From assembly GCF_036320485.1 (NCBI RefSeq), contig NZ_CP132911.1:2356001-2420000 (forward strand): a stretch of DNA of 64,000 nt, in the 5' to 3' direction. This document shows, piece after piece, positions 1 to 64,000 of this stretch. The notes beneath the pieces are model-generated. The model saw nothing but the letters and a program-made list of their open reading frames with translations. It was not told where the DNA came from and ran no database searches. How positions within the stretch are numbered: the first letter of the stretch is position 1; every line of letters starts with the position of its first letter. A program made the position numbers and the translations under genes. Origin of the DNA: Dyella sp. A6 (lineage in GTDB: Bacteria > Pseudomonadota > Gammaproteobacteria > Xanthomonadales > Rhodanobacteraceae).

Positions 1-588
1 GATGACAAAGGAAAAGTACACGAAGTCCCAGTAATCGGGTGCGGGCGTACCGGGAAACTCGAGTCCACCGCAAGCGCGGTCGCCGTCCCCGTAATAGCTG
101 TGTGCATAGTGCAGCGCGAAGCTGGTGTTCATGAACAACCACGACAGCACGACCGTGGCAGCGGCCACCAGCACCGCCGTGACACTGCCGCCCTTCGCCG
201 CATGCAGCTCGGTCGCCAGCGCCGTCAGCACCATCAGCGACACCATCACCGTCACCGCCAGCGTGCCGCGGCGACCGGTGTCCTGCAGCCGGGCCTGGCG
301 TGCCAGGTGCTCCTGACTGGAGTGCGCGAACATGCGCGCTAGCGCCACCAGGTACAACAACGCACCCAGGTCGAAACCCAGCATCAAGGCCGAGCCGACA
401 CGCATGCCGCCGAGCAGCAGCAGGGTGCCGGCGATCAGGAACACCACGGTCGACGTCATCAGGCGCGGACGTACCCGGATGTATCGCCACGGACGCCAAT
501 GGTAGCGATGCACGGTGTCCGGTCCCGTGGGTGTCGGCCCGATCGGCGAATTCATGGATGAACCGTGCTCCTGTGGTTGATCGGCCAT
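1..588 (-). CDS. DUF1345 family membrane protein (C-terminus cut by window edge)
   Basis: The reading frame starts at 588 and runs off the left edge, leaving 196 codons. The visible part has about four hydrophobic segments. After a polar N-terminus comes a first pair of membrane spans (around VVFLIAGTLLLLGG and LMLGFDLGALLYLVALARM), then a second pair (LAVTVMVSLMVLTALATEL and VLVAAATVVLSWLFMNTSF). It ends with HYAHSYYG, GLEFPG and PDYWDFVYFSFVI, which I recognise as the conserved core of DUF1345 inner-membrane proteins. The function of that family is not established. A second in-frame ATG at 555 has an AGGAG about 13 bases upstream and could be the true start. The 3' end lies outside the window. 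Confidence 0.82.
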   Translation of the reverse strand, partial: MADQPQEHGSSMNSPIGPTPTGPDTVHRYHWRPWRYIRVRPRLMTSTVVFLIAGTLLLLGGMRVGSALMLGFDLGALLYLVALARMFAHSSQEHLARQARLQDTGRRGTLAVTVMVSLMVLTALATELHAAKGGSVTAVLVAAATVVLSWLFMNTSFALHYAHSYYGDGDRACGGLEFPGTPAPDYWDFVYFSFVI

Positions 589-595
589 GGTGACC

Positions 596-898
596 TCAGG
601 CCAGAAGATCAGCGTAGCCGGGATGACGCCGAAGCCATGCCGCTATATAGCTGCAGGCAGACACCACCTTCCACCCCGCCGTGCGCGCGGCATCCATCGC
701 CGCCTGCGCCAGCTCGCCAGCCAGGCCGCGTCCAGCTACTACCGAAGGCACCGCCGTGTGGACGATCGTCATGACCTGGCCATCCAGCACATAGTCCAGC
801 TCGCAGCGTTGGCCGTCCACGTGCATCTCGAACCGGCACGCCTGGGCGTCATGTGGATATCGGATTTCACCAGCCGGTCCGCCTGGCTTCGGGCACAA
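596..898 (-). CDS. GNAT family N-acetyltransferase (YjdJ-like, short)
   Basis: A single small acetyltransferase domain of about 100 residues. The segments MTIVHTAVPSVVAGRGLAGELAQ (acetyl-CoA binding loop type R/Q-x-x-G-x-G/A) and GWKVVSACSYIAAWLRRHP match the short YjdJ-type GNAT proteins, which are usually 90-100 aa. The substrate is unknown. The start is uncertain: a TTG at 898 gives a family-typical 100 aa, whereas ATG codons at 982 and 985 would extend it by about 28 residues of atypical sequence into the promoter region shared with the divergent osmC. It lies 7 bp downstream of the DUF1345 start on the same strand, so the two are probably co-transcribed. Confidence 0.75.
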   Translation of the reverse strand: MCPKPGGPAGEIRYPHDAQACRFEMHVDGQRCELDYVLDGQVMTIVHTAVPSVVAGRGLAGELAQAAMDAARTAGWKVVSACSYIAAWLRRHPGYADLLA

Positions 899-1018
899 GC
901 GCGCAGCATACGACGCGCTTGGCGAAAAGAGTCGTGAAACATCGTCCACGAGCTTTTCGCACGTCCTGCACGGGTCCCGCATCATCCTCAAATCATTCGC
1001 CTTGAAACGGAGGCAGCA

Positions 1019-1447
1019 ATGATCAAGCGATCCGCATCCGCAACCTGGACCGGCGGATTGGAGAACGGGAAAGGGCGCGTGTCCACCCAGACCGGCGTCC
1101 TGCGCAACGCGCCCTACGGATGCCGCTCCCGCTTCGGCAACGGCCCGGGAACCAGTCCCGAGGAATTGCTGGCGGCCGCACATGCCGGCTGCTACTCGAT
1201 GGCACTGGCACATGACCTGGAAAGCGCCGGCACCCCAGCCACGCGCATCGAGACCCATGCCGAAGTCACGCTGGAACATCGCGACGACGGCTTTACCATC
1301 GCCGCCGTGCACCTTGCCTGTCGCGCCCATGTCCCTGACATCGACATGGGTCTGTTCGAGCAGATCGCGCAGGCGACCCGGTTCGGCTGCCCACTGTCGA
1401 AAGCGCTGAACGCGCGCATCACCCTGGATGCCAGCCTAGACGGTTGA
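1019..1447 (+). CDS. osmC: OsmC family peroxiredoxin
   Basis: 142 aa, the usual length of OsmC hydroperoxide reductases, which detoxify organic and inorganic peroxides in the cytoplasm using two cysteines. Both are present: Cys58 in HAGCYSMAL and Cys124 in FGCPLSKAL, with the active-site glutamates in TSPEELLAAAH (around residues 45-55). The start ATG at 1019 follows GGAGGCAGCA, a good Shine-Dalgarno. It is transcribed divergently from the GNAT gene and converges on the DAHP synthase gene. OsmC rather than Ohr is favoured by sequence feel only; the two subfamilies share these motifs. Confidence 0.9.
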   Translation: MIKRSASATWTGGLENGKGRVSTQTGVLRNAPYGCRSRFGNGPGTSPEELLAAAHAGCYSMALAHDLESAGTPATRIETHAEVTLEHRDDGFTIAAVHLACRAHVPDIDMGLFEQIAQATRFGCPLSKALNARITLDASLDG

Positions 1448-1507
1448 GTCATGGCATGACGCCGGCACCTGTCCGCGCCGACACAGGCTCGGCGACGGAC
1501 AGCTTGC

Positions 1508-2611
1508 TCAACCGGCCACCTGGCGCAACAGCGACTCGCGCGCATCGCTCCCGCGGACACGCCGGCGGCGCACGGCCTGCGCCAGGCGCTCCAGCACGCC
1601 CACCGATGCATCCCAGTCGATGCAGCCATCGGTAATGCTCTGGCCATAGGTCAGCGGCTGCCCCGCAACCAGATCCTGACGACCGGCCTGCAGATGGCTT
1701 TCCACCATCACACCGACAATGCGCCGCTCGCCGGCTTCGATCTGCGCGGCAATGTCGGCGACCACGTGCGGCTGGTTCTCGGGCTTCTTGCTGCTGTTGG
1801 CGTGGCTCGCGTCGATCATCACCTGCGGTAGCAGACCTGCCTTCTCGATCGCGACACACGCGGCGTCCACGCTGGCGGCATCGAAGTTCGGCGCCTTGCC
1901 GCCGCGCAGGATCACGTGGCAGTCCTCGTTGCCTGCCGTGGCGGCGATGGCCGTGCGACCGTCCTTGGTGACCGCCATGAAATGATGCGGATGCGCTGCC
2001 GCCTGCACCGCATCCACCGCGATCTTCACATTGCCGTCGGTACCGTTCTTGAAACCGACAGGACAGGACAGACCCGACGCCAGCTCGCGATGCACCTGGC
2101 TTTCGGTGGTACGCGCTCCGATCGCCCCCCAGGACACCAGGTCGGCGATGTACTGGGGCGTGATCATGTCCAGGAACTCGCAACCGGCCGGCAGGCCCAG
2201 CGCGTTGATGTCGCCCAGCAGGCCGCGTGCCATGCGCAGCCCTTTGTCGATGCGGCAGCTGCCATCGAGGTCGGGGTCGTTGATCAGCCCTTTCCAGCCG
2301 ACGGTGGTGCGCGGCTTTTCGAAATACACGCGCATCACGATCTCCAGCGCGTCGGCATGACGTTCGCGCTCCGCAAGCAGGCGCCGGGCGTATTCCAGTG
2401 CCGCCTGCGGATCGTGGATCGAGCATGGCCCGATCACCACCGCAAGACGGTCGTCGCGCCCCTGCAGGATGTCATGCATCGCACGACGCGATTCGGACAC
2501 GGTGGCAAGCGCACGCTCATCGATGGGGTGTTCGCGCATCACCTCGGCGGGTGTGGGCAGTTCCCTGATCTCGCGTATACGCAAATCGTCGGTATGGCTG
2601 GTGCTGGACAC
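1508..2611 (-). CDS. aroG: 3-deoxy-7-phosphoheptulonate synthase (class I DAHP synthase)
   Basis: 367 aa. Condenses phosphoenolpyruvate and erythrose-4-phosphate to DAHP, the first step of the shikimate pathway, in the cytoplasm. Recognisable class I (AroF/G/H) landmarks are VVIGPCSIHDP (metal-ligand Cys63), KPRTTVGWKGLINDPDLDGS, GARTTESQ, GFKNGTDGN, SHANSSKKP and MVESHLQAGRQ. Which aromatic amino acid inhibits the enzyme cannot be told by eye. The start is GTG at 2611 with AAGGAG six bases upstream. The 5' region holds an aromatic-rich leader peptide and a terminator hairpin (see 2705-2785 and 2647-2675), so expression is probably controlled by attenuation. It stands alone and converges on osmC. 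Confidence 0.95.
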   Translation of the reverse strand: MSSTSHTDDLRIREIRELPTPAEVMREHPIDERALATVSESRRAMHDILQGRDDRLAVVIGPCSIHDPQAALEYARRLLAERERHADALEIVMRVYFEKPRTTVGWKGLINDPDLDGSCRIDKGLRMARGLLGDINALGLPAGCEFLDMITPQYIADLVSWGAIGARTTESQVHRELASGLSCPVGFKNGTDGNVKIAVDAVQAAAHPHHFMAVTKDGRTAIAATAGNEDCHVILRGGKAPNFDAASVDAACVAIEKAGLLPQVMIDASHANSSKKPENQPHVVADIAAQIEAGERRIVGVMVESHLQAGRQDLVAGQPLTYGQSITDGCIDWDASVGVLERLAQAVRRRRVRGSDARESLLRQVAG

Positions 2612-2646
2612 GGCGGACTCCTTCGGTTCGGTTCCCGGCGGCCAGC

Positions 2647-2675
2647 AAAAAAGCCGCCAGGGTGGCTGGCGGCTT
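2647..2675 (-). terminator. Attenuator-type terminator in the DAHP synthase leader
   Basis: On the minus strand a perfect 10-bp stem (AAGCCGCCAG/CTGGCGGCTT, 5-nt loop) ends in T6. It lies 36 bp upstream of the aroG start and about 30 bp after the leader peptide stop. This is the geometry of a transcription attenuator rather than of a gene-end terminator, because no gene ends here on this strand. The 5' arm (GCCGC) can also pair with GCGGC inside leader codons 18-20, a possible antiterminator. Confidence 0.85.
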
Positions 2676-2704
2676 CTCGTGGGATGTTTCGTGATCTGGG
2701 TTTC

Positions 2705-2785
2705 TTACGATCGCGCTCCACGCTCCGCCGCTGGCATCGGATAGCCGTAAAACCAGAACCAATAGCGGCGGGGGGCGAGAATCAT
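2705..2785 (-). CDS. Aromatic leader peptide upstream of DAHP synthase
   Basis: A 26-residue peptide read from ATG at 2785 to TAA at 2705. Residues 8-15 are Tyr-Trp-Phe-Trp-Phe-Tyr-Gly-Tyr, so 7 of 8 consecutive codons are aromatic, covering all three end products of the pathway. A terminator hairpin with T6 follows about 30 nt after the stop, then the aroG Shine-Dalgarno. By analogy with the trp and pheA leaders, ribosome stalling at uncharged Tyr, Trp or Phe tRNA would prevent terminator folding. No good Shine-Dalgarno precedes the ATG. A promoter candidate would place the transcript start at or next to the ATG, so it may be leaderless. Too short for homology evidence; the case rests on composition and position. 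Confidence 0.85.
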   Translation of the reverse strand: MILAPRRYWFWFYGYPMPAAERGARS

Positions 2786-2792
2786 GCTGCAA

Positions 2793-2820
2793 GTGATAGC
2801 ACGCCCAGCACGTCATGCAA
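2793..2820 (-). promoter_or_regulatory. Candidate sigma-70 promoter of the aroG leader transcript
   Basis: Minus-strand TTGCAT (2820-2815), 16-bp spacer, TATCAC (2798-2793). The predicted start of transcription falls at about 2785-2787, i.e. at the ATG of the leader peptide, which would explain the missing ribosome binding site. Both hexamers deviate from consensus, so this is a moderate call. Confidence 0.45.
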
Positions 2821-2993
2821 AGTCCGCTTTGGCATGAGGATCGTGCTCAAGACACGATCAGGCGTACCTCTCCGTCAGGGGATATTCCGCTGCAAGCCGG
2901 CCTCGAAGCGGCCCGGGAGGGTCGTCGCACACATTGACAGCGCGGCCGGTTCGGCTAACGTCCGGGCAGGGTTTCCAGGGAAGCAATCGACCG

Positions 2994-4883
2994 GTGGCAA
3001 CACTCATTCCGACCCGCAACAGCTGCCTGCCGCGGATGACCGGCGGCGAAAAGCGCGTTTCCGAACGACTGGAGCAGAAGCTCGAAGACGACTACCTGCT
3101 GTGGTACGACGTGCCGATCGGGCTGAAGCAGCGCCGTCCGGATTTCGTGGTGTTCCATCCACGCCGCGGCCTGCTGGTGCTGGAGGTGAAGGACTGGAAA
3201 GCCGACACCGTCCGCCACGCCGACCGCACCCAGGTCACCCTGGTCACCGACCGCGGCCTGACGAAGGAAACCAATCCGCTGCTGCAGGCGCGCGCCTACG
3301 CCCTGGAAATCGGCGTGGTGCTGGAACACGACCCGGCCCTGCGCCACCCGGAAGGCCATCGGCATGCCGGCAAGCTGATCATGCCCTGGGCGTTCGGCGT
3401 GGTGCTGGCCAATGTTACCCGCCGGCAATTCGAGGAGGGCGGGCTGGACGCGGTGATCCCGCCGCACCTGGCGATCTGTCGCGACGAACTGTACGAGACG
3501 GTGGACGCCGAGGTGCTGCAGGAACGCCTCTGGGCCATGTTTCCGCAGGTGTTTCCGGTGGCCCTGACCCTGCCGCAGATCGACCGGGTGCGCTGGCACC
3601 TGTTTCCGGAACTGCGGGTCGAGCCGGGCAATGGTCAGTTCGGCCTTTTCGCCAGGAGCGGCGAGACTTCGACGCGTGCGCTGGCGATTCCCGATCTGGT
3701 CAAGGTCATGGACGCCCAGCAGGAACAACTCGCCCGCTCGCTGGGCGACGAACACCGCATCATTCATGGCGTTGCCGGGTCCGGCAAGACGATGATCCTG
3801 GGCTTTCGCGCGATGCAGCTGGCGCGTGCGATGCAGCGCCCGATCCTGGTGCTCTGCTACAACAAGACGCTGGCCGCACGACTCGACCAGCTGATGGGCG
3901 AACGCGGCCTCAGCGACAAGGTGCAGGTCTACAACTTCCACAAGTGGTGCCGGCAGATGCTCTCCGCCTACCACGTCGACCTGCCGTCGAAGGAAGGCAA
4001 GAGTACCGACGCCTTCTTCGCCGAGATGGTCGAGCAGGTGATCGCCGGCGTGGACCGCGGCCAGATTCCGCGCTTCCAGTACGGTGCCGTGCTGGTGGAC
4101 GAAGGCCACGACTTCGAGCCGGACTGGTACAAGCTGATCGTGCAGATGATCGACCCGGCCACCAACTCGCTGCTGGTGCTGTACGACGACGCGCAGAACA
4201 TCTACGGCCAGGCCCACCGCAAGCAGGTGAGCTGGAAGAGCCTGGGCGTGCAGGCGCAGGGGCGCACGACCATTCTCAAGCTCAATTACCGCAACACGCT
4301 GGAGATCCTCGCCGTGGCACGCGGCTTCGCCAGCGAGCTGTTGACCGAGCGCGTGGGCGAGGACGACGACGTGCCGCTGATCGCGCCGGAAAGTGCCGGC
4401 CGCCGTGGTCCGCTGCCGGAACTGATCCGCACCGATACCGCCGCCGCTCAGCTGCAGGTGCTGATCACCCAGCTGCGCGACGAATATGCACATGGTCGTC
4501 CCTGGTCCGACATGGCGGTGATCTTCCGCAATCAGTGGGAGGGCGAGAAACTGCAGGAAGCACTCAAGCGCGAGGACATACCCTGCCGCCTCGCCGAGGG
4601 CAACGGCAAGAGCTCGCTGTTCGTGGTCGAGGACAGCGTGAAGCTGGTCACCATGCATTCCAGCAAGGGACTCGAGTTCCCGTTCGTGATCATCCCCGGC
4701 CTGGGCTCGCTGCCCAAGGCCGGCAAGAGCGAGGCGGACGAGGCTCGCCTGCTTTACGTGGCCATGACCCGTGCCACCGAACGGCTGCTGCTGATCCACC
4801 ATGACGACTCGGTCTTCAGCAAGCGCATCCGCGATTCGATCAACGATGTGCAGGCGCAGCTGGCACCGCCTGAGCGGGATTGA
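2994..4883 (+). CDS. NERD domain-containing UvrD/Rep-like DNA helicase
   Basis: 629 aa from GTG at 2994, chosen because the N-terminus then reads VATLIPTRNSCLPRMTGGEK as in this family; the frame extends 20 codons further upstream without family-like sequence. Residues 15-150 form a NERD nuclease-related domain with the nuclease-like D50...E64-V-K66 (PDFVV...LEVKDWK). Residues about 255-610 form a superfamily 1 helicase: Walker A GVAGSGKT (about 260-267), VDEGHDF (Walker B, about 367), SKGLEFPFVI (about 556) and LLYVAMTRATERL (about 585). Such proteins are presumed to process DNA in repair, and some NERD-helicases occur in defence contexts. Here it is a lone gene between the aroG leader and an SH3 protein, with nothing supporting a defence island. 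Confidence 0.88.
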   Translation: MATLIPTRNSCLPRMTGGEKRVSERLEQKLEDDYLLWYDVPIGLKQRRPDFVVFHPRRGLLVLEVKDWKADTVRHADRTQVTLVTDRGLTKETNPLLQARAYALEIGVVLEHDPALRHPEGHRHAGKLIMPWAFGVVLANVTRRQFEEGGLDAVIPPHLAICRDELYETVDAEVLQERLWAMFPQVFPVALTLPQIDRVRWHLFPELRVEPGNGQFGLFARSGETSTRALAIPDLVKVMDAQQEQLARSLGDEHRIIHGVAGSGKTMILGFRAMQLARAMQRPILVLCYNKTLAARLDQLMGERGLSDKVQVYNFHKWCRQMLSAYHVDLPSKEGKSTDAFFAEMVEQVIAGVDRGQIPRFQYGAVLVDEGHDFEPDWYKLIVQMIDPATNSLLVLYDDAQNIYGQAHRKQVSWKSLGVQAQGRTTILKLNYRNTLEILAVARGFASELLTERVGEDDDVPLIAPESAGRRGPLPELIRTDTAAAQLQVLITQLRDEYAHGRPWSDMAVIFRNQWEGEKLQEALKREDIPCRLAEGNGKSSLFVVEDSVKLVTMHSSKGLEFPFVIIPGLGSLPKAGKSEADEARLLYVAMTRATERLLLIHHDDSVFSKRIRDSINDVQAQLAPPERD

Positions 4884-4961
4884 CGGGCGATCCGTCATGG
4901 CGGTGTTCAGGCGACCGGGTACAGGCTCGTGTTCAGACGTACAACGCAAAGGAGAACGCCC

Positions 4962-5639
4962 ATGAGTCGATTCGCCTGGCTTGCTTCGATCCCGCTGCTG
5001 GCGCTGCCTGCACTCGCCATGGCGGCGGATGGCTATACCACCACCAGCGTCAATATGCGCGCCGGACCCGACATCAGCTACCCGTGGATCGACACCATTC
5101 CGGCGGGCGCGCCGGTGGCGATCCAGGGTTGTACCGACGGCTGGGCCTGGTGCGATGTGATCTACCGCGACGAGCGCGGCTGGGTCGCCGGCAACTTCAT
5201 CCAGTACATCTATGACAACCAGAATGTGCTGGTGCCCCGGTACGGTGCGCGCATCGGCATCCCGATCATTTCCTTCGTGATCGGCACGTACTGGGGCCAT
5301 CATTACCGCGACCGTCCGTTCTACCGCGAGCGCGACCGCTGGTATGCACGTCCGGTGCCGCATCGTGCCCCACCGCGACCAGCCTACCGCCCGGTGCCGC
5401 CGCACCACGGTGCGTTCCCACGCCCGTTACCGCGTCCCACCTCGGGCCCGGTACGCCCGGTGCCCGGCCTGCATGCCCGACCGCTGCAATCGCGGCCTTA
5501 CCAGCCTGTTCGATCCGGCCAGCCGATGCAGACACGACCGGCACCGTCATGGCATGGCCACGACCGATCGGCACCGGCGTCGCGAGGCCAACCGAACCGC
5601 AACGACAAGGGCAGAGGCAAGGACCAGCACGGACATTGA
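4962..5639 (+). CDS. Secreted SH3 domain protein with Pro/Arg-rich tail
   Basis: 225 aa from ATG at 4962 (AAAGGAG 7 nt upstream; an upstream in-frame start is less likely because the signal peptide begins here). Signal peptide MSRFAWLASIPLLALPALAMA, cleaved after AMA. Residues about 23-85 form a bacterial SH3 (SH3_3) domain: VNMRAGPDISYPWIDTIPAG...GCTDGWAWCDVIYRDERGWVAG. A short hydrophobic stretch follows (IGIPIISFVIG), then a His/Arg/Tyr-rich segment and a long low-complexity Pro/Arg tail to the end. Such periplasmic SH3 proteins are thought to bind cell wall peptides; the role here is unknown. It precedes an FKBP gene by 90 bp on the same strand. Confidence 0.85.
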   Translation: MSRFAWLASIPLLALPALAMAADGYTTTSVNMRAGPDISYPWIDTIPAGAPVAIQGCTDGWAWCDVIYRDERGWVAGNFIQYIYDNQNVLVPRYGARIGIPIISFVIGTYWGHHYRDRPFYRERDRWYARPVPHRAPPRPAYRPVPPHHGAFPRPLPRPTSGPVRPVPGLHARPLQSRPYQPVRSGQPMQTRPAPSWHGHDRSAPASRGQPNRNDKGRGKDQHGH

Positions 5640-5655
5640 GTTTCACGCCATACCC

Positions 5656-5688
5656 GACCCGGCCGCCCGGCTCACGGGTGGCCGGGTC
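5656..5688. terminator. Hairpin between the SH3 and FKBP genes
   Basis: GACCCGGCC pairs with GGCCGGGTC (9 bp, 15-nt loop), starting 17 bases after the SH3 gene stop. There is no T-tract, so termination is uncertain; it may be a stability element at the 3' end of the mRNA. Confidence 0.4.
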
Positions 5689-5729
5689 ACTCGGCTAGAC
5701 TGCATGCATCCTGTTGCCGGAATCCCTGC

Positions 5730-6146
5730 ATGCGTCGCCTGATCTTCGCCTCCTCCCTTGCCGTCCTTGCCTTGCTGGCCACCGTCTCGGCCAGCGTGCC
5801 GGCCGAACTGGTAAAGATCGATACCGTCGTCGGCAAGGGCGCGGTCGCCCACGACGGCGACATGGTCAGCGTCGACTACACCGGCTGGCTGTATGACGCC
5901 AATGCCAAGGATCACCACGGCAAGGAATTCGACAGCTCCGACGAGAATGGCGCGCCGATCAGCTTCACGCTGGGTGCCGGCCAGGTCATCACCGGCTGGG
6001 ACCAGGGCATCGCCGGCATGCATGTCGGCGGCGAACGCACCCTGATCATCCCGGCCAACCTGGCCTATGGCAGCAAGGGCTCCGGCGACGACATTCCGCC
6101 GGGCGCCACCCTGGTGTTCGACGTGACGCTGATCAGCGTCAACTGA
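5730..6146 (+). CDS. FKBP-type peptidyl-prolyl cis-trans isomerase, exported
   Basis: 138 aa. Catalyses cis-trans isomerisation of X-Pro bonds and helps protein folding, here in the periplasm. Signal peptide at residues 1-25 (MRRLIFASSLAVLALLATVSA), then one complete FKBP domain: VDYTGWLYD, GKEFDSS, FTLGAGQVITGWDQGIAGM, GGERTLIIPANLAYG and PPGATLVFDVTLISV. These include the usual aromatic/hydrophobic pocket residues (Y, F, D, V-I, W, Y, F). It is a clear paralogue of the lipoprotein FKBP at 14431-14880, with the same insert (YDxxAKDxxGKxFDSS). Confidence 0.93.
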   Translation: MRRLIFASSLAVLALLATVSASVPAELVKIDTVVGKGAVAHDGDMVSVDYTGWLYDANAKDHHGKEFDSSDENGAPISFTLGAGQVITGWDQGIAGMHVGGERTLIIPANLAYGSKGSGDDIPPGATLVFDVTLISVN

Positions 6147-6165
6147 GGTACACCGACGACCGGCG

Positions 6166-7725
6166 TCACGAACTGCACGATAGCATCGAGCAACCGGGAC
6201 GACCCTTCGCCCAGTCGGGTCGACGCTGCGCGTAGGCCTCCTGGCCAGGCTGCTCGTCGTAGGGGTGACGCAAAACGTCCTGCAATGCGCTGATGCCGGC
6301 ATAGTCGCCCTGCTCGGCACGGTCGATCGCCTGCTGCGCCAGGTAGTTGCGCAGGACATAGCGTGGATTGGCCGCGTGCATGCGTTGGCGTCGCATCTCG
6401 GACGACAGCGGATCGTCGGCGATGCGTGCGGCGTAACGGCCCAGCCAGTCAAGCATGGCCGGCTCGTTGGCGCGGCGCTTCGCCTCGTCGTAGAACGCTT
6501 CGCGCATGGGCTCGATCGAAGGACTCGCGGGATCGAAGTCGGCCAGGGTGCGAAACCATAGCGTCATGTCGACATCGGCCGCATGGAGCAGGCCCAGCAA
6601 GGCATGCATCAATGCCGAATCATCGTCACGGTACGCCGCCAGGCCAAGCTTCGCGGCAGTATGGCGGCGATCAGCCTCGGCGTAGACGTCCACATAGTGG
6701 TTCAGCCCGTCCTGCAACGGTCCGATATCGTCGAACAACGGCGCCAAGGCTCCGGCCAGGCGGGACAGGTTCCACCAGGCCACCTGCGGCTGCTGGCCGA
6801 AGCGGTAACGGCGCTGATGCGCGTCGGTCGTGTTGGGTGTCCAGTCCGGATCGAAACTGTCGATCCAGCCGTAGGGGCCGTAGTCCAGCGTGAGACCGAG
6901 AATCGACATGTTGTCGGTATTCATCACGCCGTGGACAAAGCCGACGCGCATCCAGTGCGCCACCATCGTCGCGGTGCGTTCGCAGACTTCGCCGAACCAG
7001 TCGGCGTAGCGTGTCGACGCAGGTCCGGCGAGATGCGGAAAGTCCCGCTGCAAGGTGAAGTCGACCAGTGTGCGCAGCAGTGTTTCGTCGCCACGCGCAG
7101 CCGGCAGCTCGAAACTGCCAAAGCGGATGAACGACGGTGCCATGCGACAGACGATGGCCCCCGGCTCGGTCCGCGGGTGACCGTCGTAGAACATGTCGCG
7201 CACCACCTCCTCGCCGGTGCCGACCAGGCACAGCGCCCGCGTGGTGGGAACACCCAGATGATGCATCGCCTCGCTGCACAGGAATTCGCGGATCGACGAG
7301 CGCAACACCGCGCGGCCATCCGCCCCACGCGAGTACGGCGTCGGGCCGGCGCCCTTCAGCTGCAACTCCCAGCGTCGCCCATCCTCAGTGACCGCCTCGC
7401 CGAGCGAGATCGCCCGGCCATCACCAAGCTGGCCGGCCCAGACACCGAACTGATGCCCCCCATAATTCGCGGCCCAAGGCTCCATGCCTTCCAGCAAACG
7501 GTTGCCCGCGAACACCTCGCTGAACATGCGTTCGGTCACATCGCGCGGGTCGAGCCCCAGCGCCGCCAGCATCTCGGTCGAATATGCCAGCACCCTGGGC
7601 GCCGCGACCGGACTGGCATGCGTCCGCGAATACAGCGCGCCCTCGACCTGGCGCAGTCGTGGGCCTGCTTCCGGGTCACCCGGCAAGTCATGCAGAAAGG
7701 CGTTATCGAAGCGTGGAAAGCGCAT
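6166..7725 (-). CDS. selO: Protein adenylyltransferase SelO (YdiU/UPF0061 family)
   Basis: 519 aa. SelO is a pseudokinase-fold enzyme that transfers AMP from ATP to Ser/Thr/Tyr of target proteins and is linked to redox homeostasis. Visible hallmarks are [19 protein letters not shown] (18 residues shown), [42 protein letters not shown] (read as two abutting motifs), and [19 protein letters not shown] near the middle (metal/ATP site). Start ATG at 7725 gives the family N-terminus [17 protein letters not shown]; the frame extends upstream but with unlike sequence. It ends next to, and converges on, the FKBP gene. The C-terminal Cys (CSMLSCSS end) may be the family's redox cysteine. Confidence 0.92.
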
Positions 7726-7895
7726 GCGGAACTCGTGCTTCGGCGAACGGATAAAGGAAAGAACAGCGCACCATTTTGCGAAGCAAAAACGCGCGTAACA
7801 CATTGCACTGCAACATAATACGAGCCACTTCACATTTCGCAAAAAATTGATAGAGTGCATCCAGGGCGGCACGGGGGCCGACCGGAGTGAACCAC
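7726..7895. other. Intergenic region upstream of selO, relatively A/T-rich
   Basis: Contains a locally AT-rich stretch (7745-7860) that should hold the selO promoter on the minus strand and any promoter for the small frame at 7896 on the plus strand. CATAAT at 7814-7819 is the best -10-like hexamer seen, without a convincing -35. No gene is seen here. Confidence 0.4.
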
Positions 7896-8093
7896 ATGCG
7901 CTTGCTTCATGCCGACTCCGCGCTAGGGCGCGGAGTAAACATGGTGGCAGGGATGCTTTCCAGCTTAACGACCCGGAACGTCAAACAAGAATTCGAAACG
8001 GGTCAAGACTTCCATCTGGTCTCATGGCAACCCGGCGCACGTTCGCGGCGGGAAGACGAACTGGCCAGGCACAGGCAGCTACCGACCAGCTGA
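7896..8093 (+). CDS. Possible small protein of unknown function
   Basis: A 65-codon frame with ATG at 7896 preceded by CGGAG at 8-nt spacing, in a stretch between divergent selO and convergent rsuA where no other gene fits. Inside it, at 7915-7936, ACTCCGCGC and GCGCGGAGT form a perfect 9-bp inverted repeat with a 4-nt loop. Third-position GC is not as high as in neighbouring genes, and I recognise no family. The well-placed Shine-Dalgarno supports it and the mixed codon use counts against it. Confidence 0.33.
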
Positions 8094-8120
8094 ATCAGCC
8101 TAGTTTGCGTCGGGCACCCT

Positions 8121-8837
8121 TCAGCCCGGCGCTGCGGCGGGACCGATGACTTTGTCGATGTCCTCACGGGTCATTGCGCGCCACTGACCCGGCGCCAGGT
8201 CATCGAGCCCAAGCTCGCCGATGGCCACGCGCTGCAGCGTTTCCACACGATTGCCGGTCGCAGCGAACATGCGCCGCACCTGGTGGTAGCGCCCCTCGGT
8301 CACGGCCAGTCGCGCATGACGCGGCCCGAGCACATGCAGGACCGCCGGTGCCAACGGTGTGGTTTCCGAATCCAGCATCAGGCTGCCGCTGGCGAACAGT
8401 TCGCCTTCATCGCCCTTGAGATCCTCGGCCAGGGTGACTTCGTACAGCTTGGTCACATGCGACTTCGGCGCAATGATCCGGTGCAGCAGCGCCCCGTCGT
8501 CGGTCAGCAGCAACATGCCCGAAGTGTCGCGGTCGAGCCGCCCCACGGTGGACAGCGCCGGCTCGCGACGGCGATAGCGCGGCGGCAACAGATCGTAGAC
8601 CAGCCGCCCGGCATCCTTGCGCGAACAGGTGTAGCCGACTGGCTTGTGCATCAACAGCGCCAGCCCCGAAGGCGGGTCCAGCGGTTCGCCGTCGATCCGG
8701 ATGCGCTCCTGCGGCAGCTTGTCGTCGGCATAAAGCACGTCACCGTCACTGTCGGTGACGCGACCCTCGCGGAACATCCATGCCACCTCCCTGCGACTGC
8801 CGTAACCGAGGTTGGCGATCAGTTTAACCAGCTTCAT
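8121..8837 (-). CDS. rsuA: 16S rRNA pseudouridine(516) synthase RsuA-type
   Basis: 238 aa. Isomerises a uridine of 16S rRNA to pseudouridine. N-terminal S4-like RNA-binding segment (residues 1-60: MKLVKLIANLGYGSRREVAW), then the catalytic domain with GRLDRDTSGMLLLTDDG (catalytic Asp in RLDRDTSG) and KLYEVTL, ending in GRYHQVRRMFAATGNRV and L.R..IGELGLDDLAPG. The motif set is that of the RsuA/RluB/E/F family, with RsuA favoured by length and start. Its ATG overlaps the stop of the upstream rsmC-like gene by 4 bp (ATGA), so the two rRNA-modification genes are translationally coupled. Confidence 0.9.
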   Translation of the reverse strand: MKLVKLIANLGYGSRREVAWMFREGRVTDSDGDVLYADDKLPQERIRIDGEPLDPPSGLALLMHKPVGYTCSRKDAGRLVYDLLPPRYRRREPALSTVGRLDRDTSGMLLLTDDGALLHRIIAPKSHVTKLYEVTLAEDLKGDEGELFASGSLMLDSETTPLAPAVLHVLGPRHARLAVTEGRYHQVRRMFAATGNRVETLQRVAIGELGLDDLAPGQWRAMTREDIDKVIGPAAAPG

Positions 8838-9901
8838 GCGTGCGCCCCGCTTGCCTCGATCACCTTGAAACCATCCTTCACCACCATCGTACGCACCGTG
8901 TTGAAACGACGTGCCAGCACCGACTCGTAGGGCAGGTGGCGGTTGGCCACCAGCCAGAACCTGCCATGCGGCAGCAACGCATCGGCTGCCGCAGCAATGA
9001 AGGCGCGCCCCAGCTCGGGCAGATCCGCACGGCCTTGATGGAACGGCGGGTTGCTGACAATGGCGTCGTAGCGATGCGGCAGACCCTGCGTCACATCGTG
9101 CCAGTGGAACGTCACGGAAACCGTCCGCCCGCTTTGCCGCACCGCGTACTCCAGATTCGCGCGTGACGGTTCCAGCGCACGCGCCTCGGCCTCGTACAGA
9201 TCGACGGCGTCGATGCCGGGACACTGCGCCAGCAGGCGTGTCGAAAGAAAGCCGTAACCGGCACCCAGGTCAGCCACCCGTCCCTGCAGATCGGCCGGCA
9301 GCTGCGCGGCCAGCAGGGCCGAGGCGGTGTCGATGCGATCCCAGGCGAACAGCCCAGGTCGACTGACCAGGCCGGGCGCGATCGTCTGCATCCCGTCCAG
9401 TGCCAGCCAGTCCGCCAGGAGCTCCTTGTCCACCTGGGGTCCGGGGCGGGTCCAGAACACCCTGCACTTGTGCTTCGAAAGGCTGCGCAGCGGTCCGGCG
9501 AGCCTGGCAAGGTCCGCCTCGCTGGACCTGGCGCCTTCCGCATTCGGCACACTGGCCAGCACCACGCCCGACGGCGCCAGGTACGTCAATGCCCGGGCAA
9601 GCAGCGCACGCGACGCGTCACGCGAACGTGGCGGCAGCATCAGCACGCGGGCAAAGGTATCGCCCTCCGACGGTTCGCCCACCGCATGACCCGAGCGCCG
9701 CAACGCATCGGCGAACGGCTTGAAGCTCTGCTCGCACAGCCAGCCTGGCTGCGCCGTCTCGCGCAGGCGGAAGCCATCCCGCGCATGCAGGAACAGCACG
9801 CGGCCGTCCGCAGGCAGATCCAGCTCGCCCGTGGCGAACGGCAGGAACAGCGCATCGAGAGCGGCATCAGGAGCAGGCGCGGAAAAGCCGGTAACGGTCA
9901 C
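8834..9901 (-). CDS. rsmC: 16S rRNA (guanine1207-N2)-methyltransferase RsmC-type
   Basis: 355 aa, the length of the duplicated RsmC/RlmG fold. The N-terminal half is a degenerate methyltransferase domain. The C-terminal half is active: VADLGAGYGFLSTRLL (SAM-binding motif I), VDLYEAEARAL (motif II) and SNPPFHQG (N-methyltransferase motif IV, NPPF). It methylates G1207 of 16S rRNA (helix 34) in the assembled 30S subunit. It is followed, with ATGA overlap, by the RsuA-type gene, a sensible pairing of two small-subunit rRNA modifiers. RlmG is the alternative by the same motifs; the RsuA partner favours RsmC only weakly. Confidence 0.85.
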   Translation of the reverse strand: MTVTGFSAPAPDAALDALFLPFATGELDLPADGRVLFLHARDGFRLRETAQPGWLCEQSFKPFADALRRSGHAVGEPSEGDTFARVLMLPPRSRDASRALLARALTYLAPSGVVLASVPNAEGARSSEADLARLAGPLRSLSKHKCRVFWTRPGPQVDKELLADWLALDGMQTIAPGLVSRPGLFAWDRIDTASALLAAQLPADLQGRVADLGAGYGFLSTRLLAQCPGIDAVDLYEAEARALEPSRANLEYAVRQSGRTVSVTFHWHDVTQGLPHRYDAIVSNPPFHQGRADLPELGRAFIAAAADALLPHGRFWLVANRHLPYESVLARRFNTVRTMVVKDGFKVIEASGAHA

Positions 9902-10001
9902 GGCAGACTTCAGGGGTGAACAGGCCGCTATTGTACGGCCTGTTCCCGGAATACCGCGTCACCCGGCCGGTCGCCGGGGTGCCGTCGGCGCGAACAGACG
10001 A

Positions 10002-12023
10002 TCATTTCCCGCCGGTCTGATGCCCCATCCGCCAGATCCAGCGGTACAGCACCACCACGCAGGCCACGAAAGCGATGCCGCCGATCCAGATCGCCGGCGT
10101 GGCGAAGCTCTTGCCCACCAGCGCCAGCGGCGCATCGTGGTTGCGGAAGCCCAGCTTGTCGGAGAACGCGACCAGGGCCGCGACCACCACTCCGAGCAGG
10201 CTCTCGCCCACGATCAGACCCGACGCCAGCAGCACGCCGAGCTGCTTGGTCGCCTCGGCCCTCGGGCCGCGTTCCGCGCGACGGTCGAACCAGGCGCCGA
10301 CCAGCGCACCGACCACCACCATCAAGGTGGTCGAGGTCGGCAGGTAGATGCCCAGACCCACCGCCAGCGGCGGCAGGCGCACCGACGTGCCGGCCAGGCC
10401 GAGCAGCTCGTCGATCAGGATGATCGCCGCGCCGATCAGCGCACCGATACCGATCAGGCTCCAGTCGATATTGCCGGTGATCACACCCTGCGCCAGCGCC
10501 GAGATCAGGCCAGCCTGGGGTGCCGGCAGCGCGCGGGAAGGATCCACACCCGGCGCACCAAGGAATCCGTAGGCGTGGTTGAGCAGGTCCATCACCGGCG
10601 GAATCACGATCGCCCCGGCGATCACGCCGATCACCAGCGCCCACTGCTGCAGCGAGGGCGTGGCGTCGACCAGTTGACCGGTCTTGAGGTCCTGCAGATT
10701 GTTGTTGGCGATCGACGCCACCGCGAACACGATCGCCGTGATGAACAGCGCGAAGGCCACCAGCGCCTTACCCGCGTCCGCCGGCATCAGCGACTTCACG
10801 CCCACCACCAGCAGCAGCGCGGCAATGATCACCACCAGGATGCCGACGCCCGAAAGCGGGCTGTTCGACGAACCGATCAGGCCGGCCATGTAGCCGCACA
10901 CCGCCGAGACCAGAAAGCTGAGGATGACCACGAACAGCACGCCGCCGATCACCAGCAGCGCCGCATGCGAGCCCAGCCCGCTGACCACGCTGAAATGACC
11001 GAGCAGCCAGGCCACCGGGATCAGGCACAGCAGGATGATCAGGCCAACCATGCCGATCGGCATGTCGTGTTCGGTGCGCGGCAGCGTGCCCAGTTGTCCG
11101 GCCTTGCGCACGCGCGAGGCCGCCATCGCACCGCTCAGGCCGGTCACCACCGGCTTGACCAGCTTGGCCAGGGTCCAGATCGCCGCCACGCCGATGGTGC
11201 CGGCGCCGACGTAGCGCACATCGTGGCTCCAGGCGCCCTGCGCCACATCCATCGCCGAACCCGCCGCCGGATGCAGCAGCAGGAAATGCGGTACCGCCCA
11301 GCCCCAGCCGATCAGCGCACCGACCAGCATCGCCACGCCGACCCACAGGCCGACCAGGTGGCCCACCGCGAACAGTGCGAAGGACAGGCTGAAGTCGAAG
11401 CCGGTCGCTGCGCCCTTGTCGCCCACGCGGAAATAGCTGGACACCGAGGTGGCGAACAGCTTGGTCTGCACGATCACGTAGAACAGCGCGGACACGATAG
11501 AGCCGGTGATCACCGCCTTCAGCCCGGCACCGCCGGATTCAACCGAATCGGCCGCGGCGGCCTCGTCGCCGGAGCCGACCTTCAGCACCTCGGCGCAGGC
11601 CACGCCTTCCGGGTACGGAAGGTCGGAATCGGTGACCAGCGCGCGGCGCAGCGGGATGGTGTACATCACGCCGAGGATGCCGCCGGTCGCACAGATGCCG
11701 AAGGACATCCAGAACGGAAAGCCGTTCCACCAGCCGATGATGATCAGGCCCGGCAGCACGAAGATGATGGCGGACAGCGTGCCGGCAGCCGAAGCCACCG
11801 TCTGCACGATGTTGTTCTCCTGGATCGTGGAGTTCTTCATCGCACGCAGGATCGCCATCGAGATCACCGCGGCGGGGATCGAGGTGGCGAAGGTCAGGCC
11901 GGCCTTCAGGCCGAAGAACACATTGGCCGCGGTGAACACCACGGTGATCACGATGCCGATGATCAGGCCACGAAGGGTCAGCTCGGTGCGCGGTGCCGCG
12001 CCGGATTGGGACTGTGGTTTCAC
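10002..12023 (-). CDS. OPT family oligopeptide/metal-chelate transporter
   Basis: 673 aa with about 14-16 membrane spans throughout. N-terminal ELTLRGLIIGIVITVVFTAANVF (read as a span) followed by FGLKAGLTFATSIPAAVISM, then NNIVQTVASAAGTL and DSDLPYPEGVACAEVLKVG, are signature sequences of bacterial OPT transporters (YSL/EspB-like). These move oligopeptides or metal-siderophore complexes across the inner membrane. Start is GTG at 12023, with AGGGGAG 8 bases upstream, the best Shine-Dalgarno nearby; an upstream ATG-like start at 12056 would overlap it. It lies 29 bp downstream of an RluA-type gene on the same strand and may be co-transcribed. Confidence 0.92.
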   Translation of the reverse strand: MKPQSQSGAAPRTELTLRGLIIGIVITVVFTAANVFFGLKAGLTFATSIPAAVISMAILRAMKNSTIQENNIVQTVASAAGTLSAIIFVLPGLIIIGWWNGFPFWMSFGICATGGILGVMYTIPLRRALVTDSDLPYPEGVACAEVLKVGSGDEAAAADSVESGGAGLKAVITGSIVSALFYVIVQTKLFATSVSSYFRVGDKGAATGFDFSLSFALFAVGHLVGLWVGVAMLVGALIGWGWAVPHFLLLHPAAGSAMDVAQGAWSHDVRYVGAGTIGVAAIWTLAKLVKPVVTGLSGAMAASRVRKAGQLGTLPRTEHDMPIGMVGLIILLCLIPVAWLLGHFSVVSGLGSHAALLVIGGVLFVVILSFLVSAVCGYMAGLIGSSNSPLSGVGILVVIIAALLLVVGVKSLMPADAGKALVAFALFITAIVFAVASIANNNLQDLKTGQLVDATPSLQQWALVIGVIAGAIVIPPVMDLLNHAYGFLGAPGVDPSRALPAPQAGLISALAQGVITGNIDWSLIGIGALIGAAIILIDELLGLAGTSVRLPPLAVGLGIYLPTSTTLMVVVGALVGAWFDRRAERGPRAEATKQLGVLLASGLIVGESLLGVVVAALVAFSDKLGFRNHDAPLALVGKSFATPAIWIGGIAFVACVVVLYRWIWRMGHQTGGK

Positions 12024-12052
12024 GAACGGGACTCCCCTGGCAGGTTCGTGCC

Positions 12053-12949
12053 TCAAGATAGCGTGGAACGGGCCTGGCGTGGAATTTCCAGCACGCGCGT
12101 GCTCTCGAAGTGGCGCTGCTCGCCGCTCAGCGGATCGTTGAATGCCAGCGTCCGGGCCAGCAGTTGCAGCGGTCGGTCCGGGTCGTCCGGTGCTTCCGCG
12201 GCCAGCTCCGGATACAGCGGGTCATGCCGGATCGGCGCGCCTAGGCCGGCCATCTGCACACGCAGCTGGTGCTTGCGACCGGTGACCGGATACAGCGCGT
12301 AATGCCAGTCGTGCTGGCCGCGACCGATCACGTCGATGCGCGTCTCGCTGTTGGGTTCGCCGTCGGCCTCGCGCATGCGGAAGAACGGCTCGCCGGGCTC
12401 GATTCGGCTACGACGCAGCAGCGGAAACGACTGATCCGGCAGCGGCGGCGCCAGTGCCTCGTAGTGTTTGGCAATGCGCCGCTCGCGGAACAACGCCTGG
12501 TAGGCGGCGCGGCTGCCCGGGTCGACCGAGAACAACACCAGCCCCGAGGTCAGCCGGTCGATGCGGTGCAGGGGCACCAGGTCTGCATGGCCGGTGCGGC
12601 GGATCAGCCGCGTCAGCAAGGTCTCTTCCACGAAGCGTCCCGCCGGCGTCACCGGCAGGAACGGCGGCTTGTCGGCGACCAGCAGATGCCGGTCGAGATG
12701 CACGATCGCCTCGTCGAACGGTATCCGTGGCTCATCCGTCACCTCGCGCCAGTAGCGTACACACAGGCCGGCGCGATAGCGCGTCTGCGCCACCACCGGC
12801 AGACCCGCGCTATCCAGCACACGGCCGCGCGCCATGCGGTCCAGCCAGCGTTCGCGGCCGATCGCCGGAAAATGCGCGCACAGTCCGTCCAGCACCGTTG
12901 CCCAGGGTCCCGGCGGCAGATGGAAGGTACTGGGTGCGATGGCGGGCAT
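12053..12949 (-). CDS. RluA-family pseudouridine synthase
   Basis: 298 aa. Converts uridine to pseudouridine in a structured RNA. Core motif PLHRIDRLTSGLVLFSVD (catalytic Asp in HRIDRLTSG), then AKHYEAL, NSETRIDV and YPVTGRKHQLRVQMAGLG, with the final PLQLLARTLAFNDP typical of the RluA/YqcB-type subfamily. The first 100 residues lack a convincing S4 domain, as in the TruC/YqcB group. The RNA target cannot be inferred. Start ATG at 12949. The OPT gene follows after 29 bp. Confidence 0.88.
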   Translation of the reverse strand: MPAIAPSTFHLPPGPWATVLDGLCAHFPAIGRERWLDRMARGRVLDSAGLPVVAQTRYRAGLCVRYWREVTDEPRIPFDEAIVHLDRHLLVADKPPFLPVTPAGRFVEETLLTRLIRRTGHADLVPLHRIDRLTSGLVLFSVDPGSRAAYQALFRERRIAKHYEALAPPLPDQSFPLLRRSRIEPGEPFFRMREADGEPNSETRIDVIGRGQHDWHYALYPVTGRKHQLRVQMAGLGAPIRHDPLYPELAAEAPDDPDRPLQLLARTLAFNDPLSGEQRHFESTRVLEIPRQARSTLS

Positions 12950-13078
12950 GGCCGCTCCGTCGACGGTTCGAGCCCTGCATTTTAGTGCCGTCTGGGATGC
13001 CGTCGAAGGGCCGTCTACTGACAGCAGGTTGTCAGCAGGCCTGCCGGACCATGGCGACGTCCATCCACGGAGCATTCC

Positions 13079-13813
13079 ATGAACACCATCGAAGGTATCG
13101 TCCTGCACGGCAGCAACCCCGGCTTCGGCCTGCCCGAAGCCAGCCCGTTCGTGATTAAGACCGACGTGCAACTGCAACTGGCCGGCCTGCCCTACCGCAA
13201 GGTCGGCGGCACGCCTCCGCAGGCACCGAAAGGCAAGATTCCATGGCTCGTCGACGGCGACGAGACCGTGTGCGATTCCACCTTCATCCGCGCGCACCTC
13301 GAACGCAAGTACAGCATCGACCTGGACGCCGGTCTGGACGCACGCCAGCGGGCCGAATCCTGGGCGATCGAACGCATGCTCGAGGACCACCTGTACTGGA
13401 CTATGGTCTGGTTCCGCTGGATCGATCCGGTGAATTTCGCCAAGGGGCCGGCGCACTTCGTCGACGCCGCACCGGAAGCCGCCCGCGCTTCGCTGCGCGA
13501 GGAACTGCAGGCACGCAGGCGCGCCGAACTGCATGCCCAGGGACTCGGCCGCCACACCGCCGACCAGATCGCCATGCTGGGCCAACGCTCGCTGGATGCG
13601 CTTTCCACCCTGCTGGACGACCGCGCGCATGTGACAGGAAGGCAGCCCGCTGCGGTCGACGCGTTCGCATTCGGAATGCTGGCATCGATCCTCACGCCGT
13701 TCTTCGACTCGCCGCTGCGCGACGCCGCACTCGGCTATCCGAACCTGGTCGCCTACACCGCACGCATGATGCAGCGGCACTACCCGGAACATCCGTGGAC
13801 AGCCAGCGCGTAG
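13079..13813 (+). CDS. Glutathione S-transferase family protein
   Basis: 244 aa. Residues about 5-85 resemble the thioredoxin-like GST N-domain (LGLPYRKVGG-type loop, KGKIPWLVDGDETVCDSTFI with the cis-Pro and the Ser-containing glutathione site). The rest is an all-helical GST C-domain ending HPWTASA. The pattern GSNPGFGLPEASPFVIKTD is that of metaxin/Tom37-like bacterial GSTs rather than classical detoxifying ones. The substrate is unknown. YaeQ follows after 35 bp on the same strand and an FKBP lipoprotein after that, probably one operon. Confidence 0.85.
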   Translation: MNTIEGIVLHGSNPGFGLPEASPFVIKTDVQLQLAGLPYRKVGGTPPQAPKGKIPWLVDGDETVCDSTFIRAHLERKYSIDLDAGLDARQRAESWAIERMLEDHLYWTMVWFRWIDPVNFAKGPAHFVDAAPEAARASLREELQARRRAELHAQGLGRHTADQIAMLGQRSLDALSTLLDDRAHVTGRQPAAVDAFAFGMLASILTPFFDSPLRDAALGYPNLVAYTARMMQRHYPEHPWTASA

Positions 13814-13848
13814 AATGGGCGGTTATTGTCCCGCAGGCACCCACCCGC

Positions 13849-14403
13849 ATGGCCCTCACCGCCACCATCCACAAGGCCGAACTGTCGATCAGCGACATGG
13901 ACCGGCATTACTACGCCACCCATCCGCTGACCCTCGCACGGCATCCGTCGGAGACCGAAGAGCGACTGATGGCGCGCCTGCTCGCCTTCGCGCTGTACGC
14001 CGGCGAGCGGCTGGAGTTCGGCCGCGGCATCAGCGATGTCGATGAACCGGCCTTGTGGCGCAAGGACTACACCGGCGAGATCGAGCTGTGGATCGATGTC
14101 GGACAGCCCGACGAAACACGTATCCGCAAGGCCTGCCGGCAGGCGCAGCAGGTGGTGGTGATCGCCTACGGCGGGCATGTCGCCGACGTGTGGTGGGAAA
14201 AGATCGCCGGCAGCCTGGGCCGCCACGACAATCTCAGCGTCCTCGCCATCGTCGCCGACGACATGCGCCAACTCGAGGCGCTGTGCGATCGCGGCATGCG
14301 CCTACAGTGCCTGATCCAGGACGGCGAACTGCAGATGATCACCGGCGACACCACGCTGGCGATCCGCCCGGACATCCTCATGGGCGGCTACGCTGCCGCC
14401 TGA
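13849..14403 (+). CDS. yaeQ: YaeQ family protein
   Basis: 184 aa, the normal YaeQ length. Starts MALTATIHKAELSISDMDRH and contains HPSETEERLMARLLAFALYA, PALWRKDYTGEIELWIDVG, RKACRQAQQVVVIAYGG and CLIQDGELQMI, all signature stretches. YaeQ folds like a PD-(D/E)XK nuclease and was genetically linked to RfaH-independent hemolysin expression; its biochemical role is unsettled. It sits between a GST-like gene and an FKBP lipoprotein on the same strand with short gaps. Confidence 0.93.
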   Translation: MALTATIHKAELSISDMDRHYYATHPLTLARHPSETEERLMARLLAFALYAGERLEFGRGISDVDEPALWRKDYTGEIELWIDVGQPDETRIRKACRQAQQVVVIAYGGHVADVWWEKIAGSLGRHDNLSVLAIVADDMRQLEALCDRGMRLQCLIQDGELQMITGDTTLAIRPDILMGGYAAA

Positions 14404-14430
14404 CCCAACGCACCCATCCAAGGAATCGCC

Positions 14431-14880
14431 ATGCGCCGGTTGCTGTCCATCCTCGCCCTGCTTGCCCTGCCCGTTGTGCTCGCCGCCTGCAGCCACCCAC
14501 CGCAGCCCTACGACGGCGGTCAGGTGACGAAGCTGACGATCACCGACCTGAAGGTCGGTACCGGCGCCGAAGCCAAACCCGGTATGCAGGTGAAGGTGAA
14601 CTACACCGGCTGGCTCTACGACCAGCACGCCAAGGACAAGCGCGGCAAGAAGTTCGACAGCTCGTTCGATCACGGCGCACCGTTCACGTTTACGCTGGGC
14701 AAGGGCATGGTGATCAAGGGCTGGGACGAGGGCGTGACCGGCATGCGCGTGGGCGGCAAGCGCCTCTTGCTGATCCCGGCCGCGCTCGGCTATGGCGCGC
14801 AGGGCGCCGGCGGCGTGATCCCGCCGAACGCCTCGCTGGTGTTCGAAGTCGACCTGCTCGGCGTTTCCGCTGCCCAGTAA
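14431..14880 (+). CDS. FKBP-type peptidyl-prolyl isomerase, lipoprotein
   Basis: 149 aa. The N-terminus MRRLLSILALLALPVVLAAC is a lipoprotein signal with lipobox LAAC (Cys20), so the enzyme is probably anchored in the outer or inner membrane facing the periplasm. The FKBP domain is complete: VNYTGWLYD, GKKFDSSFD, FTLGKGMVIKGWDEGVTGM, GGKRLLLIPAALGYG and PPNASLVFEVDLLGV. It is a paralogue of the soluble exported FKBP at 5730-6146. A short GGCCCG/CGGGCC hairpin follows the stop (14884-14899), without a T-tract. Confidence 0.93.
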   Translation: MRRLLSILALLALPVVLAACSHPPQPYDGGQVTKLTITDLKVGTGAEAKPGMQVKVNYTGWLYDQHAKDKRGKKFDSSFDHGAPFTFTLGKGMVIKGWDEGVTGMRVGGKRLLLIPAALGYGAQGAGGVIPPNASLVFEVDLLGVSAAQ

Positions 14881-14973
14881 CAAGGCCCGGTCGCGGGCCG
14901 GCAGGACACGAGCCTTGCCGGCCACTGGCCGCACCTATCACATGGATGCGTGCAGCACAGACACCGCAGGCGC

Positions 14974-15978
14974 TCAGCCGACCGGTTGAGCCGCCAGCCG
15001 CCCGCGCACCGCCGCCGCCAGCTCGAACGAGCGCAGGCGCGCGGCATGGTCGAACACATTGGCGGTCAACATCAGCTCGTCCGGGCGATGCCGCTCGATG
15101 AAGTCGGCGATGCCGCGTTCCACCGTGTCGCTGTCGCCGACCACCGCGCAGGCCAGCGCATGCTCCATGCCCAGCCGTTCGTGCGACGCGCCGTAGCGGT
15201 TGATGTCGTCGATCGGCGGCGGCAGCAGTCCGGGCATGCCCCGTCGCAGGTTGACGAACGCCTGTTGCTGGCTGGTGAACAGGCGTCTTGCCTCGGCATC
15301 GCTGTCGGCCACCACCACGTTGATCGCCAGCATCGCATGTGGCTTTTGAAGATACTTCGACGGCTGGAACTCACGGCGGTAGACATCGAGTGCCGTGTCG
15401 AGCGCATCCGGCGCAAAGTGCGAGGCGAATGCATAAGGCAGGCCGAGCATCGCCGCCAGCCTCGCGCCGAACAAGCTGGAACCGAGCAGCCACACCGCAA
15501 CGTCGACGCCAGACCCCGGCACCGCTTGCACCAGTTGTCCCGGACGCACCGGATCGAAATAGTGCAGCAGTTCCGCCACATCGTCGGGAAAATTGTCGGC
15601 GGACAGACCGTAGCGCCGCAGCGCGCGCATGGTGGCCTGATCGGTACCCGGCGCACGGCCCAGCCCCAGGTCGATGCGCCCCGGATAGAGTGAAGCCAGC
15701 GTGCCGAACTGCTCGGCCACCTGCAGCGGCGAGTGGTTCGGCAGCATGATGCCACCCGCCCCCACGCGGATACGCGACGTTCCGCCCGCCACATGGCCGA
15801 TCAGCACGGCCGTCGCCGCGCTGGCAATGCCCGGCATGTTGTGGTGTTCGGCCAGCCAGTAGCGCGTGTAGCCGAGCGCATCGCCCAGCTGCGCTAGCTC
15901 CAGCGTGTTGCGGAAGGTCTGGCTGGGATCACTGCCTTCGGCCACCGGCGCGAGATCGAGAATCGAGAACGGAATCAT
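14974..15978 (-). CDS. LLM class flavin-dependent oxidoreductase (luciferase-like)
   Basis: 334 aa, one TIM-barrel domain of the bacterial luciferase-like monooxygenase family using FMNH2 or F420. Begins [18 protein letters not shown], then [44 protein letters not shown] (two abutting motifs) and [21 protein letters not shown], as in the YhbW-type group. Start ATG at 15978, with AGGAGG five bases upstream in the mRNA. The substrate is unknown. It is divergent from the S10 peptidase gene. Confidence 0.9.
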
Positions 15979-16128
15979 GACAACCTCCTGGGATGCCCCC
16001 CATCTGGGGGCACCCGCCGGAATTGCCAGCCGGGTGGCATGGTCTTCCGCCGATCATGCCTTTGGGCACAGGCCGTGAAGGCTCACGGCCACTAGTCTTG
16101 GAGGGTTATCCGATCATTGAGGTTCACC
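15979..16128. other. Divergent promoter region with hairpins (LLM oxidoreductase / S10 peptidase)
   Basis: Holds two perfect inverted repeats: TGCCCCC/GGGGGCA around 15994-16012, and GGCCGTGA/TCACGGCC at 16071-16090 with a 4-nt loop. The second lies 39 bp before the peptidase start and would be in its mRNA leader. Either could be operators or hairpins; nothing identifies a regulator. Confidence 0.35.
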
Positions 16129-17646
16129 GTGCGCAAGATTCTGCAAACCACCGCGTTGGCCGCACTCGTCATCGCGGGTCTCCAGTCGGCTCCGAGCATG
16201 GCCCATGGGCATCACCCCGCTGCCACGCCAGCCAGTGCCTCCACCAGTGGCCAGGCCAACGGTTTCCACCTGCCGGCCTTTCCCGCCGATGCGCATATCA
16301 GCCAGACCACCCGCGCCGATGGCCGCACGTTGAAGTACACCGTCACGGTCGGATCGCTGCCGGTGCGCGACGACAAGGGTACGGTGATTGGCCAGGTCAT
16401 GTTCACCGCCTACACCATGCCCGGCAAGAACCGCCCGGTGACCTTCGCGGTGAACGGCGGTCCGGGCGCTTCGTCGGTATTCCTCAACTTCGGCGCGATC
16501 GGCCCGAAGAAGGTCGACTTCGGCGTGGAGGGCGACACGCCGTCCGAACCGGCCGTGCTGCACGACAACCCGGGCACCTGGCTGGGCTTCACCGATCTGG
16601 TGTTCATCGACCCGGTCGGCACCGGCTTCAGCCGTGCCCTGGTCGACCAGAAAAAGGCGGTCAAGGATTTCTACAGCACCGACAGCGATATCCACTATCT
16701 CTCGCGCATCATCTACGACTGGCTGCTGAAGAACGGCCGCATGGAGTCGCGCAAGTACCTGGTCGGCGAAAGCTATGGCGGCTTCCGCGGACCGCGCATC
16801 ACCGAATACCTGCAGACCCAGTTGGGCGTGGCGATGAACGGCGTGGTGCTGCTGTCGCCCTACCTCGATCCGGGCGCGTCCGACGACCGCAATGTCTCGC
16901 CGCTACCCTGGATGCTGACCCTGCCGTCGATTGCCGCCGCCCACCTGGAGCGCGAGGGCAAGCTGACCGCCCAGGCGATGCAGCCGATCATCGACTACAC
17001 CCGTACCACCTACGCCTCGACCCTGATGGAGGGCCGCAGCAACCCGGCCGCCACCGCCGCGATGATCCGTAAGGTCACCGCGTTGACCGGTCTCGATCCG
17101 ACCTTCGTGAAGGAGTCCGGCGGGCGCCTGGACACCCAGGCCTACCTGCGCGAGGTCTACCGCGCCGAAGGCAAGCTGGGCAGCCGCTACGACTCCAACG
17201 TCACCGCCTGGGATCCGTTCCCGTATGCGCCTCACCAGCGCTCGGGCGACCCGATCCTCAACGGCATCATCGCGCCTACGACCACCGCGATGGTCAACTT
17301 CATCACCCAGACCGTGGGCTGGAAGTACGACGGCCGCTACAACGCACTCAGCTACAAGGTGAATGGCCTGTGGCACGAGGACAAGGACGCCCGCAAGGGT
17401 TCCGTCCGGCAGCTGCGTGAAGCGGTCGCCAACGACCCCAACCTGCACGTGCTGATCGCACACGGCTGGGACGACCTGTCCTGCCCGTTCATGGCCTCGC
17501 TGCTGATCGTCGACCAGATGCCGGCAATGGGTAACCCTGACCGGGTACAGGTGAAGGAATATCCGGGTGGCCACATGTTCTATGCACGCCCGGCCAGCCA
17601 GGCCATGCTGCTGAAAGACGTGAAAAAGATGTACGGCGCACACTGA
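16129..17646 (+). CDS. Secreted S10 family serine carboxypeptidase-like peptidase
   Basis: 505 aa, with GTG at 16129 chosen because TTGAGG lies 6 nt upstream. Signal peptide VRKILQTTALAALVIAGLQSA...SMAHG. Catalytic features of the S10 family: FAVNGGPGASSVFLNFGAIG (oxyanion region), GESYGG with nucleophile Ser215, and HGWDDLSCPF (Asp region) and YPGGHMFY (catalytic His) near the C-terminus. It removes C-terminal residues from peptides outside the cytoplasm; bacterial members of this group are often annotated as peptidase S10. Followed after 80 bp by a PLD-like exported protein. Confidence 0.92.
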   Translation: MRKILQTTALAALVIAGLQSAPSMAHGHHPAATPASASTSGQANGFHLPAFPADAHISQTTRADGRTLKYTVTVGSLPVRDDKGTVIGQVMFTAYTMPGKNRPVTFAVNGGPGASSVFLNFGAIGPKKVDFGVEGDTPSEPAVLHDNPGTWLGFTDLVFIDPVGTGFSRALVDQKKAVKDFYSTDSDIHYLSRIIYDWLLKNGRMESRKYLVGESYGGFRGPRITEYLQTQLGVAMNGVVLLSPYLDPGASDDRNVSPLPWMLTLPSIAAAHLEREGKLTAQAMQPIIDYTRTTYASTLMEGRSNPAATAAMIRKVTALTGLDPTFVKESGGRLDTQAYLREVYRAEGKLGSRYDSNVTAWDPFPYAPHQRSGDPILNGIIAPTTTAMVNFITQTVGWKYDGRYNALSYKVNGLWHEDKDARKGSVRQLREAVANDPNLHVLIAHGWDDLSCPFMASLLIVDQMPAMGNPDRVQVKEYPGGHMFYARPASQAMLLKDVKKMYGAH

Positions 17647-17726
17647 ATCCGCGCCTGCCGGGCGCGCCTTCATGGTTGCGCCCGGCCCCGCCGTATCCGG
17701 CCGGACCTGCCCATCGGGAGCTGTCG

Positions 17727-18983
17727 ATGAAACGTATCTTGTGTACGCTGGCCCTGCTGCTGTGCTCCGCCGCATCGGCGCATGCCAGATCGGTTCAAGC
17801 CGCCACGGCGCAACCGGGTTTCCAGATCGTCGAGAGCGTGCCCGAGGCCACCATCTACGGGCAGCCCGGGGTGCCGCGCACGCAGGCGGTATGGCTGCAG
17901 ATGATCCACGGCGCGCAACACCGCATCGACATCGCCGCGTTCTACATCGCCGAAAAACCCAACGGTCCGTTGCGGCCGGTGCTCGACGCACTGGCCGCGC
18001 GGGCGCGTGCCGGTGTCAAGGTGCGCATCCTGATCGACCAGACCTTCCTCAAGGACAGCACGCCCAGCCTCGACCGCCTGCGCAAGGTGCCGGGCATCCA
18101 GGTCCGCGTGCTTCCGGTGAACAAACTCACCGGCGGCGTGCTGCATGCCAAGTACATGGTGATCGACGGGCGCAGTGTCTTCGTCGGCAGCCAGAACTGG
18201 GACTGGCGGGCACTCACCCAGATCCACGAGATCGGTGCACGCATCGTCGACCCGCGCTTCGCACAGACCTTCGATGCCGTGTTCGATTTCGACTGGCGAC
18301 TGGCGGCCGACCCCGACCTGCCCAAGGCCACAAGGCGCGCCATGCGGCCACCGACATTCGCGCCGGCCACCGAGCAGGACCCGGTGCTGCTGCATACCGC
18401 CCAGGGCGAAACGGTGACGGCCTTCCCGGCCTTCAGCCCGCCAGCACTGGTACCGCACTGGGTCAGCACCGAGCAACCCGCCCTGGTCCGCATGATCGAA
18501 CGGGCGCAGCACGTGTTCCGCCTACAGGTGATGACGCTGTCGGCGATCCGCCACTATGGCCCCAGGGGCTGGTGGCCGGCGATCGACAATGCCCTGCGCG
18601 ATGCTGCCGCACGCGGCGTGCAGGTGCGCATCATCGTCGCCGACTGGGCCCTGCGCGAACCGATGCAGTCGTACCTGAAGAGCCTGGCCGCCCTGCCCGG
18701 CATCACGGTGAAGTTCAGCCGGCTGCCGCTCTCGCCGCAGGGCTTCATTCCGTTTGCGCGGGTGGAGCACGCCAAGTACGCGGTGGCCGACGACCGCAGT
18801 GTCTACATCGGCACCGGCAACTGGGAATGGAGCTATTTCAACAACACCGTCGATGCCTCGGTGTTCGTGCACGGCAGCAGTCCGGCGCGGACCCTGGCGG
18901 CCATCTTCGACCGCGACTGGAACGGCCCCTATGTCACCACGCTGCAGCCCGGCACCAACTACAAGCCGCCGCGCATCCGCTGA
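17727..18983 (+). CDS. Exported phospholipase D-like domain protein
   Basis: 418 aa from ATG at 17727 (GGGAG 7 nt upstream); the frame extends 17 codons further but the signal peptide MKRILCTLALLLCSAASAHA starts here. Two HxK(x)4D motifs: HAKYMVIDGRSVFVGSQNW (His140) and HAKYAVADDRSVYIGTGNW (His348), i.e. a complete two-HKD phosphodiesterase of the PLD superfamily. The spacing of 208 residues is that of cardiolipin-synthase/PLD-like enzymes, but there are no membrane spans, so it is a periplasmic or secreted phosphodiesterase of unknown substrate. Confidence 0.9.
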   Translation: MKRILCTLALLLCSAASAHARSVQAATAQPGFQIVESVPEATIYGQPGVPRTQAVWLQMIHGAQHRIDIAAFYIAEKPNGPLRPVLDALAARARAGVKVRILIDQTFLKDSTPSLDRLRKVPGIQVRVLPVNKLTGGVLHAKYMVIDGRSVFVGSQNWDWRALTQIHEIGARIVDPRFAQTFDAVFDFDWRLAADPDLPKATRRAMRPPTFAPATEQDPVLLHTAQGETVTAFPAFSPPALVPHWVSTEQPALVRMIERAQHVFRLQVMTLSAIRHYGPRGWWPAIDNALRDAAARGVQVRIIVADWALREPMQSYLKSLAALPGITVKFSRLPLSPQGFIPFARVEHAKYAVADDRSVYIGTGNWEWSYFNNTVDASVFVHGSSPARTLAAIFDRDWNGPYVTTLQPGTNYKPPRIR

Positions 18984-19002
18984 CGGCCGGCGACGCGCAG
19001 GT

Positions 19003-19620
19003 TCAGGCTCGCGGGCGCGCCGGCAAGCGCACCAGCCACCATGCGGCCTGCAGCAACCACCATACGATCAGAACGATCAACAGCTTCTGTTCCAGGCCGC
19101 ACGGCATGCCTTTCCAGAATGCATCGATCCAGATGCCCGCGAAGCAGGCCAGCGCGAGCGTCATGGCAAAGCCACTACGCGACGCCCATCGCGAATCGCC
19201 ACGCAGGCGCCAGGACTGCACAAGCATCGCCACGGTGACGCAAAGAAACGTCGCGGCCGCCGCCGCCCCATGCACGAATCCCTGCAGGGTATGCGGCTGC
19301 CCGGGCAGATTGCTGTGCGCCAGTGCGGTGACTATCAGCGCCACTGCGGAAACGGCAAACAGCAACAAGGGTGCCGCGCTGCGTGCCGTCGGCTGCAGCC
19401 CGCCATAAAAGCCCAGCCCCAGCGATACCAGCGCCACGGCCAGCGCCACATAGGCGGCTTGCAGGACGTGGCCGTCGTGCCCCAGCAGATACAGGCTCAG
19501 CGGCGCGTCCAGCCAGTCCAGATCGTGGCGCAACCATTGCAATACGAACGCCGTCGCCACAAACGCCGATATGCCCGCCAGCGACAGCGCACCGCAGCGA
19601 CGTACGGCGACATCACGCAT
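19003..19620 (-). CDS. DUF998-like multi-pass membrane protein
   Basis: 205 aa with six predicted spans: LSLAGISAFVATAFVLQWL, AAYVALAVALVSLGLGFYGG, AAPLLLFAVSAVALIVTAL, HGAAAAATFLCVTVAMLVQ, FAMTLALACFAGIWIDAFW and LIVLIVWWLLQAAWWLVRL. The periplasmic HSNLPGQPHTLQGFVHG-type loop (His/Pro-rich before span 4) is characteristic of DUF998 proteins. No function is known. Start ATG at 19620 overlaps the end of the preceding oxidoreductase-like gene by 8 bp, so they are coupled. Confidence 0.8.
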   Translation of the reverse strand: MRDVAVRRCGALSLAGISAFVATAFVLQWLRHDLDWLDAPLSLYLLGHDGHVLQAAYVALAVALVSLGLGFYGGLQPTARSAAPLLLFAVSAVALIVTALAHSNLPGQPHTLQGFVHGAAAAATFLCVTVAMLVQSWRLRGDSRWASRSGFAMTLALACFAGIWIDAFWKGMPCGLEQKLLIVLIVWWLLQAAWWLVRLPARPRA

Positions 19621-19816
19621 CCGGTTCCACCCCGGGGTGTCGTTCGCGCCAGGCGGCCAGGTCTTCGTTATAACGGTCCAGCGCGTTTTCGTAGCGGTCG
19701 TAGACGCAGGGCACGCAGCCCTCGCCACAGCATTCTTCCGGAGACGGCTCGGCCGGGCGCCGCGGCGGCAGGTCGTCGCCGTGGATCGGCGCATCACTGG
19801 AGTGGTGCAAGGTCAT
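19613..19816 (-). CDS. Oxidoreductase-like domain protein (small, Cys-rich)
   Basis: 67 aa. Contains PPRRPAEPSPEECCGEGCVP followed by CVYDRYENALDRYNEDL, the pattern of the short oxidoreductase-like N-terminal family (PF09791 type) with a C-C-x-x-x-C-x-x-C cluster. The cluster may bind metal or be redox active; no enzymatic activity is established. Start ATG at 19816; its end overlaps the DUF998-like gene by 8 bp, and it is divergent from the GH18 gene. Confidence 0.8.
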   Translation of the reverse strand: MTLHHSSDAPIHGDDLPPRRPAEPSPEECCGEGCVPCVYDRYENALDRYNEDLAAWRERHPGVEPDA

Positions 19817-19911
19817 ACCATGTCCCGTTGGATCCGGCAGACCATGCCTGCCGTCGAGTCCGCGCGCAGCGCGCCGTATTTGGACGTCTAAATTCAAAAC
19901 CGTACTTGGGC

Positions 19912-19931
19912 CGTCATCGCAGTGCTGCGAT
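19912..19931. promoter_or_regulatory. 20-bp palindrome upstream of the GH18 gene
   Basis: TCATCGCAG-TG-CTGCGATGA, perfect 9-bp arms with two central bases, 44 bp before the GH18 start. It could be an operator in this divergent region or a hairpin in the mRNA leader. The regulator is unknown. Confidence 0.5.
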
Positions 19932-19975
19932 GATCCATCGATCACCCACCACTGCCGCCACTGAAGGAGCCGTAC

Positions 19976-21088
19976 ATGCGCCGCCTCCCCACCCTGCTGT
20001 GCGCCACGCTCTGCATCGGCCTGTTCGCCGCCGCAGCCACTGCCGCCACACCCTACCGCATCATCGGCTACATCACCCACCGCGATCCGGCCCAGGACCA
20101 AGATATCGGCAAGATCAACACGCTGATCTTCGCCACCACGCGCATCGTGGACGGCCGCGTCTCGCTTGACCCTGCCGGTGCCGCGCGGCTGCAGAAGGTC
20201 ATCGCGCTCAAGGCCAACCACCCGCAGCTCAAAGTGGAAATCTCGGTCGGCGGCTGGACCGTCGGCGGCTTTTCCGAGGCCGCCAGCACGCCGGCCAGCC
20301 GACGCATATTCGCCGACAGCGCCGCGCAGCTGGTCGCGGACCAGCACGCCGACGGCCTCGACGTGGACTGGGAATACCCGGGTCACCATGAGTCCGGCAT
20401 CCACTCCAGCCCGCATGACCGCGCCAACTTCACCCTGCTGCTGAAGGCGATCCGAACCAGCCTCGACCGGGTGGGCGCCGCGCACGGCCGCACCGGCGCC
20501 AACCACTACACGCTGAGCATCGCCGCTGCCGACGGTCCGTTTGTCAGCGGCATCGACATCCATGCGGTCGCCAGGTATCTGGACTGGTTCAACCTGATGA
20601 CCTACGACTTCGTCAATGCGATGACGCCCACCACCGGGCACCACACCGGCCTGTACGCGTCGAAATACGCGCCGGCCGACGCGCGCACCACACGGCGTGC
20701 CGTGCGCCAGTTCCTGGCCGCTGGCGTGCCGCCGCGCAAGCTGGTGATCGGAGTGGCGTTCTATGGCCGCGAGTTTGCCGACGTGAACCCGTTGCATCAT
20801 GGCCTGTACCAGCCTTACGGCCATTTCGCCGGCACCCACGCGTGGCCACAGCTGCTGACCGACTACATCAACAAGAACGGTTATGTACGCTACTGGGACG
20901 CCAGAGCCAAGGCACCCTGGCTGTGGAACGCGAAAACGCACAGCTTCATCAGCTACGACGATCCGCGCTCGATCGCCGCCAAGGCCGCCTTCGTCAAAGC
21001 CCGGCACCTGGGCGGCATCATGTACTGGGAGCAGAGCCTGGACCCGAGCGACACCCTGCTGGATGCGATCTGGCACGACCTGCATTGA
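19976..21088 (+). CDS. Secreted glycoside hydrolase family 18 (chitinase-type) protein
   Basis: 370 aa. Signal peptide MRRLPTLLCATLCIGLFAAA...ATAA. A single GH18 TIM barrel: KVEISVGGWTVGGFS (the SxGG motif), DGLDVDWEYPG at residues 126-136 with catalytic Glu133, FNLMTYDF (the substrate-assisted Tyr region) and GGIMYWEQSLD at the C-terminus. All DxxDxDxE residues are present, so it should be active, hydrolysing beta-1,4-linked GlcNAc polymers outside the cell. It has no carbohydrate-binding module, unlike the second GH18 enzyme at 23153-24733. A strong symmetric hairpin follows the stop. Confidence 0.93.
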   Translation: MRRLPTLLCATLCIGLFAAAATAATPYRIIGYITHRDPAQDQDIGKINTLIFATTRIVDGRVSLDPAGAARLQKVIALKANHPQLKVEISVGGWTVGGFSEAASTPASRRIFADSAAQLVADQHADGLDVDWEYPGHHESGIHSSPHDRANFTLLLKAIRTSLDRVGAAHGRTGANHYTLSIAAADGPFVSGIDIHAVARYLDWFNLMTYDFVNAMTPTTGHHTGLYASKYAPADARTTRRAVRQFLAAGVPPRKLVIGVAFYGREFADVNPLHHGLYQPYGHFAGTHAWPQLLTDYINKNGYVRYWDARAKAPWLWNAKTHSFISYDDPRSIAAKAAFVKARHLGGIMYWEQSLDPSDTLLDAIWHDLH

Positions 21089-21094
21089 CGGATC

Positions 21095-21127
21095 TTTCGC
21101 TGCCCCGCGACACGCGGGGCAGCGAAA
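21095..21127. terminator. Symmetric terminator hairpin between convergent genes
   Basis: A perfect 14-bp stem (TTTCGCTGCCCCGC with its complement) and a 5-nt loop, lying between the ends of GH18 (21088) and the methyltransferase (21143). It is flanked by A3/T3 on both strands within the stem, so it could act in both directions, though neither side has a long T-tract. Confidence 0.75.
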
Positions 21128-21142
21128 ACACGTGCCGGCGCC

Positions 21143-21919
21143 CTATTTGGCCGGCTTGCGGAAGCGATACATGAACTGGTCGGTGTGACCGCGTATCGAC
21201 TTGTCGAAAACCGGAATGGTGTGCGGATCGTGCGGGTTGCGCAGCGCATCGCTCTTGCCGGCGAATACGAAGCCCGCCCCCTCGACTTCCTTCTTCACCA
21301 CCGCCGGATCGATGCGGTGCAGGGTGTTGGTATCGGCAGTGCCGGAGCCGGCCGGCGCCACATGGTCGATCACCACGAACAGCCCGCCCGGCTTCAGCGT
21401 GTCGTAGACCTTCTTGTCGAACTGCGCCATGTTCACCGGACCCATGAACGGATCGTGGTAGTCGTGGTAGTTCTGCACGGTGAAGACCAGGTCCGCCTTC
21501 GCCGGCACGCTCAGGTCGGCCGCCGGCTGCTCCAGCACGCTGACGTTGGCGTAGTGCGGGATCGCCGAGAGCTGGCGCCACTCGGCGAGGCTCTTGCCAT
21601 CGTACTTGGCCATCTGGTCCGGCCAGATGGTGTAGACGTGGCCGTGCGTACCTACGATCTGGCTGAACACGCGCGTCCAGTAGCCGGTGCCAGGCACCAG
21701 CTCCACCACGGTCTGACCCGGCTTGACCTCCGCAAAAGTCATCACCGCAGCCATCTGACGGCGCTTATCGTTGACCATGTCGGCCTTGCGCGCCGGGTCG
21801 TGCATGGCCTTCAGGACGTAGGCGGGGACGCGTACGTGAGTGTGCGCTGCTGGCGCAGCGGTGACCGCGGCGGCAGGCAGGGCGAGTGCAATCAATGCAG
21901 CAAGCACGGCAGAACGCAT
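21143..21919 (-). CDS. Exported class I SAM-dependent methyltransferase-like protein
   Basis: 258 aa from ATG at 21919, with AAGGAG 7 nt upstream. Signal peptide MRSAVLAALIALALPAAAVTA. The Rossmann methyltransferase core is evident: TVVELVPGTGYWTRVFSQIVG (motif I, with P in place of the usual G after E-x-x), ADLVFTVQNYHDYHDPF and LKPGGLFVVIDHVAPAG. This family of secreted methyltransferase-like proteins is common in Xanthomonadales and sphingomonads; how SAM would be available in the periplasm is unclear, so an unrelated role is possible. The substrate is unknown. Confidence 0.85.
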   Translation of the reverse strand: MRSAVLAALIALALPAAAVTAAPAAHTHVRVPAYVLKAMHDPARKADMVNDKRRQMAAVMTFAEVKPGQTVVELVPGTGYWTRVFSQIVGTHGHVYTIWPDQMAKYDGKSLAEWRQLSAIPHYANVSVLEQPAADLSVPAKADLVFTVQNYHDYHDPFMGPVNMAQFDKKVYDTLKPGGLFVVIDHVAPAGSGTADTNTLHRIDPAVVKKEVEGAGFVFAGKSDALRNPHDPHTIPVFDKSIRGHTDQFMYRFRKPAK

Positions 21920-22078
21920 GGATGGCTCCTTGACGTCGATGGTCCATCCATTCTGCGCCGACCAGGGCTGGCCGAACAGTACTGGCCGCCAGTGCTGACT
22001 GATCAAGCCGCGCATGCGGCTCTGTCGGGTCGACAGTCGCCGGTCCGGCAGCCTCGCGGTTACCGGACCGGCGTCGAT

Positions 22079-22918
22079 TCAATGCGCTGCGGGTGATGTC
22101 GTTACAAGCTTGCGCCCGGTCAGCTGCGAACGGATGTCACGCAGCGTGGCCTTGATCGCCGCCTCGTCGGCCGGCCCGGAGCGCAGCAGCATCTTCTGAC
22201 CCACGGTCAGCGACTCCAGCGCCGGATCCACGTATGCATAGTGCTCGTTCACCTTGGTCAATGCCGCCGGCTTGGCCAGATCTGGCGTCGCCAGCAGGTT
22301 GTCGATCACCACGATCAGGCGGTCGTTGAAATAGCCTTTGGGATATCCCAACTGCCGATAGGCTTCCTGGAACAGCGGGTACGCATGCACGTACCAGTCG
22401 ACCAGTGCCTTGGCATCCACGCCCTGCAGGGCTTTCATGTAGGGCGCGTAACGCTCGGTATTGCGCGCGGACATGACCGTGCCGCCGTTCACCTGCGTCG
22501 TGACGAAGGTCCCCCTGGGCTCGCGTACCGGCAGCACGGAATGCCCCAGCGCATGCCTGGGCAGGGCGTCCACGGTCGCCACGATGCGGCTGATGATCTG
22601 TCGCTGGATCAGCAACGAAGCCAGGTCCTTGCCGCCCTGCATGGACTCCAGCGCCGACAGCACACTCGAATCGCTGCTGTCCAGCGGCGGCAGCGGTGCG
22701 CTCGACGCGGATGCCGGTGCGGCCGCCTGGGTAATGGGATGCTGGATCGGCACGCTCGCCGGCGCCGCGGGCGCCGCAGTCGCCGCAGGTGCCGGCGCAG
22801 CGGGTGCAGGCGCTGCCGGATGCATGGCCCGATACGCCAGATAGCCACCAGCCGCTACGACGGCCGCGACAACGATCACTGCCACGATCCAACTGCCTGC
22901 CGAACTTTGTTTGCTCAC
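22079..22918 (-). CDS. DUF3014 family membrane-anchored protein
   Basis: 279 aa. Short cytoplasmic N-terminus, one membrane span (SWIVAVIVVAAVVAAGGYLAY, residues 9-29), then a 60-residue Ala/Pro-rich linker and a periplasmic domain. The C-terminal part (LASLLIQRQIISRIVATVDALP, RYAPYMKALQ, WYVHAYPLFQEAYRQLGYP and FNDRLIVVIDNLLATP) is the DUF3014 signature. Function unknown. It stands alone on the minus strand. Confidence 0.9.
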   Translation of the reverse strand: MSKQSSAGSWIVAVIVVAAVVAAGGYLAYRAMHPAAPAPAAPAPAATAAPAAPASVPIQHPITQAAAPASASSAPLPPLDSSDSSVLSALESMQGGKDLASLLIQRQIISRIVATVDALPRHALGHSVLPVREPRGTFVTTQVNGGTVMSARNTERYAPYMKALQGVDAKALVDWYVHAYPLFQEAYRQLGYPKGYFNDRLIVVIDNLLATPDLAKPAALTKVNEHYAYVDPALESLTVGQKMLLRSGPADEAAIKATLRDIRSQLTGRKLVTTSPAAH

Positions 22919-23087
22919 GGATATTTCCCAGATTGCATGCGCCCTGTCGTTGTGACTCGCGCCCCGACGATTCGTTCAACGTCCCGTCAAGAATAAAGCA
23001 CGAAACCTGCCGCATGCGTGACCTGTTCATCGCCGCTCTTACCTGTGGCCAGTTACAGCCGGGAGCGGGTGCGCGGCGACGTCCGCG

Positions 23088-23121
23088 CAAACGACAGGGG
23101 CCGGGTTTGCCCCGGCCCCTG
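23088..23121 (-). terminator. Terminator downstream of the chitinase gene
   Basis: On the minus strand an 11-bp stem CAGGGGCCGGG/CCCGGCCCCTG with a 5-nt loop is followed by TCGTTTG, 32 bp after the chitinase stop. Confidence 0.7.
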
Positions 23122-23152
23122 CCTGGCTGTCCTGATCAGGACAAGCTGGTGC

Positions 23153-24733
23153 TTACCGCCCCAGGTCCTGCAGGAAGCGGTTGGTGTACTCCAGCGGCGT
23201 GGTTCCACTCACCGAGTTGCAGGTCGGCGACGCCGTGGTGCTGCCGCTCGAGCACGGCGTATCCCGGTCCAGTGACCAGAAATGCAGCCCGGCAAGCCCG
23301 TTGGTCGCCGCATAACTGGTGATGGTGTCGACATCCGCCGTGGTGAACGTCTCGCTGGAGACATCGTTCACACCGATCATCGGGGTCAGCTCGATCTTGC
23401 TGGCAGGTATACCGTAGGTGTGCTCCAGATTCGTCACCGCCTGGATCGCCGACTGACCCATCTCGCAGCTGCCGTTGGATACCACGCATACGCTCGAACT
23501 CGGGCTGCCGAAGTCCATCACCATGAGATTGATGGTGTAGTTGGTCAGGTTGGCCGCCTGGATCGCCTTCACTACCGAGTCGCCCAGCGAATTGAGTCCG
23601 CCGTAACTGCCGTCGGAAGCGGCCAGCGTGGCCAGGGTGAAGGAGAACCGCAGATTCGGATACAAGGTCTCCGCGTAGGCGACCGACGAGATCAGATTGC
23701 TGATGTCGGTCGAGGTCTGGCCACCTTCGATGTCGAAGTCCACGCCCACCATGTGCGGCGACATGTAGCGCGACAGGAACTGCGCCATGCCCGACTCGCT
23801 GGAACAGGTGAACACACCGGCCTGGCCACCGGTGGAAACCACATAGTCGAGTCCAGCGCTGTCCAACGCGGAAACGTTCGCGCTGGCGAAGCTGGCACCC
23901 GGCACGCCCCCCCAGTTCTCACTGCCGCACTCGCCGGTGGCAAAGGCCAGTGTGATCGCGCCCAGGTTCGGTTCTGCGGTGGACACCAGGCTGCCGCTGC
24001 CCACCACCGGGATCGCCGTACCGGTCACCGCCGTTTGCATCACGTTGGTGTTCCAGTTGAGGTTGATGGTGACGTCCTTGTATGGACTGAACAGCAGGCC
24101 GCTGGGCGCAGGGGTCGGCGTGGGAGTTGGCGTCGGTGTGGGGGTCGGCGTAGGCGTGGGGGTCGGTGTCGGGCTGGGCGAACTGCTGCTGCACGAACCG
24201 ATCGGTGTCCACGGTTCGCCACTGCCGCTGGCGCCGCTGTTGGTGGCTGGATCATTGCCCTGAGTCCACCAGTTGGCCTGGTAGTTTTCGCCGTTTTCGC
24301 TGACCGTGGCCCCGCCGTTGTAGGCCGTGGTGGAAACCCAGGCCGGGTCGCAGCTGCCCGAGGGCGAAGGGGTCGGGGTCGGAGTCGGCGTTGGAGTTGG
24401 TGTCGGGCTGGGCGTGCCGCTGGTGCAGGCACCCTGCGAAGTCCATGGCTGGCCACTCCCGGTGGCGCCATTGTTGGTGGCCGGGTCGTTACCCTGGGTC
24501 CACCAGTTGGCCACATAGTCGATACCGTTCTCGCTGACCACCGCACCCCCGCTGTAGGCCGTGGTCGAGACCCAGGCCGCGGCACAGGTCGGGGTAGTTG
24601 TCGTGGTAGTGGCGGCGTGCACCGTCTGTACTGGAACAATGGCGAGCAGGCTCGCCGACAGGGCGGCTCCGATGGCACTGCTCAGGACTGCAGCGGTCGG
24701 ACGCGACCACTTCTGCGATCGTTTGGCATGCAT
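23153..24733 (-). CDS. Secreted multidomain chitinase: two chitin-binding modules plus GH18
   Basis: 526 aa from ATG at 24733 (signal peptide about residues 1-40). Residues 50-103 and 128-181 are two nearly identical CBM5/12-type chitin-binding modules (AWVSTTAYxGGA...SENG...YxANWWTQGNDPATN). They are separated by Pro-Thr linkers at 107-124 and 184-212. Residues about 215-526 form a GH18 catalytic domain of the bacterial ChiD/ChiA-like subgroup, with VGVDFDIEGG at 331-340 (catalytic Glu338 in DFDIE). It binds and hydrolyses crystalline chitin outside the cell. The upstream region carries two CG-centred palindromes, one 151 bp and one 350 bp before the start, that fit a LacI-type operator of a GlcNAc regulon. 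Confidence 0.93.
   Translation of the reverse strand: MHAKRSQKWSRPTAAVLSSAIGAALSASLLAIVPVQTVHAATTTTTTPTCAAAWVSTTAYSGGAVVSENGIDYVANWWTQGNDPATNNGATGSGQPWTSQGACTSGTPSPTPTPTPTPTPTPSPSGSCDPAWVSTTAYNGGATVSENGENYQANWWTQGNDPATNSGASGSGEPWTPIGSCSSSSPSPTPTPTPTPTPTPTPTPTPTPAPSGLLFSPYKDVTINLNWNTNVMQTAVTGTAIPVVGSGSLVSTAEPNLGAITLAFATGECGSENWGGVPGASFASANVSALDSAGLDYVVSTGGQAGVFTCSSESGMAQFLSRYMSPHMVGVDFDIEGGQTSTDISNLISSVAYAETLYPNLRFSFTLATLAASDGSYGGLNSLGDSVVKAIQAANLTNYTINLMVMDFGSPSSSVCVVSNGSCEMGQSAIQAVTNLEHTYGIPASKIELTPMIGVNDVSSETFTTADVDTITSYAATNGLAGLHFWSLDRDTPCSSGSTTASPTCNSVSGTTPLEYTNRFLQDLGR
24098..24184 (-). repeat. Pro-Thr linker repeat, second linker of the chitinase
   Basis: Tandem 6-bp units encoding (Pro-Thr)n, residues 184-212. 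Such repeats are prone to copy-number change, so linker length may vary between strains. Confidence 0.85.
24362..24415 (-). repeat. Pro-Thr linker repeat, first linker of the chitinase
   Basis: Shorter tandem (Pro-Thr)n run, residues 107-124, between the two chitin-binding modules. Confidence 0.85.
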
Positions 24734-24883
24734 GAACTGTCTCCGGTTTGGATACATCGCTACGAATGCGTTACCGGGCGAATCGCAGCCAATCGTCCTG
24801 ACGGCCACGTGGGGGACAGTCGCCACACCGCGTCCATGCCCCTGTTGTTTCATGGGTGAGCCCGACAAGTAGTAGACCCAATT

Positions 24884-24895
24884 GACAACGTTGTC
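24884..24895. promoter_or_regulatory. CG-centred operator palindrome 1 upstream of the chitinase
   Basis: GACAACGTTGTC, a perfect 12-bp palindrome centred on CG, preceded by T. The shape TGACA-RCGY-TGTC is that of LacI-family operators and, from memory, of the NagR operator described for GlcNAc/chitin regulons of gammaproteobacteria. Confidence 0.6.
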
Positions 24896-25082
24896 TAGAC
24901 ACCGATGGTCATAACCACTCCATGGATCGCCGTAGCGCGAACCAGGTCTCACGAGCACATAAGTCGTCAGATTTGCGTAAGGAAATAATCCACACCTGCA
25001 CCGCGCATGGCGATATGGGACGCAGGGATTTCGCAGGCATCAACGCCGCTCGCTATGGACAAGACAAATAGCCAGTCAAATC
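24896..25082. other. Intergenic region between the two operators
   Basis: No convincing gene is present. The region is lower in GC than its surroundings and should contain the promoter of the chitinase (minus strand) and of the diguanylate cyclase (plus strand). Confidence 0.4.
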
Positions 25083-25096
25083 TGACAACGTTATCC
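25083..25096. promoter_or_regulatory. CG-centred operator palindrome 2
   Basis: TGACAACGTTATCC, identical to operator 1 over TGACAACGTT with one changed base in the right arm. It lies exactly 200 bp from operator 1, a distance compatible with looping by a tetrameric LacI-type repressor. It could also serve the divergent diguanylate cyclase gene starting at 25264. Confidence 0.5.
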
Positions 25097-25263
25097 CCAA
25101 AAGCCCAGAAACCGAAGCAGGCACGACCACCCAATCGGCTGGCGAAAGTCCGCACGCAAATATGAGGATCGAAGCGCTGTCATGGACGTTTTTCCGGCTA
25201 AAGTGGTCCGCGTGGCCGCTGCTCTCAACGACGCGACCATGCCTTACGTTCCGGCCGCCGATC

Positions 25264-26661
25264 ATGGAAAAGCACGCCAACGCACCGCTCGCCAATGTTG
25301 CCGATCTGCTGCTGGACGCGATCTGCGTGGTCGACGCCGAAGGCCGCTACCTGTATGTGAACGCAGCCTACGAACGGATCTTCGGCTATAAGCCCGAAGA
25401 GATACTGGGCACCCGCATGATCGACCTGGTTCACCCCGACGATCGCGAGCGCACGCTGCATGTCGTCGACGAGATCATGGGTGGCCAGCCCAAGCCGCAT
25501 TTCGAAAACCGTTATGTGCGCAAGGACGGGCAAGTCGTCCATATCATGTGGTCGGCACGCTGGTCCGAAGCCGAGCAGGCGCGCTTCGCGGTGGCACGGG
25601 ACATTACCGAGCTCAAGCGCATCGAGCGCGTGCAGGCAGCGCTCTACGCCATCTCCGAAGCTGCCTTCGCCGCCGCCGACCTGCTGACCCTGTTCGGGCA
25701 TATCCACCGCATCGTGGGCGAGCTGCTGACCGCCCGCAATCTGTTCGTCGCACTGCTGGACGAGAACGACATGCTCGACTTCCCCTACTTCGTGGACGAA
25801 TACAACCAACGCCCACCGCCGCAACGGCTGGACTCCGATGCACTCAGCGCACTGGTCGTGCGCACTGGCGAAGCGCTGCTTCTGACGCCGGACAACCGCT
25901 CCGAAGTGTTGGCCCACGGGCGTCACCTTGTCGGCCGCGCCGCTCTCGACTGGCTGGGTGTGCCGCTACGTGTATCCCGCGGCGTCATCGGCGCCCTGGT
26001 CGTGCAGACCTATGCCGGCGATGTGCGCTACAGCGATCGCGACAAGCATCTGCTGCAGTTCGTCTCCGACCAGGTGGCCGCCGCCATCGAGCGCAAGCAG
26101 ATCGAGGCAAGGCTGCATTACGTCGCCCATCACGATCCGCTGACCGAGCTACCCAACCGCGACGTCTTCCACCGGCGCCTGGACGATGCCCTGGCTCGTG
26201 CACGGCAAGACGGCCATATGTTGGCCCTGCTCTACATCGATCTCGATCGCTTCAAGCCGATAAACGACAGCTACGGTCACGACGTCGGCGACCTGCTGTT
26301 GCGCGAAGTAGCCGCACGGCTACGCCGTTGCGTGCGCGAATCCGACACGGTGAGCCGGCTAGGCGGGGACGAGTTCGCCGTGCTTCTGGAGCAGATCTCG
26401 CACCCGGAGGACGCCGCCCATATTGCAGCGAAGATCTGTCATACCTTCGATCACCCCTGCGTGCTTGGCGGGCACAGCCTGAACATTGCGGCCAGCATCG
26501 GTATCGCATTGCATCCTGCACACGGCAGCAGCAGGGAACGGCTGTTGCGCAACGCAGATGATGCAATGTACCTCGCCAAGAGTCGGGGCGGAAACCAGTT
26601 CGTGACCGCAACGGCTGGCACCGGGAACGCGACCGGTGTCGATTCACAACTCACCGATTGA
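25264..26661 (+). CDS. Diguanylate cyclase with PAS and GAF sensor domains
   Basis: 465 aa. Residues about 5-125 form a PAS domain (ICVVDAEGRYLYVNAAYERIFGY, split here as two motifs; HPDD; ENRYVRKDGQ), about 145-285 a GAF domain (LLTLFGHIHRIVGELLTARNLFVALL-like start), and about 300-455 a GGDEF domain. GGDEF is intact at 367-371, and an RxxD inhibitory site (RESD, 358-361) sits five residues before it, so it should make c-di-GMP from GTP and be feedback-inhibited. No EAL domain and no membrane span are present. Start ATG at 25264 was chosen because the PAS region begins there; an in-frame ATG at 25162 adds unlike sequence. Neither has a good Shine-Dalgarno. Confidence 0.9.
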   Translation: MEKHANAPLANVADLLLDAICVVDAEGRYLYVNAAYERIFGYKPEEILGTRMIDLVHPDDRERTLHVVDEIMGGQPKPHFENRYVRKDGQVVHIMWSARWSEAEQARFAVARDITELKRIERVQAALYAISEAAFAAADLLTLFGHIHRIVGELLTARNLFVALLDENDMLDFPYFVDEYNQRPPPQRLDSDALSALVVRTGEALLLTPDNRSEVLAHGRHLVGRAALDWLGVPLRVSRGVIGALVVQTYAGDVRYSDRDKHLLQFVSDQVAAAIERKQIEARLHYVAHHDPLTELPNRDVFHRRLDDALARARQDGHMLALLYIDLDRFKPINDSYGHDVGDLLLREVAARLRRCVRESDTVSRLGGDEFAVLLEQISHPEDAAHIAAKICHTFDHPCVLGGHSLNIAASIGIALHPAHGSSRERLLRNADDAMYLAKSRGGNQFVTATAGTGNATGVDSQLTD

Positions 26662-26925
26662 ACTTCTCGGCCAGCGCCTCGAATGCCCGTAATCGAATCG
26701 TGAATTCCATCAATGGGATCACGCGAGCCGCCTCCAGCGGCTGCTGCGGCGCAACAGGCCGGCGCGATTGACCACGCGATTTTCTTACACGGCCGGCATT
26801 TGTCCGTAGTGCGACCTTATGCCGCACCGCATGCTGTGCTTCGCCACGCCCCGCGCTATGGTCATTTCGCAAGTCCAACGCTCGGGGGAGTGATGGCAAG
26901 GCACGCATTGCAAGGCGTCGAAACG

Positions 26926-27585
26926 ATGATCCTTATGCGCTGGCCGATCGGCCTGCTGGCCGGTCTTGCGGCCTGTGCGGGCGTGCATTACGGCTTCCAC
27001 AGCGGACTGGCATTGATGCCGACTCCCGCGCCGCGGCACGACACCCTGGCGTGGTGGCTACTCGGCGGTTGCTGGTTCCTCACCTTGTGCACCAGCCCGG
27101 GCTACCAGCGCCGCAGGCACCGCAAGGTGCTCCACGAACAGCTCGACCAGTTGGCCGGCATGCCGCAGCCGGTCTTCGAGGAAGCCGTGATCGAAGCTTT
27201 CCATCGTCGTGGTTACGTGTTGGAAGACAACCTGCGCACCGAACATGGCGATCTGGCCGAACTGCTGCTCTACCGCAACGGCACTACGCTGCTCGTCAGC
27301 TGCCGCAACTGGCGGCGACGCGTCGTCGATGCCGACGCCGTGCGCATGCTGCCCGAATGGATGGCACAACAGCATGCCCATTCCGCCAGGCTGCTGGCCA
27401 TCGGCGATTACGACGATACCGCCTGGAAACTCGTGGTGGGGCAACCGATCGAACTGATCCATGGCGAATCATTGCTGGCCATGCTGCACGAGGCGCAGAT
27501 GCCTCCGCCGCCAAACCTGCACAAGTTCACGCGCACCGCCCAGCGACGCAACCAGCGTCACCAGGCACTGCGCATCGTGCATTGA
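26926..27585 (+). CDS. Membrane protein with Mrr/restriction-endonuclease-like domain
   Basis: 219 aa. Two N-terminal spans (MRWPIGLLAGLAACAGVHYG and LAWWLLGGCWFLTLCT), then a soluble domain from about residue 60: FEEAVIEAFHRRGYVLEDN, HGDLAELLLYRNGTTLLVSCRNWRRR, VDADAVRMLPEWMAQ. This is the core of the Mrr-cat/restriction-endonuclease-like fold; the usual D...QxK catalytic pair reads here D(L)...S-C-R, so the canonical QAK lysine is replaced and nuclease activity is doubtful. Start options are 26893 and 26926; the latter has AAGG at usable spacing. A good terminator follows. Not linked to a methylase, so not a restriction system. Confidence 0.7.
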   Translation: MILMRWPIGLLAGLAACAGVHYGFHSGLALMPTPAPRHDTLAWWLLGGCWFLTLCTSPGYQRRRHRKVLHEQLDQLAGMPQPVFEEAVIEAFHRRGYVLEDNLRTEHGDLAELLLYRNGTTLLVSCRNWRRRVVDADAVRMLPEWMAQQHAHSARLLAIGDYDDTAWKLVVGQPIELIHGESLLAMLHEAQMPPPPNLHKFTRTAQRRNQRHQALRIVH

Positions 27586-27601
27586 GAAACGGCCATACCT
27601 G

Positions 27602-27634
27602 ACATGCCGGCCCCTGGCGACCGGCATGTTTTTT
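27602..27634 (+). terminator. Rho-independent terminator
   Basis: ACATGCCGG/CCGGCATGT stem (9 bp, 10-nt loop) running into T6, 17 bp after the endonuclease-like gene stop. Strong call. Confidence 0.9.
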
Positions 27635-27692
27635 ATACGCGTGCTGCGTCACGATGACACCGGGCCGCAAGCCCGCGCGCAGGCGAAACGGA

Positions 27693-28199
27693 TCAGGTCC
27701 CCGAACGCCGCGGCAAGCGCCAGCCGGGGCGCACGTAATGGCAGGTATAGCCGGTCGGGTAATGCTGCAGGTAATCCTGGTGCTCCGGCTCGGCCTCCCA
27801 GAAATCGCCGGCGGGAACCAGTTCGGTAACCACCTTGCCGGGCCACAACCCGGAAGCATCGACATCGGCAACGGTGTCTTCGGCCACCTGCTTCTGCGCA
27901 TCGCCCAGGTACAGGATCATCGAACGATACGACGAACCGCGGTCGTTGCCCTGCCGGTTCGGCGTCGTCGGATCATGGATCTGGAAGAAAAACTCCAGCA
28001 GGGCGCGGTAACTGGTCTGTGCCGGATCGAACATGATCTCCACCGCCTCGGCATGCGTACCGTGGTTGCGGTAGGTTGCATGAGCCACGTCGCCGCCCGC
28101 GTAGCCGACACGCGTGGAGAGCACCCCCGGTTGCCGGCGGATCAATTCCTGCATGCCCCAGAAGCAACCGCCGGCGAAAATCGCCCGTTCGCTGTTCAT
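27693..28199 (-). CDS. msrA: Peptide-methionine (S)-S-oxide reductase
   Basis: 168 aa. Repairs the S-epimer of methionine sulfoxide in proteins. The active-site motif [15 protein letters not shown] places the catalytic Cys at position 12. Further family sequences are [22 protein letters not shown] and [11 protein letters not shown]. Start ATG at 28199 overlaps the stop of msrB by 4 bp (ATGA), so msrB-msrA is translationally coupled. Together they cover both sulfoxide epimers. No signal peptide, so it is cytoplasmic. Confidence 0.96.
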
Positions 28200-28645
28200 C
28201 GCGCGCACTCCACCTGGTCCAGCCATGCGCCGTAGCCTTCGGCCTCCATCGCTTCACGCGGAATGAAACGCAGCGACGCGGAGTTGATGCAATAGCGCAG
28301 TCCGCCCCGATCGGCCGGGCCGTCGGGAAACACGTGACCGAGATGGCTGTCGCCCGAGGTCGAGCGGACTTCCGTGCGGACCATGCCATGCGACGCGTCA
28401 TGCAACTCCTGCACCCTGGCCGCATCGATGGGCCGGGTAAAACTGGGCCAGCCACACCCCGACTCGTACTTGTCCGAGGAAGCGAACAACGGCTCGCCGG
28501 ACACCACGTCGACGTAGATGCCGGCGGCCTTGTTGTGCAGGTACTCGCCGGTGCCTGGATATTCGGTAGCGTTTTCCTGGGTCACCCGGTACTGCTCGGG
28601 CGTAAGACGCGCCACGGCGTCAGGTGACTTGCGATAGCTCGACAT
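28196..28645 (-). CDS. msrB: Peptide-methionine (R)-S-oxide reductase
   Basis: 149 aa. Reduces the R-epimer of protein-bound methionine sulfoxide. Catalytic Cys119 lies in [11 protein letters not shown]; the partner Cys64 is in [20 protein letters not shown] is also present. The two CxxC zinc-binding pairs found in many MsrB proteins are absent, so this is the zinc-less form. Start ATG at 28645. First gene of the msrB-msrA operon, divergent from the MarR operon 147 bp away. Confidence 0.96.
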
Positions 28646-28753
28646 GACGGGCCTCTTCTCGGTATCGATCACACCATGGTGGTGGCAGGCAGGCTGCTTC
28701 AAAAGGGGAGCCGGATGGCGCACGCCATCGGCTCCCGAAATAGGAAGCCTACC

Positions 28754-28782
28754 TTTACAGTTACCCTTCCAATATGTATGAT
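28754..28782 (+). promoter_or_regulatory. Strong sigma-70 promoter of the MarR operon
   Basis: TTTACA (28754-28759), exactly 17 bp, TATGAT (28777-28782). Transcription should begin around 28789-28792, almost at the ATG at 28792, so the marR-type mRNA would be leaderless or nearly so. This decides against the upstream ATG at 28774, which lies inside the spacer. Confidence 0.75.
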
Positions 28783-28791
28783 CCGCACGCC

Positions 28792-29244
28792 ATGACCGAC
28801 GACCGCTCCGATAGCCGCATCGCCCAGGCCCACACGGCCGCCGCCGAGCTGCGCGTGCTGATCGGCAAGCTGAAGCGCCGCCTGCGCGAGCGGATGGCGC
28901 TTGACGGCATCACCCTCTCGCAACTGTCGGTACTGAGCCACCTGGACCGCGAAGGCCCGGCCACGATCAGCGAACTTGCACGGGTCGAAAACGTGCGACC
29001 GCAGTCGATGGGCGCCACGGTCGCCGGCATGCAGGCGGCCGGCCTGCTCAACGGCGAACCCGACCCAGGTGACGGCCGCCGTCACCTGCTTTCGCTGACG
29101 CCGATGGCGCGCGAGAAGATCCGCACCACCCGCGCCGCCCGCGAAGACTGGCTGTTCCACGCCATCCGCGAGCGCTACAACGCGAGCGAACAGGATGCCC
29201 TCGCACGCGGCATCGGCCTGCTCAAGCGATTGGTCGACGACTGA
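28792..29244 (+). CDS. MarR family transcriptional regulator
   Basis: 150 aa, one winged-helix MarR domain: [34 protein letters not shown] (helix-turn-helix, in two motifs) and [18 protein letters not shown] (wing with the typical DGRR). It contains no cysteine, so a thiol-switch OhrR-type mechanism is excluded; it probably binds a small aromatic ligand. Start ATG at 28792 was set by the promoter (see 28754-28782). It heads an operon with an isochorismatase-like hydrolase, a small membrane protein and an MFS exporter, and likely represses that operon. Confidence 0.9.
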
Positions 29245-29293
29245 CCACCTTGCTCCCGCACGACACTTCCCTCCCCCATACGAGTACTCCCCC

Positions 29294-29857
29294 ATGGCAC
29301 TCAGCACACTCGATCCCCGCACCGCCCTGATCGTCATCGACATGCAGCACGGCATCGTCAGCCTGCCGTGTGCGCACCCGATGGACACCGTGATCGGGCA
29401 TGTCGCCGAACTGGTGCAGGCCTTCCGCCAGAAGCACTGCCCGGTCGTACTGGTGAACGTGACCGGCGGCGCGCCCGGCCGCAACGAACAGCCCCCGCGC
29501 AGCGGCAGCATGCCCGACGACTGGGCCGAACTGATCCCGCAGCTTGACCAGCAGGCCAGCGACCACACGGTGTCCAAGCGCACCTGGGGCGCGTTCATGC
29601 ATACCGATCTGCACGACTACCTGCAGCAGCAGGGTGTAACCCAGGTGGTGATCGCCGGTGTGGCGACCAGCATCGGCGTGGAGTCGACCGCGCGCCAGGC
29701 CTACGAACTGGGCTACAACGTCAGCCTGGTCACCGATGCCATGACCGACCTGAACCGCGATGCGCACGAAAACAGCGTGGCGCGCGTTTTCCCCCGGCTG
29801 GGCGAAGGCGGTTCCACCCGCGACATGATCGACCTGCTCGGCCGCACGCACGGCTGA
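29294..29857 (+). CDS. Isochorismatase-like hydrolase family protein, nucleophilic Cys missing
   Basis: 187 aa, complete family fold. Asp16 (LIVIDMQHG) and Lys95 (VSKRTWGAF) of the catalytic triad are present. The position normally held by the nucleophilic Cys, in GVATSIGVESTA, is Gly128. Proteins of the cysteine-hydrolase branch (nicotinamidase, ureidoacrylate and carbamoyl hydrolases) need that Cys, whereas true isochorismatases such as EntB and PhzD use Asp/Lys without a covalent step. The substrate is unknown; the MarR/MFS context suggests a small aromatic or xenobiotic. Start ATG at 29294, 49 bp after marR. Confidence 0.88.
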   Translation: MALSTLDPRTALIVIDMQHGIVSLPCAHPMDTVIGHVAELVQAFRQKHCPVVLVNVTGGAPGRNEQPPRSGSMPDDWAELIPQLDQQASDHTVSKRTWGAFMHTDLHDYLQQQGVTQVVIAGVATSIGVESTARQAYELGYNVSLVTDAMTDLNRDAHENSVARVFPRLGEGGSTRDMIDLLGRTHG

Positions 29858-29877
29858 TCCTGAAGAGCACACCCCAT

Positions 29878-30207
29878 ATGACCTGGCTGCATGCCCTGTC
29901 CTGGTTCGTCGGTGGCGCCCTGCTCGCCAATGCGTTGCCCCACACGGTCAGCGGCGTGCTGGGGCGCGCTTTCCAGACGCCATTCGCCAGGCCACGCGGC
30001 GAAGGAACCTCCACAGCCACCGTGAACGTGCTGTGGGGCTTCTTCAATCTGGCCATGGGTTACCTGCTGCTCGATCACGTGGGCCAGTTCAATCCGCACG
30101 CACTCCCGTGCATGGCCGTGGCCGGTACGGGTGCGCTGCTGTCGAGTCTCGGCATGGCCCGCTGGTTCGGCCGTTTCAATGGCGGCAACAAGGCACAGCG
30201 GCCATGA
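29878..30207 (+). CDS. Small conserved-type membrane protein of the MarR operon
   Basis: 109 aa with three hydrophobic segments: LSWFVGGALLANALPHTVSG, TVNVLWGFFNLAMGYLLL and CMAVAGTGALLSSLGMARWF. No family recognised. Start ATG at 29878 lies 20 bp after the hydrolase; its stop overlaps the MFS start (ATGA, 30204-30207), so it is coupled to the transporter and may work with it. Confidence 0.75.
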   Translation: MTWLHALSWFVGGALLANALPHTVSGVLGRAFQTPFARPRGEGTSTATVNVLWGFFNLAMGYLLLDHVGQFNPHALPCMAVAGTGALLSSLGMARWFGRFNGGNKAQRP

Positions 30208-31439
30208 GCGACAACGCATCCGGCATGTTCCGCTCGCTGCGCGTATACAACTACCGCGTATGGGCCAGCGGCGCCTTGGTGTCGAATGTCGGCACCTGGA
30301 TGCAGCGCGTGGCGCAGGACTGGCTGGTACTGACCGCCCTGACCCACCACAACGCCAGCGCGGTCGGCGTGACCATGGCGCTGCAGTTCGGCCCGCAGCT
30401 GCTGCTGCTGCCCTGGACCGGCTACGCCGCCGACCGCTTCGACCGCCGCAAGCTGCTGATGGCCACCCAGGCCATGCTCGGCCTGCTCGCGCTGGGGCTG
30501 GGCCTGGTCACCGTGACCGGCATCGTGACGCTATGGCAGGTGTACGGCTTCGCGCTGCTGCTGGGCTGTGTCACCGCCTTCGACGCACCGGCACGCCAGA
30601 CCTTTGTCAATGAACTGGTCGGCGAGGCGCAGCTGGCCAACGCGGTGGCGCTGAACTCCACCTCGTTCAACGCCGCACGCATGATCGGGCCCGCCGTGGC
30701 CGGCCTGCTGATCGCCGCGGTAGGCACCGGCTGGGTGTTCCTGATCAATGCCGTGTCGTTCGCCGGCGTGCTGGCCTCGCTGAGCCTGCTGCGGGTACAC
30801 GAGCTGCACACCAGCGAACGGGTCGGCCGCAAGGCCGGCGGCATCGCCGAAGGCTTCCGCTACGTGTGGCGCCGCCCCGACCTGATGACGGTACTGGTGA
30901 TGCTGTTCCTGATCGGCACCTTCGGCTTCAACTTCCCGATCTACATTTCCACCATGTCGCTGACGGCCTTCCACGGCGGTGCCGGACAGTACGGCCTGCT
31001 GACCTCGGCCTTCGCGATCGGCTCGGTCGGCGGCGCGCTGTACGCTGCCCGCCGCGAACTGCCGGAAATGCGGCGACTGTGCATCGCGTCAGCCGTCTTC
31101 GGCGTAGGCTGCCTGCTGGCTGCCCTGTCGCCGAACGAAGGCCTGTTCGCGGCTGCACTGGTCGTCACCGGCCTGTCGGCGCTGATCTTCACCACCGGCA
31201 CCAACAGCCTGATGCAGCTCACCACGGAACCGGCGATGCGCGGCCGCGTGATGGCATTGCGCATTGCCATCGCGATGGGCGGCACGCCGATCGGCGCGCC
31301 GATCGTCGGCAGCATCGCGGACCATTTCGGTCCCCGCTGGGCCATGGTGGCAGGTGCGGCGGCAGGCATCGTCGCAATGCTGGTGGGTCTGCGCCACCTG
31401 TCGGTCTCGCGCACGCGCGAGGCGACAGCCAAGGCCTAG
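30204..31439 (+). CDS. MFS transporter (exporter-type, 12 spans)
   Basis: 411 aa. Begins MFRSLRVYNYRVWASGALVSN, the N-terminus of the MFS_3/enterobactin-exporter-like group, with SNVGTWMQRVAQDWLVL, GYAADRFDRRKLL (the cytoplasmic loop 2-3 motif G-x-x-x-D-R-x-x-R-R/K), FDAPARQTFVNELVG, and a second half with GSVGGALYAAR and GTNSLMQLTTEPAMRGRVMA. Last gene of the MarR operon with ATGA overlap to the preceding membrane protein. The likely role is efflux of a compound sensed by the MarR protein. Confidence 0.92.
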   Translation: MSDNASGMFRSLRVYNYRVWASGALVSNVGTWMQRVAQDWLVLTALTHHNASAVGVTMALQFGPQLLLLPWTGYAADRFDRRKLLMATQAMLGLLALGLGLVTVTGIVTLWQVYGFALLLGCVTAFDAPARQTFVNELVGEAQLANAVALNSTSFNAARMIGPAVAGLLIAAVGTGWVFLINAVSFAGVLASLSLLRVHELHTSERVGRKAGGIAEGFRYVWRRPDLMTVLVMLFLIGTFGFNFPIYISTMSLTAFHGGAGQYGLLTSAFAIGSVGGALYAARRELPEMRRLCIASAVFGVGCLLAALSPNEGLFAAALVVTGLSALIFTTGTNSLMQLTTEPAMRGRVMALRIAIAMGGTPIGAPIVGSIADHFGPRWAMVAGAAAGIVAMLVGLRHLSVSRTREATAKA

Positions 31440-31574
31440 CCGGCTAAGGCTGTTCGATCGAACTCGCGCGTATACGACATTTTTCCAACTGCCGTGGTAC
31501 ATCCTGCACGGCAGGACCGACGGCCAGTCATCGGCACCGGTCCTGCCTGGAACCCTCAGCAGGAGCGCTCAGCC

Positions 31575-31901
31575 ATGCCACGCACACTCTTCGTGATCGG
31601 CACCATGCTCACCCTGGCCGGCCTGCCGGCCACCTTGCCTGCGCAGACCGGCCTCAGCAACATCACCCGGAGTGTGGCGATCCTCGACAAGAACTTCGAG
31701 ATCGCCGACCGCAACCACGACGGCGAGCTGAGCCTGAAGGAAGCCCAGGACGGCCCGGTCCCCTTCATCGCCCGCAACTTCGCCGCCATCGATACCGCAC
31801 ATACCGGACTGGTCTCGAAAAAGGACGTGCATGCCTACATCGCGCGCATGCTGATGCGCTCGCAACCCAAACCGGGTCCGGTGACAGACCAGAAGCACTG
31901 A
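31575..31901 (+). CDS. Exported EF-hand domain protein
   Basis: 108 aa from ATG at 31575 (AGGAG 10 nt upstream). Signal peptide MPRTLFVIGTMLTLAGLPATLPA. One canonical EF-hand, DRNHDGELSLKE (Asp-x-Asn-x-Asp-Gly...Glu), and a second degenerate one, DTAHTGLVSKKD, lacking several ligands. Probably a periplasmic calcium-binding protein of unknown partner. It lies downstream of the MFS gene by 135 bp and converges on the next gene. Confidence 0.8.
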   Translation: MPRTLFVIGTMLTLAGLPATLPAQTGLSNITRSVAILDKNFEIADRNHDGELSLKEAQDGPVPFIARNFAAIDTAHTGLVSKKDVHAYIARMLMRSQPKPGPVTDQKH

Positions 31902-31927
31902 TCGCGTCGGCCGGCCCGCCGCGAGGC

Positions 31928-32335
31928 TCATTTCGCCTGCAGGGTCTCCATCGCCTTCTTCGCATCCGCATGGGCGGTCGCCAGGTTATGCGACTTCAGG
32001 CCGCTACGGGCATCGGCCAGCGCCTTGTGCAGGCGTGCCTCCATCGCCTTGTCGCCCTTGGCATCCGCGATGGCGCCATGCCCCATGCCCTTGCACGGGT
32101 CGCCCGCCTTGGCGTCGAAGCCCCAGCCCGACGGGCCGACCAGGCAGTTGACCACGTGGTGCAGGTGCAGGTGTGCCGTCTTCAGGTTGCCGGCACCCAG
32201 CGACATGCCGGCATGCGCCGCCGCAGTCGCAGCCTGTTTGGTTGCCGCCGCACTGCCATCCGCGGCCAGTGCCATCGCCGGCACGAAGGCCACCAGCAGC
32301 ACGGCCGGCATCCAGAAGGACAACTTGCTCGCCAT
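31928..32335 (-). CDS. Exported small helical protein of unknown function
   Basis: 135 aa from ATG at 32335, with GAGGAG 7 nt upstream. Signal peptide MASKLSFWMPAVLLVAFVPAMALA, then an Ala/His/Lys-rich mature protein with HLHLHHVVNCLVGP and DPCKGMGHGAI (two Cys that could form a disulfide) and long amphipathic helical stretches. Several His residues suggest metal binding. I recognise no named family, although similar small periplasmic proteins occur in Xanthomonadales. Confidence 0.7.
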   Translation of the reverse strand: MASKLSFWMPAVLLVAFVPAMALAADGSAAATKQAATAAAHAGMSLGAGNLKTAHLHLHHVVNCLVGPSGWGFDAKAGDPCKGMGHGAIADAKGDKAMEARLHKALADARSGLKSHNLATAHADAKKAMETLQAK

Positions 32336-32474
32336 GACACGACTCCTCGACAGCGCGGCGGTAGCCGCAAAGCGACAAGCGTAGAACGGCAAACGTGAGC
32401 AAAAAGTCAGCCCGGCACGCCGGCGCAGCCCTGCTGGGGCTGCGGCATGGCGGCACCCGACCCGGACTGGGTGG

Positions 32475-34427
32475 CTAGTGCCGCGCCGCGATGATCTGGT
32501 CCAGATAGTCCGGCGTGCCCTCGATGCGGACCAGATGCGGATACTGCAGGCCGCCGTGGTAGTCCACCGGCACGGTGGTCAGCCCGCCCTGGTACTTCAT
32601 CAGCAGCCTGATCGGCGCCTGCGTGCCCTTGGCCGCGGCGATCGCCTGCTTGAGCACGTCGCTGGTGTAGGCCCGGCCGTCGACCGCAACGAGCGTGGCG
32701 CCGGTGCTGACGCCTGCCTTGAAGGCCGGCCCGTTCCAGCGCACGTCGTTGATCTCGCCGTTCCTTGTCAGGGTGATGCCGATCGACCAGGTGAAGTTGT
32801 ACAGGTGCCGCGGCGATTCCGGCTGGCTGTCGTAGGCCTTCTCATAGGCGCTGGGCTGGTCGGTGTAGACCAGCTTCCAGCCCGAGGCCGTCACACCCTG
32901 CAGGAACGGCGGTCGAAGCGCATCGACACGGGCGCGCAGGAAGTGCGCCCAGTCGTATTTCGCAACTCCGTTCAGCGCCGTCACCACGTCGTCGAAGGTA
33001 TAGGTCTTGGTGACGTAGCTGCCGTTGTCGATGCCGTAGAAAGCCCTGGCGAAATCGTCCAGCGACTTGCGGTCGTGCGTCAGCGCGCGGATTTTGGCAT
33101 CGACTGCCAGCCACATCATCTGGCCGCCGCTGTAGTAGTCCTCGCTCATCTGCCAGCTGCGGTAAGGCAACGCGGCACGATGGGCGGCGGTGGGGTCGTT
33201 GGTGGTGTCTTCCAGGGTGCGCCAGTCGAAGCCGACCCGGTTGCGGTCGTAGTTGGCCGCCACCATCGCCAGCGCGTCGCGGAACTGCTGCGGCGTCCAC
33301 ATGCCCGAGCGCGCCGTCAGCACATAGCCCCAATACTGGGTCAGCCCCTCGTACACCCACAGCAGCGAGTCGCCCATCGGCACGTTGAAGTTGGGCGTCC
33401 ACAGGTCAGCCGGACGGCGGAACTTGCCGTTCCACGAGTGCGTGTATTCGTGCGCCAGCAGGTCGCGGTTCGGGGCGTTGTGGGCCCAGTCGGTGAAGTA
33501 GTCGGCGCCCATGCCGTCCTCGCTCGACTGGTGATGTTCCAGGCCGTTGCCGGCCAGCTGGTCGGACAGCGAGAACAGGAAGTCGTAGTGATCGTAATGA
33601 TGCGCACCGAACAGCCTGAGTGCCTGCGTCACCAGGGCGCGATGCACCTTCAGCTGTTCCGGTGTCATCACCAGGTCTTTAGGCGCGTCGGCGACGATGT
33701 CCAGGTGCACCGGCGCCTTGCCGCCGGGGTTGAGGTCGACGCGCTTGAAATAGAGCCCGGCATAGATCGGCGAATCGACCAGGTTGTTGAACGTGACCGG
33801 CTTGAACGTGGTGGTGCCCGCCGCGCTCGATGCCGTCTCCAGCGCGGTGCCGAAGCGCCAGCCCCGGGGCAGCGTGACGCTGGGCGCGAAGGTGATCTCG
33901 CGCGAATAGTGACCGGCCGGATACAGCGCCACCCGGTTCCATTCCAGGTCGAGCATGCGGTCGGTCATCTGGAACCCGCCGCGGCGGGGCGAGAGGTACT
34001 GAAAATCGGCATCCAGCACCGAAACGCCTTGCGGAACAACCACGTGGAAGGCGTACACGTTGTATTCGTCACGCTTCCACATCAGCGGCTTGCCGCCTGC
34101 ACTGAGCGTCAGCCCGGCCAGCATGTCGACCGGGCCGGTCGGCGAGTGGTCGCCGGGAATCCACTGCGGGTACAGCAGGGTCAGCGCACCGGGACGTACC
34201 GGAATCGTTTCGTGCACGCGGAAGATGCCCTGCCGCGTGTCGCCGGCATAGACGTGCAGGGTGATCGTGCCGGGATAGACCGTATCCTGCGGAGCCGGCA
34301 CCTGGCCGCCGCGCTGGCCCTCGGCCAGCGCGGCCTGCGTGGCGAGCGCCATCGAAACGGCGATGGCGAGGCGTGCCGCGACACGACGCGCACCCTGCGA
34401 CGGTGCAATGGAAACGGCGGTCGGCAT
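32475..34427 (-). CDS. Exported M61 family glycyl aminopeptidase-like metallopeptidase
   Basis: 650 aa from ATG at 34427 (AGGAG 7 nt upstream). Signal peptide in residues 1-35. The N-terminal beta domain is followed by the gluzincin core with LLAHEYTHSWNGK (HExxH, His326-Glu327...His330) and VYEGLTQYWG (third zinc ligand Glu). A C-terminal PDZ domain follows (about 530-640; FTWSIGITLT...VRWNGPAFKAGVSTGATLVAV). This is the M61 architecture; these enzymes remove N-terminal Gly or Ala from peptides outside the cytoplasm. Confidence 0.93.
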   Translation of the reverse strand: MPTAVSIAPSQGARRVAARLAIAVSMALATQAALAEGQRGGQVPAPQDTVYPGTITLHVYAGDTRQGIFRVHETIPVRPGALTLLYPQWIPGDHSPTGPVDMLAGLTLSAGGKPLMWKRDEYNVYAFHVVVPQGVSVLDADFQYLSPRRGGFQMTDRMLDLEWNRVALYPAGHYSREITFAPSVTLPRGWRFGTALETASSAAGTTTFKPVTFNNLVDSPIYAGLYFKRVDLNPGGKAPVHLDIVADAPKDLVMTPEQLKVHRALVTQALRLFGAHHYDHYDFLFSLSDQLAGNGLEHHQSSEDGMGADYFTDWAHNAPNRDLLAHEYTHSWNGKFRRPADLWTPNFNVPMGDSLLWVYEGLTQYWGYVLTARSGMWTPQQFRDALAMVAANYDRNRVGFDWRTLEDTTNDPTAAHRAALPYRSWQMSEDYYSGGQMMWLAVDAKIRALTHDRKSLDDFARAFYGIDNGSYVTKTYTFDDVVTALNGVAKYDWAHFLRARVDALRPPFLQGVTASGWKLVYTDQPSAYEKAYDSQPESPRHLYNFTWSIGITLTRNGEINDVRWNGPAFKAGVSTGATLVAVDGRAYTSDVLKQAIAAAKGTQAPIRLLMKYQGGLTTVPVDYHGGLQYPHLVRIEGTPDYLDQIIAARH

Positions 34428-34537
34428 GACGAACTCCTGCAGGCAGTCGATGACCAGGCAACTTAACATGACCGTCCGGACCGGGCATGCCGACAGCGCC
34501 GTTCCTGCACGGCAAGGATGCCGCTACGATCATCCCG

Positions 34538-35386
34538 ATGACGCCTCTGGATTCCACGCTCGCCCAACTCGAACGCGATGCCTCGCTTGTCCTTCCCGCA
34601 CGGTTGAAAGCGCGCACGGAGGCCCTGGACTGGCTCGAACGCATGTTCCCGGAAGACATACCGCACACCCGCCTGGACGCGCGCGTGCAGGCCCTGCGGG
34701 AGCGGCTGAGCGCCGCCGATGCCGGCCTGTTCCACAGCCTGCGCGAAGCGATCCGCCAGGGGCACGGCATCGCGGCCATGGAACCATGGCTGGACGAAAC
34801 CCCGGCCGGAGGCGACGGCTACGACCACGCCGACGCGCTGGTCAGCGGCATTCTTCAGCTGGAAGAACCCGCGACACCGGCGGTGACGCTATCGCCGGAC
34901 ATGGTGTTCTACCAGCCCACCCCGGCCCGGCACATCTTCAGCCTGCTGCGGCAGCTTCGGCTGGCACCTGACGACGTGCTGGTGGACATCGGCTCCGGAC
35001 TCGGCCACGTGCCACTGCTGGCGGCGATCCTCACGCCCGCACGCAGCATCGGCATCGAACTCGAGCCTGCCTACGTCGCCTGCGCCCGGCATGCGGCGGA
35101 TGCGCTGGCGCTCAGGCGGGTCCGCTTCGATGCCGTCGATGCGCGTGCCGCCAACTACGCCGAAGGCAACGTGTTCTATCTCTACACACCGTTCCGCGGC
35201 AGCGTGCTGCGGGCCGTACTCGACACGCTGCACGAATGCAGCACACGGCGTGACATACGCGTCTGCACCTACGGCCCTTGCACCGCGACCGTCGCCGGCG
35301 AGACATGGCTGACACCGCTGGACTCCCGCGTGAGCAGCGACCAGGTCGCCATCTTCACCTCGCGGGCACCGGACGCGATGGCTTAG
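34538..35386 (+). CDS. Class I SAM-dependent methyltransferase-like protein
   Basis: 282 aa. The N-terminal half is helical with no clear family. The C-terminal half carries a Rossmann motif LVDIGSGLGHVPLLAAI (motif I), IGIELEPAYVACAR (acidic end of beta 2) and VFYLYTPFRGSVLRAVLD (beta 4-5). The substrate is unknown. Start ATG at 34538 is preferred to an in-frame ATG at 34487; neither has a strong Shine-Dalgarno. Its TAG stop overlaps the stop of the convergent GGDEF gene by 3 bases (35384-35386). Confidence 0.75.
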   Translation: MTPLDSTLAQLERDASLVLPARLKARTEALDWLERMFPEDIPHTRLDARVQALRERLSAADAGLFHSLREAIRQGHGIAAMEPWLDETPAGGDGYDHADALVSGILQLEEPATPAVTLSPDMVFYQPTPARHIFSLLRQLRLAPDDVLVDIGSGLGHVPLLAAILTPARSIGIELEPAYVACARHAADALALRRVRFDAVDARAANYAEGNVFYLYTPFRGSVLRAVLDTLHECSTRRDIRVCTYGPCTATVAGETWLTPLDSRVSSDQVAIFTSRAPDAMA

Positions 35387-36420
35387 TGCTGCAGCCGTTC
35401 CTTGCGCTGGCGCTTGACCTGGTACATGGCCGCATCGGCTCGCTCCAGCAATGCTTCCGCATCGGAGGCGCCCGGCTCGGCCACGATCACTCCGATGCTC
35501 GGTCCGTCGTAATCGATCGTGAGCTCGCCCAGTGCGAAGCTGCCACAGGTTGCAGCCAGCAGCCGTGCCGACAAGGCTTCGGCCATGGCTGGTGCGGCAT
35601 CGGCTGCGGCCGACGAGAGCACCACGAATTCATCGCCACCCTGCCGTGCCACCAGATCCAGCCCGCGTAGCACGCCCTGCAGGCGCTGGCCGATGGCGAT
35701 CAGGAAACGGTCGCCTATGGCGTGGCCGTAGCGGTCGTTGATGCCCTTGAATCCGTCCAGGTCGATGAAGGCGACCAGCACCCGCCCACCGTCCGTGGCC
35801 GTCGCAGCAAGACGTCGTTCCATCGATTCGAGCAGGGCACGACGGTTGGGCAAGCGCGTCACCTGATCGGTATGCGCGCTGACCGACAGTTCGTCGTTGG
35901 CCTGACGCAGCGACTGCACGGTCTGTTCCCGCTCGACCTGCTGGGCGATCAGCTTCGAGAACATTTCCATCACGTGCATGGCCCCGGGTACGCCAGGCCG
36001 GCGCTCGTCACTGGCCGCGCACAAGGTGCCGTACAGGTGGCCGTCACCGGTATGCACCGGCGTACTGGCATACGTCGCAATGCCGAGTTCGCGCGCCGCA
36101 TCGACATTGCCCCAGCGTTCGGGCACGTCGCTGACATAGGTACTGCCGTCTTCGAGTGCCCGTTTGCACAGCGTGTCCTCCCACGGAACGGAGAGACCCT
36201 CGGGCACCTTCATCCGGCGCGTGTTGCGGGCAAACAGAATCCGCTGGTAACCAGCCTCGATGTCGATCGTGGTGAGGTAGGTCGACTCCAGCCCCGTCAC
36301 TGTTTCCAGCAGCTCGAGCAATGGCCGGACCAGTGTTTCCAGCGAATCCGCCTGGGCGACAACGTCGGGCAGAGCGTCGATCAGCTCGCGCACGACCGGG
36401 TCGGTAGAAAGCATCGTCAT
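35383..36420 (-). CDS. Diguanylate cyclase with GAF sensor domain
   Basis: 345 aa. Residues about 15-170 form a GAF domain (ALPDVVAQADSLETLVRPLLELL, GYQRILFARNTRRM, CKRALEDGSTYVSDV, IATYASTPVHTGDGHLYGTLC; each shown separately). Residues about 190-345 form a GGDEF domain with RQGGDEFVVL, GGDEF at 261-265 intact and an RxxD inhibitory site RGLD at 252-255. It should therefore produce c-di-GMP with product inhibition. No membrane span. The upstream M14 peptidase gene ends 20 bp before its start on the same strand. Confidence 0.9.
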   Translation of the reverse strand: MTMLSTDPVVRELIDALPDVVAQADSLETLVRPLLELLETVTGLESTYLTTIDIEAGYQRILFARNTRRMKVPEGLSVPWEDTLCKRALEDGSTYVSDVPERWGNVDAARELGIATYASTPVHTGDGHLYGTLCAASDERRPGVPGAMHVMEMFSKLIAQQVEREQTVQSLRQANDELSVSAHTDQVTRLPNRRALLESMERRLAATATDGGRVLVAFIDLDGFKGINDRYGHAIGDRFLIAIGQRLQGVLRGLDLVARQGGDEFVVLSSAAADAAPAMAEALSARLLAATCGSFALGELTIDYDGPSIGVIVAEPGASDAEALLERADAAMYQVKRQRKERLQH

Positions 36421-36440
36421 CGAAACACCCGCGCCTGGGT

Positions 36441-37370
36441 TCAGGCCATGTGTGCCAAGGCGAAATCGATGGCCGCGTGCACGGCGGCCACCTGCGCGGC
36501 ATTGCACAGCTCGGGCGTGGCGCGCGGGCTGTCCGGATAGACCTCGGTGGTCGTGGTGTAGCGCGCGCCACTGATCCCCGCGCACAAGCCCAGCGGCTTC
36601 AGCGCATAGTTGATGACGCCCGGCGCAACCACCGGCGAACCGATGATCTCGCCACGTTCGTCAGCCGGCGCGATGTGGGTGACCTTCGCCACCGCCTCGA
36701 TCACCGCCTTCTGGAATGCCGGTTGCGGATTCTCGCTGTCGTCCACCAGGTAGAAGCCGTCCGGAATCGTATCCGGCGCGTAGACCTTGCCGTCGCGTGC
36801 CGCCAGTGCGGGACGGAACTCGGACTCGTCGCTGTCGGTGGTCTCGTGCAGGTCGATATGCATCACGATGCGCTCGTGCAGCGGTGCGACCAGCCGCATC
36901 AGCGCGGCCGACTCGCCGGCCGGGCTGTCCGCGTGGAACGAGCGGTTCGGGTCGATCGCATCCGGGTTCCAGCGGTGGATCCGCTCGTAGGCCCACGGAC
37001 TGACGCACGGCACGATCAGCAGGTTGGCACGGCCGTCGTAGGCCGATGCATGCTGCTCGGCGAATTGCAGCGCGCCATGCACGCCACTGGTTTCGTAACC
37101 GTGCACGCCACCCGTCACCAGCATGCACGGCAACTCGTCGGACCAGCCGCGCGAGCGCAGCGCGAACAACGGGAAGCTGCCGTCAGGCGCGTAATCCAGG
37201 CAACCGTATTCCTCGACATCGAAACGCGACCGCAGCCGCTCGACCACGCTCAACACGTCCTGTTCGTAACTGCGTTGCGGACGCTGCTGCGAGCGCCACT
37301 CGGCCCGCTCCGCGGCACCCCAGGGCTGGCCCGGTGTACCGATGGGATAAAACGACGACGTGCTGGTCAT
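36441..37370 (-). CDS. M14 family metallocarboxypeptidase
   Basis: 309 aa from ATG at 37370. Zinc-site elements of the M14 fold are GGVHGYETSG (HxxE) and MHIDLHETTD (third ligand His). NPDAIDPNRSFHADSP resembles the N-P-x-D-x-N-R substrate-binding region, and the catalytic Glu is likely in TTTEVYPDSP. Carboxypeptidases of this type remove C-terminal residues or act on amide bonds in small molecules. No signal peptide is seen, so it is cytoplasmic. It lies directly upstream of the GGDEF gene on the same strand. Confidence 0.88.
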   Translation of the reverse strand: MTSTSSFYPIGTPGQPWGAAERAEWRSQQRPQRSYEQDVLSVVERLRSRFDVEEYGCLDYAPDGSFPLFALRSRGWSDELPCMLVTGGVHGYETSGVHGALQFAEQHASAYDGRANLLIVPCVSPWAYERIHRWNPDAIDPNRSFHADSPAGESAALMRLVAPLHERIVMHIDLHETTDSDESEFRPALAARDGKVYAPDTIPDGFYLVDDSENPQPAFQKAVIEAVAKVTHIAPADERGEIIGSPVVAPGVINYALKPLGLCAGISGARYTTTTEVYPDSPRATPELCNAAQVAAVHAAIDFALAHMA

Positions 37371-37439
37371 GCCACTACTCTCTGGGTCATGTAAGGGAAC
37401 CCCCACACGATAACCGAAGCCGGCGGCAGCTACCGAGCC

Positions 37440-39029
37440 CTAGTGCGTGGTGGCAGCAGCCTCCGGTTCACCATCGCCGAGCCCGTGCCGCCGATACGCC
37501 TTCATCCGCCATACCCGCAGATGCAGCACCGTGGCCTTGCCGCCCCGGGCGCTGGCCGACCAGCGCAGTTGCTCGCTGCCCGGGAAAAAGCGCTCGGTCA
37601 TCACCGTGCGGCCACCGTCGGCGAAGACCTCGATGATCGAACGGTCGACGAACAGATGCAGACGCAGGTGCCGGTCGTGCATGTCGACCCTGGCCACCTG
37701 GCGGCCACCGAAGGCATCGCTGAAATGCGGCCCCGAGCGGTCCCGGTCGACGAAGATCTCGTTCACGGCGGGATTCGCGCCGATCTGCGTGACGTAACCC
37801 TTGGCATCGGTGATCGTGAACAGGATCTGCCGCGCATGACCGGTGTCGATGTCCAGCTCGAGCTCGGCCGAACGACCATCGGTCACCCACCGCGACAGGT
37901 CGAGCGGCGTCCCGTCCAGCGTCAGCTTGCTGGCGGTGCGTGGGTCCGCGCGCAGGGACTGCAACTCGCGGACCGGTGCCTGCCACAGGCGGAATCCGTC
38001 CGCGCCACGATGCAGGGTCAGCACCCGCGGCAGCGACATCGCACCGCGTTCGGGGTAACCCGGTATCGCCTGCGAATAGGCGTGCCCGTCGGCCCAGCCG
38101 ATCAGTAGGCGCCGGCCGTCGCTGGCGGGTATGTCGTTCCAGGTGGAACTGGCATAGAAGTCGGCGCCCTTGTCGATCCAGCGCGGCGCGCTGCCCCAAG
38201 ACGGATCGGGCACGAAACGCTTACCGTCGAAGCTGCCGACGAAATACTGCGCGCCCGATCCGGCCGGTGCGCCATTGCTCAGGTTCACCGCCAGCACCCA
38301 GCGCGTTTCGCCTGGATGGCCCACGACCGGCATCGGATACAGATCGGGACACTCCCACTCGCGCGCTCGTGCGCCGGCCGGTCCGAACACGCTGGCAAGC
38401 GTCCAGTCGATCAGGTTCGGCGAATCGTAGATCGCCACCTGGTTGGCGGTGGCGCGCACCACCGCCATCACCCAGTGATGCCCCGGCGCATACCAGAACA
38501 CCTTGGGATCGCGAAACTCGGTCGAGCCGATGTCGAGCACCGGCTTGTCTCCGTAGCGCGTCCAGGCAAGGCCGCCGTCGTTACTGTAGGCCAGGTACTG
38601 CGCCTGGATTTTCGTCTTCGGATTGAAACCGGTATACAGCGCCACCAACGGTGGCTGGCCGGACTTGCCCAGACCGCTGGTGTCATGCCAGTCGACCACC
38701 GCGCTGCCGGAAAACGCCATCACATCCGTTTCCGGAATCGCGACCGGCAAGAGGTGCCAGTGCACCAGGTCGCGGCTGACCGCGTGTCCCCAGTTCATGT
38801 GCCCCCACAGGTCGCCGTAGGGGTTGTACTGGAAGAACAGGTTGTACTGGCCCTTGTACCAGACCAGCCCGTTCGGATCGTTCATCCAGTTGCGCGTCGG
38901 CGTGAAGTGGTAACGCGGCCGGTACATGTCCGGCTTCGGCGGCCCATCCTGCGCTTGTGCCAGTCCGGACCCGGCCGCGCCAGCCAGCAGCAGGACGACC
39001 ACCCCGACGAACCACCGGACCCTGGACAT
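37440..39029 (-). CDS. Secreted GH32 fructanase (levanase/invertase-type)
   Basis: 529 aa from ATG at 39029, signal peptide MSRVRWFVGVVVLLLAGAAG...AQA. The GH32 triad is visible: nucleophile Asp51 in WMNDPNG, the transition-state Asp in FRDPKVF, and the acid/base Glu in WECPDLY. The beta-propeller is followed by a C-terminal beta-sandwich (from about residue 380, ending in VDRSIIEVFADGGRTVMTER, typical of GH32C). It hydrolyses beta-fructosides such as levan, inulin or sucrose outside the cell. The esterase gene lies 84 bp upstream on the same strand. Confidence 0.94.
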   Translation of the reverse strand: MSRVRWFVGVVVLLLAGAAGSGLAQAQDGPPKPDMYRPRYHFTPTRNWMNDPNGLVWYKGQYNLFFQYNPYGDLWGHMNWGHAVSRDLVHWHLLPVAIPETDVMAFSGSAVVDWHDTSGLGKSGQPPLVALYTGFNPKTKIQAQYLAYSNDGGLAWTRYGDKPVLDIGSTEFRDPKVFWYAPGHHWVMAVVRATANQVAIYDSPNLIDWTLASVFGPAGARAREWECPDLYPMPVVGHPGETRWVLAVNLSNGAPAGSGAQYFVGSFDGKRFVPDPSWGSAPRWIDKGADFYASSTWNDIPASDGRRLLIGWADGHAYSQAIPGYPERGAMSLPRVLTLHRGADGFRLWQAPVRELQSLRADPRTASKLTLDGTPLDLSRWVTDGRSAELELDIDTGHARQILFTITDAKGYVTQIGANPAVNEIFVDRDRSGPHFSDAFGGRQVARVDMHDRHLRLHLFVDRSIIEVFADGGRTVMTERFFPGSEQLRWSASARGGKATVLHLRVWRMKAYRRHGLGDGEPEAAATTH

Positions 39030-39113
39030 GGCGCTGAACCCCTGGCTGGCAAGCGATGCGCCAAGCCTAGCGCATCGCTGCTGCCACATCGCAGGCGCGA
39101 TGCGGCATCCGGT

Positions 39114-40727
39114 TTACAGGTGCGCGTCGGGCTCGAAATGCTGCAGGAACTCGTAGCGCGCTGCCTTGTGGTCGACGATAGTATGCGTGTGCGCACCGAT
39201 CACCTGGCGCAGCAGCCCGCCGTCCTTCGGCGCCGTCGCCGGCCAGTGCGGCAAACCCTTGCCGTTCGGGTTGCCGGTCTTGATGAAGTTGGCCCAGTAG
39301 GCCTCCATGGTGGTCGAAACCCTGCGGTCGACCGGCGTCCACGCATATACATGGTTGCCGTCAAGGTTGCCCAGTGCGTATTCGATCTCGCCGCTGTGCA
39401 CCGCGCCCGGATCGGGACCAGCACTGCCGTCGCGCTTGGCCGGGCGCCCCTTGTCGAAATAGTAGTAATACACCGGCGCCTCACCGGTCTGGCGCTGCAG
39501 ATGCATCCAGCGCCAGGTGGCGAAGGCGATGAACTGGTCGCCGGCCAGCGCCGTGCCGGAGGCCTTCACCTGCGCCTCGGTCTGCCCCGGATACAGCTTC
39601 AATGCTTCATTCGCCTGGCTGCCGAACTGCTTTTCCAGCACCGCGCGGTAGTTGGCCGGGGTCGGTGGCTTGTCGCCGAACAGGCTGGCGTAATAACCCT
39701 CCTGCGAGTTCGAACCCACCAGCAGCGGAATATGCGCCTGCTCACCGGCCTTGAAGATGGCCTCGGGCGAACGCGGGAAGAACCAGCCGTCGATGTTCGG
39801 TCCGAAGCCGTCGATGGTCGAACCGAATGCAGCCGCGCTCTTGTCGCCGCAGGCTTTCAGCAGTTTGTCCGCGCTCATCGCGCGCAGGTCCGCCAGTGAA
39901 TGGGCACCGACATCCCGCATGAAGGCCTCGCCCTGCTGCTCGCTCAGTGCCAAAGGCCGTGGCTTGAGATTGCCGAGCACCGCGCCGCTCTCGCCGATGG
40001 CCTGATGCATCAGGCCCTTCGACAACGGCGAAGCCATCTGTGCGGATACCGACATCGAGCCGGCCGATTCACCACCGATGGTGACCCGCGACGGATCGCC
40101 GCCGAAAGCCGCGATATTGCGTTGCACCCAATGCAGCGCGGCATTCTGGTCGAGCAGCCCGTAGTTGCCGGTGGCGTGGTACGGGGATTCCCTGGCCAAC
40201 GCCGGCAGCGCCAGGAAGCCGAATACGTCCAGCCGGTAGTTCACGGTCACCGTGACGATGCCGCGGCGGGCCAGGCTGGCACCGTCGTAGCGCGACTCCG
40301 AGCCGTCGCCGGTGAGGAAACCACCGCCATAGAAATACACCAGCACCGGCAGCTTCTTGCCTTCGCTGTGCGCCGGCGTCCACACGTTCAGATACAGGCA
40401 GTCCTCGCTCATGCCGTTGGAACGGAACACCATGTCGCTGAACAGTGGCCGCTGCATGCAGCGCGGTGCGAAGCGGTCGGCCTTGCGCACGCCGATCCAC
40501 GGTGCCACCGGTTGCGGCGGTTTCCAGCGCAGCGCGCCAAGCGGCGGCGCGGCATAGGGAATGCCCTTGAATTCGTCCAGCCCCATGCGCGCATTGCGGA
40601 TGCCCGACAACTGCCCGCTGTCGACATGCACTTCCGGCGGCGTGCCTGTCGCCATGACCGATACCGCCGACATCGCAAGCGTCACCCCCAGCAGGACACG
40701 GCTAATGCGCGCGAATGCAGTGGACAT
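39114..40727 (-). CDS. Exported type B carboxylesterase/lipase family protein
   Basis: 537 aa from ATG at 40727 (GAGG 9 nt upstream; in-frame GTG 40742 and ATG 40733 are alternatives). Signal peptide ISRVLLGVTLAMSAVSVMA. Motifs: DEFKGIPYAAPPLGALRW, EDCLYLNVWTP, YFYGGGFLTGDG (oxyanion hole GGG) and IGGESAGSMS (nucleophile Ser). C-terminal Asp/Glu and His (VIGAHTHT region) complete an alpha/beta-hydrolase triad. It hydrolyses carboxylic esters; the substrate is unknown, though its position upstream of GH32 may mean deacylation of plant glycans. Confidence 0.92.
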   Translation of the reverse strand: MSTAFARISRVLLGVTLAMSAVSVMATGTPPEVHVDSGQLSGIRNARMGLDEFKGIPYAAPPLGALRWKPPQPVAPWIGVRKADRFAPRCMQRPLFSDMVFRSNGMSEDCLYLNVWTPAHSEGKKLPVLVYFYGGGFLTGDGSESRYDGASLARRGIVTVTVNYRLDVFGFLALPALARESPYHATGNYGLLDQNAALHWVQRNIAAFGGDPSRVTIGGESAGSMSVSAQMASPLSKGLMHQAIGESGAVLGNLKPRPLALSEQQGEAFMRDVGAHSLADLRAMSADKLLKACGDKSAAAFGSTIDGFGPNIDGWFFPRSPEAIFKAGEQAHIPLLVGSNSQEGYYASLFGDKPPTPANYRAVLEKQFGSQANEALKLYPGQTEAQVKASGTALAGDQFIAFATWRWMHLQRQTGEAPVYYYYFDKGRPAKRDGSAGPDPGAVHSGEIEYALGNLDGNHVYAWTPVDRRVSTTMEAYWANFIKTGNPNGKGLPHWPATAPKDGGLLRQVIGAHTHTIVDHKAARYEFLQHFEPDAHL

Positions 40728-40770
40728 GATCATGAGCCTCACATGGACAATGAACGCCCATCATAGCGAT

Positions 40771-40785
40771 ATGACAGCGCTGACG
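40771..40785. promoter_or_regulatory. Weak match to the chitinase-type operator upstream of the esterase gene
   Basis: ATGACAGCGCTGACG contains TGACA-GCGC-TG, i.e. the left arm and CG-centred core of the TGACA-RCGY-TGTCA pattern, with the right arm broken. It lies about 45 bp upstream of the esterase start. Suggestive only. Confidence 0.25.
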
Positions 40786-40916
40786 GCAGCGTGCCGGAGC
40801 ATCGTCGAAGCGTGTACATGGGCACCATCGCACGTTGCGCGGTGCCACATGCCCGGACGCCGGGAGACAAGCTCCCGGCGTCCGGCCCGGGTGAGCCCGG
40901 GATGCGCGTTTCGGAC

Positions 40917-41993
40917 TCAGTTCGACTCGGTGAACTGGATGTACGGCATCGAGCCGCCGTAGGCACTGCAGCTGCCCAGGTTGAGGTTGTTGCTCTCGCC
41001 GGTGGAACCGGAATTAGCCACACAGCTCGGCACGCTGGTGGCGCCGTCGTTCACCGCCACGTTGACCGTCAGCGACGAACCGCTGTTGAAGTCGGCCTCC
41101 GAACCGCCGGCGTTGCCGACGACGTTGAACTCGGACGAGTTCCACACCTGCGACAGGTACAGCACGCTGTCGCTGCCGCTGGAGCTGTAGGCATTGGTAC
41201 CGTAGGTGAAGACGACCGTGTCGTTGCCGCCGGAGGTCACGGTGCCGGTCAGCTTCGCGCTCGCCAGGTCGGTCGCCGGCACATCCGGCGCAACCGTGAT
41301 CGCACTGTTGCGATAGCAGTCGCCATAACCGTCGCTACCCCAGCTGCGCGGGCAGCGACGACCGCCGTAGCCGATCAGCCAGTACTGCATGAACACCGAG
41401 GCCTCGCCGCTGGTCTGGTAGTCCGGCGCATAGACGAACTGCTGCCAGATCGTGCAGCCCGAACGACCGCCACAGGCGGAGGTAGTGGAATTGAAGCTGG
41501 AATTGATCTGCAGCGAATACTCGTTCGCCCCGAGAATGCCGCCGCCCCCATACGACGCCACGCCGACACCGGTCTCCGAGGTCACCCCACTGACCGAGGG
41601 GAAGCTGCCGACCGTCTCGCTGATCAGCGACGCGGTCTGGATGGTGTAGTCGTTGCCATTGCCGGTGGTCTGCGAACTGCCGTTGGTCTGCGCAATACCG
41701 AACGCATGCCAGCGCGGCACCGGATGCGAGCGCGGAGCCATGTCGTTGCAGGCGACCTGCTGCCATACGATGCTCGGGTAGACAGCATGGAAGCAGCCCT
41801 GCGCCGGCGTGGCGACATGCGCCATGTCATGACGCCAGGATGCACGTGCGGCCGCCTCCAGCGGGCCAACCTGCGCATCGCTGGCACTCGATCCGAACGA
41901 GTACCCGGCCGGGGCCGCAAACGCTGACGGCAACAAGGCCGCTCCGGCGAGTCCCATGGCGAGCAGGCAGGTCATCTTGAGCTTGGATTGCAT
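40917..41993 (-). CDS. Secreted protein of unknown function, Cys/Gly/Ser-rich
   Basis: 358 aa from ATG at 41993, with GAGGAG 7 nt upstream. Signal peptide MQSKLKMTCLLAMGLAGAALL...AFA. The mature part has an unusual composition rich in Ser, Thr, Gly and Asn, with several cysteines that could form disulfides: CFHAVYPSIVWQQVACNDM, SACGGRSGCTIWQQFVYA, RRCPRSWGSDGYGDC and SVPSCVANSG. The repeated WQQ after a Cys, and the beta-rich pattern, suggest a compact exported domain. No catalytic motif or known family was recognised. It lies alone, with a 636-bp gene-free region upstream. Confidence 0.75.
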   Translation of the reverse strand: MQSKLKMTCLLAMGLAGAALLPSAFAAPAGYSFGSSASDAQVGPLEAAARASWRHDMAHVATPAQGCFHAVYPSIVWQQVACNDMAPRSHPVPRWHAFGIAQTNGSSQTTGNGNDYTIQTASLISETVGSFPSVSGVTSETGVGVASYGGGGILGANEYSLQINSSFNSTTSACGGRSGCTIWQQFVYAPDYQTSGEASVFMQYWLIGYGGRRCPRSWGSDGYGDCYRNSAITVAPDVPATDLASAKLTGTVTSGGNDTVVFTYGTNAYSSSGSDSVLYLSQVWNSSEFNVVGNAGGSEADFNSGSSLTVNVAVNDGATSVPSCVANSGSTGESNNLNLGSCSAYGGSMPYIQFTESN

Positions 41994-42629
41994 TGCGATC
42001 TCCTCAGAATATGTAACTGCATGGGTTTCGAATCCCCTCGACAGAACGAGGGGCTGGCTTTCCCAACTACACATCTCGCAAATACAGGCAGCACGTCGCA
42101 GCGTGCTGCATCGGGGACACCGGACGATTCACGGCGACACGATTCGACGGCCTCGGGACATCGCACGTCACGCCACATCCGGGACCGCATGGCATGGACA
42201 TGCGCGCGCACATCCGCACGGGTGAGGCATGCGCCGCGTTCGCAGCGGGCGGCTCACATCCAGCATGCGTCGATCACTACATCATCGATGCCGCAGCAGC
42301 GACAGGTATCCCATCGCCATGCGACAAGCCCCCATAACGCCCCTCGTCCGTTTCCCCGTGGCCTCGATCCGTCCTTCATCCCCAGCGACTCAACCGGGGC
42401 GATTCGCCGAATTGCTCGGCACGCCCCGCAAGAGTCGACGTCACTATGCGCAGACGATGCCATCACACGATGTGACACGGGACACGTTACGGCACTGGCA
42501 TTTTCTTGCGGCACGTGCTTGCTTGCACGTGCCTTACAAATCGCGGCAAAAAGGCTACCCCTGTAGATTTGGGCCACCGTCCCCACATACGGCGGAGGGC
42601 CATTCCGGCCACGCATTCGAGGTCAAGCC
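41994..42629. other. Gene-free region with three inverted repeats
   Basis: No frame here has convincing codon use. It contains CCCCTCG/CGAGGGG near 42036-42055, GCAGCACG/CGTGCTGC (42088-42109, 8-bp stem) and the 24-bp repeat at 42510-42533. A small RNA or two long leaders are possible; nothing identifies one. Confidence 0.4.
42510..42533. promoter_or_regulatory. 24-bp inverted repeat upstream of trxC
   Basis: GGCACGTGC-TTGCTT-GCACGTGCC, perfect 9-bp arms, 96 bp before the trxC start, followed at once by TTACAA (a -35-like hexamer). Candidate operator or hairpin. Confidence 0.45.
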
Positions 42630-43067
42630 ATGAGCGACGCACTCCACATCGTCTGTCCGCACTGCGAGGCAGTGAACCGCGTGCCGGCCGAGCGCCTTGG
42701 CGCAGCCCCGACCTGCGGCCGCTGCCATCAGGCGCTGTTCCAGCGACAGCCGCACGAAGTGAACGACGCCGCTTTCCAGAAGCACCTGGCGCGCAACGAC
42801 ATCCCGGTGCTGGTGGACTTCTGGGCACCGTGGTGCGGCCCGTGCCGGATGATGGCGCCGCAGTTCGTGCAGGCGGCCGCGCAGCTGGAGCCGCGGGTGC
42901 GTCTGCTCAAACTGGATACCGAAGCGGAACAGGCTGTGGGCGCCCGCTACGACATCCGCAGCATTCCCACCCTCGCGCTGTTCCGCGGCGGCCGTGAAAT
43001 CGCCCGCCAGGCAGGCGCCATGCAAAGCGCGGGCATCGTGCAGTGGGCACGCTCGCACGGCGCCTGA
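42630..43067 (+). CDS. trxC: Thioredoxin 2 (zinc-binding thioredoxin TrxC)
   Basis: 145 aa, the standard TrxC length. The N-terminal zinc module has two CxxC pairs, Cys9-x-x-Cys12 and Cys29-x-x-Cys32, then a thioredoxin domain with the active site WCGPC (Cys69, Cys72) and the cis-proline RSIPTLALF. It reduces protein disulfides in the cytoplasm and is usually induced by oxidative stress. Monocistronic on the plus strand, converging on the DUF1801 gene. Confidence 0.96.
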   Translation: MSDALHIVCPHCEAVNRVPAERLGAAPTCGRCHQALFQRQPHEVNDAAFQKHLARNDIPVLVDFWAPWCGPCRMMAPQFVQAAAQLEPRVRLLKLDTEAEQAVGARYDIRSIPTLALFRGGREIARQAGAMQSAGIVQWARSHGA

Positions 43068-43094
43068 GGATAGCCGGGCGCGTCGCGAACAGAC

Positions 43095-43586
43095 TCAGCC
43101 CACCGCTTTCACGATCAGGGCCGCGATGCGCTTTTCCACGGCCGGCGTCCATGCCGTCAGCGCGAATGCCGTCGGCCACATCGCACCATCGTCGAGGCCG
43201 GCCTTGTCGCTGAAACCGAGCGTGGCGTAGCGGGTTCCGAACTTCTGCGAGCTCTGGAAGAAGCAGAGAATCTTGCCGTCCCGCGCATACGCCGGCATGC
43301 CGTACCACGTCCTGGGCACCAGCATCGGCGCGCGGACCTTGAGCAAGGCATGCAGCCGGCCCGCCATCTCGCGGTCCGGCTCCGGCATCGAGGCGATTTT
43401 GTCCAGCACATCACGCTCGCCATCGGCGCCGCGACGAGCGGACGCCTTCGTTTCACGGGTGCGCTCGCGCATCGCCGCGCGTTCCTCGGCGGAGAAGCCT
43501 GCCGTCGATGTTTCCGCCCGGCGACGGACGACGGCTTTCTTCGCGGCCTTGGCCGGTGACCGGATCTCGGGTGTCGTGCGTGCCAT
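43095..43586 (-). CDS. DUF1801 family protein
   Basis: 163 aa. A basic, Ala/Lys/Arg-rich N-terminal 45 residues ([16 protein letters not shown]) precedes a DUF1801-like domain: [52 protein letters not shown] and [16 protein letters not shown]. Proteins of this group include YdhG and iron chaperone-like proteins, but function is not settled. Last gene of an AraC-VOC-DUF1801 operon, starting 4 bp after the VOC gene. Confidence 0.85.
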
Positions 43587-43590
43587 GTAC

Positions 43591-44001
43591 TCAACTCCTC
43601 TGCTGCACGCGCAACAGGTTGCCGGCCGGATCGCGCACGGCGCAGTCGCGCACCCCGTACGGCTGCATGGTGGGTTCCTCGACGATCTCGGCGCCACTGG
43701 CCTGGATGCGCTCGAACGCCGCATCGAGATCCGGCGTTGCCAGCAACATGATCGCGTAGGTTCCCTTGGCCATCATCTCGGCGATGGTGCGTTTCTCGTC
43801 GTCGGTGACGCCAGGGCTCGCCGCTGGCGGAAACAGCACGATGGACGTACCTGGCTGTTCCGCCGGCCCCATCGTGATCCAGCGCATACCGTTGTAGCCC
43901 ACGTCGTTGCGCACCTCGAAACCGAGCGTGTCGCGGTAGAACGCCAGCGAGGCGTCGGGATCGGTGTGCGGCAGAAAACTGGCGTGAATGCTGATGTCCA
44001 T
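43591..44001 (-). CDS. VOC family protein (glyoxalase/bleomycin-resistance-like)
   Basis: 136 aa. Two beta-alpha-beta-beta-beta repeats of the vicinal oxygen chelate fold: [23 protein letters not shown] at the N-terminus (shown only as family start), RWITMGP, and in the second repeat [28 protein letters not shown]. The DPxGN ending is the usual signature. Start ATG at 44001 is preceded by a perfect AGGAGGT, whereas an in-frame ATG at 44034 overlaps the AraC stop. Substrate unknown. Confidence 0.88.
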
Positions 44002-44030
44002 GCGTGCGATACCTCCTGTGGAAGAAGCCG

Positions 44031-44480
44031 TCATGCTAGATCCGGAGTCGCGGCCGGCGCTTCTCGATTCCTGATCGGTCGCGTCACCTGCCTTGCCACG
44101 CAGGAAGGCAGCCCCTCCGTCGCAAGTGCCGCGTCGCGCCGGTAGGCACTGGGTGACATGCCCACCAGCTCGGCAAAGCGCGTACTGAAGGTACCCAGCG
44201 AGGCACATCCCACCGCGAAGCAGACCTCGGTGACACCCAGGTCGCCCCGCCGCAACAGGGCCATTGCGCGCTCGATGCGACGGGTCATCAGGTAGCTGTA
44301 GGGCGACTCGCCGAAGGCCGCCCTGAACTGGCGACTCAGGTGACCGGCCGACATGCCGATGCCACGTGCCAGCACATCGACATTCAGCGGCCGCGCATAC
44401 TCGCGGTCGATGCGATCGCGCACGTGGCGCAACCGTGCCAGGTCACGCAACTGCACTGCCGAAGCGGGTTCGCGGGTCAT
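44031..44480 (-). CDS. AraC family transcriptional regulator, DNA-binding domain only
   Basis: 149 aa, essentially the two helix-turn-helix units of AraC/XylS: LNVDVLARGIGMSAGHLSRQFRAAFGESPYSYL (first unit, motifs abutting) and GVTEVCFAVGCASLGTFSTRFAELVGMSPSAYRR (second unit). There is no effector-binding domain. It presumably controls the downstream VOC and DUF1801 genes, which follow at 29 and 4 bp on the same strand. Confidence 0.9.
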   Translation of the reverse strand: MTREPASAVQLRDLARLRHVRDRIDREYARPLNVDVLARGIGMSAGHLSRQFRAAFGESPYSYLMTRRIERAMALLRRGDLGVTEVCFAVGCASLGTFSTRFAELVGMSPSAYRRDAALATEGLPSCVARQVTRPIRNREAPAATPDLA

Positions 44481-44555
44481 CGCCGGATCGTCCCACGCAG
44501 TACCGACGCGCTCAAGTGCGCAGTTGCACAACCCCTGGGCAAGTGCCAGCCACGC

Positions 44556-46415
44556 CTAGTCCGACCATGCCGTATGCAGCGGCACCAGCCATGGATGATC
44601 CGGGCGCGAACGGCTGTCCAGATGATTGACGTCGCCGGGGCAACCGGTGCCTTGCGCGACCCGGGTCAGGCGCTCGTCGCGCGAACGCAGCGCCGTGCTA
44701 TAGCAGCTACCCAGCGAATCGCGGAAGGTCGCGCGCTCGCTGCCCGCCTCGTCATGCGCGAAGCGGCTGCGGTCGAGCGGATCGGGAATGGTGTTGCCGT
44801 CGGCGTGGTCGCGGGTGGCTAGGTTTTCGTCCAGCACGGCGTGATAGACCGCGCCGTGCGCGTCGGTCCGCCGCGTCTCGATACGATGCCCCTGCTTCAT
44901 CGCCACATTGGCGGTGAAATCCTGCCCCTTGGTCCGCATGGTCTTGCGCACGGAGAGGTACAGCGGGTCGCGCTGGCTCAGCGTATAGCCGTCCAGATGA
45001 TGACCATCGAGCGTGCGCTCCACCGCCAGCGAAGTCGTGCCGACCTGATCGATGGTCTCGTCGTAGCGCCTGGCGCCGGGGCGCGCGAAAGTCTGGTGAT
45101 TATGGAATCCGCCGTGGTAGCGCACGGTGGTGACGATCGTGCCGCGCGGCGTGTGCAGGTGCCCGGCGATCACGTACGACTGCACCTGGTCGGTGTCGAT
45201 CGTGCCGATGATGCGCCCCCTGGGGTCCTTGTGCAGGGTGTCGCGCACGACCAGTCCGGCCGGCTGCCGCACCACCAGCGTGTCCCGGATCAACCCGCCA
45301 TGCAGCTCGGTGGCATGTGGGTCCTGGTAGACCAGCAGGTTCGCCGCCACATTGAAAAAGTGGTCGGCGCCCGGCACGCGTACCGCGACGGTGTGCGGCT
45401 GGCCGTCGTCGAGCAGGCCGGCGAACGGCGTCAGGTCCACCCGCGCCGGAATGAAATTGACCGTCTGGATACCCGGTGTGGGCAGCCACAGGTGCGGCGC
45501 CACGCCACCGGTGTAGATCCACGGATAGACCGGCGCCAGCCCGGCCGGCTTGCCGTCCACCAGCACCTCGACACCACGGAAACTGCCGCCGTCGCAGGCC
45601 TCGAACGACTCCAGCGAATAGTCACGCGTCCGTTCCAGGTAGGCCTTGTCGACGCATGTGTACCAGCGCTCGTCATGCGCCTGGCTCTGGGCGATCACGT
45701 CCAGATAGGCCCGTTCCACATTGCGGGGGAACGTGATTTTCCGCGACAGGCTCGCGCTACCGTTTTCCAGCGGCGTCTGCTCGCCGCGCGGATCGCTTCC
45801 GAGCGGATACACCTTGTCGGCCGCCGACGCCGCCTTCTGCCCGTTGCCCGCCGGATAGAAGAGCAGCCGGACATCCGCGTAGATCGGCTGATTGGTGGTG
45901 GGGCTGACCCAGTTGTTGAGAATCATCTGCCCCGCTTCCGCCTGACGGAACAGGGCGGTGTAGTCGGTAAGGTCGCGCGCCGCATGCCAGTGCTGCGCCA
46001 CGTCCGGTTCCGGCTCGATGGTGGTACCGAAGTAGAGGTTCACGCCGCCCAGCCAGATCGCCACCGTGCGGTCGAACTGGCGCCCCGCCGGCACGGAAAA
46101 GTCGGCTTCCAGCACCACCTTGCTCCAGCTGTCGCCGCAGCCCTTCGGCGGCGTGTAGTCGAAACGGTGCGGATGCGCCGCCATCGACGAAGCGTCGCCA
46201 TGGTCGTCGAACGACTCGTGCGCGAACAGCGTCACCACGCAGGGCTTCGTCGCCAGTCGCGACACCGGCGGCTCGGCCGAAGCCACCACCCGCGAACCGA
46301 TCTCGAATCCCGCCCCGGACGCCACCTGCGTCCCCATCGCCGGCCCCATGCCGGCGGCAAGCAGCGCCACCGCACCCGGCAGCCAGCGCCACCCCATCAT
46401 CGTTTTCGCTGTCAC
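44556..46415 (-). CDS. Exported peptide-N4-asparagine amidase (PNGase A-type)
   Basis: 619 aa, GTG at 46415 chosen because GGGAG lies 10 nt upstream; GTG 46424 and ATG 46400 are alternatives. Signal peptide WLPGAVALLAAGMGPAMG. Sequence features of the PNGase A family: FDYTPPKGCGDSWSKVVLEA, VAIWLGGVNLYFGTTIEPEP, PRNVERAYLDVIAQSQAHDE, GSFRGVEVLVDGKPAGLAPV and VYPWIYTGGVAPHLW. The enzyme releases N-glycans from asparagine of glycoproteins. Together with the GH92 mannosidase in the same window it would allow N-glycan harvesting. Alone on the minus strand. Confidence 0.9.
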   Translation of the reverse strand: MTAKTMMGWRWLPGAVALLAAGMGPAMGTQVASGAGFEIGSRVVASAEPPVSRLATKPCVVTLFAHESFDDHGDASSMAAHPHRFDYTPPKGCGDSWSKVVLEADFSVPAGRQFDRTVAIWLGGVNLYFGTTIEPEPDVAQHWHAARDLTDYTALFRQAEAGQMILNNWVSPTTNQPIYADVRLLFYPAGNGQKAASAADKVYPLGSDPRGEQTPLENGSASLSRKITFPRNVERAYLDVIAQSQAHDERWYTCVDKAYLERTRDYSLESFEACDGGSFRGVEVLVDGKPAGLAPVYPWIYTGGVAPHLWLPTPGIQTVNFIPARVDLTPFAGLLDDGQPHTVAVRVPGADHFFNVAANLLVYQDPHATELHGGLIRDTLVVRQPAGLVVRDTLHKDPRGRIIGTIDTDQVQSYVIAGHLHTPRGTIVTTVRYHGGFHNHQTFARPGARRYDETIDQVGTTSLAVERTLDGHHLDGYTLSQRDPLYLSVRKTMRTKGQDFTANVAMKQGHRIETRRTDAHGAVYHAVLDENLATRDHADGNTIPDPLDRSRFAHDEAGSERATFRDSLGSCYSTALRSRDERLTRVAQGTGCPGDVNHLDSRSRPDHPWLVPLHTAWSD

Positions 46416-46656
46416 GACCGTCACCGCTCCCGTTTCCGGCTATTCACGACGTATCGTGCCGGTCCGACGACGAACTGCCAAGCAGCTAACGGCCCGGCCT
46501 AACGAACACATGGGAAGTCATGCAGCCATCACGACCATAAAGACAGACCTCGACCAGCAGAGCGCCCCTGCGATTGGCGATGCCAATTTGGATCTCAAAC
46601 ACCCGGCTTTGCCAGCATGGCAAGCGATATGAGGCGCGTTCGAGTGGAACGCGCGC
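46416..46656. other. Gene-free region at the edge of the low-GC patch
   Basis: No coding frame of note. GCCTAAC at 46495-46501 is followed by no matching attC partner, so it is not read as an integron site. The boundary of the low-GC sequence starts near 46600. Confidence 0.35.
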
Positions 46657-47271
46657 TCAGAGATCATGGCTTGGCAACCAAGGATTAATGTCGCGCTTTC
46701 GCCCCTTACGTATCTGCTCAGCAGCCTGAGGAAAGACATAGGCTGTTGGAACGCGCGCTCTATTGCTCAATGACTCAACCAAAGGGATTTTCTCGGCAGA
46801 CCTGTCGAGAAAGCGAATCAGCGCTCGCCACCATTTCTTGGCCTCGGGATGTGCTGACTTACCTATGGATTTGTAGTGATCGATAGCCCAAGAAAACTCA
46901 GAGCGGGCAAGGTTACCGGATGCCTCGCATCCATCTTCCGCAAACGTGAAGTGATATGGCCCGGGAAGGTTCGCTCCAAACCAGGGACAGGTAGCCCCTT
47001 CGTAATCCAAGGACTGCGTCCATCCCCAAAAGGCGTCGTCGACAACCTGATCTGGGACATCTTGGTGACCAGAAGGAATATTGAGCGAACCGCTTTGGAT
47101 ATGCCAGATTGCATATCTCTGTTGCTCAAGCGTCTCAAGGCACCGCACTGCCCTCCACTTGTAAACTTTCCCGCGCTCGTCCGATTTCACGATCCAGGCC
47201 ACGTCCGCAGAGTCATTGATCCACGTTCGAATTGCCTCGGCATCACGCCTTGTTGCATAAATAATGGGCAT
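46657..47271 (-). CDS. Orphan low-GC gene, function unknown
   Basis: 204 aa from ATG at 47271. GC content and codon use are clearly lower than in neighbours, with codons such as ATA, AAT and TTG throughout, indicating recent acquisition. The protein is soluble, rich in Trp (residues such as WINDSADVAWIV, CPWFGANLPGPYHFTF, EFSWAIDHYKSIG, KKWWRALIRFLDRSAEK) and ends basic. No family recognised; such solitary low-GC genes are often toxins, immunity proteins or orphan nucleases, but nothing in the sequence decides this. It points away from the downstream S15/CocE-type gene. Confidence 0.65.
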   Translation of the reverse strand: MPIIYATRRDAEAIRTWINDSADVAWIVKSDERGKVYKWRAVRCLETLEQQRYAIWHIQSGSLNIPSGHQDVPDQVVDDAFWGWTQSLDYEGATCPWFGANLPGPYHFTFAEDGCEASGNLARSEFSWAIDHYKSIGKSAHPEAKKWWRALIRFLDRSAEKIPLVESLSNRARVPTAYVFPQAAEQIRKGRKRDINPWLPSHDL

Positions 47272-47622
47272 TGTCTCGCCTAAACATAATCACCCCTTCC
47301 AGAGATGCTAAAGAATGTATGTACGCCTATTCCGGTCCACGTGAAAGGCATGCCTCGGATCATTTTTATCCGTCGCTACAAAGCCTCGACTAATCATACC
47401 GGCTGGCAGCCTGATCAATACTGACCTTCGGCGTAGCGCAATCAGTCCGGTGTCGGTATCTCGTGACACAACGACACCAATACCACGTGCAGCCAGTGCT
47501 GGGCTGGCTCGGCGTCGACTCCGGGCACGCTAGCCACACCGATCATGTCGTCATGGATTGCCAAACCCCTACCGACATTCGCATAGTGGCGGGTGCAACC
47601 ACCCCATGAGGATGTCCCCCAC
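47272..47622. other. Low-GC gene-free stretch
   Basis: No gene recognised; AT-richer than the surroundings up to about 47590. No direct repeats flanking the 46600-47600 patch were found by eye, and no integrase is near. Confidence 0.35.
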
Positions 47623-49566
47623 ATGAAGAAGACCGCCCTGGCATCGGCGCTGATCGCGCTTGCCTGCACCTTGTCGGCCGCCACGTTCAGTGCGTCCGCG
47701 ACGGACCAGCATGCGCTGAAGGTCACCCCCGACATGATCCAGACCGGATCGGACATTCCGACTCACTGGAGGCAGCCGGAAGGCAATTTCGACTACATCA
47801 AGCGCGAGGTGATGATCCCGATGCGCGATGGCGTGAAGCTGCATACGGTGATCCTGATTCCGAAGGGCGCGCACGACCTGCCGATGCTGCTGGAGCGCAC
47901 CCCGTACAACGCCGAGGGCTTCGTGCCGAACGACAGTCCGCACATGGCCGACGCCGTGTGGTCGGGCGACAAGGACTGGGCCGACGGCAGTTATATCCTG
48001 GTCTGGCAGGACATCCGCGGCAAGTACGGCTCGCAGGGCAAGTACATCATGACGCGCCCGCCGATGGGCCCGCTCAACCCCACCAAGACCGACGACACCA
48101 CCGACGCCTGGGACACCATCGCGTGGCTGGTGAAGCACGTCAAACAGTCGAACGGCAAGGTCGGCATGATCGGCTCGTCCTACGACGGCTGGACGGTGGC
48201 CATGGCGCTGCTGCACCCGAACCCCGCACTGAAGGTCGCGGCGCCGGAGAGCCCGATGATCGACGGCTGGATGGGCGACGACTGGTACCACTACGGTGCG
48301 CTGCGTCAGATCAACCTGGACTACTTCACCGAGCAGATGACCGCCCAGGGCTCGGGCGAAAGCGTGCCGCGCGAAAACCACGACGACTACACCAACTTCC
48401 TCGAAGCCGGCTCGGCCGGCGCCTATGCCGACGCGCACGGCTTCAAGCAGCTGCCCTGGTGGAACCGCTTCTCCGCACACCCGGCCTATGACGCTTTCTG
48501 GCAGCTGCAGGCGCTGGACAAGCTGCTCGCCAAGCACCCGTCCAACGTGCCCACCATGTGGCTGCAGGGCCTGTGGGACCAGGAGGACATCTACGGCGCC
48601 GTGCATGCCTGGGAAGCCCTGGTGAAGGCCGGCCATCGCGCCAACAACCACCTGGTGATCGGTCCGTGGTGGCATAGTCAGATCAACCGCAGCGGCCGCC
48701 ACCTCGGTCCGCTGAAGTGGCCGGGCAACACCACCGCCGAATTCCGCCGCCAGGTGATGATCCCCTGGTTCAACCACTACCTGCGCGGCACCCCGCTGGC
48801 CAAGCCGCTGCCGGACGCGATGATCTACAACCCGGTGGCGAAGCGCTGGGACGACTTCGCCGACTGGAAGGTGGCCAGCGCGCAGAAGCTCACGCCGCTG
48901 TACCTGCAGGCGCACATGGGCCTTGGCTTCGAACAGCCCGCCGGCGGCGGTGACAGCTATGTCTCCGATCCGGCCAAGCCGGTGCCCTACCTGCCGCGCC
49001 CGATCCCGGCCAATGACGAGGCCCGCTGGCGCACCTGGCTGGTCCACGACCAACGCTTCGTGGCGGACCGTCCCGACGTGCTCTCGTACACCACGCCGGT
49101 GCTGACCAGGACCGTGACCGTGCAGGGTGCGCCGATCGCCGACATCTTCGCCAAGACCACCGGCACCGACGGCGATTTCGTGGTCAAGCTGATCGACGTC
49201 TACCCGGGCAGCGACCCCACCGATCCGGCCATGGGCGGCTACGAGCTGCCGGTATCGCTCGACATTTTCCGCGGGCGCTACCGCAAGAGCTTCGCCGACC
49301 CGTCGCCGATCCCGGCCAATGTGGTGCAGGAATACAAGTTCCGCCTGCCGACGATCAACTACGAGTTCAAGCCAGGCCACCGCATCATGGTGCAGATCCA
49401 GTCCAGCCTGTTCCCGCTGTACGACCGCAACCCGCAGACCTACGTGCCCAACATCCTGTTCGCCAAGCCCTCGGACTACAAGAAGGCCACGATCACGATC
49501 GAGCACGGCCCGGACGGACGCAGCGCGGTGCTGCTGCCGGTCGTTGCGGGTGCCGGCAGTCACTGA
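47623..49566 (+). CDS. Secreted S15/CocE-NonD family hydrolase
   Basis: 647 aa from ATG at 47623 (GAGGAT 9 nt upstream). Signal peptide MKKTALASALIALACTLSAA...ASA. The N-terminal alpha/beta-hydrolase carries GMIGSSYDGW (nucleophile Ser186 in GxSYxG), WLQGLWDQED (catalytic Asp region) and GPWWHSQ (His). The C-terminal part (from about residue 430) is the beta-jellyroll of X-Pro dipeptidyl-peptidase/CocE proteins (DGDFVVKLIDVYPG, FKPGHRIMVQIQSSLFPLYD). Possible activities are X-Pro dipeptidyl or ester hydrolysis of beta-lactam/alpha-amino-acid esters; by eye it is closest to alpha-amino acid ester hydrolases. A very strong terminator follows. Confidence 0.93.
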   Translation: MKKTALASALIALACTLSAATFSASATDQHALKVTPDMIQTGSDIPTHWRQPEGNFDYIKREVMIPMRDGVKLHTVILIPKGAHDLPMLLERTPYNAEGFVPNDSPHMADAVWSGDKDWADGSYILVWQDIRGKYGSQGKYIMTRPPMGPLNPTKTDDTTDAWDTIAWLVKHVKQSNGKVGMIGSSYDGWTVAMALLHPNPALKVAAPESPMIDGWMGDDWYHYGALRQINLDYFTEQMTAQGSGESVPRENHDDYTNFLEAGSAGAYADAHGFKQLPWWNRFSAHPAYDAFWQLQALDKLLAKHPSNVPTMWLQGLWDQEDIYGAVHAWEALVKAGHRANNHLVIGPWWHSQINRSGRHLGPLKWPGNTTAEFRRQVMIPWFNHYLRGTPLAKPLPDAMIYNPVAKRWDDFADWKVASAQKLTPLYLQAHMGLGFEQPAGGGDSYVSDPAKPVPYLPRPIPANDEARWRTWLVHDQRFVADRPDVLSYTTPVLTRTVTVQGAPIADIFAKTTGTDGDFVVKLIDVYPGSDPTDPAMGGYELPVSLDIFRGRYRKSFADPSPIPANVVQEYKFRLPTINYEFKPGHRIMVQIQSSLFPLYDRNPQTYVPNILFAKPSDYKKATITIEHGPDGRSAVLLPVVAGAGSH

Positions 49567-49593
49567 GCCGGGCACCAGGCAACGCAGTTGCAG

Positions 49594-49632
49594 AAAGGCC
49601 CGCTCCACGCTTCGTCGTGGAGCGGGCCTTTT
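49594..49632 (+). terminator. Rho-independent terminator
   Basis: A 16-bp perfect stem AAAGGCCCGCTCCACG with its complement, loop CTTCGT, then T4, 27 bp after the hydrolase stop. Flanked by A3 and T4, so it may work from both sides. Confidence 0.92.
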
Positions 49633-49733
49633 CATATCAGCCAGCGGAAGCGAATGTATGGCGGGGCGTGTCGAGGCAGCAGGCGGCCGTTCGTCACATC
49701 CAGAATCGACATCGTTCCGACAGGAGTAGAGGC

Positions 49734-50348
49734 ATGCGCAAGCTCATCGTTCCCGCGTTCATCAGCCTCGATGGCGTCATGCAGGCACCCGGTGGTCCGC
49801 AGGAAGACACCAGCAACGGCTTCGTCCGTGGCGGCTGGATCTGGCCCTATGCCGACAGTTCCATCAAGCCGATGGACGGGCTGTTCGAACAGCCGATCGA
49901 CCTGCTGCTGGGACGACGCACCTACGACATCTTCGCCAGCTACTGGCCGCAGGTGCCCGCCGATGCACCGCACCGAGGCATCGCCGACCGCTTCAACCAG
50001 GCCGCCAAGCATGTCGCCACCCATCATGCCGACACGCTCGACTGGCAGAACAGCTACAGCCTGGGACTGGACATCCTCGCCACGGTCCGCGCCCTCAAAC
50101 TTGCCGACGGTCCCGACCTGGTCACCCAGGGCAGCAGCGAACTGGTCCACCAGTTGCTGGCCAGCGACCTGGTGGACGAGCTGCGCCTGCTGGTCTACCC
50201 GCTGCTGCTCGGCGCCGGCAAGCGGCTGTTCGACGACCGTGCGCAGGCGGCGGCCTTCCGCCTCGCATCGAGCAAGACCACGCCCGGCGGCGTGCAGGTC
50301 AACCGTTACCTGCACGAAGGCCCGGTACGCACCGGCTCGTTCGGCTGA
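49734..50348 (+). CDS. Dihydrofolate reductase-like family protein (RibD C-terminal type)
   Basis: 204 aa from ATG at 49734 (AGGAG 8 nt upstream). MRKLIVPAFISLDGVMQAPG, LLGRRTYDIFASYWP, LVTQGSSELVHQLLASDLVDEL and LVYPLLLGAGKRLFDD are the signature of the DHFR-like RibD C-terminal domain family found as stand-alone proteins. The family binds NADPH; a reductase role is inferred, substrate unknown. It stands alone between a terminator and the glycosyltransferase gene. Confidence 0.88.
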   Translation: MRKLIVPAFISLDGVMQAPGGPQEDTSNGFVRGGWIWPYADSSIKPMDGLFEQPIDLLLGRRTYDIFASYWPQVPADAPHRGIADRFNQAAKHVATHHADTLDWQNSYSLGLDILATVRALKLADGPDLVTQGSSELVHQLLASDLVDELRLLVYPLLLGAGKRLFDDRAQAAAFRLASSKTTPGGVQVNRYLHEGPVRTGSFG

Positions 50349-50438
50349 AAACGGCCAGGCCCAGCCCGACCCACCATCACGATTGCAACCGGACACGCTG
50401 TAACCAAACCTGACATCTTCCGTGGCTAGACTGGGTCC

Positions 50439-51539
50439 ATGCGAATCCTGTACGGCGTTCAGACGACGGGACGGGGACACCTGGTGCGTGCCCGGGCGCT
50501 CATCGCGGCGCTGAAGGCACGCGGCCACGAGGTGCACACCCTGTTCAGCGGACCACCGGTCGAAACCGTGTGGCTGGATGCCGTTTTCGAACCGTGGACC
50601 GTGCGCGAAGGGCTGACCCACATCTCGATCGACGGGCGCGTCAGCTATCTGGCCACCGCTCGCCGCCTGCGCCTGCTGCAGCTGGTGCGGGACGTGCAAC
50701 GCTTCGATGCTGGCGGCTTCGATCTGGTGATCTCGGACTACGAACCGATCAGCGCCCGCATTGCCCGGCGCGTGGGACTGCCCAGCATCGGCGTCGGCCA
50801 CTTGTATGCCTACGCGCACCGCGTGCCGATGGCCGGCCACAACCTGCTCAATCATGCGGTGATGCGCCGCTTCGCCCCGGTGGACATGCCGCTCGGCCTG
50901 CACTGGCATCACTTCGGCCAGCCGATCCTGCCGCCGATGATCCTGCCCGACGTGCCCGCGCCCGCCGACGTCACCGAAGACGGTCCGGTGCTGGTCTACC
51001 TGGGTTTCGAATCGCTCGACGCCGTGACCGCGCTGCTCGGCGGGCTGCGCGACACGCGGTTCCGCATCTACACACGCGTCGATGCGCCCCGGCAACTCGG
51101 CAACCTGGAACTGATGCCGATCGATCGCACCCGCTTCCTGGCGGACCTGGTGCGCGCACGCGGGGTGATCTGCAATACCGGATTCTCGCTGGTCAGCGAG
51201 GCGCTGCACCTGGGCAAGCGTATCCTGACCAAGCCGGTCCGCCATCAGACCGAACAGGAGTCCAATGCCGAGTCGCTGGAACAGCTCGGCCTGGCCACGG
51301 TCTGCCGCACGCTCGATGCACGCACCATCACAACATGGCTGGACAGCCCGGTTCCCGTGCCGATGCACTACCCCGACGTGATGCATGCCGTGCTCGCCTG
51401 GATCGACGAGCGGCAAGACCGCCCGTTGCAGGCGCTGGCCGACATGCTGTGGTCGCAGGTCGGCGGCATTCGCCCGGACCTGCTCCGGCCATCCGCCCTC
51501 TCCGCCAGCCCCTTGGCCTGTGCGCAGACAGGGCCATGA
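50439..51539 (+). CDS. GT28-like glycosyltransferase family protein
   Basis: 366 aa. Begins MRILYGVQTTGRGHLVRARALI, the N-terminus of the MurG/MJ1255-type glycosyltransferases (GTGRGHLxRA nucleotide-diphospho-sugar site). The C-terminal domain has LVYLGFESLD, DRTRFLADLVRARGVICNTG and GFSLVSEALHLGKRILTKPV, followed by EQESNAESL, the donor-binding loop. The acceptor and sugar are unknown; family members act on UDP-sugars, glycolipid or polysaccharide intermediates. No transmembrane span. Not in an evident operon. Confidence 0.85.
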   Translation: MRILYGVQTTGRGHLVRARALIAALKARGHEVHTLFSGPPVETVWLDAVFEPWTVREGLTHISIDGRVSYLATARRLRLLQLVRDVQRFDAGGFDLVISDYEPISARIARRVGLPSIGVGHLYAYAHRVPMAGHNLLNHAVMRRFAPVDMPLGLHWHHFGQPILPPMILPDVPAPADVTEDGPVLVYLGFESLDAVTALLGGLRDTRFRIYTRVDAPRQLGNLELMPIDRTRFLADLVRARGVICNTGFSLVSEALHLGKRILTKPVRHQTEQESNAESLEQLGLATVCRTLDARTITTWLDSPVPVPMHYPDVMHAVLAWIDERQDRPLQALADMLWSQVGGIRPDLLRPSALSASPLACAQTGP

Positions 51540-51577
51540 CGCTTGTGCAGCGACGCAGTGCTTGATCAGGACGTGCC

Positions 51578-51955
51578 TTAGCGTGTGCTGCCTTCGTGGG
51601 CTGCCGCCGGCGACCCGGCTCCATGAAAGACAACCATCAGGATGCGTTCGCGCTGATAGGGTTTCTGCAATGCATAGATGCCGAACACGGCAATCAGCGA
51701 GGCCGCACCCAGACCGAGCAGCGTGCCGAGAGCTCTGCGTTTCATGAAGGTTCTCCCCAGTTCGTAGGACGTGCGTTCCCGAATCGCGGACCACGTGCAA
51801 CCCAGCGCCCAATGCAACGCGGCCTGACGTGATCCGATGTAAGCCATCTCGTTGAGCATCGCCTCGGCCCACTCCTCGCGATGCGGCGGCAATAGCCAGG
51901 CGGCGAAGCGGACTGCCTTTGCCATTGCCGCGAATGTCCGCAGGCGCGCGACCAT
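51578..51955 (-). CDS. Membrane protein coupled to PadR
   Basis: 125 aa with one central hydrophobic span (RALGTLLGLGAASLIAVFGIYAL) after a helical region. The N-terminal LRTFAAMAKAVRFAAWLLPPHREEWAEAMLNEM matches the conserved motif (LLPPHREEWA-E-AM-NE) seen in small proteins that follow PadR regulators. The start ATG at 51955 shares a base with the PadR TGA (TGATG), a strong coupling signal. Probably a membrane component controlled by the adjacent PadR protein. Confidence 0.75.
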   Translation of the reverse strand: MVARLRTFAAMAKAVRFAAWLLPPHREEWAEAMLNEMAYIGSRQAALHWALGCTWSAIRERTSYELGRTFMKRRALGTLLGLGAASLIAVFGIYALQKPYQRERILMVVFHGAGSPAAAHEGSTR

Positions 51956-52263
51956 CAGGTCTGCTCCGGCGACAACGGTCGCCATGGCGCGCTCAAATCC
52001 GACGCATGCTGCACGGCGTAAGCCGCCCCCTCCGCAGTCAACCGATACAGTTTTCTCGGCGGACGCCCCTGATGTGGTGATGGCTGCCATTTCGATTCGA
52101 GCATGCCCCGATCACTCAGACGCATGAGGATGGGATACAGCGTGCCGGACGGGAGCCCAGTCCGCTCGGACAGGTCATATCCATGCAGCCATTGCCGCCG
52201 CTGTGACAGCAGCGCCGACAGCAGCATGCGGGTCTGTGTCGAAGGGGTGCGAACGGGAGACAT
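51955..52263 (-). CDS. PadR family transcriptional regulator
   Basis: 102 aa, one PadR winged helix: LLSALLSQRRQWLHGYDLSERTGLPSGTLYPIL (in two motifs; GYDL and TLYPILMRL are the signature) and YRLTAEGAAYAVQ. The start ATG at 52263 lies directly downstream of TATATA, and a 14-bp palindrome covers that -10 region, so it probably represses itself. It is followed with TGATG overlap by the membrane protein gene. Confidence 0.9.
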   Translation of the reverse strand: MSPVRTPSTQTRMLLSALLSQRRQWLHGYDLSERTGLPSGTLYPILMRLSDRGMLESKWQPSPHQGRPPRKLYRLTAEGAAYAVQHASDLSAPWRPLSPEQT

Positions 52264-52271
52264 GACATAAC

Positions 52272-52285
52272 TCTATATATATAGA
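52272..52285. promoter_or_regulatory. Palindromic operator over the padR promoter
   Basis: TCTATATATATAGA, a perfect 14-bp palindrome, 9 bp from the padR ATG. It contains the TATA -10 box, so the mRNA would start within a few bases of the ATG. No Shine-Dalgarno is present. Candidate PadR autoregulatory site. Confidence 0.6.
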
Positions 52286-52402
52286 TTATTGCTGGCAATA
52301 GCTGCCTGTCAGGCCCTGACCGACGCCTGGACCAGCGCCGCAAGCTTGAGAACGCACACTTCGCCCCGATGCTCAGGACTCCGGGACTTCCAGCATGTGT
52401 CC

Positions 52403-53158
52403 ATGTTCGAAAAGTTCAGACGCTGGCGTGTACGCCACATCATTGCCCGACACCCCATCGCCGAGCCGGTCTGGCAGGCCGCGTTGCAGCGCTGTGCGCC
52501 GGCACGCCGCCTGGGCGCATCCGACCAGGCCACGCTGCGCGTGCTGGCCACGTTGTTCCTCGAAAGCAAATCGCTGGAGCCGGTACGGGGTTTGCAGCTG
52601 GACGAGGCGGACCGCGTGCTGCTCGCCACGCATGCCTGCATACCGATCCTGAAGCTGGGGCTGGACTGGTACGACGGCTGGCACAGCGTCATCGTCTATC
52701 CCGATGCCTTCATCCCTAACCGAACCTACGTCGACGCCGCGGGCGTGGTGCACCAGAACCACGCCGTGCTGGCCGGCGAGGCGTGGGGGCGTGGTCCGGT
52801 GATCCTGTCGTGGGCCGACGTACTGAAAGCCGGCACCAGACCCGGACACAACGTGGTCATCCACGAGATGGCGCACAAGCTGGACATGCTCAACGGCGAC
52901 GCCAACGGCTTTCCGCCACTGCACCGACGGATGGACCGCCGGGTCTGGTCGAAAACACTGTCCGGCGCATGGGACCATCTGCGCGAGCAGCGCCGTCACG
53001 ACCTGCCGTTGCCGATCGACCCGTATGCGCTGGAAAACCCTGCCGAATTCTTCGCGGTGGTCAGCGAGCAGTTCTTCGAGGCGCCGGCAACGCTGCTAGA
53101 GCATCTGCCGCAGGTCTATCGCCAGCTCGAGCAGTTCTACCGCCAGCACCCGTACTGA
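52403..53158 (+). CDS. mtfA: Zinc-dependent peptidase MtfA-type
   Basis: 251 aa. Hallmarks are VIHEMAHKLDMLNG (HExxH, His154-Glu155...His158), NPAEFFAVVSEQFFEAP (third zinc ligand Glu region) and HLPQVYRQLEQFYRQ. MtfA (DUF980) is a cytoplasmic aminopeptidase-like metalloprotease that in E. coli binds the glucose repressor Mlc; whether that partner exists here is unknown. Start ATG at 52403. Divergent from PadR. Confidence 0.92.
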   Translation: MFEKFRRWRVRHIIARHPIAEPVWQAALQRCAPARRLGASDQATLRVLATLFLESKSLEPVRGLQLDEADRVLLATHACIPILKLGLDWYDGWHSVIVYPDAFIPNRTYVDAAGVVHQNHAVLAGEAWGRGPVILSWADVLKAGTRPGHNVVIHEMAHKLDMLNGDANGFPPLHRRMDRRVWSKTLSGAWDHLREQRRHDLPLPIDPYALENPAEFFAVVSEQFFEAPATLLEHLPQVYRQLEQFYRQHPY

Positions 53159-53232
53159 TCGCGGCCGGTACCCGGTGATCGGCATGCGCGGCAAGGCGAA
53201 GCCTGCCGATCCGTACGGCATTGGCGGCCGGT

Positions 53233-53790
53233 TCACCCGCGCCAGTTGGCGTGGGTACGCCAGAACTCCACGCTGCGCGCATAGGCCTCGCGGTCCAGCG
53301 GCACGCCGGAGCCACCTTCGTCCACGCCCAGCGCATTGCGCATCATGGTGATCGGCGCCATCGGTGTCTCGGCGGGCTCGGCGGTATACATGCAGCCCAC
53401 CACGCCCCAGTCGGCATCGATCGGCGAGCCTTCCCTGGCCAGCTGCTCGCGGCTGTACAGGATCGGTATCAGGTAATCCGCCACCGGCGGATCCAGCCCC
53501 TCGAACCAGCGCACCAGCACCGGCAGCTCGCCCCGCGTGCGCGCTTCGTAGTCCGAACGCAGCAAGTGCCGGTTGCCGTCGGTGATCGGCACCGTCAGGC
53601 AGCGGGTGGATGTCCAGTTGCGATGCACATGCAGCTTGCAGAATGGCGCATAGCCATCGAGCACCTGCAGCGGTGTCTGCTCATTGAGCCGGCGTTCGAA
53701 TTCGGCAGGCGTGCAGTCCTGGATGGTGTTGCGCCGGGGCTCACGGGGAAACAGGCGGGGACGGGCGAATTCGGTCAGGACAATCGACAT
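53233..53790 (-). CDS. DUF3228 family protein
   Basis: 185 aa from ATG at 53790. Contains YAPFCKLHVHRNWTSTRC, HLLRSDYEARTRGELPVLVR, ADYLIPILYSREQL and GSPIDADWGVVGCMYTAEPAE, the stretches characteristic of DUF3228, a family of about 190 aa without known function. No signal peptide or membrane span. Confidence 0.88.
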   Translation of the reverse strand: MSIVLTEFARPRLFPREPRRNTIQDCTPAEFERRLNEQTPLQVLDGYAPFCKLHVHRNWTSTRCLTVPITDGNRHLLRSDYEARTRGELPVLVRWFEGLDPPVADYLIPILYSREQLAREGSPIDADWGVVGCMYTAEPAETPMAPITMMRNALGVDEGGSGVPLDREAYARSVEFWRTHANWRG

Positions 53791-53913
53791 GCGGTACGGA
53801 CCATGGCGTGAAAGCCATGCATTATGCCGCGCCAGGGCTGCCTGCCACGCCACGCCGTCGGGTATGCTCGACCCGTGCGGCGCGGGGGCGCCGATTGCAA
53901 AGGAAGCAGCACA

Positions 53914-54813
53914 ATGACGACACGATCCAATGGACCCTTGGCCGCCTTCGGCTGGCTCGGGGAGAGCATCAGCAGAGCCCTGCGCCATCCGAAGCCTCTG
54001 ATCGGCGGAGCCGCCATCCTCACTCTGATATGTTTTCTACCGGCCTTGATCACTGTTCCCATGCAGTTCCTTGCGCGCCGCGCAGGCGTACCGGAAAACC
54101 CGACCCAATTCATGGCCATCATGCTCGGCTCGGCTTTGATCGGCCTGCTGGTCGTACCGCTCTACATGGGCTACCTGCAGGTGATCGGCGCCACCGAGCA
54201 GGGACTGCCCGCCCGCGCACGCGACATCTTCAAGCCCTACCGGCATGGCGAAGCCTGGCAGCAGATCGGCTACGGCGCACTGATGCTGCTGATCTACTAC
54301 GGACTCTTCGCCATCCCCTTCGTGTTCCGCGGGCACGAGATCATCAGCTGGTGGACACAGCTGCAGATCGCACAGATTCAGCACCAGCCGCCACCGAGCC
54401 CACCCGCGGGCTTCGGCACCATGATTGCGCTGTATTTCGTGATCGGCTTTTTCGTGTTCGGCGTCTATGCGATCAGCCTTGGCCAGGTGGCACTGCGCCG
54501 CCGCAACGTGTTCGGTGCCATCGGCGATGGCGTGGTCGGCGCACTGAAGAACCTGCTGCCCCTGATCGCGCTCGTGGTCGGCGGCATCCTGGCGATGATC
54601 GTCGCCGTGATCATCATCGCGATCCTGGCCATCGTCATCATCATGCTGGGCAAACTGGCCGGCATGTGGCTGACCTTCCTGTTGATGATTCCGCTCTACA
54701 TCGCCCTGATACTGGCCATGCAGGTCATGTTGTTCGGCGTGATGTACGGCATGTGGCGCAGTGTCTGCGGCGACGACACCAGCCCCGACGCGAGCCTGGC
54801 GATACCGGCCTGA
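53914..54813 (+). CDS. BPSS1780-like multi-pass membrane protein
   Basis: 299 aa from ATG at 53914 (AAGGA 9 nt upstream). Five or six long spans, including PLIGGAAILTLICFLPALI, IMLGSALIGLLVVPLYMGYL, GALMLLIYYGLFAIPFVF, IALYFVIGFFVFGVYAISLG, LLPLIALVVGGILAMIVAVI and IALILAMQVMLFGVMYGMW. A Pro-rich insert (QHQPPPSPPAGFG) lies between. The general pattern matches BPSS1780-like family proteins of beta/gammaproteobacteria; function unknown. A strong hairpin follows. Confidence 0.78.
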   Translation: MTTRSNGPLAAFGWLGESISRALRHPKPLIGGAAILTLICFLPALITVPMQFLARRAGVPENPTQFMAIMLGSALIGLLVVPLYMGYLQVIGATEQGLPARARDIFKPYRHGEAWQQIGYGALMLLIYYGLFAIPFVFRGHEIISWWTQLQIAQIQHQPPPSPPAGFGTMIALYFVIGFFVFGVYAISLGQVALRRRNVFGAIGDGVVGALKNLLPLIALVVGGILAMIVAVIIIAILAIVIIMLGKLAGMWLTFLLMIPLYIALILAMQVMLFGVMYGMWRSVCGDDTSPDASLAIPA

Positions 54814-54830
54814 GCCCTGTCGCTCGTCTA

Positions 54831-54863
54831 GCACGAAGGCGGCCCAGCTAGCCGCCTTCGTGC
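54831..54863. terminator. Strong hairpin between convergent genes
   Basis: 13-bp perfect stem GCACGAAGGCGGC with its complement, 7-nt loop, lying between the membrane protein gene (ends 54813) and the PH-like gene (ends 54921). No T-tract on either side; may be a bidirectional terminator or stability element. Confidence 0.55.
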
Positions 54864-54920
54864 GTCATGGACCCGGGTATCGCCTGCCGATTTACCTGTA
54901 CGCCCTGAGCCAACAGGACT

Positions 54921-55385
54921 TCAGACGCCGCGGCCAGCCGCAGTGAGTGCCCACGCCTGCGGCGATACCCTGCTTTTCAACAACGCCAGGAAGCGCTCGC
55001 GGTCGGCCGGAGACACATCGCAAACGCGTTCCCACGGCACCGCTGCATCGCGCCATTCGATCCTGACGCGCCGCCGGTCCAGCGCCGAACTCGCCTGCAC
55101 ACTGTCCACGATGCGCACGCTCGTGATGTCGGCATAGGGAATCGTGACCCGGAAGAACACCGCGAACCGCACGTAGAGATCATGCTCGCGCAGCGCATAC
55201 CACGTGCCCAGCACCAGACCCGACAAGGCCAGCAGAACCACAACCGCCACGGCAACCAGCGCCAGTGGCACAGCACGCCAGCCCATGCCGAAGGCAGCGA
55301 CGACGGCCAGCATCGGAATGATGCCCAGCGCGACGTAAAAGCCGCCGACCCTGGGCCTGAAGCGCCACGCTGTCATGTTCGACAT
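54921..55385 (-). CDS. Membrane protein with PH-like domain
   Basis: 154 aa from ATG at 55385 with AGGAGAT 6 nt upstream. Two hydrophobic spans (FYVALGIIPMLAVVAAFGMG and AVPLALVAVAVVVLLALSGLVLG) are followed by a cytoplasmic domain: WYALREHDLYVRFAVFFRVTIPYADITSVRIV. This is the pattern of bacterial PH (YdbT/bPH_6-like) proteins. Function unknown. Minus strand, divergent from the GH27 gene. Confidence 0.75.
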   Translation of the reverse strand: MSNMTAWRFRPRVGGFYVALGIIPMLAVVAAFGMGWRAVPLALVAVAVVVLLALSGLVLGTWYALREHDLYVRFAVFFRVTIPYADITSVRIVDSVQASSALDRRRVRIEWRDAAVPWERVCDVSPADRERFLALLKSRVSPQAWALTAAGRGV

Positions 55386-55568
55386 CGCCCATCTCCTAAT
55401 CAGGCGGCACTGTACACCCGGCAAGCGGGCCTGACCGTAGCGACCTGTCCGCCACTCCCGGAAAGACGTCCGCATGATCCGCGCAGGCTTGCCGACCTTT
55501 GACAGATGGGCAAGGCGCATCAATCATCGGCTTCCGTCGCCACGAATACCATGCCGGGAGCCACACCG

Positions 55569-56780
55569 ATGACGCCTTGCCGCACGTTGCGCTCGATCGC
55601 CGCATTCGCCCTGCTCGCACTGCTGGCCGGCACGCCCGCGCACGCACTCGACAACGGCCTCGCACGCACACCGCCGATGGGCTGGAACAGCTGGAACGCG
55701 TTCCACTGCAACGTCAGCGCCAAACTGGTCGAGGCGACGGCCGATGCCATGGTGGCCTCCGGCATGAAGGCTGCGGGCTACACCTACGTCAACATCGATG
55801 ACTGCTGGCTGCTGAAGCAACGCGGCCCGCACGGCGAGCTGGTGCCGGACCCGGCGAAGTTTCCGCAAGGCATCAAAGCCGTGGCCGACTACGTGCACAG
55901 CAAGGGCCTGAAGCTCGGCATCTACGAATCGGCCGGCGCCACCACCTGCGCCGGCTACCCGGGCAGTCTCGGCCATGAGAAGCAGGATGCCCGGCAGTTT
56001 GCCAGCTGGGGCGTGGACTACCTCAAGTACGACAACTGCGGCGACCGGGATGGCGAGACCTATGAGCAGCGCTATACCGCCATGCGCGATGCGCTGCTGG
56101 CGACCGGGCGACCGATCGTCTACAGCCTGTGCGAATGGGGCAGAAAGTCGCCGTGGCGCTGGGCGCCATCGGTCGGCAACCTCTGGCGCACCACCCAGGA
56201 CATCACCCCACGCTGGCATACCGACCAGCCGGACAACCAATACCCGCAGGGCATCCTGGACATCCTCGACCAGCAGGCCGCGCTGTCGCATGCGTCGCAC
56301 CCTGGCGCATGGAACGACCCGGACATGCTCGAAGTCGGCAACGGCTACCTCAGCGACAACGAGAACCGTGCGCACTTCAGCCTGTGGGCGCTGCTCAATG
56401 CCCCGCTGATCGCAGGCAACGATCTGCGTCACATGTCCGATGCCGTGCGCAGCATACTCACCAACCGCGAAGTGATCGCGGTGGATCAGGACTGGGGCGG
56501 TCGCCAGGGCTACCGTGTCCATCGCAACGGCAACGCCGATGTCTGGGCCAAGCCCATGTCCGATGGCTCGGTCGCGGTGATCCTGCTCAACCGCGGACGC
56601 GGCCCGCTGCACATCGCCACTACTGCCGCTGCCATCGGCCTGAAGCACGCCGCCAGCTACACCGTGCGCAACTTGTGGCAACACCGCAGCCACATGAGTC
56701 GAGGTGTCATCGCAGCCGACGTGCCCACCCATGCGGTGGCAATGTTCCGTGTCTGGCCGGGCAAGCACACGGTACTTTAG
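55569..56780 (+). CDS. Secreted GH27 alpha-galactosidase
   Basis: 403 aa from ATG at 55569 (GGGAG 8 nt upstream). Signal peptide in residues 1-26. GH27 landmarks: TPPMGWNSWNAFHC, YVNIDDCW, YLKYDNCG with nucleophile Asp155, and WNDPDMLEVGNG containing the acid/base Asp. The C-terminal beta domain runs from about residue 305. It cleaves terminal alpha-galactose from glycans or plant galactomannans outside the cytoplasm. Its TAG stop overlaps the stop of the convergent effector gene by 2-3 bases. Confidence 0.94.
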   Translation: MTPCRTLRSIAAFALLALLAGTPAHALDNGLARTPPMGWNSWNAFHCNVSAKLVEATADAMVASGMKAAGYTYVNIDDCWLLKQRGPHGELVPDPAKFPQGIKAVADYVHSKGLKLGIYESAGATTCAGYPGSLGHEKQDARQFASWGVDYLKYDNCGDRDGETYEQRYTAMRDALLATGRPIVYSLCEWGRKSPWRWAPSVGNLWRTTQDITPRWHTDQPDNQYPQGILDILDQQAALSHASHPGAWNDPDMLEVGNGYLSDNENRAHFSLWALLNAPLIAGNDLRHMSDAVRSILTNREVIAVDQDWGGRQGYRVHRNGNADVWAKPMSDGSVAVILLNRGRGPLHIATTAAAIGLKHAASYTVRNLWQHRSHMSRGVIAADVPTHAVAMFRVWPGKHTVL

Positions 56781-58174
56781 GCAGCAGAGGCGGGCCCGCC
56801 TCCTCCGCTGCTCGGTGGTATATCCTGTGATGACGGCAGCCGCGACTGGGTCTGTGCGACCGGTTCGCGGGCATTCGCCCTGATCTGCGCTTGCAACTGA
56901 TCGTGCTGCCGAATCTGCTCGATGGACTGCGAGGCCTGTGGCGAGGGCATCTTCACATCCACACTCACGCCCCGGAACGGCTGCCCTTCCTGGCGCCCGC
57001 CGAAACTGACTACGCCAAGCTGTTGATCGAAAACGACGTCTTTCAGATTGTGATCGGTGATGCCATGGACGTGGCAGGCTGCCGTGAACTGCAGCAGGCG
57101 ATTGTCGGACGCCTCTGGAAAGCGATATTTCAGATCGCTGAAGAGAACATGGTTCGGATTGAACAGGTTTCGCGGGTCGTCCATGTCGGGCATACGCGCA
57201 GGCTCTGCAGACACAGCCGGCAACAAGCTTGCGGTACCGCGCCTGAGCATGCTCATTTCTGAATCGATGGCACGCCATGTGGCGGGCCCGACCTGACCGT
57301 CGATCGTCAGTCCACGAGTACGCTGGAAACCCTCTACCGCGCTTCTTGTGGCCACACCGAATTTGCCATCGGCCAACAACAAGTGCCCCGTGTCGTCAGT
57401 ACACCCCAACTCAGAAAGCACCGCTTGTAGGTCTCGCACCGCGGCACCATGGTCACCGTAGCGGAGCACATCGCCAGCCCTGCCAGACGAGTGATCTGCC
57501 ACCCGGACCTTCGGACCAAGACCCAGCTCGGCCATCGCCATGTTGAAGCGGGCTTCCCGACTCCTGATTGCACGTTTGTTGGAAGGATTACGACCGTATG
57601 GTGTCGCGTCGATGAAGTGTTGCAAATCTTCACGCGTTGGCGGATCACCCACCTTTACCCCACGCTCGACCTTTCCCACCAAAAAATCGACGAGCACGTC
57701 ATCGTGACGACTCGAAAACTGATTTGCGTAATCAGCGATGCCCAGCTTCAACTTCATATCCGCATCAATTGAATCACCTGTATGCGAATTTCGCTTACGC
57801 ACTTCATCAACGATAGCATTAACACGCTGAATCGCAATATCCAGTTGATGATTAGTAAAAGCGTCGATCTTCGAGGGTGGGATTGACTGCAATTTGGCAT
57901 CAAGCAAAAGCCGGTCTTTTCTTGAAAGCCCTCTATACAATTTCAACTTCGATATATCAGAATCATCAAATCCGTGGCCCAACAAAAATGCTTGTGCATC
58001 AGGATTCGCTCCAACATCGAACTGCATCTGGCCAAATGATGAAGAGCTACTTCCGAGACCTGCACAGGAGAAATGTCGTGACTTTGAGACTTTACCACCG
58101 AGACCGGTAGCGACAAGAACAGCACGGAGCTGTTCACGTTTAATATCGTTACTGCCAGACATGGGAGCCACCAT
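56777..58174 (-). CDS. Putative T4SS antibacterial effector: N-terminal hydrolase-like region, peptidoglycan-binding domain, XVIPCD-like C-terminus
   Basis: 465 aa (start 58174; ATG 58162 is an alternative). Residues about 30-220 are a helical region of unknown enzymatic type, with SSSSSFGQMQFDVGANPDAQ at 42-61. Residues about 235-304 are a PG_binding_1 domain (VLRYGDHGAAVRDLQAVL, FGVATRSAVEGFQRTRGL, DGQVGPATW). From 332 the sequence fits the XVIPCD pattern of Xanthomonas T4SS effectors: DPRNLFNPNHVLFSDLKYRF, NRLLQFTAACHVHGITDHNL, then a glutamine-rich tail (QASQSIEQIRQHDQLQAQI). No signal peptide, as expected for a VirD4-recruited effector. The preceding immunity gene ends 17 bp upstream. 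A VirB/VirD4 apparatus is not in the window. Confidence 0.78.
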   Translation of the reverse strand: MVAPMSGSNDIKREQLRAVLVATGLGGKVSKSRHFSCAGLGSSSSSFGQMQFDVGANPDAQAFLLGHGFDDSDISKLKLYRGLSRKDRLLLDAKLQSIPPSKIDAFTNHQLDIAIQRVNAIVDEVRKRNSHTGDSIDADMKLKLGIADYANQFSSRHDDVLVDFLVGKVERGVKVGDPPTREDLQHFIDATPYGRNPSNKRAIRSREARFNMAMAELGLGPKVRVADHSSGRAGDVLRYGDHGAAVRDLQAVLSELGCTDDTGHLLLADGKFGVATRSAVEGFQRTRGLTIDGQVGPATWRAIDSEMSMLRRGTASLLPAVSAEPARMPDMDDPRNLFNPNHVLFSDLKYRFPEASDNRLLQFTAACHVHGITDHNLKDVVFDQQLGVVSFGGRQEGQPFRGVSVDVKMPSPQASQSIEQIRQHDQLQAQIRANAREPVAQTQSRLPSSQDIPPSSGGGGPASAA

Positions 58175-58191
58175 CCGCTCAAGTGCAAAGA

Positions 58192-58506
58192 CTATCCGCG
58201 ACCACCACAGTCATAGACAAAATCAACAAGATCCTTACGCATCAACTCATGCCCACTTATCGCCCTAACCTGAAAAGAACCCCACATCTCATCACTACAT
58301 ATCTCAACACTCTTCCGTCGTTGTCCATTTTGCAATGTGCATAAGCCACCAACGACCCGCTCTCCACGCCCAGGACCGATGTGCGACCCATCCCATACAC
58401 CAATCAGCTTTTTACATTGAACAATCTTTCCGGCAACGGTATTTTTCCAAGAGATTATTGAATAGATCAACGTATTCATTGGCATTACGATAAAATCGAA
58501 CAACAA
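58192..58506 (-). pseudogene. Continuation of the immunity protein in a shifted frame
   Basis: In the next frame the sequence reads VAGKIVQCKKLIGVWDGSHI, then GRGERVVGGLCTLQNGQR, EICSDEMWGSFQVRAI and LVDFVYDCGGRG, ending at 58192 just 17 bp before the effector start. It looks like the missing C-terminal domain of the LprI-like protein. Removing one A from the A5 run at 58442-58446 joins both parts into one 230-residue protein. So this is either a real single-base frameshift, a sequencing error, or a slippage site. The first ATG of this frame on its own has no good Shine-Dalgarno. Confidence 0.6.
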
Positions 58507-58885
58507 CGCCGCACCCTTTAGATGGACCCTTATAATTCGTTGGCCTCATGCAATCAGACACATGGTTTTCGTTGCCACTTGAATTACTCGCCAGCACAGC
58601 AACACGATCGACATAGACCTGACGCAGACAGGCAGTATCCTGACAAACTCCTCGCGCATACCTTATCCAGTTGCGCTGTTGCTTGATCAGCGCGACCTTG
58701 CCGCTGGCATCTCTTGCCGACAACGCAGTCGCGTACGCCTGCTGCAGCTTGGTATCGAGCACAGAAAGCCGAGCATCGGCGCAGATCATCTTCTCGACAT
58801 GTGTGCTCGCCTTCATGCAATCGAAGCCAACCGCATGCACACCAAGCGAAGCGCCCAGCAAGACCCATGCGAGAACAGGTTTCAT
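58412..58885 (-). CDS. LprI-like periplasmic immunity protein candidate
   Basis: 157 aa as read, from ATG at 58885 (58909 is an alternative). Signal peptide MKPVLAWVLLGASLGVHAVG. Residues 23-98 form an LprI/DUF1311-type domain with FDCMKASTHVEKMICADARL, SVLDTKLQQAYATAL, LIKQQRNWIRYARGVCQDTA and four Cys (23, 35, 81, 86), typical of lysozyme inhibitors and of immunity proteins against peptidoglycan-hydrolysing effectors. The frame stops at 58412 after DLFNNLLEKYRCRKDC, but an overlapping frame continues the family-like sequence (see 58192-58506). AT-richer than flanking genes. It precedes the effector gene, as in known effector-immunity pairs. Confidence 0.75.
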   Translation of the reverse strand: MKPVLAWVLLGASLGVHAVGFDCMKASTHVEKMICADARLSVLDTKLQQAYATALSARDASGKVALIKQQRNWIRYARGVCQDTACLRQVYVDRVAVLASNSSGNENHVSDCMRPTNYKGPSKGCGVVVRFYRNANEYVDLFNNLLEKYRCRKDCSM

Positions 58886-59374
58886 TACGTCATTGTGATT
58901 CGACTTCATCGCTTCGCTCTGGATAGACCCGAGAAGGATTCTGCTTCGACATGCCAGCAGCCGGCCGTCACCCCTATCCGTACAGCCACCTTGCGGAGGC
59001 GGCTCTTTCGACGTATCGCCGGCGTCAAGTGTCGCGATACGGGCCAACATCCGGTATCGGAGCAAACCGAATCCGTAGATCATCCAAACCATGCCTTCGT
59101 TGTCAGACTTCAACGAAATCGTCCGACAGGGCTCCCTTCAGAATGCAGGAAACGCATTGGCAGCGCAGGCAAGCACCGGCGTTGTTCCGATGCTACGCAC
59201 AGGAAACCGAGAAGCGCTTCTGCCGTTCCACTCGATAGGCACGATCAACCCCGCCAACCACAGTGCTGCGGCATCAGCCAACGGATGGTTGAGAAGTCGA
59301 CAATTGATTACACACGCCAAAAGCTCACTACCCGTAACCACAGGCATCGCCACGCCGATACAAACCCGGTAACC
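58886..59374. other. Region upstream of the immunity-effector operon
   Basis: No convincing gene. Should hold the promoter of the immunity-effector operon on the minus strand. A plus-strand frame at 59091-59372 (93 codons) has no Shine-Dalgarno or family match. Confidence 0.35.
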
Positions 59375-59411
59375 AAAAGCCCGGGGACAGGCTGCAATCA
59401 CCTGTCCCCGG
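59375..59411 (-). terminator. Terminator downstream of GH92
   Basis: On the minus strand CCGGGGACAGG/CCTGTCCCCGG (11-bp stem, 9-nt loop) runs into GCTTTTGG, 7 bp after the GH92 stop. Confidence 0.8.
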
Positions 59412-59417
59412 CGACAC

Positions 59418-61844
59418 TCAGGCATGCGGTGGCGGGTAGGACGGCGGCGCGTCCTTCAGATTGCTGCCCCACGCCTTGTCCGGCGTGGCCTGCAGGGTGA
59501 AGCGCAGGTGTCCGCCGTGTACCGCGAACTTGGCCGGCAGCCACGGCTGGTCGACCGCCTTGCCGTCGAGCTGCAGTGCATGCACGTACGGAGTTCCGGC
59601 CGAGGCACCCGGCGCCTCGATCACCACATCGCCGCCGGGCCGGCGGATCTCGGCCTGCGAGAACAACGGGCTGCCGACGACCAGGTCGGCACTGCCGGGA
59701 ATTTCCGGATAAAACCCCAGCGCCGACCACACGTACCAGGACGACATCTCGCCCAAATCGTCGTTGCCGGGAATCCCATCGGGTGCGTCTTTCCACAGTG
59801 CGTTCACCACTGCGCGCACGGTGGCCTGGGTCTTGTAGGGCTGACCGGCGAAGTCGTACAGCCATGGCGTTTCCACCGAAGGCTCGTTGTTCAGTTCCGC
59901 ATGCAGTGGGCCGGCATTGGTAAACGCCCAGCGCCCGTCGGCATGATGGAAGAAGCGGTCCAGCCGCGCCACCGCCGTGCCATAACCGCCCATCGCGTCG
60001 AACAGGCCGTGCAGGTCGAACGGCACCATCCAGACGTAGACCGCTGCACTGGCTTCGACGAAGCCGTCGTCGCTGGACGGCTTGAACGCCGGCCAGCTGC
60101 CGTCGGCGTTGCGGTTCTGGATATAGCCACCGTCGGCTGTGGCCTTCGGGTTGTACAGGTTGCGCCAGTAACCGGCCCGCGCAAGGAAGCGGCGCTGGTT
60201 GGCGGCATTGCCGACATCGGCGGACAGCTCGGACAGAGCGAAGTCGGCGGTGGCATCTTCCAGCGTTTCGGCCGCACCGCCCCAGGCATGTGATTGGGTG
60301 GCGATGTAGTGCAGCTTCAGCCACTGGTCCAGCGACGGGCGTTCGCCCACACATTCCACGTTGCAGCCAGCGTTGGACTCGTCGTTTGCCGTCGGCACGG
60401 TCGCCGCGCGGACCAGCGAGGCGTAGGCGCCGCGCAGGTCGAAGTGGTGACCGCCGAACGCATAGATGTCCGCCAGCGCCGGCACGGCGGGGTCGCCGCT
60501 CATCACATGGGTGCCACCGCTGTTGTGCGTCCAGCGGTCCCACTCTCCATGGTTCTGTCGTGCCTGGTTGTACAGCGACTGGGCGATGTCGCTGCCGACC
60601 TTGGGCATCAGCCAGGTCACCAACTGCAACTGCGAGCGGTAGACATCCCAGCCGGAAAAGTTGGCGTACTGCGCATGCTGGCCGCCATGCACGCGATGGA
60701 CCTTCTGGTCGAAGCCGCGGTACTCGCCGTCGACGTCGCTGAACACATTCGGATGCAGCAGGCTGTGGTACAGCGCGGTGTAGAACACCGTGCGCTGGCC
60801 GGGCGTACCGCCCTGGATGCGGATGCGGCCAAGCGCCCGGTTCCACGCCTGGTGCGCTTTCGCCCGCACCTGCGCCAACGTGGTGCCGGCCGGAATCTCC
60901 GCGTCCAGATTGGCGCGCGCGTTGGCAAGACTAACGTAGGAAATACCCACGTGCATCTGCACCGGCCCCTTGCGCGGGTCGAACGACACCCATACGCCGG
61001 AGCCCTTGCCTACGGTCGGGAAACCCTTGGCGTCGTACCCGGTGCCGCCGTGCGCGACGCGCGAGCCCTTATGCACCATCGCGTCCTGCCAGGCTCCGGT
61101 GGCGATGAACGGCCGATCGAAACGGGCCACGAAGTACAGCGTGTAATAGCTGTGCTGATCGGCCTTGGACAGGTAACCGCAGAAGTTGCCGCTGGTCACC
61201 GAGCCGCTGACGGTCCGCTGCGCGCGGTCGATGCGGGCCGATGCCGCGCTGCTGCCGACTTCGGAATCCGACGCCCGGAAAAGCAGGTTCGCCGGCTTGC
61301 CTGCGGGAAACTCGAAGCGTGCCATGCCGCTGCGCATCGCCGCCGCCAGTTCCACCTGCACGCCATTGGCCAGCGCGACCCGATAGTCGCCCGGCACCGC
61401 ACGTTCGTCGGCATGGCTGAAGTTGGCGGCGTAGCGCGTGTCGCCGTCGTCGGTCGAAGGCGACGCGGTCACCGGCAAGGTCACCGGCATCACCGGGATA
61501 TCGCCACTCGCGCCGGCACAGCCCGCGCCGGAAAGATGGGTGAGGCTGAAGCCGCGAATACGCGTGGTGTCGTACTGGTAGCCGCTGGGCGACGCGGTGC
61601 GCGTGTGATGGCCGCGCGTGTTCTCCGGACTCCACTGCAGCATGCCGAACGGCATCACCGCGCCGGGATAGGTGTTGCCGCCATTGCTGCTGCCGATCAG
61701 TGGGTTCACCGCGTCCGCCGGGGCCGATGCGTTCGTCGCAGCCGCGGCACACGCCACCACCCCGAATAGTGCACTACCCCATGCCAGACGCCGTAGCCAG
61801 CTACTCATCGGACCCGCCTGCGTCCAGGCCTTCGCTTTCGACAT
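59418..61844 (-). CDS. Exported GH92 alpha-1,2-mannosidase
   Basis: 808 aa. Start ATG at 61844 has AAGGGGG upstream; ATG 61808 also fits the signal peptide MSSWLRRLAWGSALFGVVACAAAA (with a possible lipobox VVAC). GH92 landmarks: VNPLIGSSNGGNTYPGAVMPFGM (family start), GYQYDTTRIRGFSLTHLSGAG, ARFDRPF, the central TVFYTALYHSLLHPNVFSDVDGEYRGFD (shown as overlapping pieces), and EMSSWYVWSALGFYPEIPGSADLVVGSP, with the GNDDLGEMSSW catalytic segment. Calcium-dependent exo-mannosidases of this family trim N-glycans. A CG-centred palindrome lies 28 bp upstream of the start. Works logically with the PNGase A at 44556-46415. Confidence 0.95.
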   Translation of the reverse strand: MSKAKAWTQAGPMSSWLRRLAWGSALFGVVACAAAATNASAPADAVNPLIGSSNGGNTYPGAVMPFGMLQWSPENTRGHHTRTASPSGYQYDTTRIRGFSLTHLSGAGCAGASGDIPVMPVTLPVTASPSTDDGDTRYAANFSHADERAVPGDYRVALANGVQVELAAAMRSGMARFEFPAGKPANLLFRASDSEVGSSAASARIDRAQRTVSGSVTSGNFCGYLSKADQHSYYTLYFVARFDRPFIATGAWQDAMVHKGSRVAHGGTGYDAKGFPTVGKGSGVWVSFDPRKGPVQMHVGISYVSLANARANLDAEIPAGTTLAQVRAKAHQAWNRALGRIRIQGGTPGQRTVFYTALYHSLLHPNVFSDVDGEYRGFDQKVHRVHGGQHAQYANFSGWDVYRSQLQLVTWLMPKVGSDIAQSLYNQARQNHGEWDRWTHNSGGTHVMSGDPAVPALADIYAFGGHHFDLRGAYASLVRAATVPTANDESNAGCNVECVGERPSLDQWLKLHYIATQSHAWGGAAETLEDATADFALSELSADVGNAANQRRFLARAGYWRNLYNPKATADGGYIQNRNADGSWPAFKPSSDDGFVEASAAVYVWMVPFDLHGLFDAMGGYGTAVARLDRFFHHADGRWAFTNAGPLHAELNNEPSVETPWLYDFAGQPYKTQATVRAVVNALWKDAPDGIPGNDDLGEMSSWYVWSALGFYPEIPGSADLVVGSPLFSQAEIRRPGGDVVIEAPGASAGTPYVHALQLDGKAVDQPWLPAKFAVHGGHLRFTLQATPDKAWGSNLKDAPPSYPPPHA

Positions 61845-61872
61845 GATGCCCCCTTCCGGATTCGACCAACTA

Positions 61873-61892
61873 AATTTATATCGATCTAAATT
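61873..61892. promoter_or_regulatory. 20-bp CG-centred operator in front of GH92
   Basis: AATTTATATCGATCTAAATT, 9 of 10 base pairs symmetric around a central CG (only T61879/C61886 break it), 28-48 bp upstream of the GH92 start in an AT-rich block. Shape of a LacI-family operator overlapping the promoter. Confidence 0.6.
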
Positions 61893-62027
61893 ACGCCAAA
61901 AAATGATTCCCGTCGAGGCGCCAAGGCTCCCCCATCAACAGCGCGTCACTACCCGCGATAGTGACGCGACGGGCACCGACCGGATCCCCGCGCCGGAACC
62001 CCGTCCTTCGACAGACATCATTGAACC

Positions 62028-62043
62028 TGTCGGACTTCTTTAC
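62028..62043 (+). promoter_or_regulatory. Upstream activator motif copy 1
   Basis: TGTCGGACTTCTTTAC. Identical at 13 of 16 positions to copy 2 (63171-63186), and 80 bp upstream of the -24 element at 62108. Candidate binding site of an NtrC-type enhancer-binding protein. Confidence 0.6.
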
Positions 62044-62106
62044 AGAACAGCAGATCGCGCCAAGACGCTCGCACGCCAATTGCTTGATATTCAAAGGCAC
62101 TCAGGG

Positions 62107-62123
62107 CTAGCACGCTTCTTGCT
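62107..62123 (+). promoter_or_regulatory. Sigma-54-like -24/-12 promoter of the PEP-CTERM gene
   Basis: CTAGCACGCTTCTTGCT matches the TGGCACG-N4-TTGC[A/T] consensus except that the -24 GG reads AG; the spacing between the -24 and -12 dinucleotides is exactly 10 bp. Weaker than the second promoter at 63252, but with the same upstream motif 80 bp away. Confidence 0.5.
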
Positions 62124-62352
62124 TCGTATTACATGCATTGCGCTGGGATGGCAGGTTTGTCCGTCAGATTCACAGGAGGCATGGCAGAGGATCCTGAATC
62201 CATCCGCCAGATACCGCCAGAAAGTCGCAGTGGTTTGAGGTCAGAGATTTGCAGTGACCACGGGGGGACGCCAGGACGGCATGTGTATCGCTTCAAGCCG
62301 GGTCGGCAATTCTTTAAACGAAGATCGATGAACCTACGGAATGAGCATTGCC

Positions 62353-63075
62353 ATGAAGACATACACCAAATCACTGCTTGCGATGTTGGCCGTACTCCTC
62401 GGGAGTATCTGTTTCGTGGGGACGGCCTCGGCGACGGTCCTGGAGATGAACACGCTGTATGCGGGTGAGTATCCGGCGGCCCCGATCAGCGGTCCGGGCA
62501 CGCCCTGGCTGACCGCTACGTTGAGCTACGGCGGGCCAAGCGCCACCCAAGGCCTCTACGACTACACGCTGACCATGCAGTCGTATCTCAGCAACAACGA
62601 GTTCATCGGCGGCGCCAACAAGAATATCGGCTGGGCCTTCAGCCTGGCGAACATCCCCTACAGCATGGCCTTTGCTTCCGGTACGGCGGCCAATTCGACC
62701 CGGACCAGCGGCATCCTGACCGGTTCGGTTCCGGGCACCTACAACCTGGCTTTCTATTGGAAAGCCAACACCTTCACGACCGATTCGTATGCCGTCTACG
62801 CGATTGAAACCAGCACTGCGCCTACCAGCTCATTCTTCAAGATGACGGGTCTCGACGGGCTCTACTCGGCGGCGCACATCCAGGGCATCACGGGCACCAA
62901 CCAGACCTGCAGCGTGTGGATCGTCAACGGCGGCACGTCGGGCTTCACACCCAGCCTGACCTCATGCGGGGCAACGAACGTGTCGGTTCCCGAGCCCTCC
63001 GAGCTGCCGCTCTACGCACTGGGTCTGGTACTTGTCCTCACCGGATGGTACGCAGCCAGAAGGCGTAGGCAGTAA
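62353..63075 (+). CDS. PEP-CTERM sorting domain-containing exported protein
   Basis: 240 aa from ATG at 62353 (GGAATGAG 8 nt upstream; ATG 62341 is in frame). Signal peptide MKTYTKSLLAMLAVLLGSIC...ASA. The C-terminus VPEPSELPLYALGLVLVLTG (from residue 212), a membrane span and a basic end ARRRRQ form a typical PEP-CTERM signal, recognised by an exosortase that cleaves and anchors or releases the protein. The body is beta-rich, Gly/Ser/Thr-rich, without a known domain. PEP-CTERM proteins are linked to exopolysaccharide/biofilm matrix genes; the exosortase is not in the window. Confidence 0.85.
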   Translation: MKTYTKSLLAMLAVLLGSICFVGTASATVLEMNTLYAGEYPAAPISGPGTPWLTATLSYGGPSATQGLYDYTLTMQSYLSNNEFIGGANKNIGWAFSLANIPYSMAFASGTAANSTRTSGILTGSVPGTYNLAFYWKANTFTTDSYAVYAIETSTAPTSSFFKMTGLDGLYSAAHIQGITGTNQTCSVWIVNGGTSGFTPSLTSCGATNVSVPEPSELPLYALGLVLVLTGWYAARRRRQ

Positions 63076-63096
63076 TCTGATCCAATCTTCGATACA

Positions 63097-63131
63097 TGAC
63101 GCCCCGTGCAACCGCCGGGGCGTCATTGTTT
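63097..63131 (+). terminator. Terminator downstream of the PEP-CTERM gene
   Basis: TGACGCCCC/GGGGCGTCA, 9-bp stem, 11-nt loop, then TTGTTT, 22 bp after the stop codon. Separates the two transcription units, so the metalloprotease needs its own promoter. Confidence 0.82.
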
Positions 63132-63170
63132 GTGCGCCCGTTCCAGCATGGAGGCGGATACGGCGTCATG

Positions 63171-63186
63171 TGTCGGAAACCTTTAC
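63171..63186 (+). promoter_or_regulatory. Upstream activator motif copy 2
   Basis: TGTCGGAAACCTTTAC, 13 of 16 bases as in copy 1, 81 bp upstream of the -24 element at 63252. It is extended on the right by GGCTAAGACA, giving TGTC...GACA symmetry. Confidence 0.6.
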
Positions 63187-63251
63187 GGCTAAGACAAATC
63201 CCAAAAGATCGCTCTTCCGAAATGCCAAAGCCTTTCAGACACTTAACATGA

Positions 63252-63267
63252 TGGCGCATATATTGCT
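63252..63267 (+). promoter_or_regulatory. Sigma-54 -24/-12 promoter of the metalloprotease gene
   Basis: TGGCGCATATATTGCT: -24 GG at 63253-63254, -12 GC at 63265-63266, 10 bp between, matching the TGGCACG-N4-TTGC consensus in both invariant dinucleotides. The start codon follows about 50 bp downstream. Confidence 0.7.
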
Positions 63268-63317
63268 TATTTTTTAGTCGGTTACAGCCTTCATCTGCCA
63301 ATAGAGAGGAGACCGCG

Positions 63318-64000
63318 ATGACATCGGTGGTTCGAAACTCTCGATTCGCAAGGTGGCTATCCGCCACGTTCATCGCCGCCGCCTTTCCCATGGCCGCCCA
63401 TGCCGTGGTGATCAACTACACATTTGATTCCAGCTTCGCCGGATCCGGAGCCAACGGCGCGGCCATGGAAGCAGCCTTCGGCCAGGCCGCCGCCTTCATC
63501 GAGGCCAATTACAGCAATCCGTCGAGCATCAACCTGGTAGTCGGTTACGGCTCGATCGACGGATCAGCGATGGGTTCTAGCAGCCTGGGCGAGAGCCTCG
63601 CCTACCTGTACCAGAGTGGATACGCCAAAGTCCGGAATGCGCTGCAGACACTGGGCACGCCCGGTTCGGGCAGCTTGCCGCAGACCGGACCAAGTGACCT
63701 TTTTGCAACCACCGCCGAGGCGAAGGCGCTGGGCCTGATACCCAACAGCACGGCCACAGACGGCTATCTCGGTTTCTCCAGCACTTATGTCTTCGACTAC
63801 ACCCCGTCCAATGGCATCACCGTGGGCAGCTACGATTTTTTCGGCGTCGCATTGCATGAAATAACCGAAGCCATGGGACGGCTGTCATTGAAGGACAGCA
63901 ACTTTCCATATCCGTCCGTCATGGACATGTACCGCTACAGCTCTGCCTCCGGCGACTACTTCTCGCTGAACGGCGGCGCGACCCCACTCGCCTACTTCAA
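63318..64000 (+). CDS. Exported NF038122-type metalloprotease (C-terminus outside window)
   Basis: 227 codons visible, from ATG at 63318 (AGGAG 7 nt upstream). Signal peptide of about 29 residues (SATFIAAAFPMAAHA). The mature part reads INYTFDSSFAGSGANGAAME, FIEANYSNPSSINLVVGYGS, SDLFATTAEAKALGL and VGSYDFFGVALHEITEAMGR, with His180-Glu181-x-x-Glu as the zinc motif. I recognise this as the family annotated NF038122, found in genomes with PEP-CTERM systems; a PEP-CTERM tail would be expected beyond the window. It has its own sigma-54-type promoter. Confidence 0.8.
   Translation, partial: MTSVVRNSRFARWLSATFIAAAFPMAAHAVVINYTFDSSFAGSGANGAAMEAAFGQAAAFIEANYSNPSSINLVVGYGSIDGSAMGSSSLGESLAYLYQSGYAKVRNALQTLGTPGSGSLPQTGPSDLFATTAEAKALGLIPNSTATDGYLGFSSTYVFDYTPSNGITVGSYDFFGVALHEITEAMGRLSLKDSNFPYPSVMDMYRYSSASGDYFSLNGGATPLAYF

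What the first reader, a model, noticed from the sequence alone, without database searches (positions are those of the whole stretch)
62028..63318. Paired sigma-54 promoters with an identical upstream motif 80-81 bp away
Seen: in front of the metalloprotease gene, TGGCGCATATATTGCT (63252-63267) keeps GG-N10-GC, and 81 bp upstream lies TGTCGGAAACCTTTAC. In front of the PEP-CTERM gene, CTAGCACGCTTCTTGCT (62107-62123) has the same layout (AG in place of GG), and 80 bp upstream lies TGTCGGACTTCTTTAC, 13/16 identical. Known: sigma-54 needs enhancer-binding proteins bound around 80-150 bp upstream, and PEP-CTERM loci often come with RpoN and an NtrC-type regulator (PrsR). Inference: both genes belong to one RpoN/EBP regulon for an exported matrix-related system, and the 16-bp motif is the activator site.
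Basis: partly seen in the sequence, partly recalled or inferred. Interest (0 to 1): 0.85.

Follow-up and report, generated by a model that had tools for sequence, protein, structure and literature searches.

The report
Shared switch for surface-protein genes
The two matching DNA signals are a real, already described on-switch for exported surface proteins of the PEP-CTERM kind; what looks new is that in many bacteria its parts sit whole turns of the DNA helix apart, often with a likely DNA-bending site between them.

Summary
The exact 16-bp pattern occurs twice in the 3.72-Mb genome, both at the reported places (about 0.07 expected). The combined element (box, 64-65 bp, -24/-12 promoter) occurs four times, reversed control 0. 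It precedes exactly the four genes matching the PEP-CTERM model: the reported gene, the metalloprotease (itself PEP-CTERM), a third just beyond the window, and one near prsR. The genome encodes PrsT, PrsR, PrsK, exosortase A with its exopolysaccharide locus, one RpoN and both IHF subunits. This is the element Haft et al. published in 2006 (PMC1569441): the inference is right but not new.

Three features I did not find in print. Box-promoter spacing is quantised in helical turns (about 43/53/64/75 bp; 148 of 150 listed sites within 3 bp of a peak). The box is oriented: 297 forward against 6 inverted pairs in 50 genomes. An IHF-type site often lies at a fixed place before the promoter (19 of 81 spacers perfect, 0.3 expected). 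PrsR and IHF binding are inferred.

The parts
62028..62044 (+). PrsR box (Haft 'motif 1'), TGTCGGACTTCTTTACA, before PEP-CTERM gene 1
   Evidence: sequence; one of 2 exact hits in the genome; one of 4 pair hits
62077..62089 (-). IHF-type site CAATTGCTTGATA (reverse complement fits WATCAANNNNTTR with no mismatch)
62108..62123 (+). sigma-54 -24/-12 element TAGCACGCTTCTTGCT (AG instead of GG); 64 bp after the box
62341..63075 (+). PEP-CTERM gene 1, 244 aa (or from the ATG at 62353), tail VPEPSELPLYALGLVLVLTGWYAARRRRQ
   Evidence: TIGR02595 17.4 bits and 16.3, cut-off 16; no Pfam match
63171..63187 (+). PrsR box TGTCGGAAACCTTTACG before the metalloprotease gene
63233..63245 (+). weak IHF-type site TTTCAGACACTTA (2 mismatches), in the same place as the perfect site of gene 4
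63252..63267 (+). sigma-54 -24/-12 element TGGCGCATATATTGCT; its GGC starts 65 bp after the box
63318..64000 (+). NF038122-family metalloprotease with a PEP-CTERM tail; runs past the window end (311 aa, L003:3318-4253)
   Evidence: NF038122 149.4 bits, cut-off 80; TIGR02595 16.6, cut-off 16

Best explanation
These are two of four members of a PrsK-PrsR/RpoN regulon that switches on the substrates of an exosortase A (XrtA/PEP-CTERM) surface-protein system. Proposed working: PrsK phosphorylates PrsR, an NtrC-type response regulator with a Fis-type helix-turn-helix. PrsR binds the 17-bp box, centred near -98 from the inferred start. IHF bends the DNA between box and promoter, so that PrsR, held on a fixed face of the helix, touches RNA polymerase-sigma-54 at the -24/-12 element and drives open-complex formation. 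The PEP-CTERM proteins, one of them a metalloprotease, are then exported and handled by the exosortase. Shown here: the sequences, the genes, the genome-wide exclusivity, co-occurrence with PrsR, helical spacing, orientation bias and IHF-type consensus. Inferred: PrsR and IHF binding, phosphorylation, the start site and surface display.
For: 4 of 4 pair hits precede the 4 genes matching TIGR02595; reversed control 0. prsT, prsR, prsK, xrtA and its EPS locus, rpoN, ihfA and ihfB are present. In 398 genomes of the order, own genome included, 6 of 8 with PrsR have the pair against 11 of 390 without (Fisher p = 6e-8). In 50 genomes reached through the pattern scan there are 297 pairs and 0 reversed-control hits. 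51 of 81 scanned sites are followed by a PEP-CTERM-like ORF against 147 of 1620 random positions. Spacing peaks at 53/64/75 with 0 of 81 in the troughs, and at 43/52/64/75 in the wider range; different turns occur inside single genomes. IHF consensus: 19 perfect and 48 with at most 1 mismatch of 81 spacers, against 0.3 and 6.3 in shuffles and 0 and 6 with the reversed consensus. Literature, passages seen: the element (PMC1569441); RpoN-dependent pepA with a mapped -24/-12 promoter in Aquincola (PMC9850573); PrsK/PrsR needed for flocs in Zoogloea, as told in PMC9012009.
Against: No binding, expression or start-site data for this genome. Gene 1's promoter has AG, not GG, at -24. The metalloprotease promoter has only a weak IHF match (2 mismatches). 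Genes 1 and 2 score just above the PEP-CTERM cut-off, a model that also passes its cut-off in 2 of 14 control genomes. Two of 8 PrsR genomes in the order lack the exact pair. 33 of 81 spacers have no IHF match within 1 mismatch, and 85 of 127 sites lack WWTCAANNNNTTR. 16 of 81 scanned sites had no PEP-CTERM-like ORF and 14 could not be judged. The 6 inverted pairs lie at gaps 51, 62, 63, 63, 67 and 79, mostly near the same peaks, so the inverted orientation may work in a few cases.
Confidence: 0.86

Rival explanations
1. The box is bound by another of the genome's NtrC-type activators rather than PrsR, and the PEP-CTERM genes are only incidentally shared targets.
For: Six other long NtrC-type matches exist in the genome. 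11 of 390 PrsR-less genomes of the order have the pair.
Against: The pair tracks PrsR (6 of 8 against 11 of 390). About 21 genomes of 398 (counted by eye) have hits of the reversed control in the same search, so 11 is within chance. The 4 hits in this genome are the 4 PEP-CTERM genes. The published phylogenetic profile and the Zoogloea genetics reported in PMC9012009 point to PrsR.
Confidence: 0.07
2. TTTACA is the -35 hexamer of an ordinary sigma-70 promoter, and the -24/-12 match is accidental.
For: TTTACA resembles TTGACA (recalled).
Against: No conserved second element shows between -45 and -33 before GG, where a -10 would fall for 64-bp gaps, and the AT profile after the box shows no -10-like peak. 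The -24/-12 element lies at fixed helical distances from the box in many genomes.
Confidence: 0.03
3. The spacer element is only a general A+T-rich or UP-like stretch, not an IHF site; the phasing comes from direct PrsR-polymerase contact without a bend protein.
For: Many spacers lack a good IHF match (85 of 127 without WWTCAANNNNTTR), and the region is A+T-rich.
Against: Perfect consensus in 19 of 81 against 0.3 in dinucleotide shuffles and 0 with the reversed consensus. It is held 25-28 bp before GG in one orientation and mostly 14 (a few at 24) in the other. The conserved AA...TTGA columns also show in the GG-anchored profile.
Confidence: 0.2

Closest known systems
PEP-CTERM cis-regulatory element, motif 1 + motif 2 (Haft et al. 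2006, PMC1569441; passages seen)
   Same: 17-nt motif ending TTTACA, a spacer inside their 32-92 range (mean 62.8, SD 10.6), a sigma-54 motif, upstream of PEP-CTERM genes in genomes with PrsK/PrsR/PrsT; sometimes a second box copy, as at gene 4 here (207 bp upstream).
   Different: In the passages I saw that paper reports only mean and SD of the spacer; it holds none of the words phas-, IHF, bending or palindrom-. Here the spacing resolves into helical-turn peaks, the box is oriented, and an IHF-type site is often present.
RpoN1-dependent pepA promoter of Aquincola tertiaricarbonis (PMC9850573; passages seen)
   Same: PEP-CTERM gene with a mapped -24/-12 promoter and a predicted enhancer upstream; prsK/prsR/prsT in the genome.
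   Different: Start site and rpoN1 dependence were measured there; nothing is measured here.
IHF-assisted sigma-54 promoters in general (PMC7962754; abstract and passages seen)
   Same: IHF site between activator site and promoter, bringing activator and polymerase together.
   Different: There the statement is general; here a whole activator class shows fixed IHF-promoter geometry and turn-by-turn box positions.

Membership tests
PEP-CTERM cis-regulatory element of Haft et al. 2006 | 17-nt motif ending in TTTACA | tested here: met
   TGTCGGACTTCTTTACA; the second box ends TTTACG (one base off)
PEP-CTERM cis-regulatory element of Haft et al. 2006 | spacer of 32-92 nt to a sigma-54 motif | tested here: met
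   64, 65, 64 and 65 bp to (A/G)GC at the four sites
PEP-CTERM cis-regulatory element of Haft et al. 2006 | upstream of a PEP-CTERM gene | tested here: met
   4 of 4 pair hits
PEP-CTERM cis-regulatory element of Haft et al. 2006 | genome has PrsK, PrsR and PrsT | tested here: met
   PrsR 663.6 bits (cut-off 502.6), PrsK 669.8 (300) and PrsT 557.6 (312.2)
sigma-54 promoter | GG-N10-GC at -24/-12, metalloprotease gene | tested here: met
   GG 63253-63254, GC 63265-63266. Also met at genes 3 and 4
sigma-54 promoter | GG-N10-GC at -24/-12, gene 1 | tested here: inconclusive
   AG-N10-GC; one mismatch to TGGCACGNNNNTTGCW (consensus recalled), box and spacing otherwise intact
sigma-54 promoter | transcription start 12 bp past GC and rpoN dependence | not testable with these tools
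   needs start-site mapping and a mutant
XrtA/PEP-CTERM system | exosortase A and associated exopolysaccharide locus | tested here: met
   TIGR03109 271 bits, cut-off 208; EpsB_2, export protein, chain-length, deacetylase, FemAB and amidotransferase models over cut-off; tyrosine kinase and ATPase models just under theirs
IHF site | WATCAANNNNTTR in the spacer | tested here: met
   perfect at 3 of 4 promoters of this genome, 2 mismatches at the metalloprotease
IHF site | bound and bent by IHF | not testable with these tools
   IHF alpha and beta genes are present

The most novel reading that the evidence does not exclude
PrsR boxes are not free-standing enhancers that work at any distance and in either direction. 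They are stereospecific promoter parts: oriented, and placed at whole helical turns (about 10.9 bp steps) from the sigma-54 element, with an IHF bend site held fixed relative to the promoter while the box moves upstream of it turn by turn. This geometry is a shared rule of the PrsR/PEP-CTERM regulon across Alpha-, Beta- and Gammaproteobacteria and some deltaproteobacterial MAGs, and has not been described.
Probability: 0.72. Interest if true: 0.5.

Novelty: new member of a known kind. Interest (0 to 1): 0.42.

Why it matters
The regulon itself is known, so this window adds one more clean example: a four-gene PrsR regulon in a genus where 7 of 7 other sampled species lack PrsR. The wider pattern matters more. 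If PrsR promoters obey a helical-turn rule with a fixed IHF site, promoter prediction for exosortase substrates becomes much sharper, and one spacer-insertion series in a laboratory strain would test whether this class of sigma-54 activator acts from a fixed face of the helix.

Tried and rejected
Box alone with 2 mismatches: 63 hits against 65 for the reversed control, uninformative. Extra weak boxes in the xrtA/prs locus: with 2 mismatches allowed, two were followed by a -24/-12-like match: L043:9637 (+), inside prsT and antisense to it, and L044:542 (+), gap only 17 bp, inside a sugar dehydrogenase gene; taken as chance. sigma-70 reading of TTTACA: no -10 element in the profiles. Second box copies 110-112 bp upstream in 5 of 79 regions, and 207 bp upstream at gene 4: noted, not explained. 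A leader ORF before gene 1: my chosen frame had stops; dropped. PrsR identity table: first script failed, repeated (own PrsR 80-84% to five same-family genomes, 57-59% to the two PrsR genomes that lack the pair).

Limits of the counts. Of 23 further relaxed-only sites in fetched loci, 20 lie at gaps 44, 50-54, 61-64, 68 or 76 and 3 do not (35, 89, 97). The inverted-box pattern was slightly stricter (T where the forward pattern allows A or G on the other strand). The IHF consensus was chosen after seeing it in this genome's spacers and some listed rows.

Literature: no paper in the held library has PEP-CTERM, RpoN and IHF together, none has PEP-CTERM with 'helical phas', and three have PEP-CTERM with 'integration host factor'. 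In two of those three I saw the passages: IHF appears only in the reference list; the third (PMC9453069) was seen in the listing only. Other searches. Subscription papers, such as the Zoogloea prsK/prsR paper cited as reference 19 in PMC9012009, are mostly not held and were not read.

Full report
WHAT IS THERE. The two boxes and two -24/-12 elements are where the finding puts them. The genome is one 3,716,880-base contig, with the window at 2,356,001-2,420,000. The exact 16-bp pattern has two hits, both the reported ones, none for the reversed control, with about 0.07 expected. Loosened to two mismatches it drowns in noise (63 against 65 control hits).

THE REGULON. Just beyond the window lies a third tandem gene with a PEP-CTERM tail (L003:4591-5403). 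Before it stand TGTCGACATTCTTTACA and AGGCACGGAGCTTGCT. The metalloprotease is itself a PEP-CTERM protein: its full 311 aa end in VPEPSELPLFAIGL..., and it matches NF038122 metalloproteases at 149 bits and TIGR02595 at 16.6 against a cut-off of 16. A fourth PEP-CTERM gene sits near prsR and has two boxes 207 bp apart. TIGR02595 finds four genes in the genome, all over its cut-off. The pair pattern, written to cover these sites, finds exactly four places, the same four genes, and no reversed-control hit. So within this pattern the regulon is all of the recognised PEP-CTERM genes and nothing else. The exopolysaccharide genes of the locus are not among the hits.

THE MACHINERY. PrsR, PrsT and PrsK are over their curated cut-offs and adjacent (L043:7126-13415). 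Exosortase A lies about 25 kb away with XrtA-type polysaccharide genes. There is one rpoN, and both IHF subunits are over their cut-offs. PrsR carries receiver, sigma-54 interaction and Fis-type helix-turn-helix domains.

DOES THE PAIR TRACK PRSR? In 398 genomes of the order (own genome included), 8 have PrsR at E <= 1e-140 and 17 have the pair. Six genomes have both, that is 6 of 8 with PrsR against 11 of 390 without (Fisher p = 6e-8). Genomes with reversed-control hits number about 21 (by eye), so the 11 are within chance, though one (G212, 60% complete) looks genuine. All 7 sampled congeners lack both PrsR and the pair. The two PrsR genomes without the pair belong to other families (PrsR 57-59% identical to this one).

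HELICAL SPACING. Their gaps fall in three narrow groups: 52.9 (14 sites), 63.7 (58) and 75.0 (9), with none of 81 in the troughs 56-59, 68-73 and 77-80. The periodicity score was 52.8, against a maximum of 15.0 in 2000 uniform draws. In 50 of those genomes a looser pattern with a free gap of 26-86 gave 297 pairs and no reversed-control hit. The 150 listed (from 23 genomes) peak at 42.9 (7), 52.4 (20), 64.1 (113) and 74.6 (9), plus one at 33; 148 of 150 lie within 3 bp of a peak. The fitted step is about 10.9 bp per turn. Common descent alone does not explain it: one genome (G425, reached through L104, Glacieibacterium frigidum) has gaps 42, 42, 43, 43, 52, 52, 52, 64, 64, 64, 64, 65; another (G429) has 33, 53, 63, 63, 65. 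The four sites here are all on the main peak (64, 65, 64, 65).

ORIENTATION. With the box inverted the same 50 genomes give 6 pairs against 297 forward. The 50 genomes were chosen through a forward site, so at least 50 of the 297 are by construction; the inverted pattern is also slightly stricter. The six inverted pairs have gaps 51, 62, 63, 63, 67 and 79, several near the same peaks, so inversion may be tolerated rarely.

IHF-TYPE SITE. Three of this genome's four spacers hold a perfect WATCAANNNNTTR; the metalloprotease one has two mismatches. In the 81 spacers 19 are perfect and 48 have at most one mismatch, against 0.3 and 6.3 in dinucleotide shuffles and 0 and 6 for the reversed consensus. 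The site is held 25-28 bp before GG in one orientation, and 14 (or 24) in the other. When the box moves by a turn, the IHF-promoter distance stays (26.2, 26.5 and 27.0 bp in the three groups) and the box-IHF distance changes (26.8, 37.2, 48.0) (only 4, 24 and 3 sites). From recalled IHF structure, the bend lies some 7 bp to one side of the consensus, which would put the bend of both orientation classes about 20 bp before GG; this is inference. Only 42 of 127 sites carry the wider WWTCAANNNNTTR, so the site is common but not universal, or is degenerate.

WHAT IS KNOWN. Haft et al. 2006 (PMC1569441; passages seen) described the box (17 nt, TTTACA at its 3' end), the spacer (mean 62.8, SD 10.6, 32-92), the sigma-54 motif, 99 of 167 proteobacterial PEP-CTERM genes, and the match with PrsK/PrsR/PrsT. 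An RpoN1-dependent PEP-CTERM promoter was mapped in Aquincola (PMC9850573; passages), and prsK/prsR are reported to be needed for Zoogloea flocs (told in PMC9012009; passages; original not read). So the finding is a correct rediscovery. I found no mention of helical spacing or IHF for this element in the searches, which cover open-licence papers only.

VERDICT. Real and functionally sensible; known in kind. The new part is quantitative: spacing in helical turns, a strong orientation bias, and a frequent IHF-type site. PrsR and IHF binding remain to be shown.

Noticed in passing
L003:7904-9451 (-), about 3.9 kb past the window end (genome 2,423,904-2,425,451): A 515-aa reverse transcriptase matching the defence family DRT5 end to end (PADLOC Drt5, 678.8 bits).
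   Followed up: partly
window 56777-58174 (-) and 58412-58879 (-): A 465-aa protein with a peptidoglycan-binding domain next to an LprI-type lysozyme-inhibitor protein; from recalled features of its C-terminal tail it could be an antibacterial effector with its immunity protein.
   Followed up: partly
window 59418-61844 (-), divergent from PEP-CTERM gene 1, and 55506-56780 (+): A GH92 glycosidase and an alpha-galactosidase beside the PEP-CTERM cluster.
   Followed up: partly
L043:17138 and 16931 (-), before PEP-CTERM gene 4: Two PrsR boxes 207 bp apart; in 5 of 79 regions elsewhere a second copy lies 110-112 bp upstream. Whether these second copies act is unknown.
   Followed up: no
G403:C479, boxes near 3625-3641 (locus reached through L081): One box appears to be shared by a forward pair and an inverted pair on the other strand, as if serving two divergent promoters.
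   Followed up: no
own genus, 7 other genomes: 7 of 7 sampled congeners lack PrsR, whereas five other genomes of the same family (genera g8 and g11) have a PrsR 80-84% identical to this one: a patchy distribution, by loss or transfer.
   Followed up: partly
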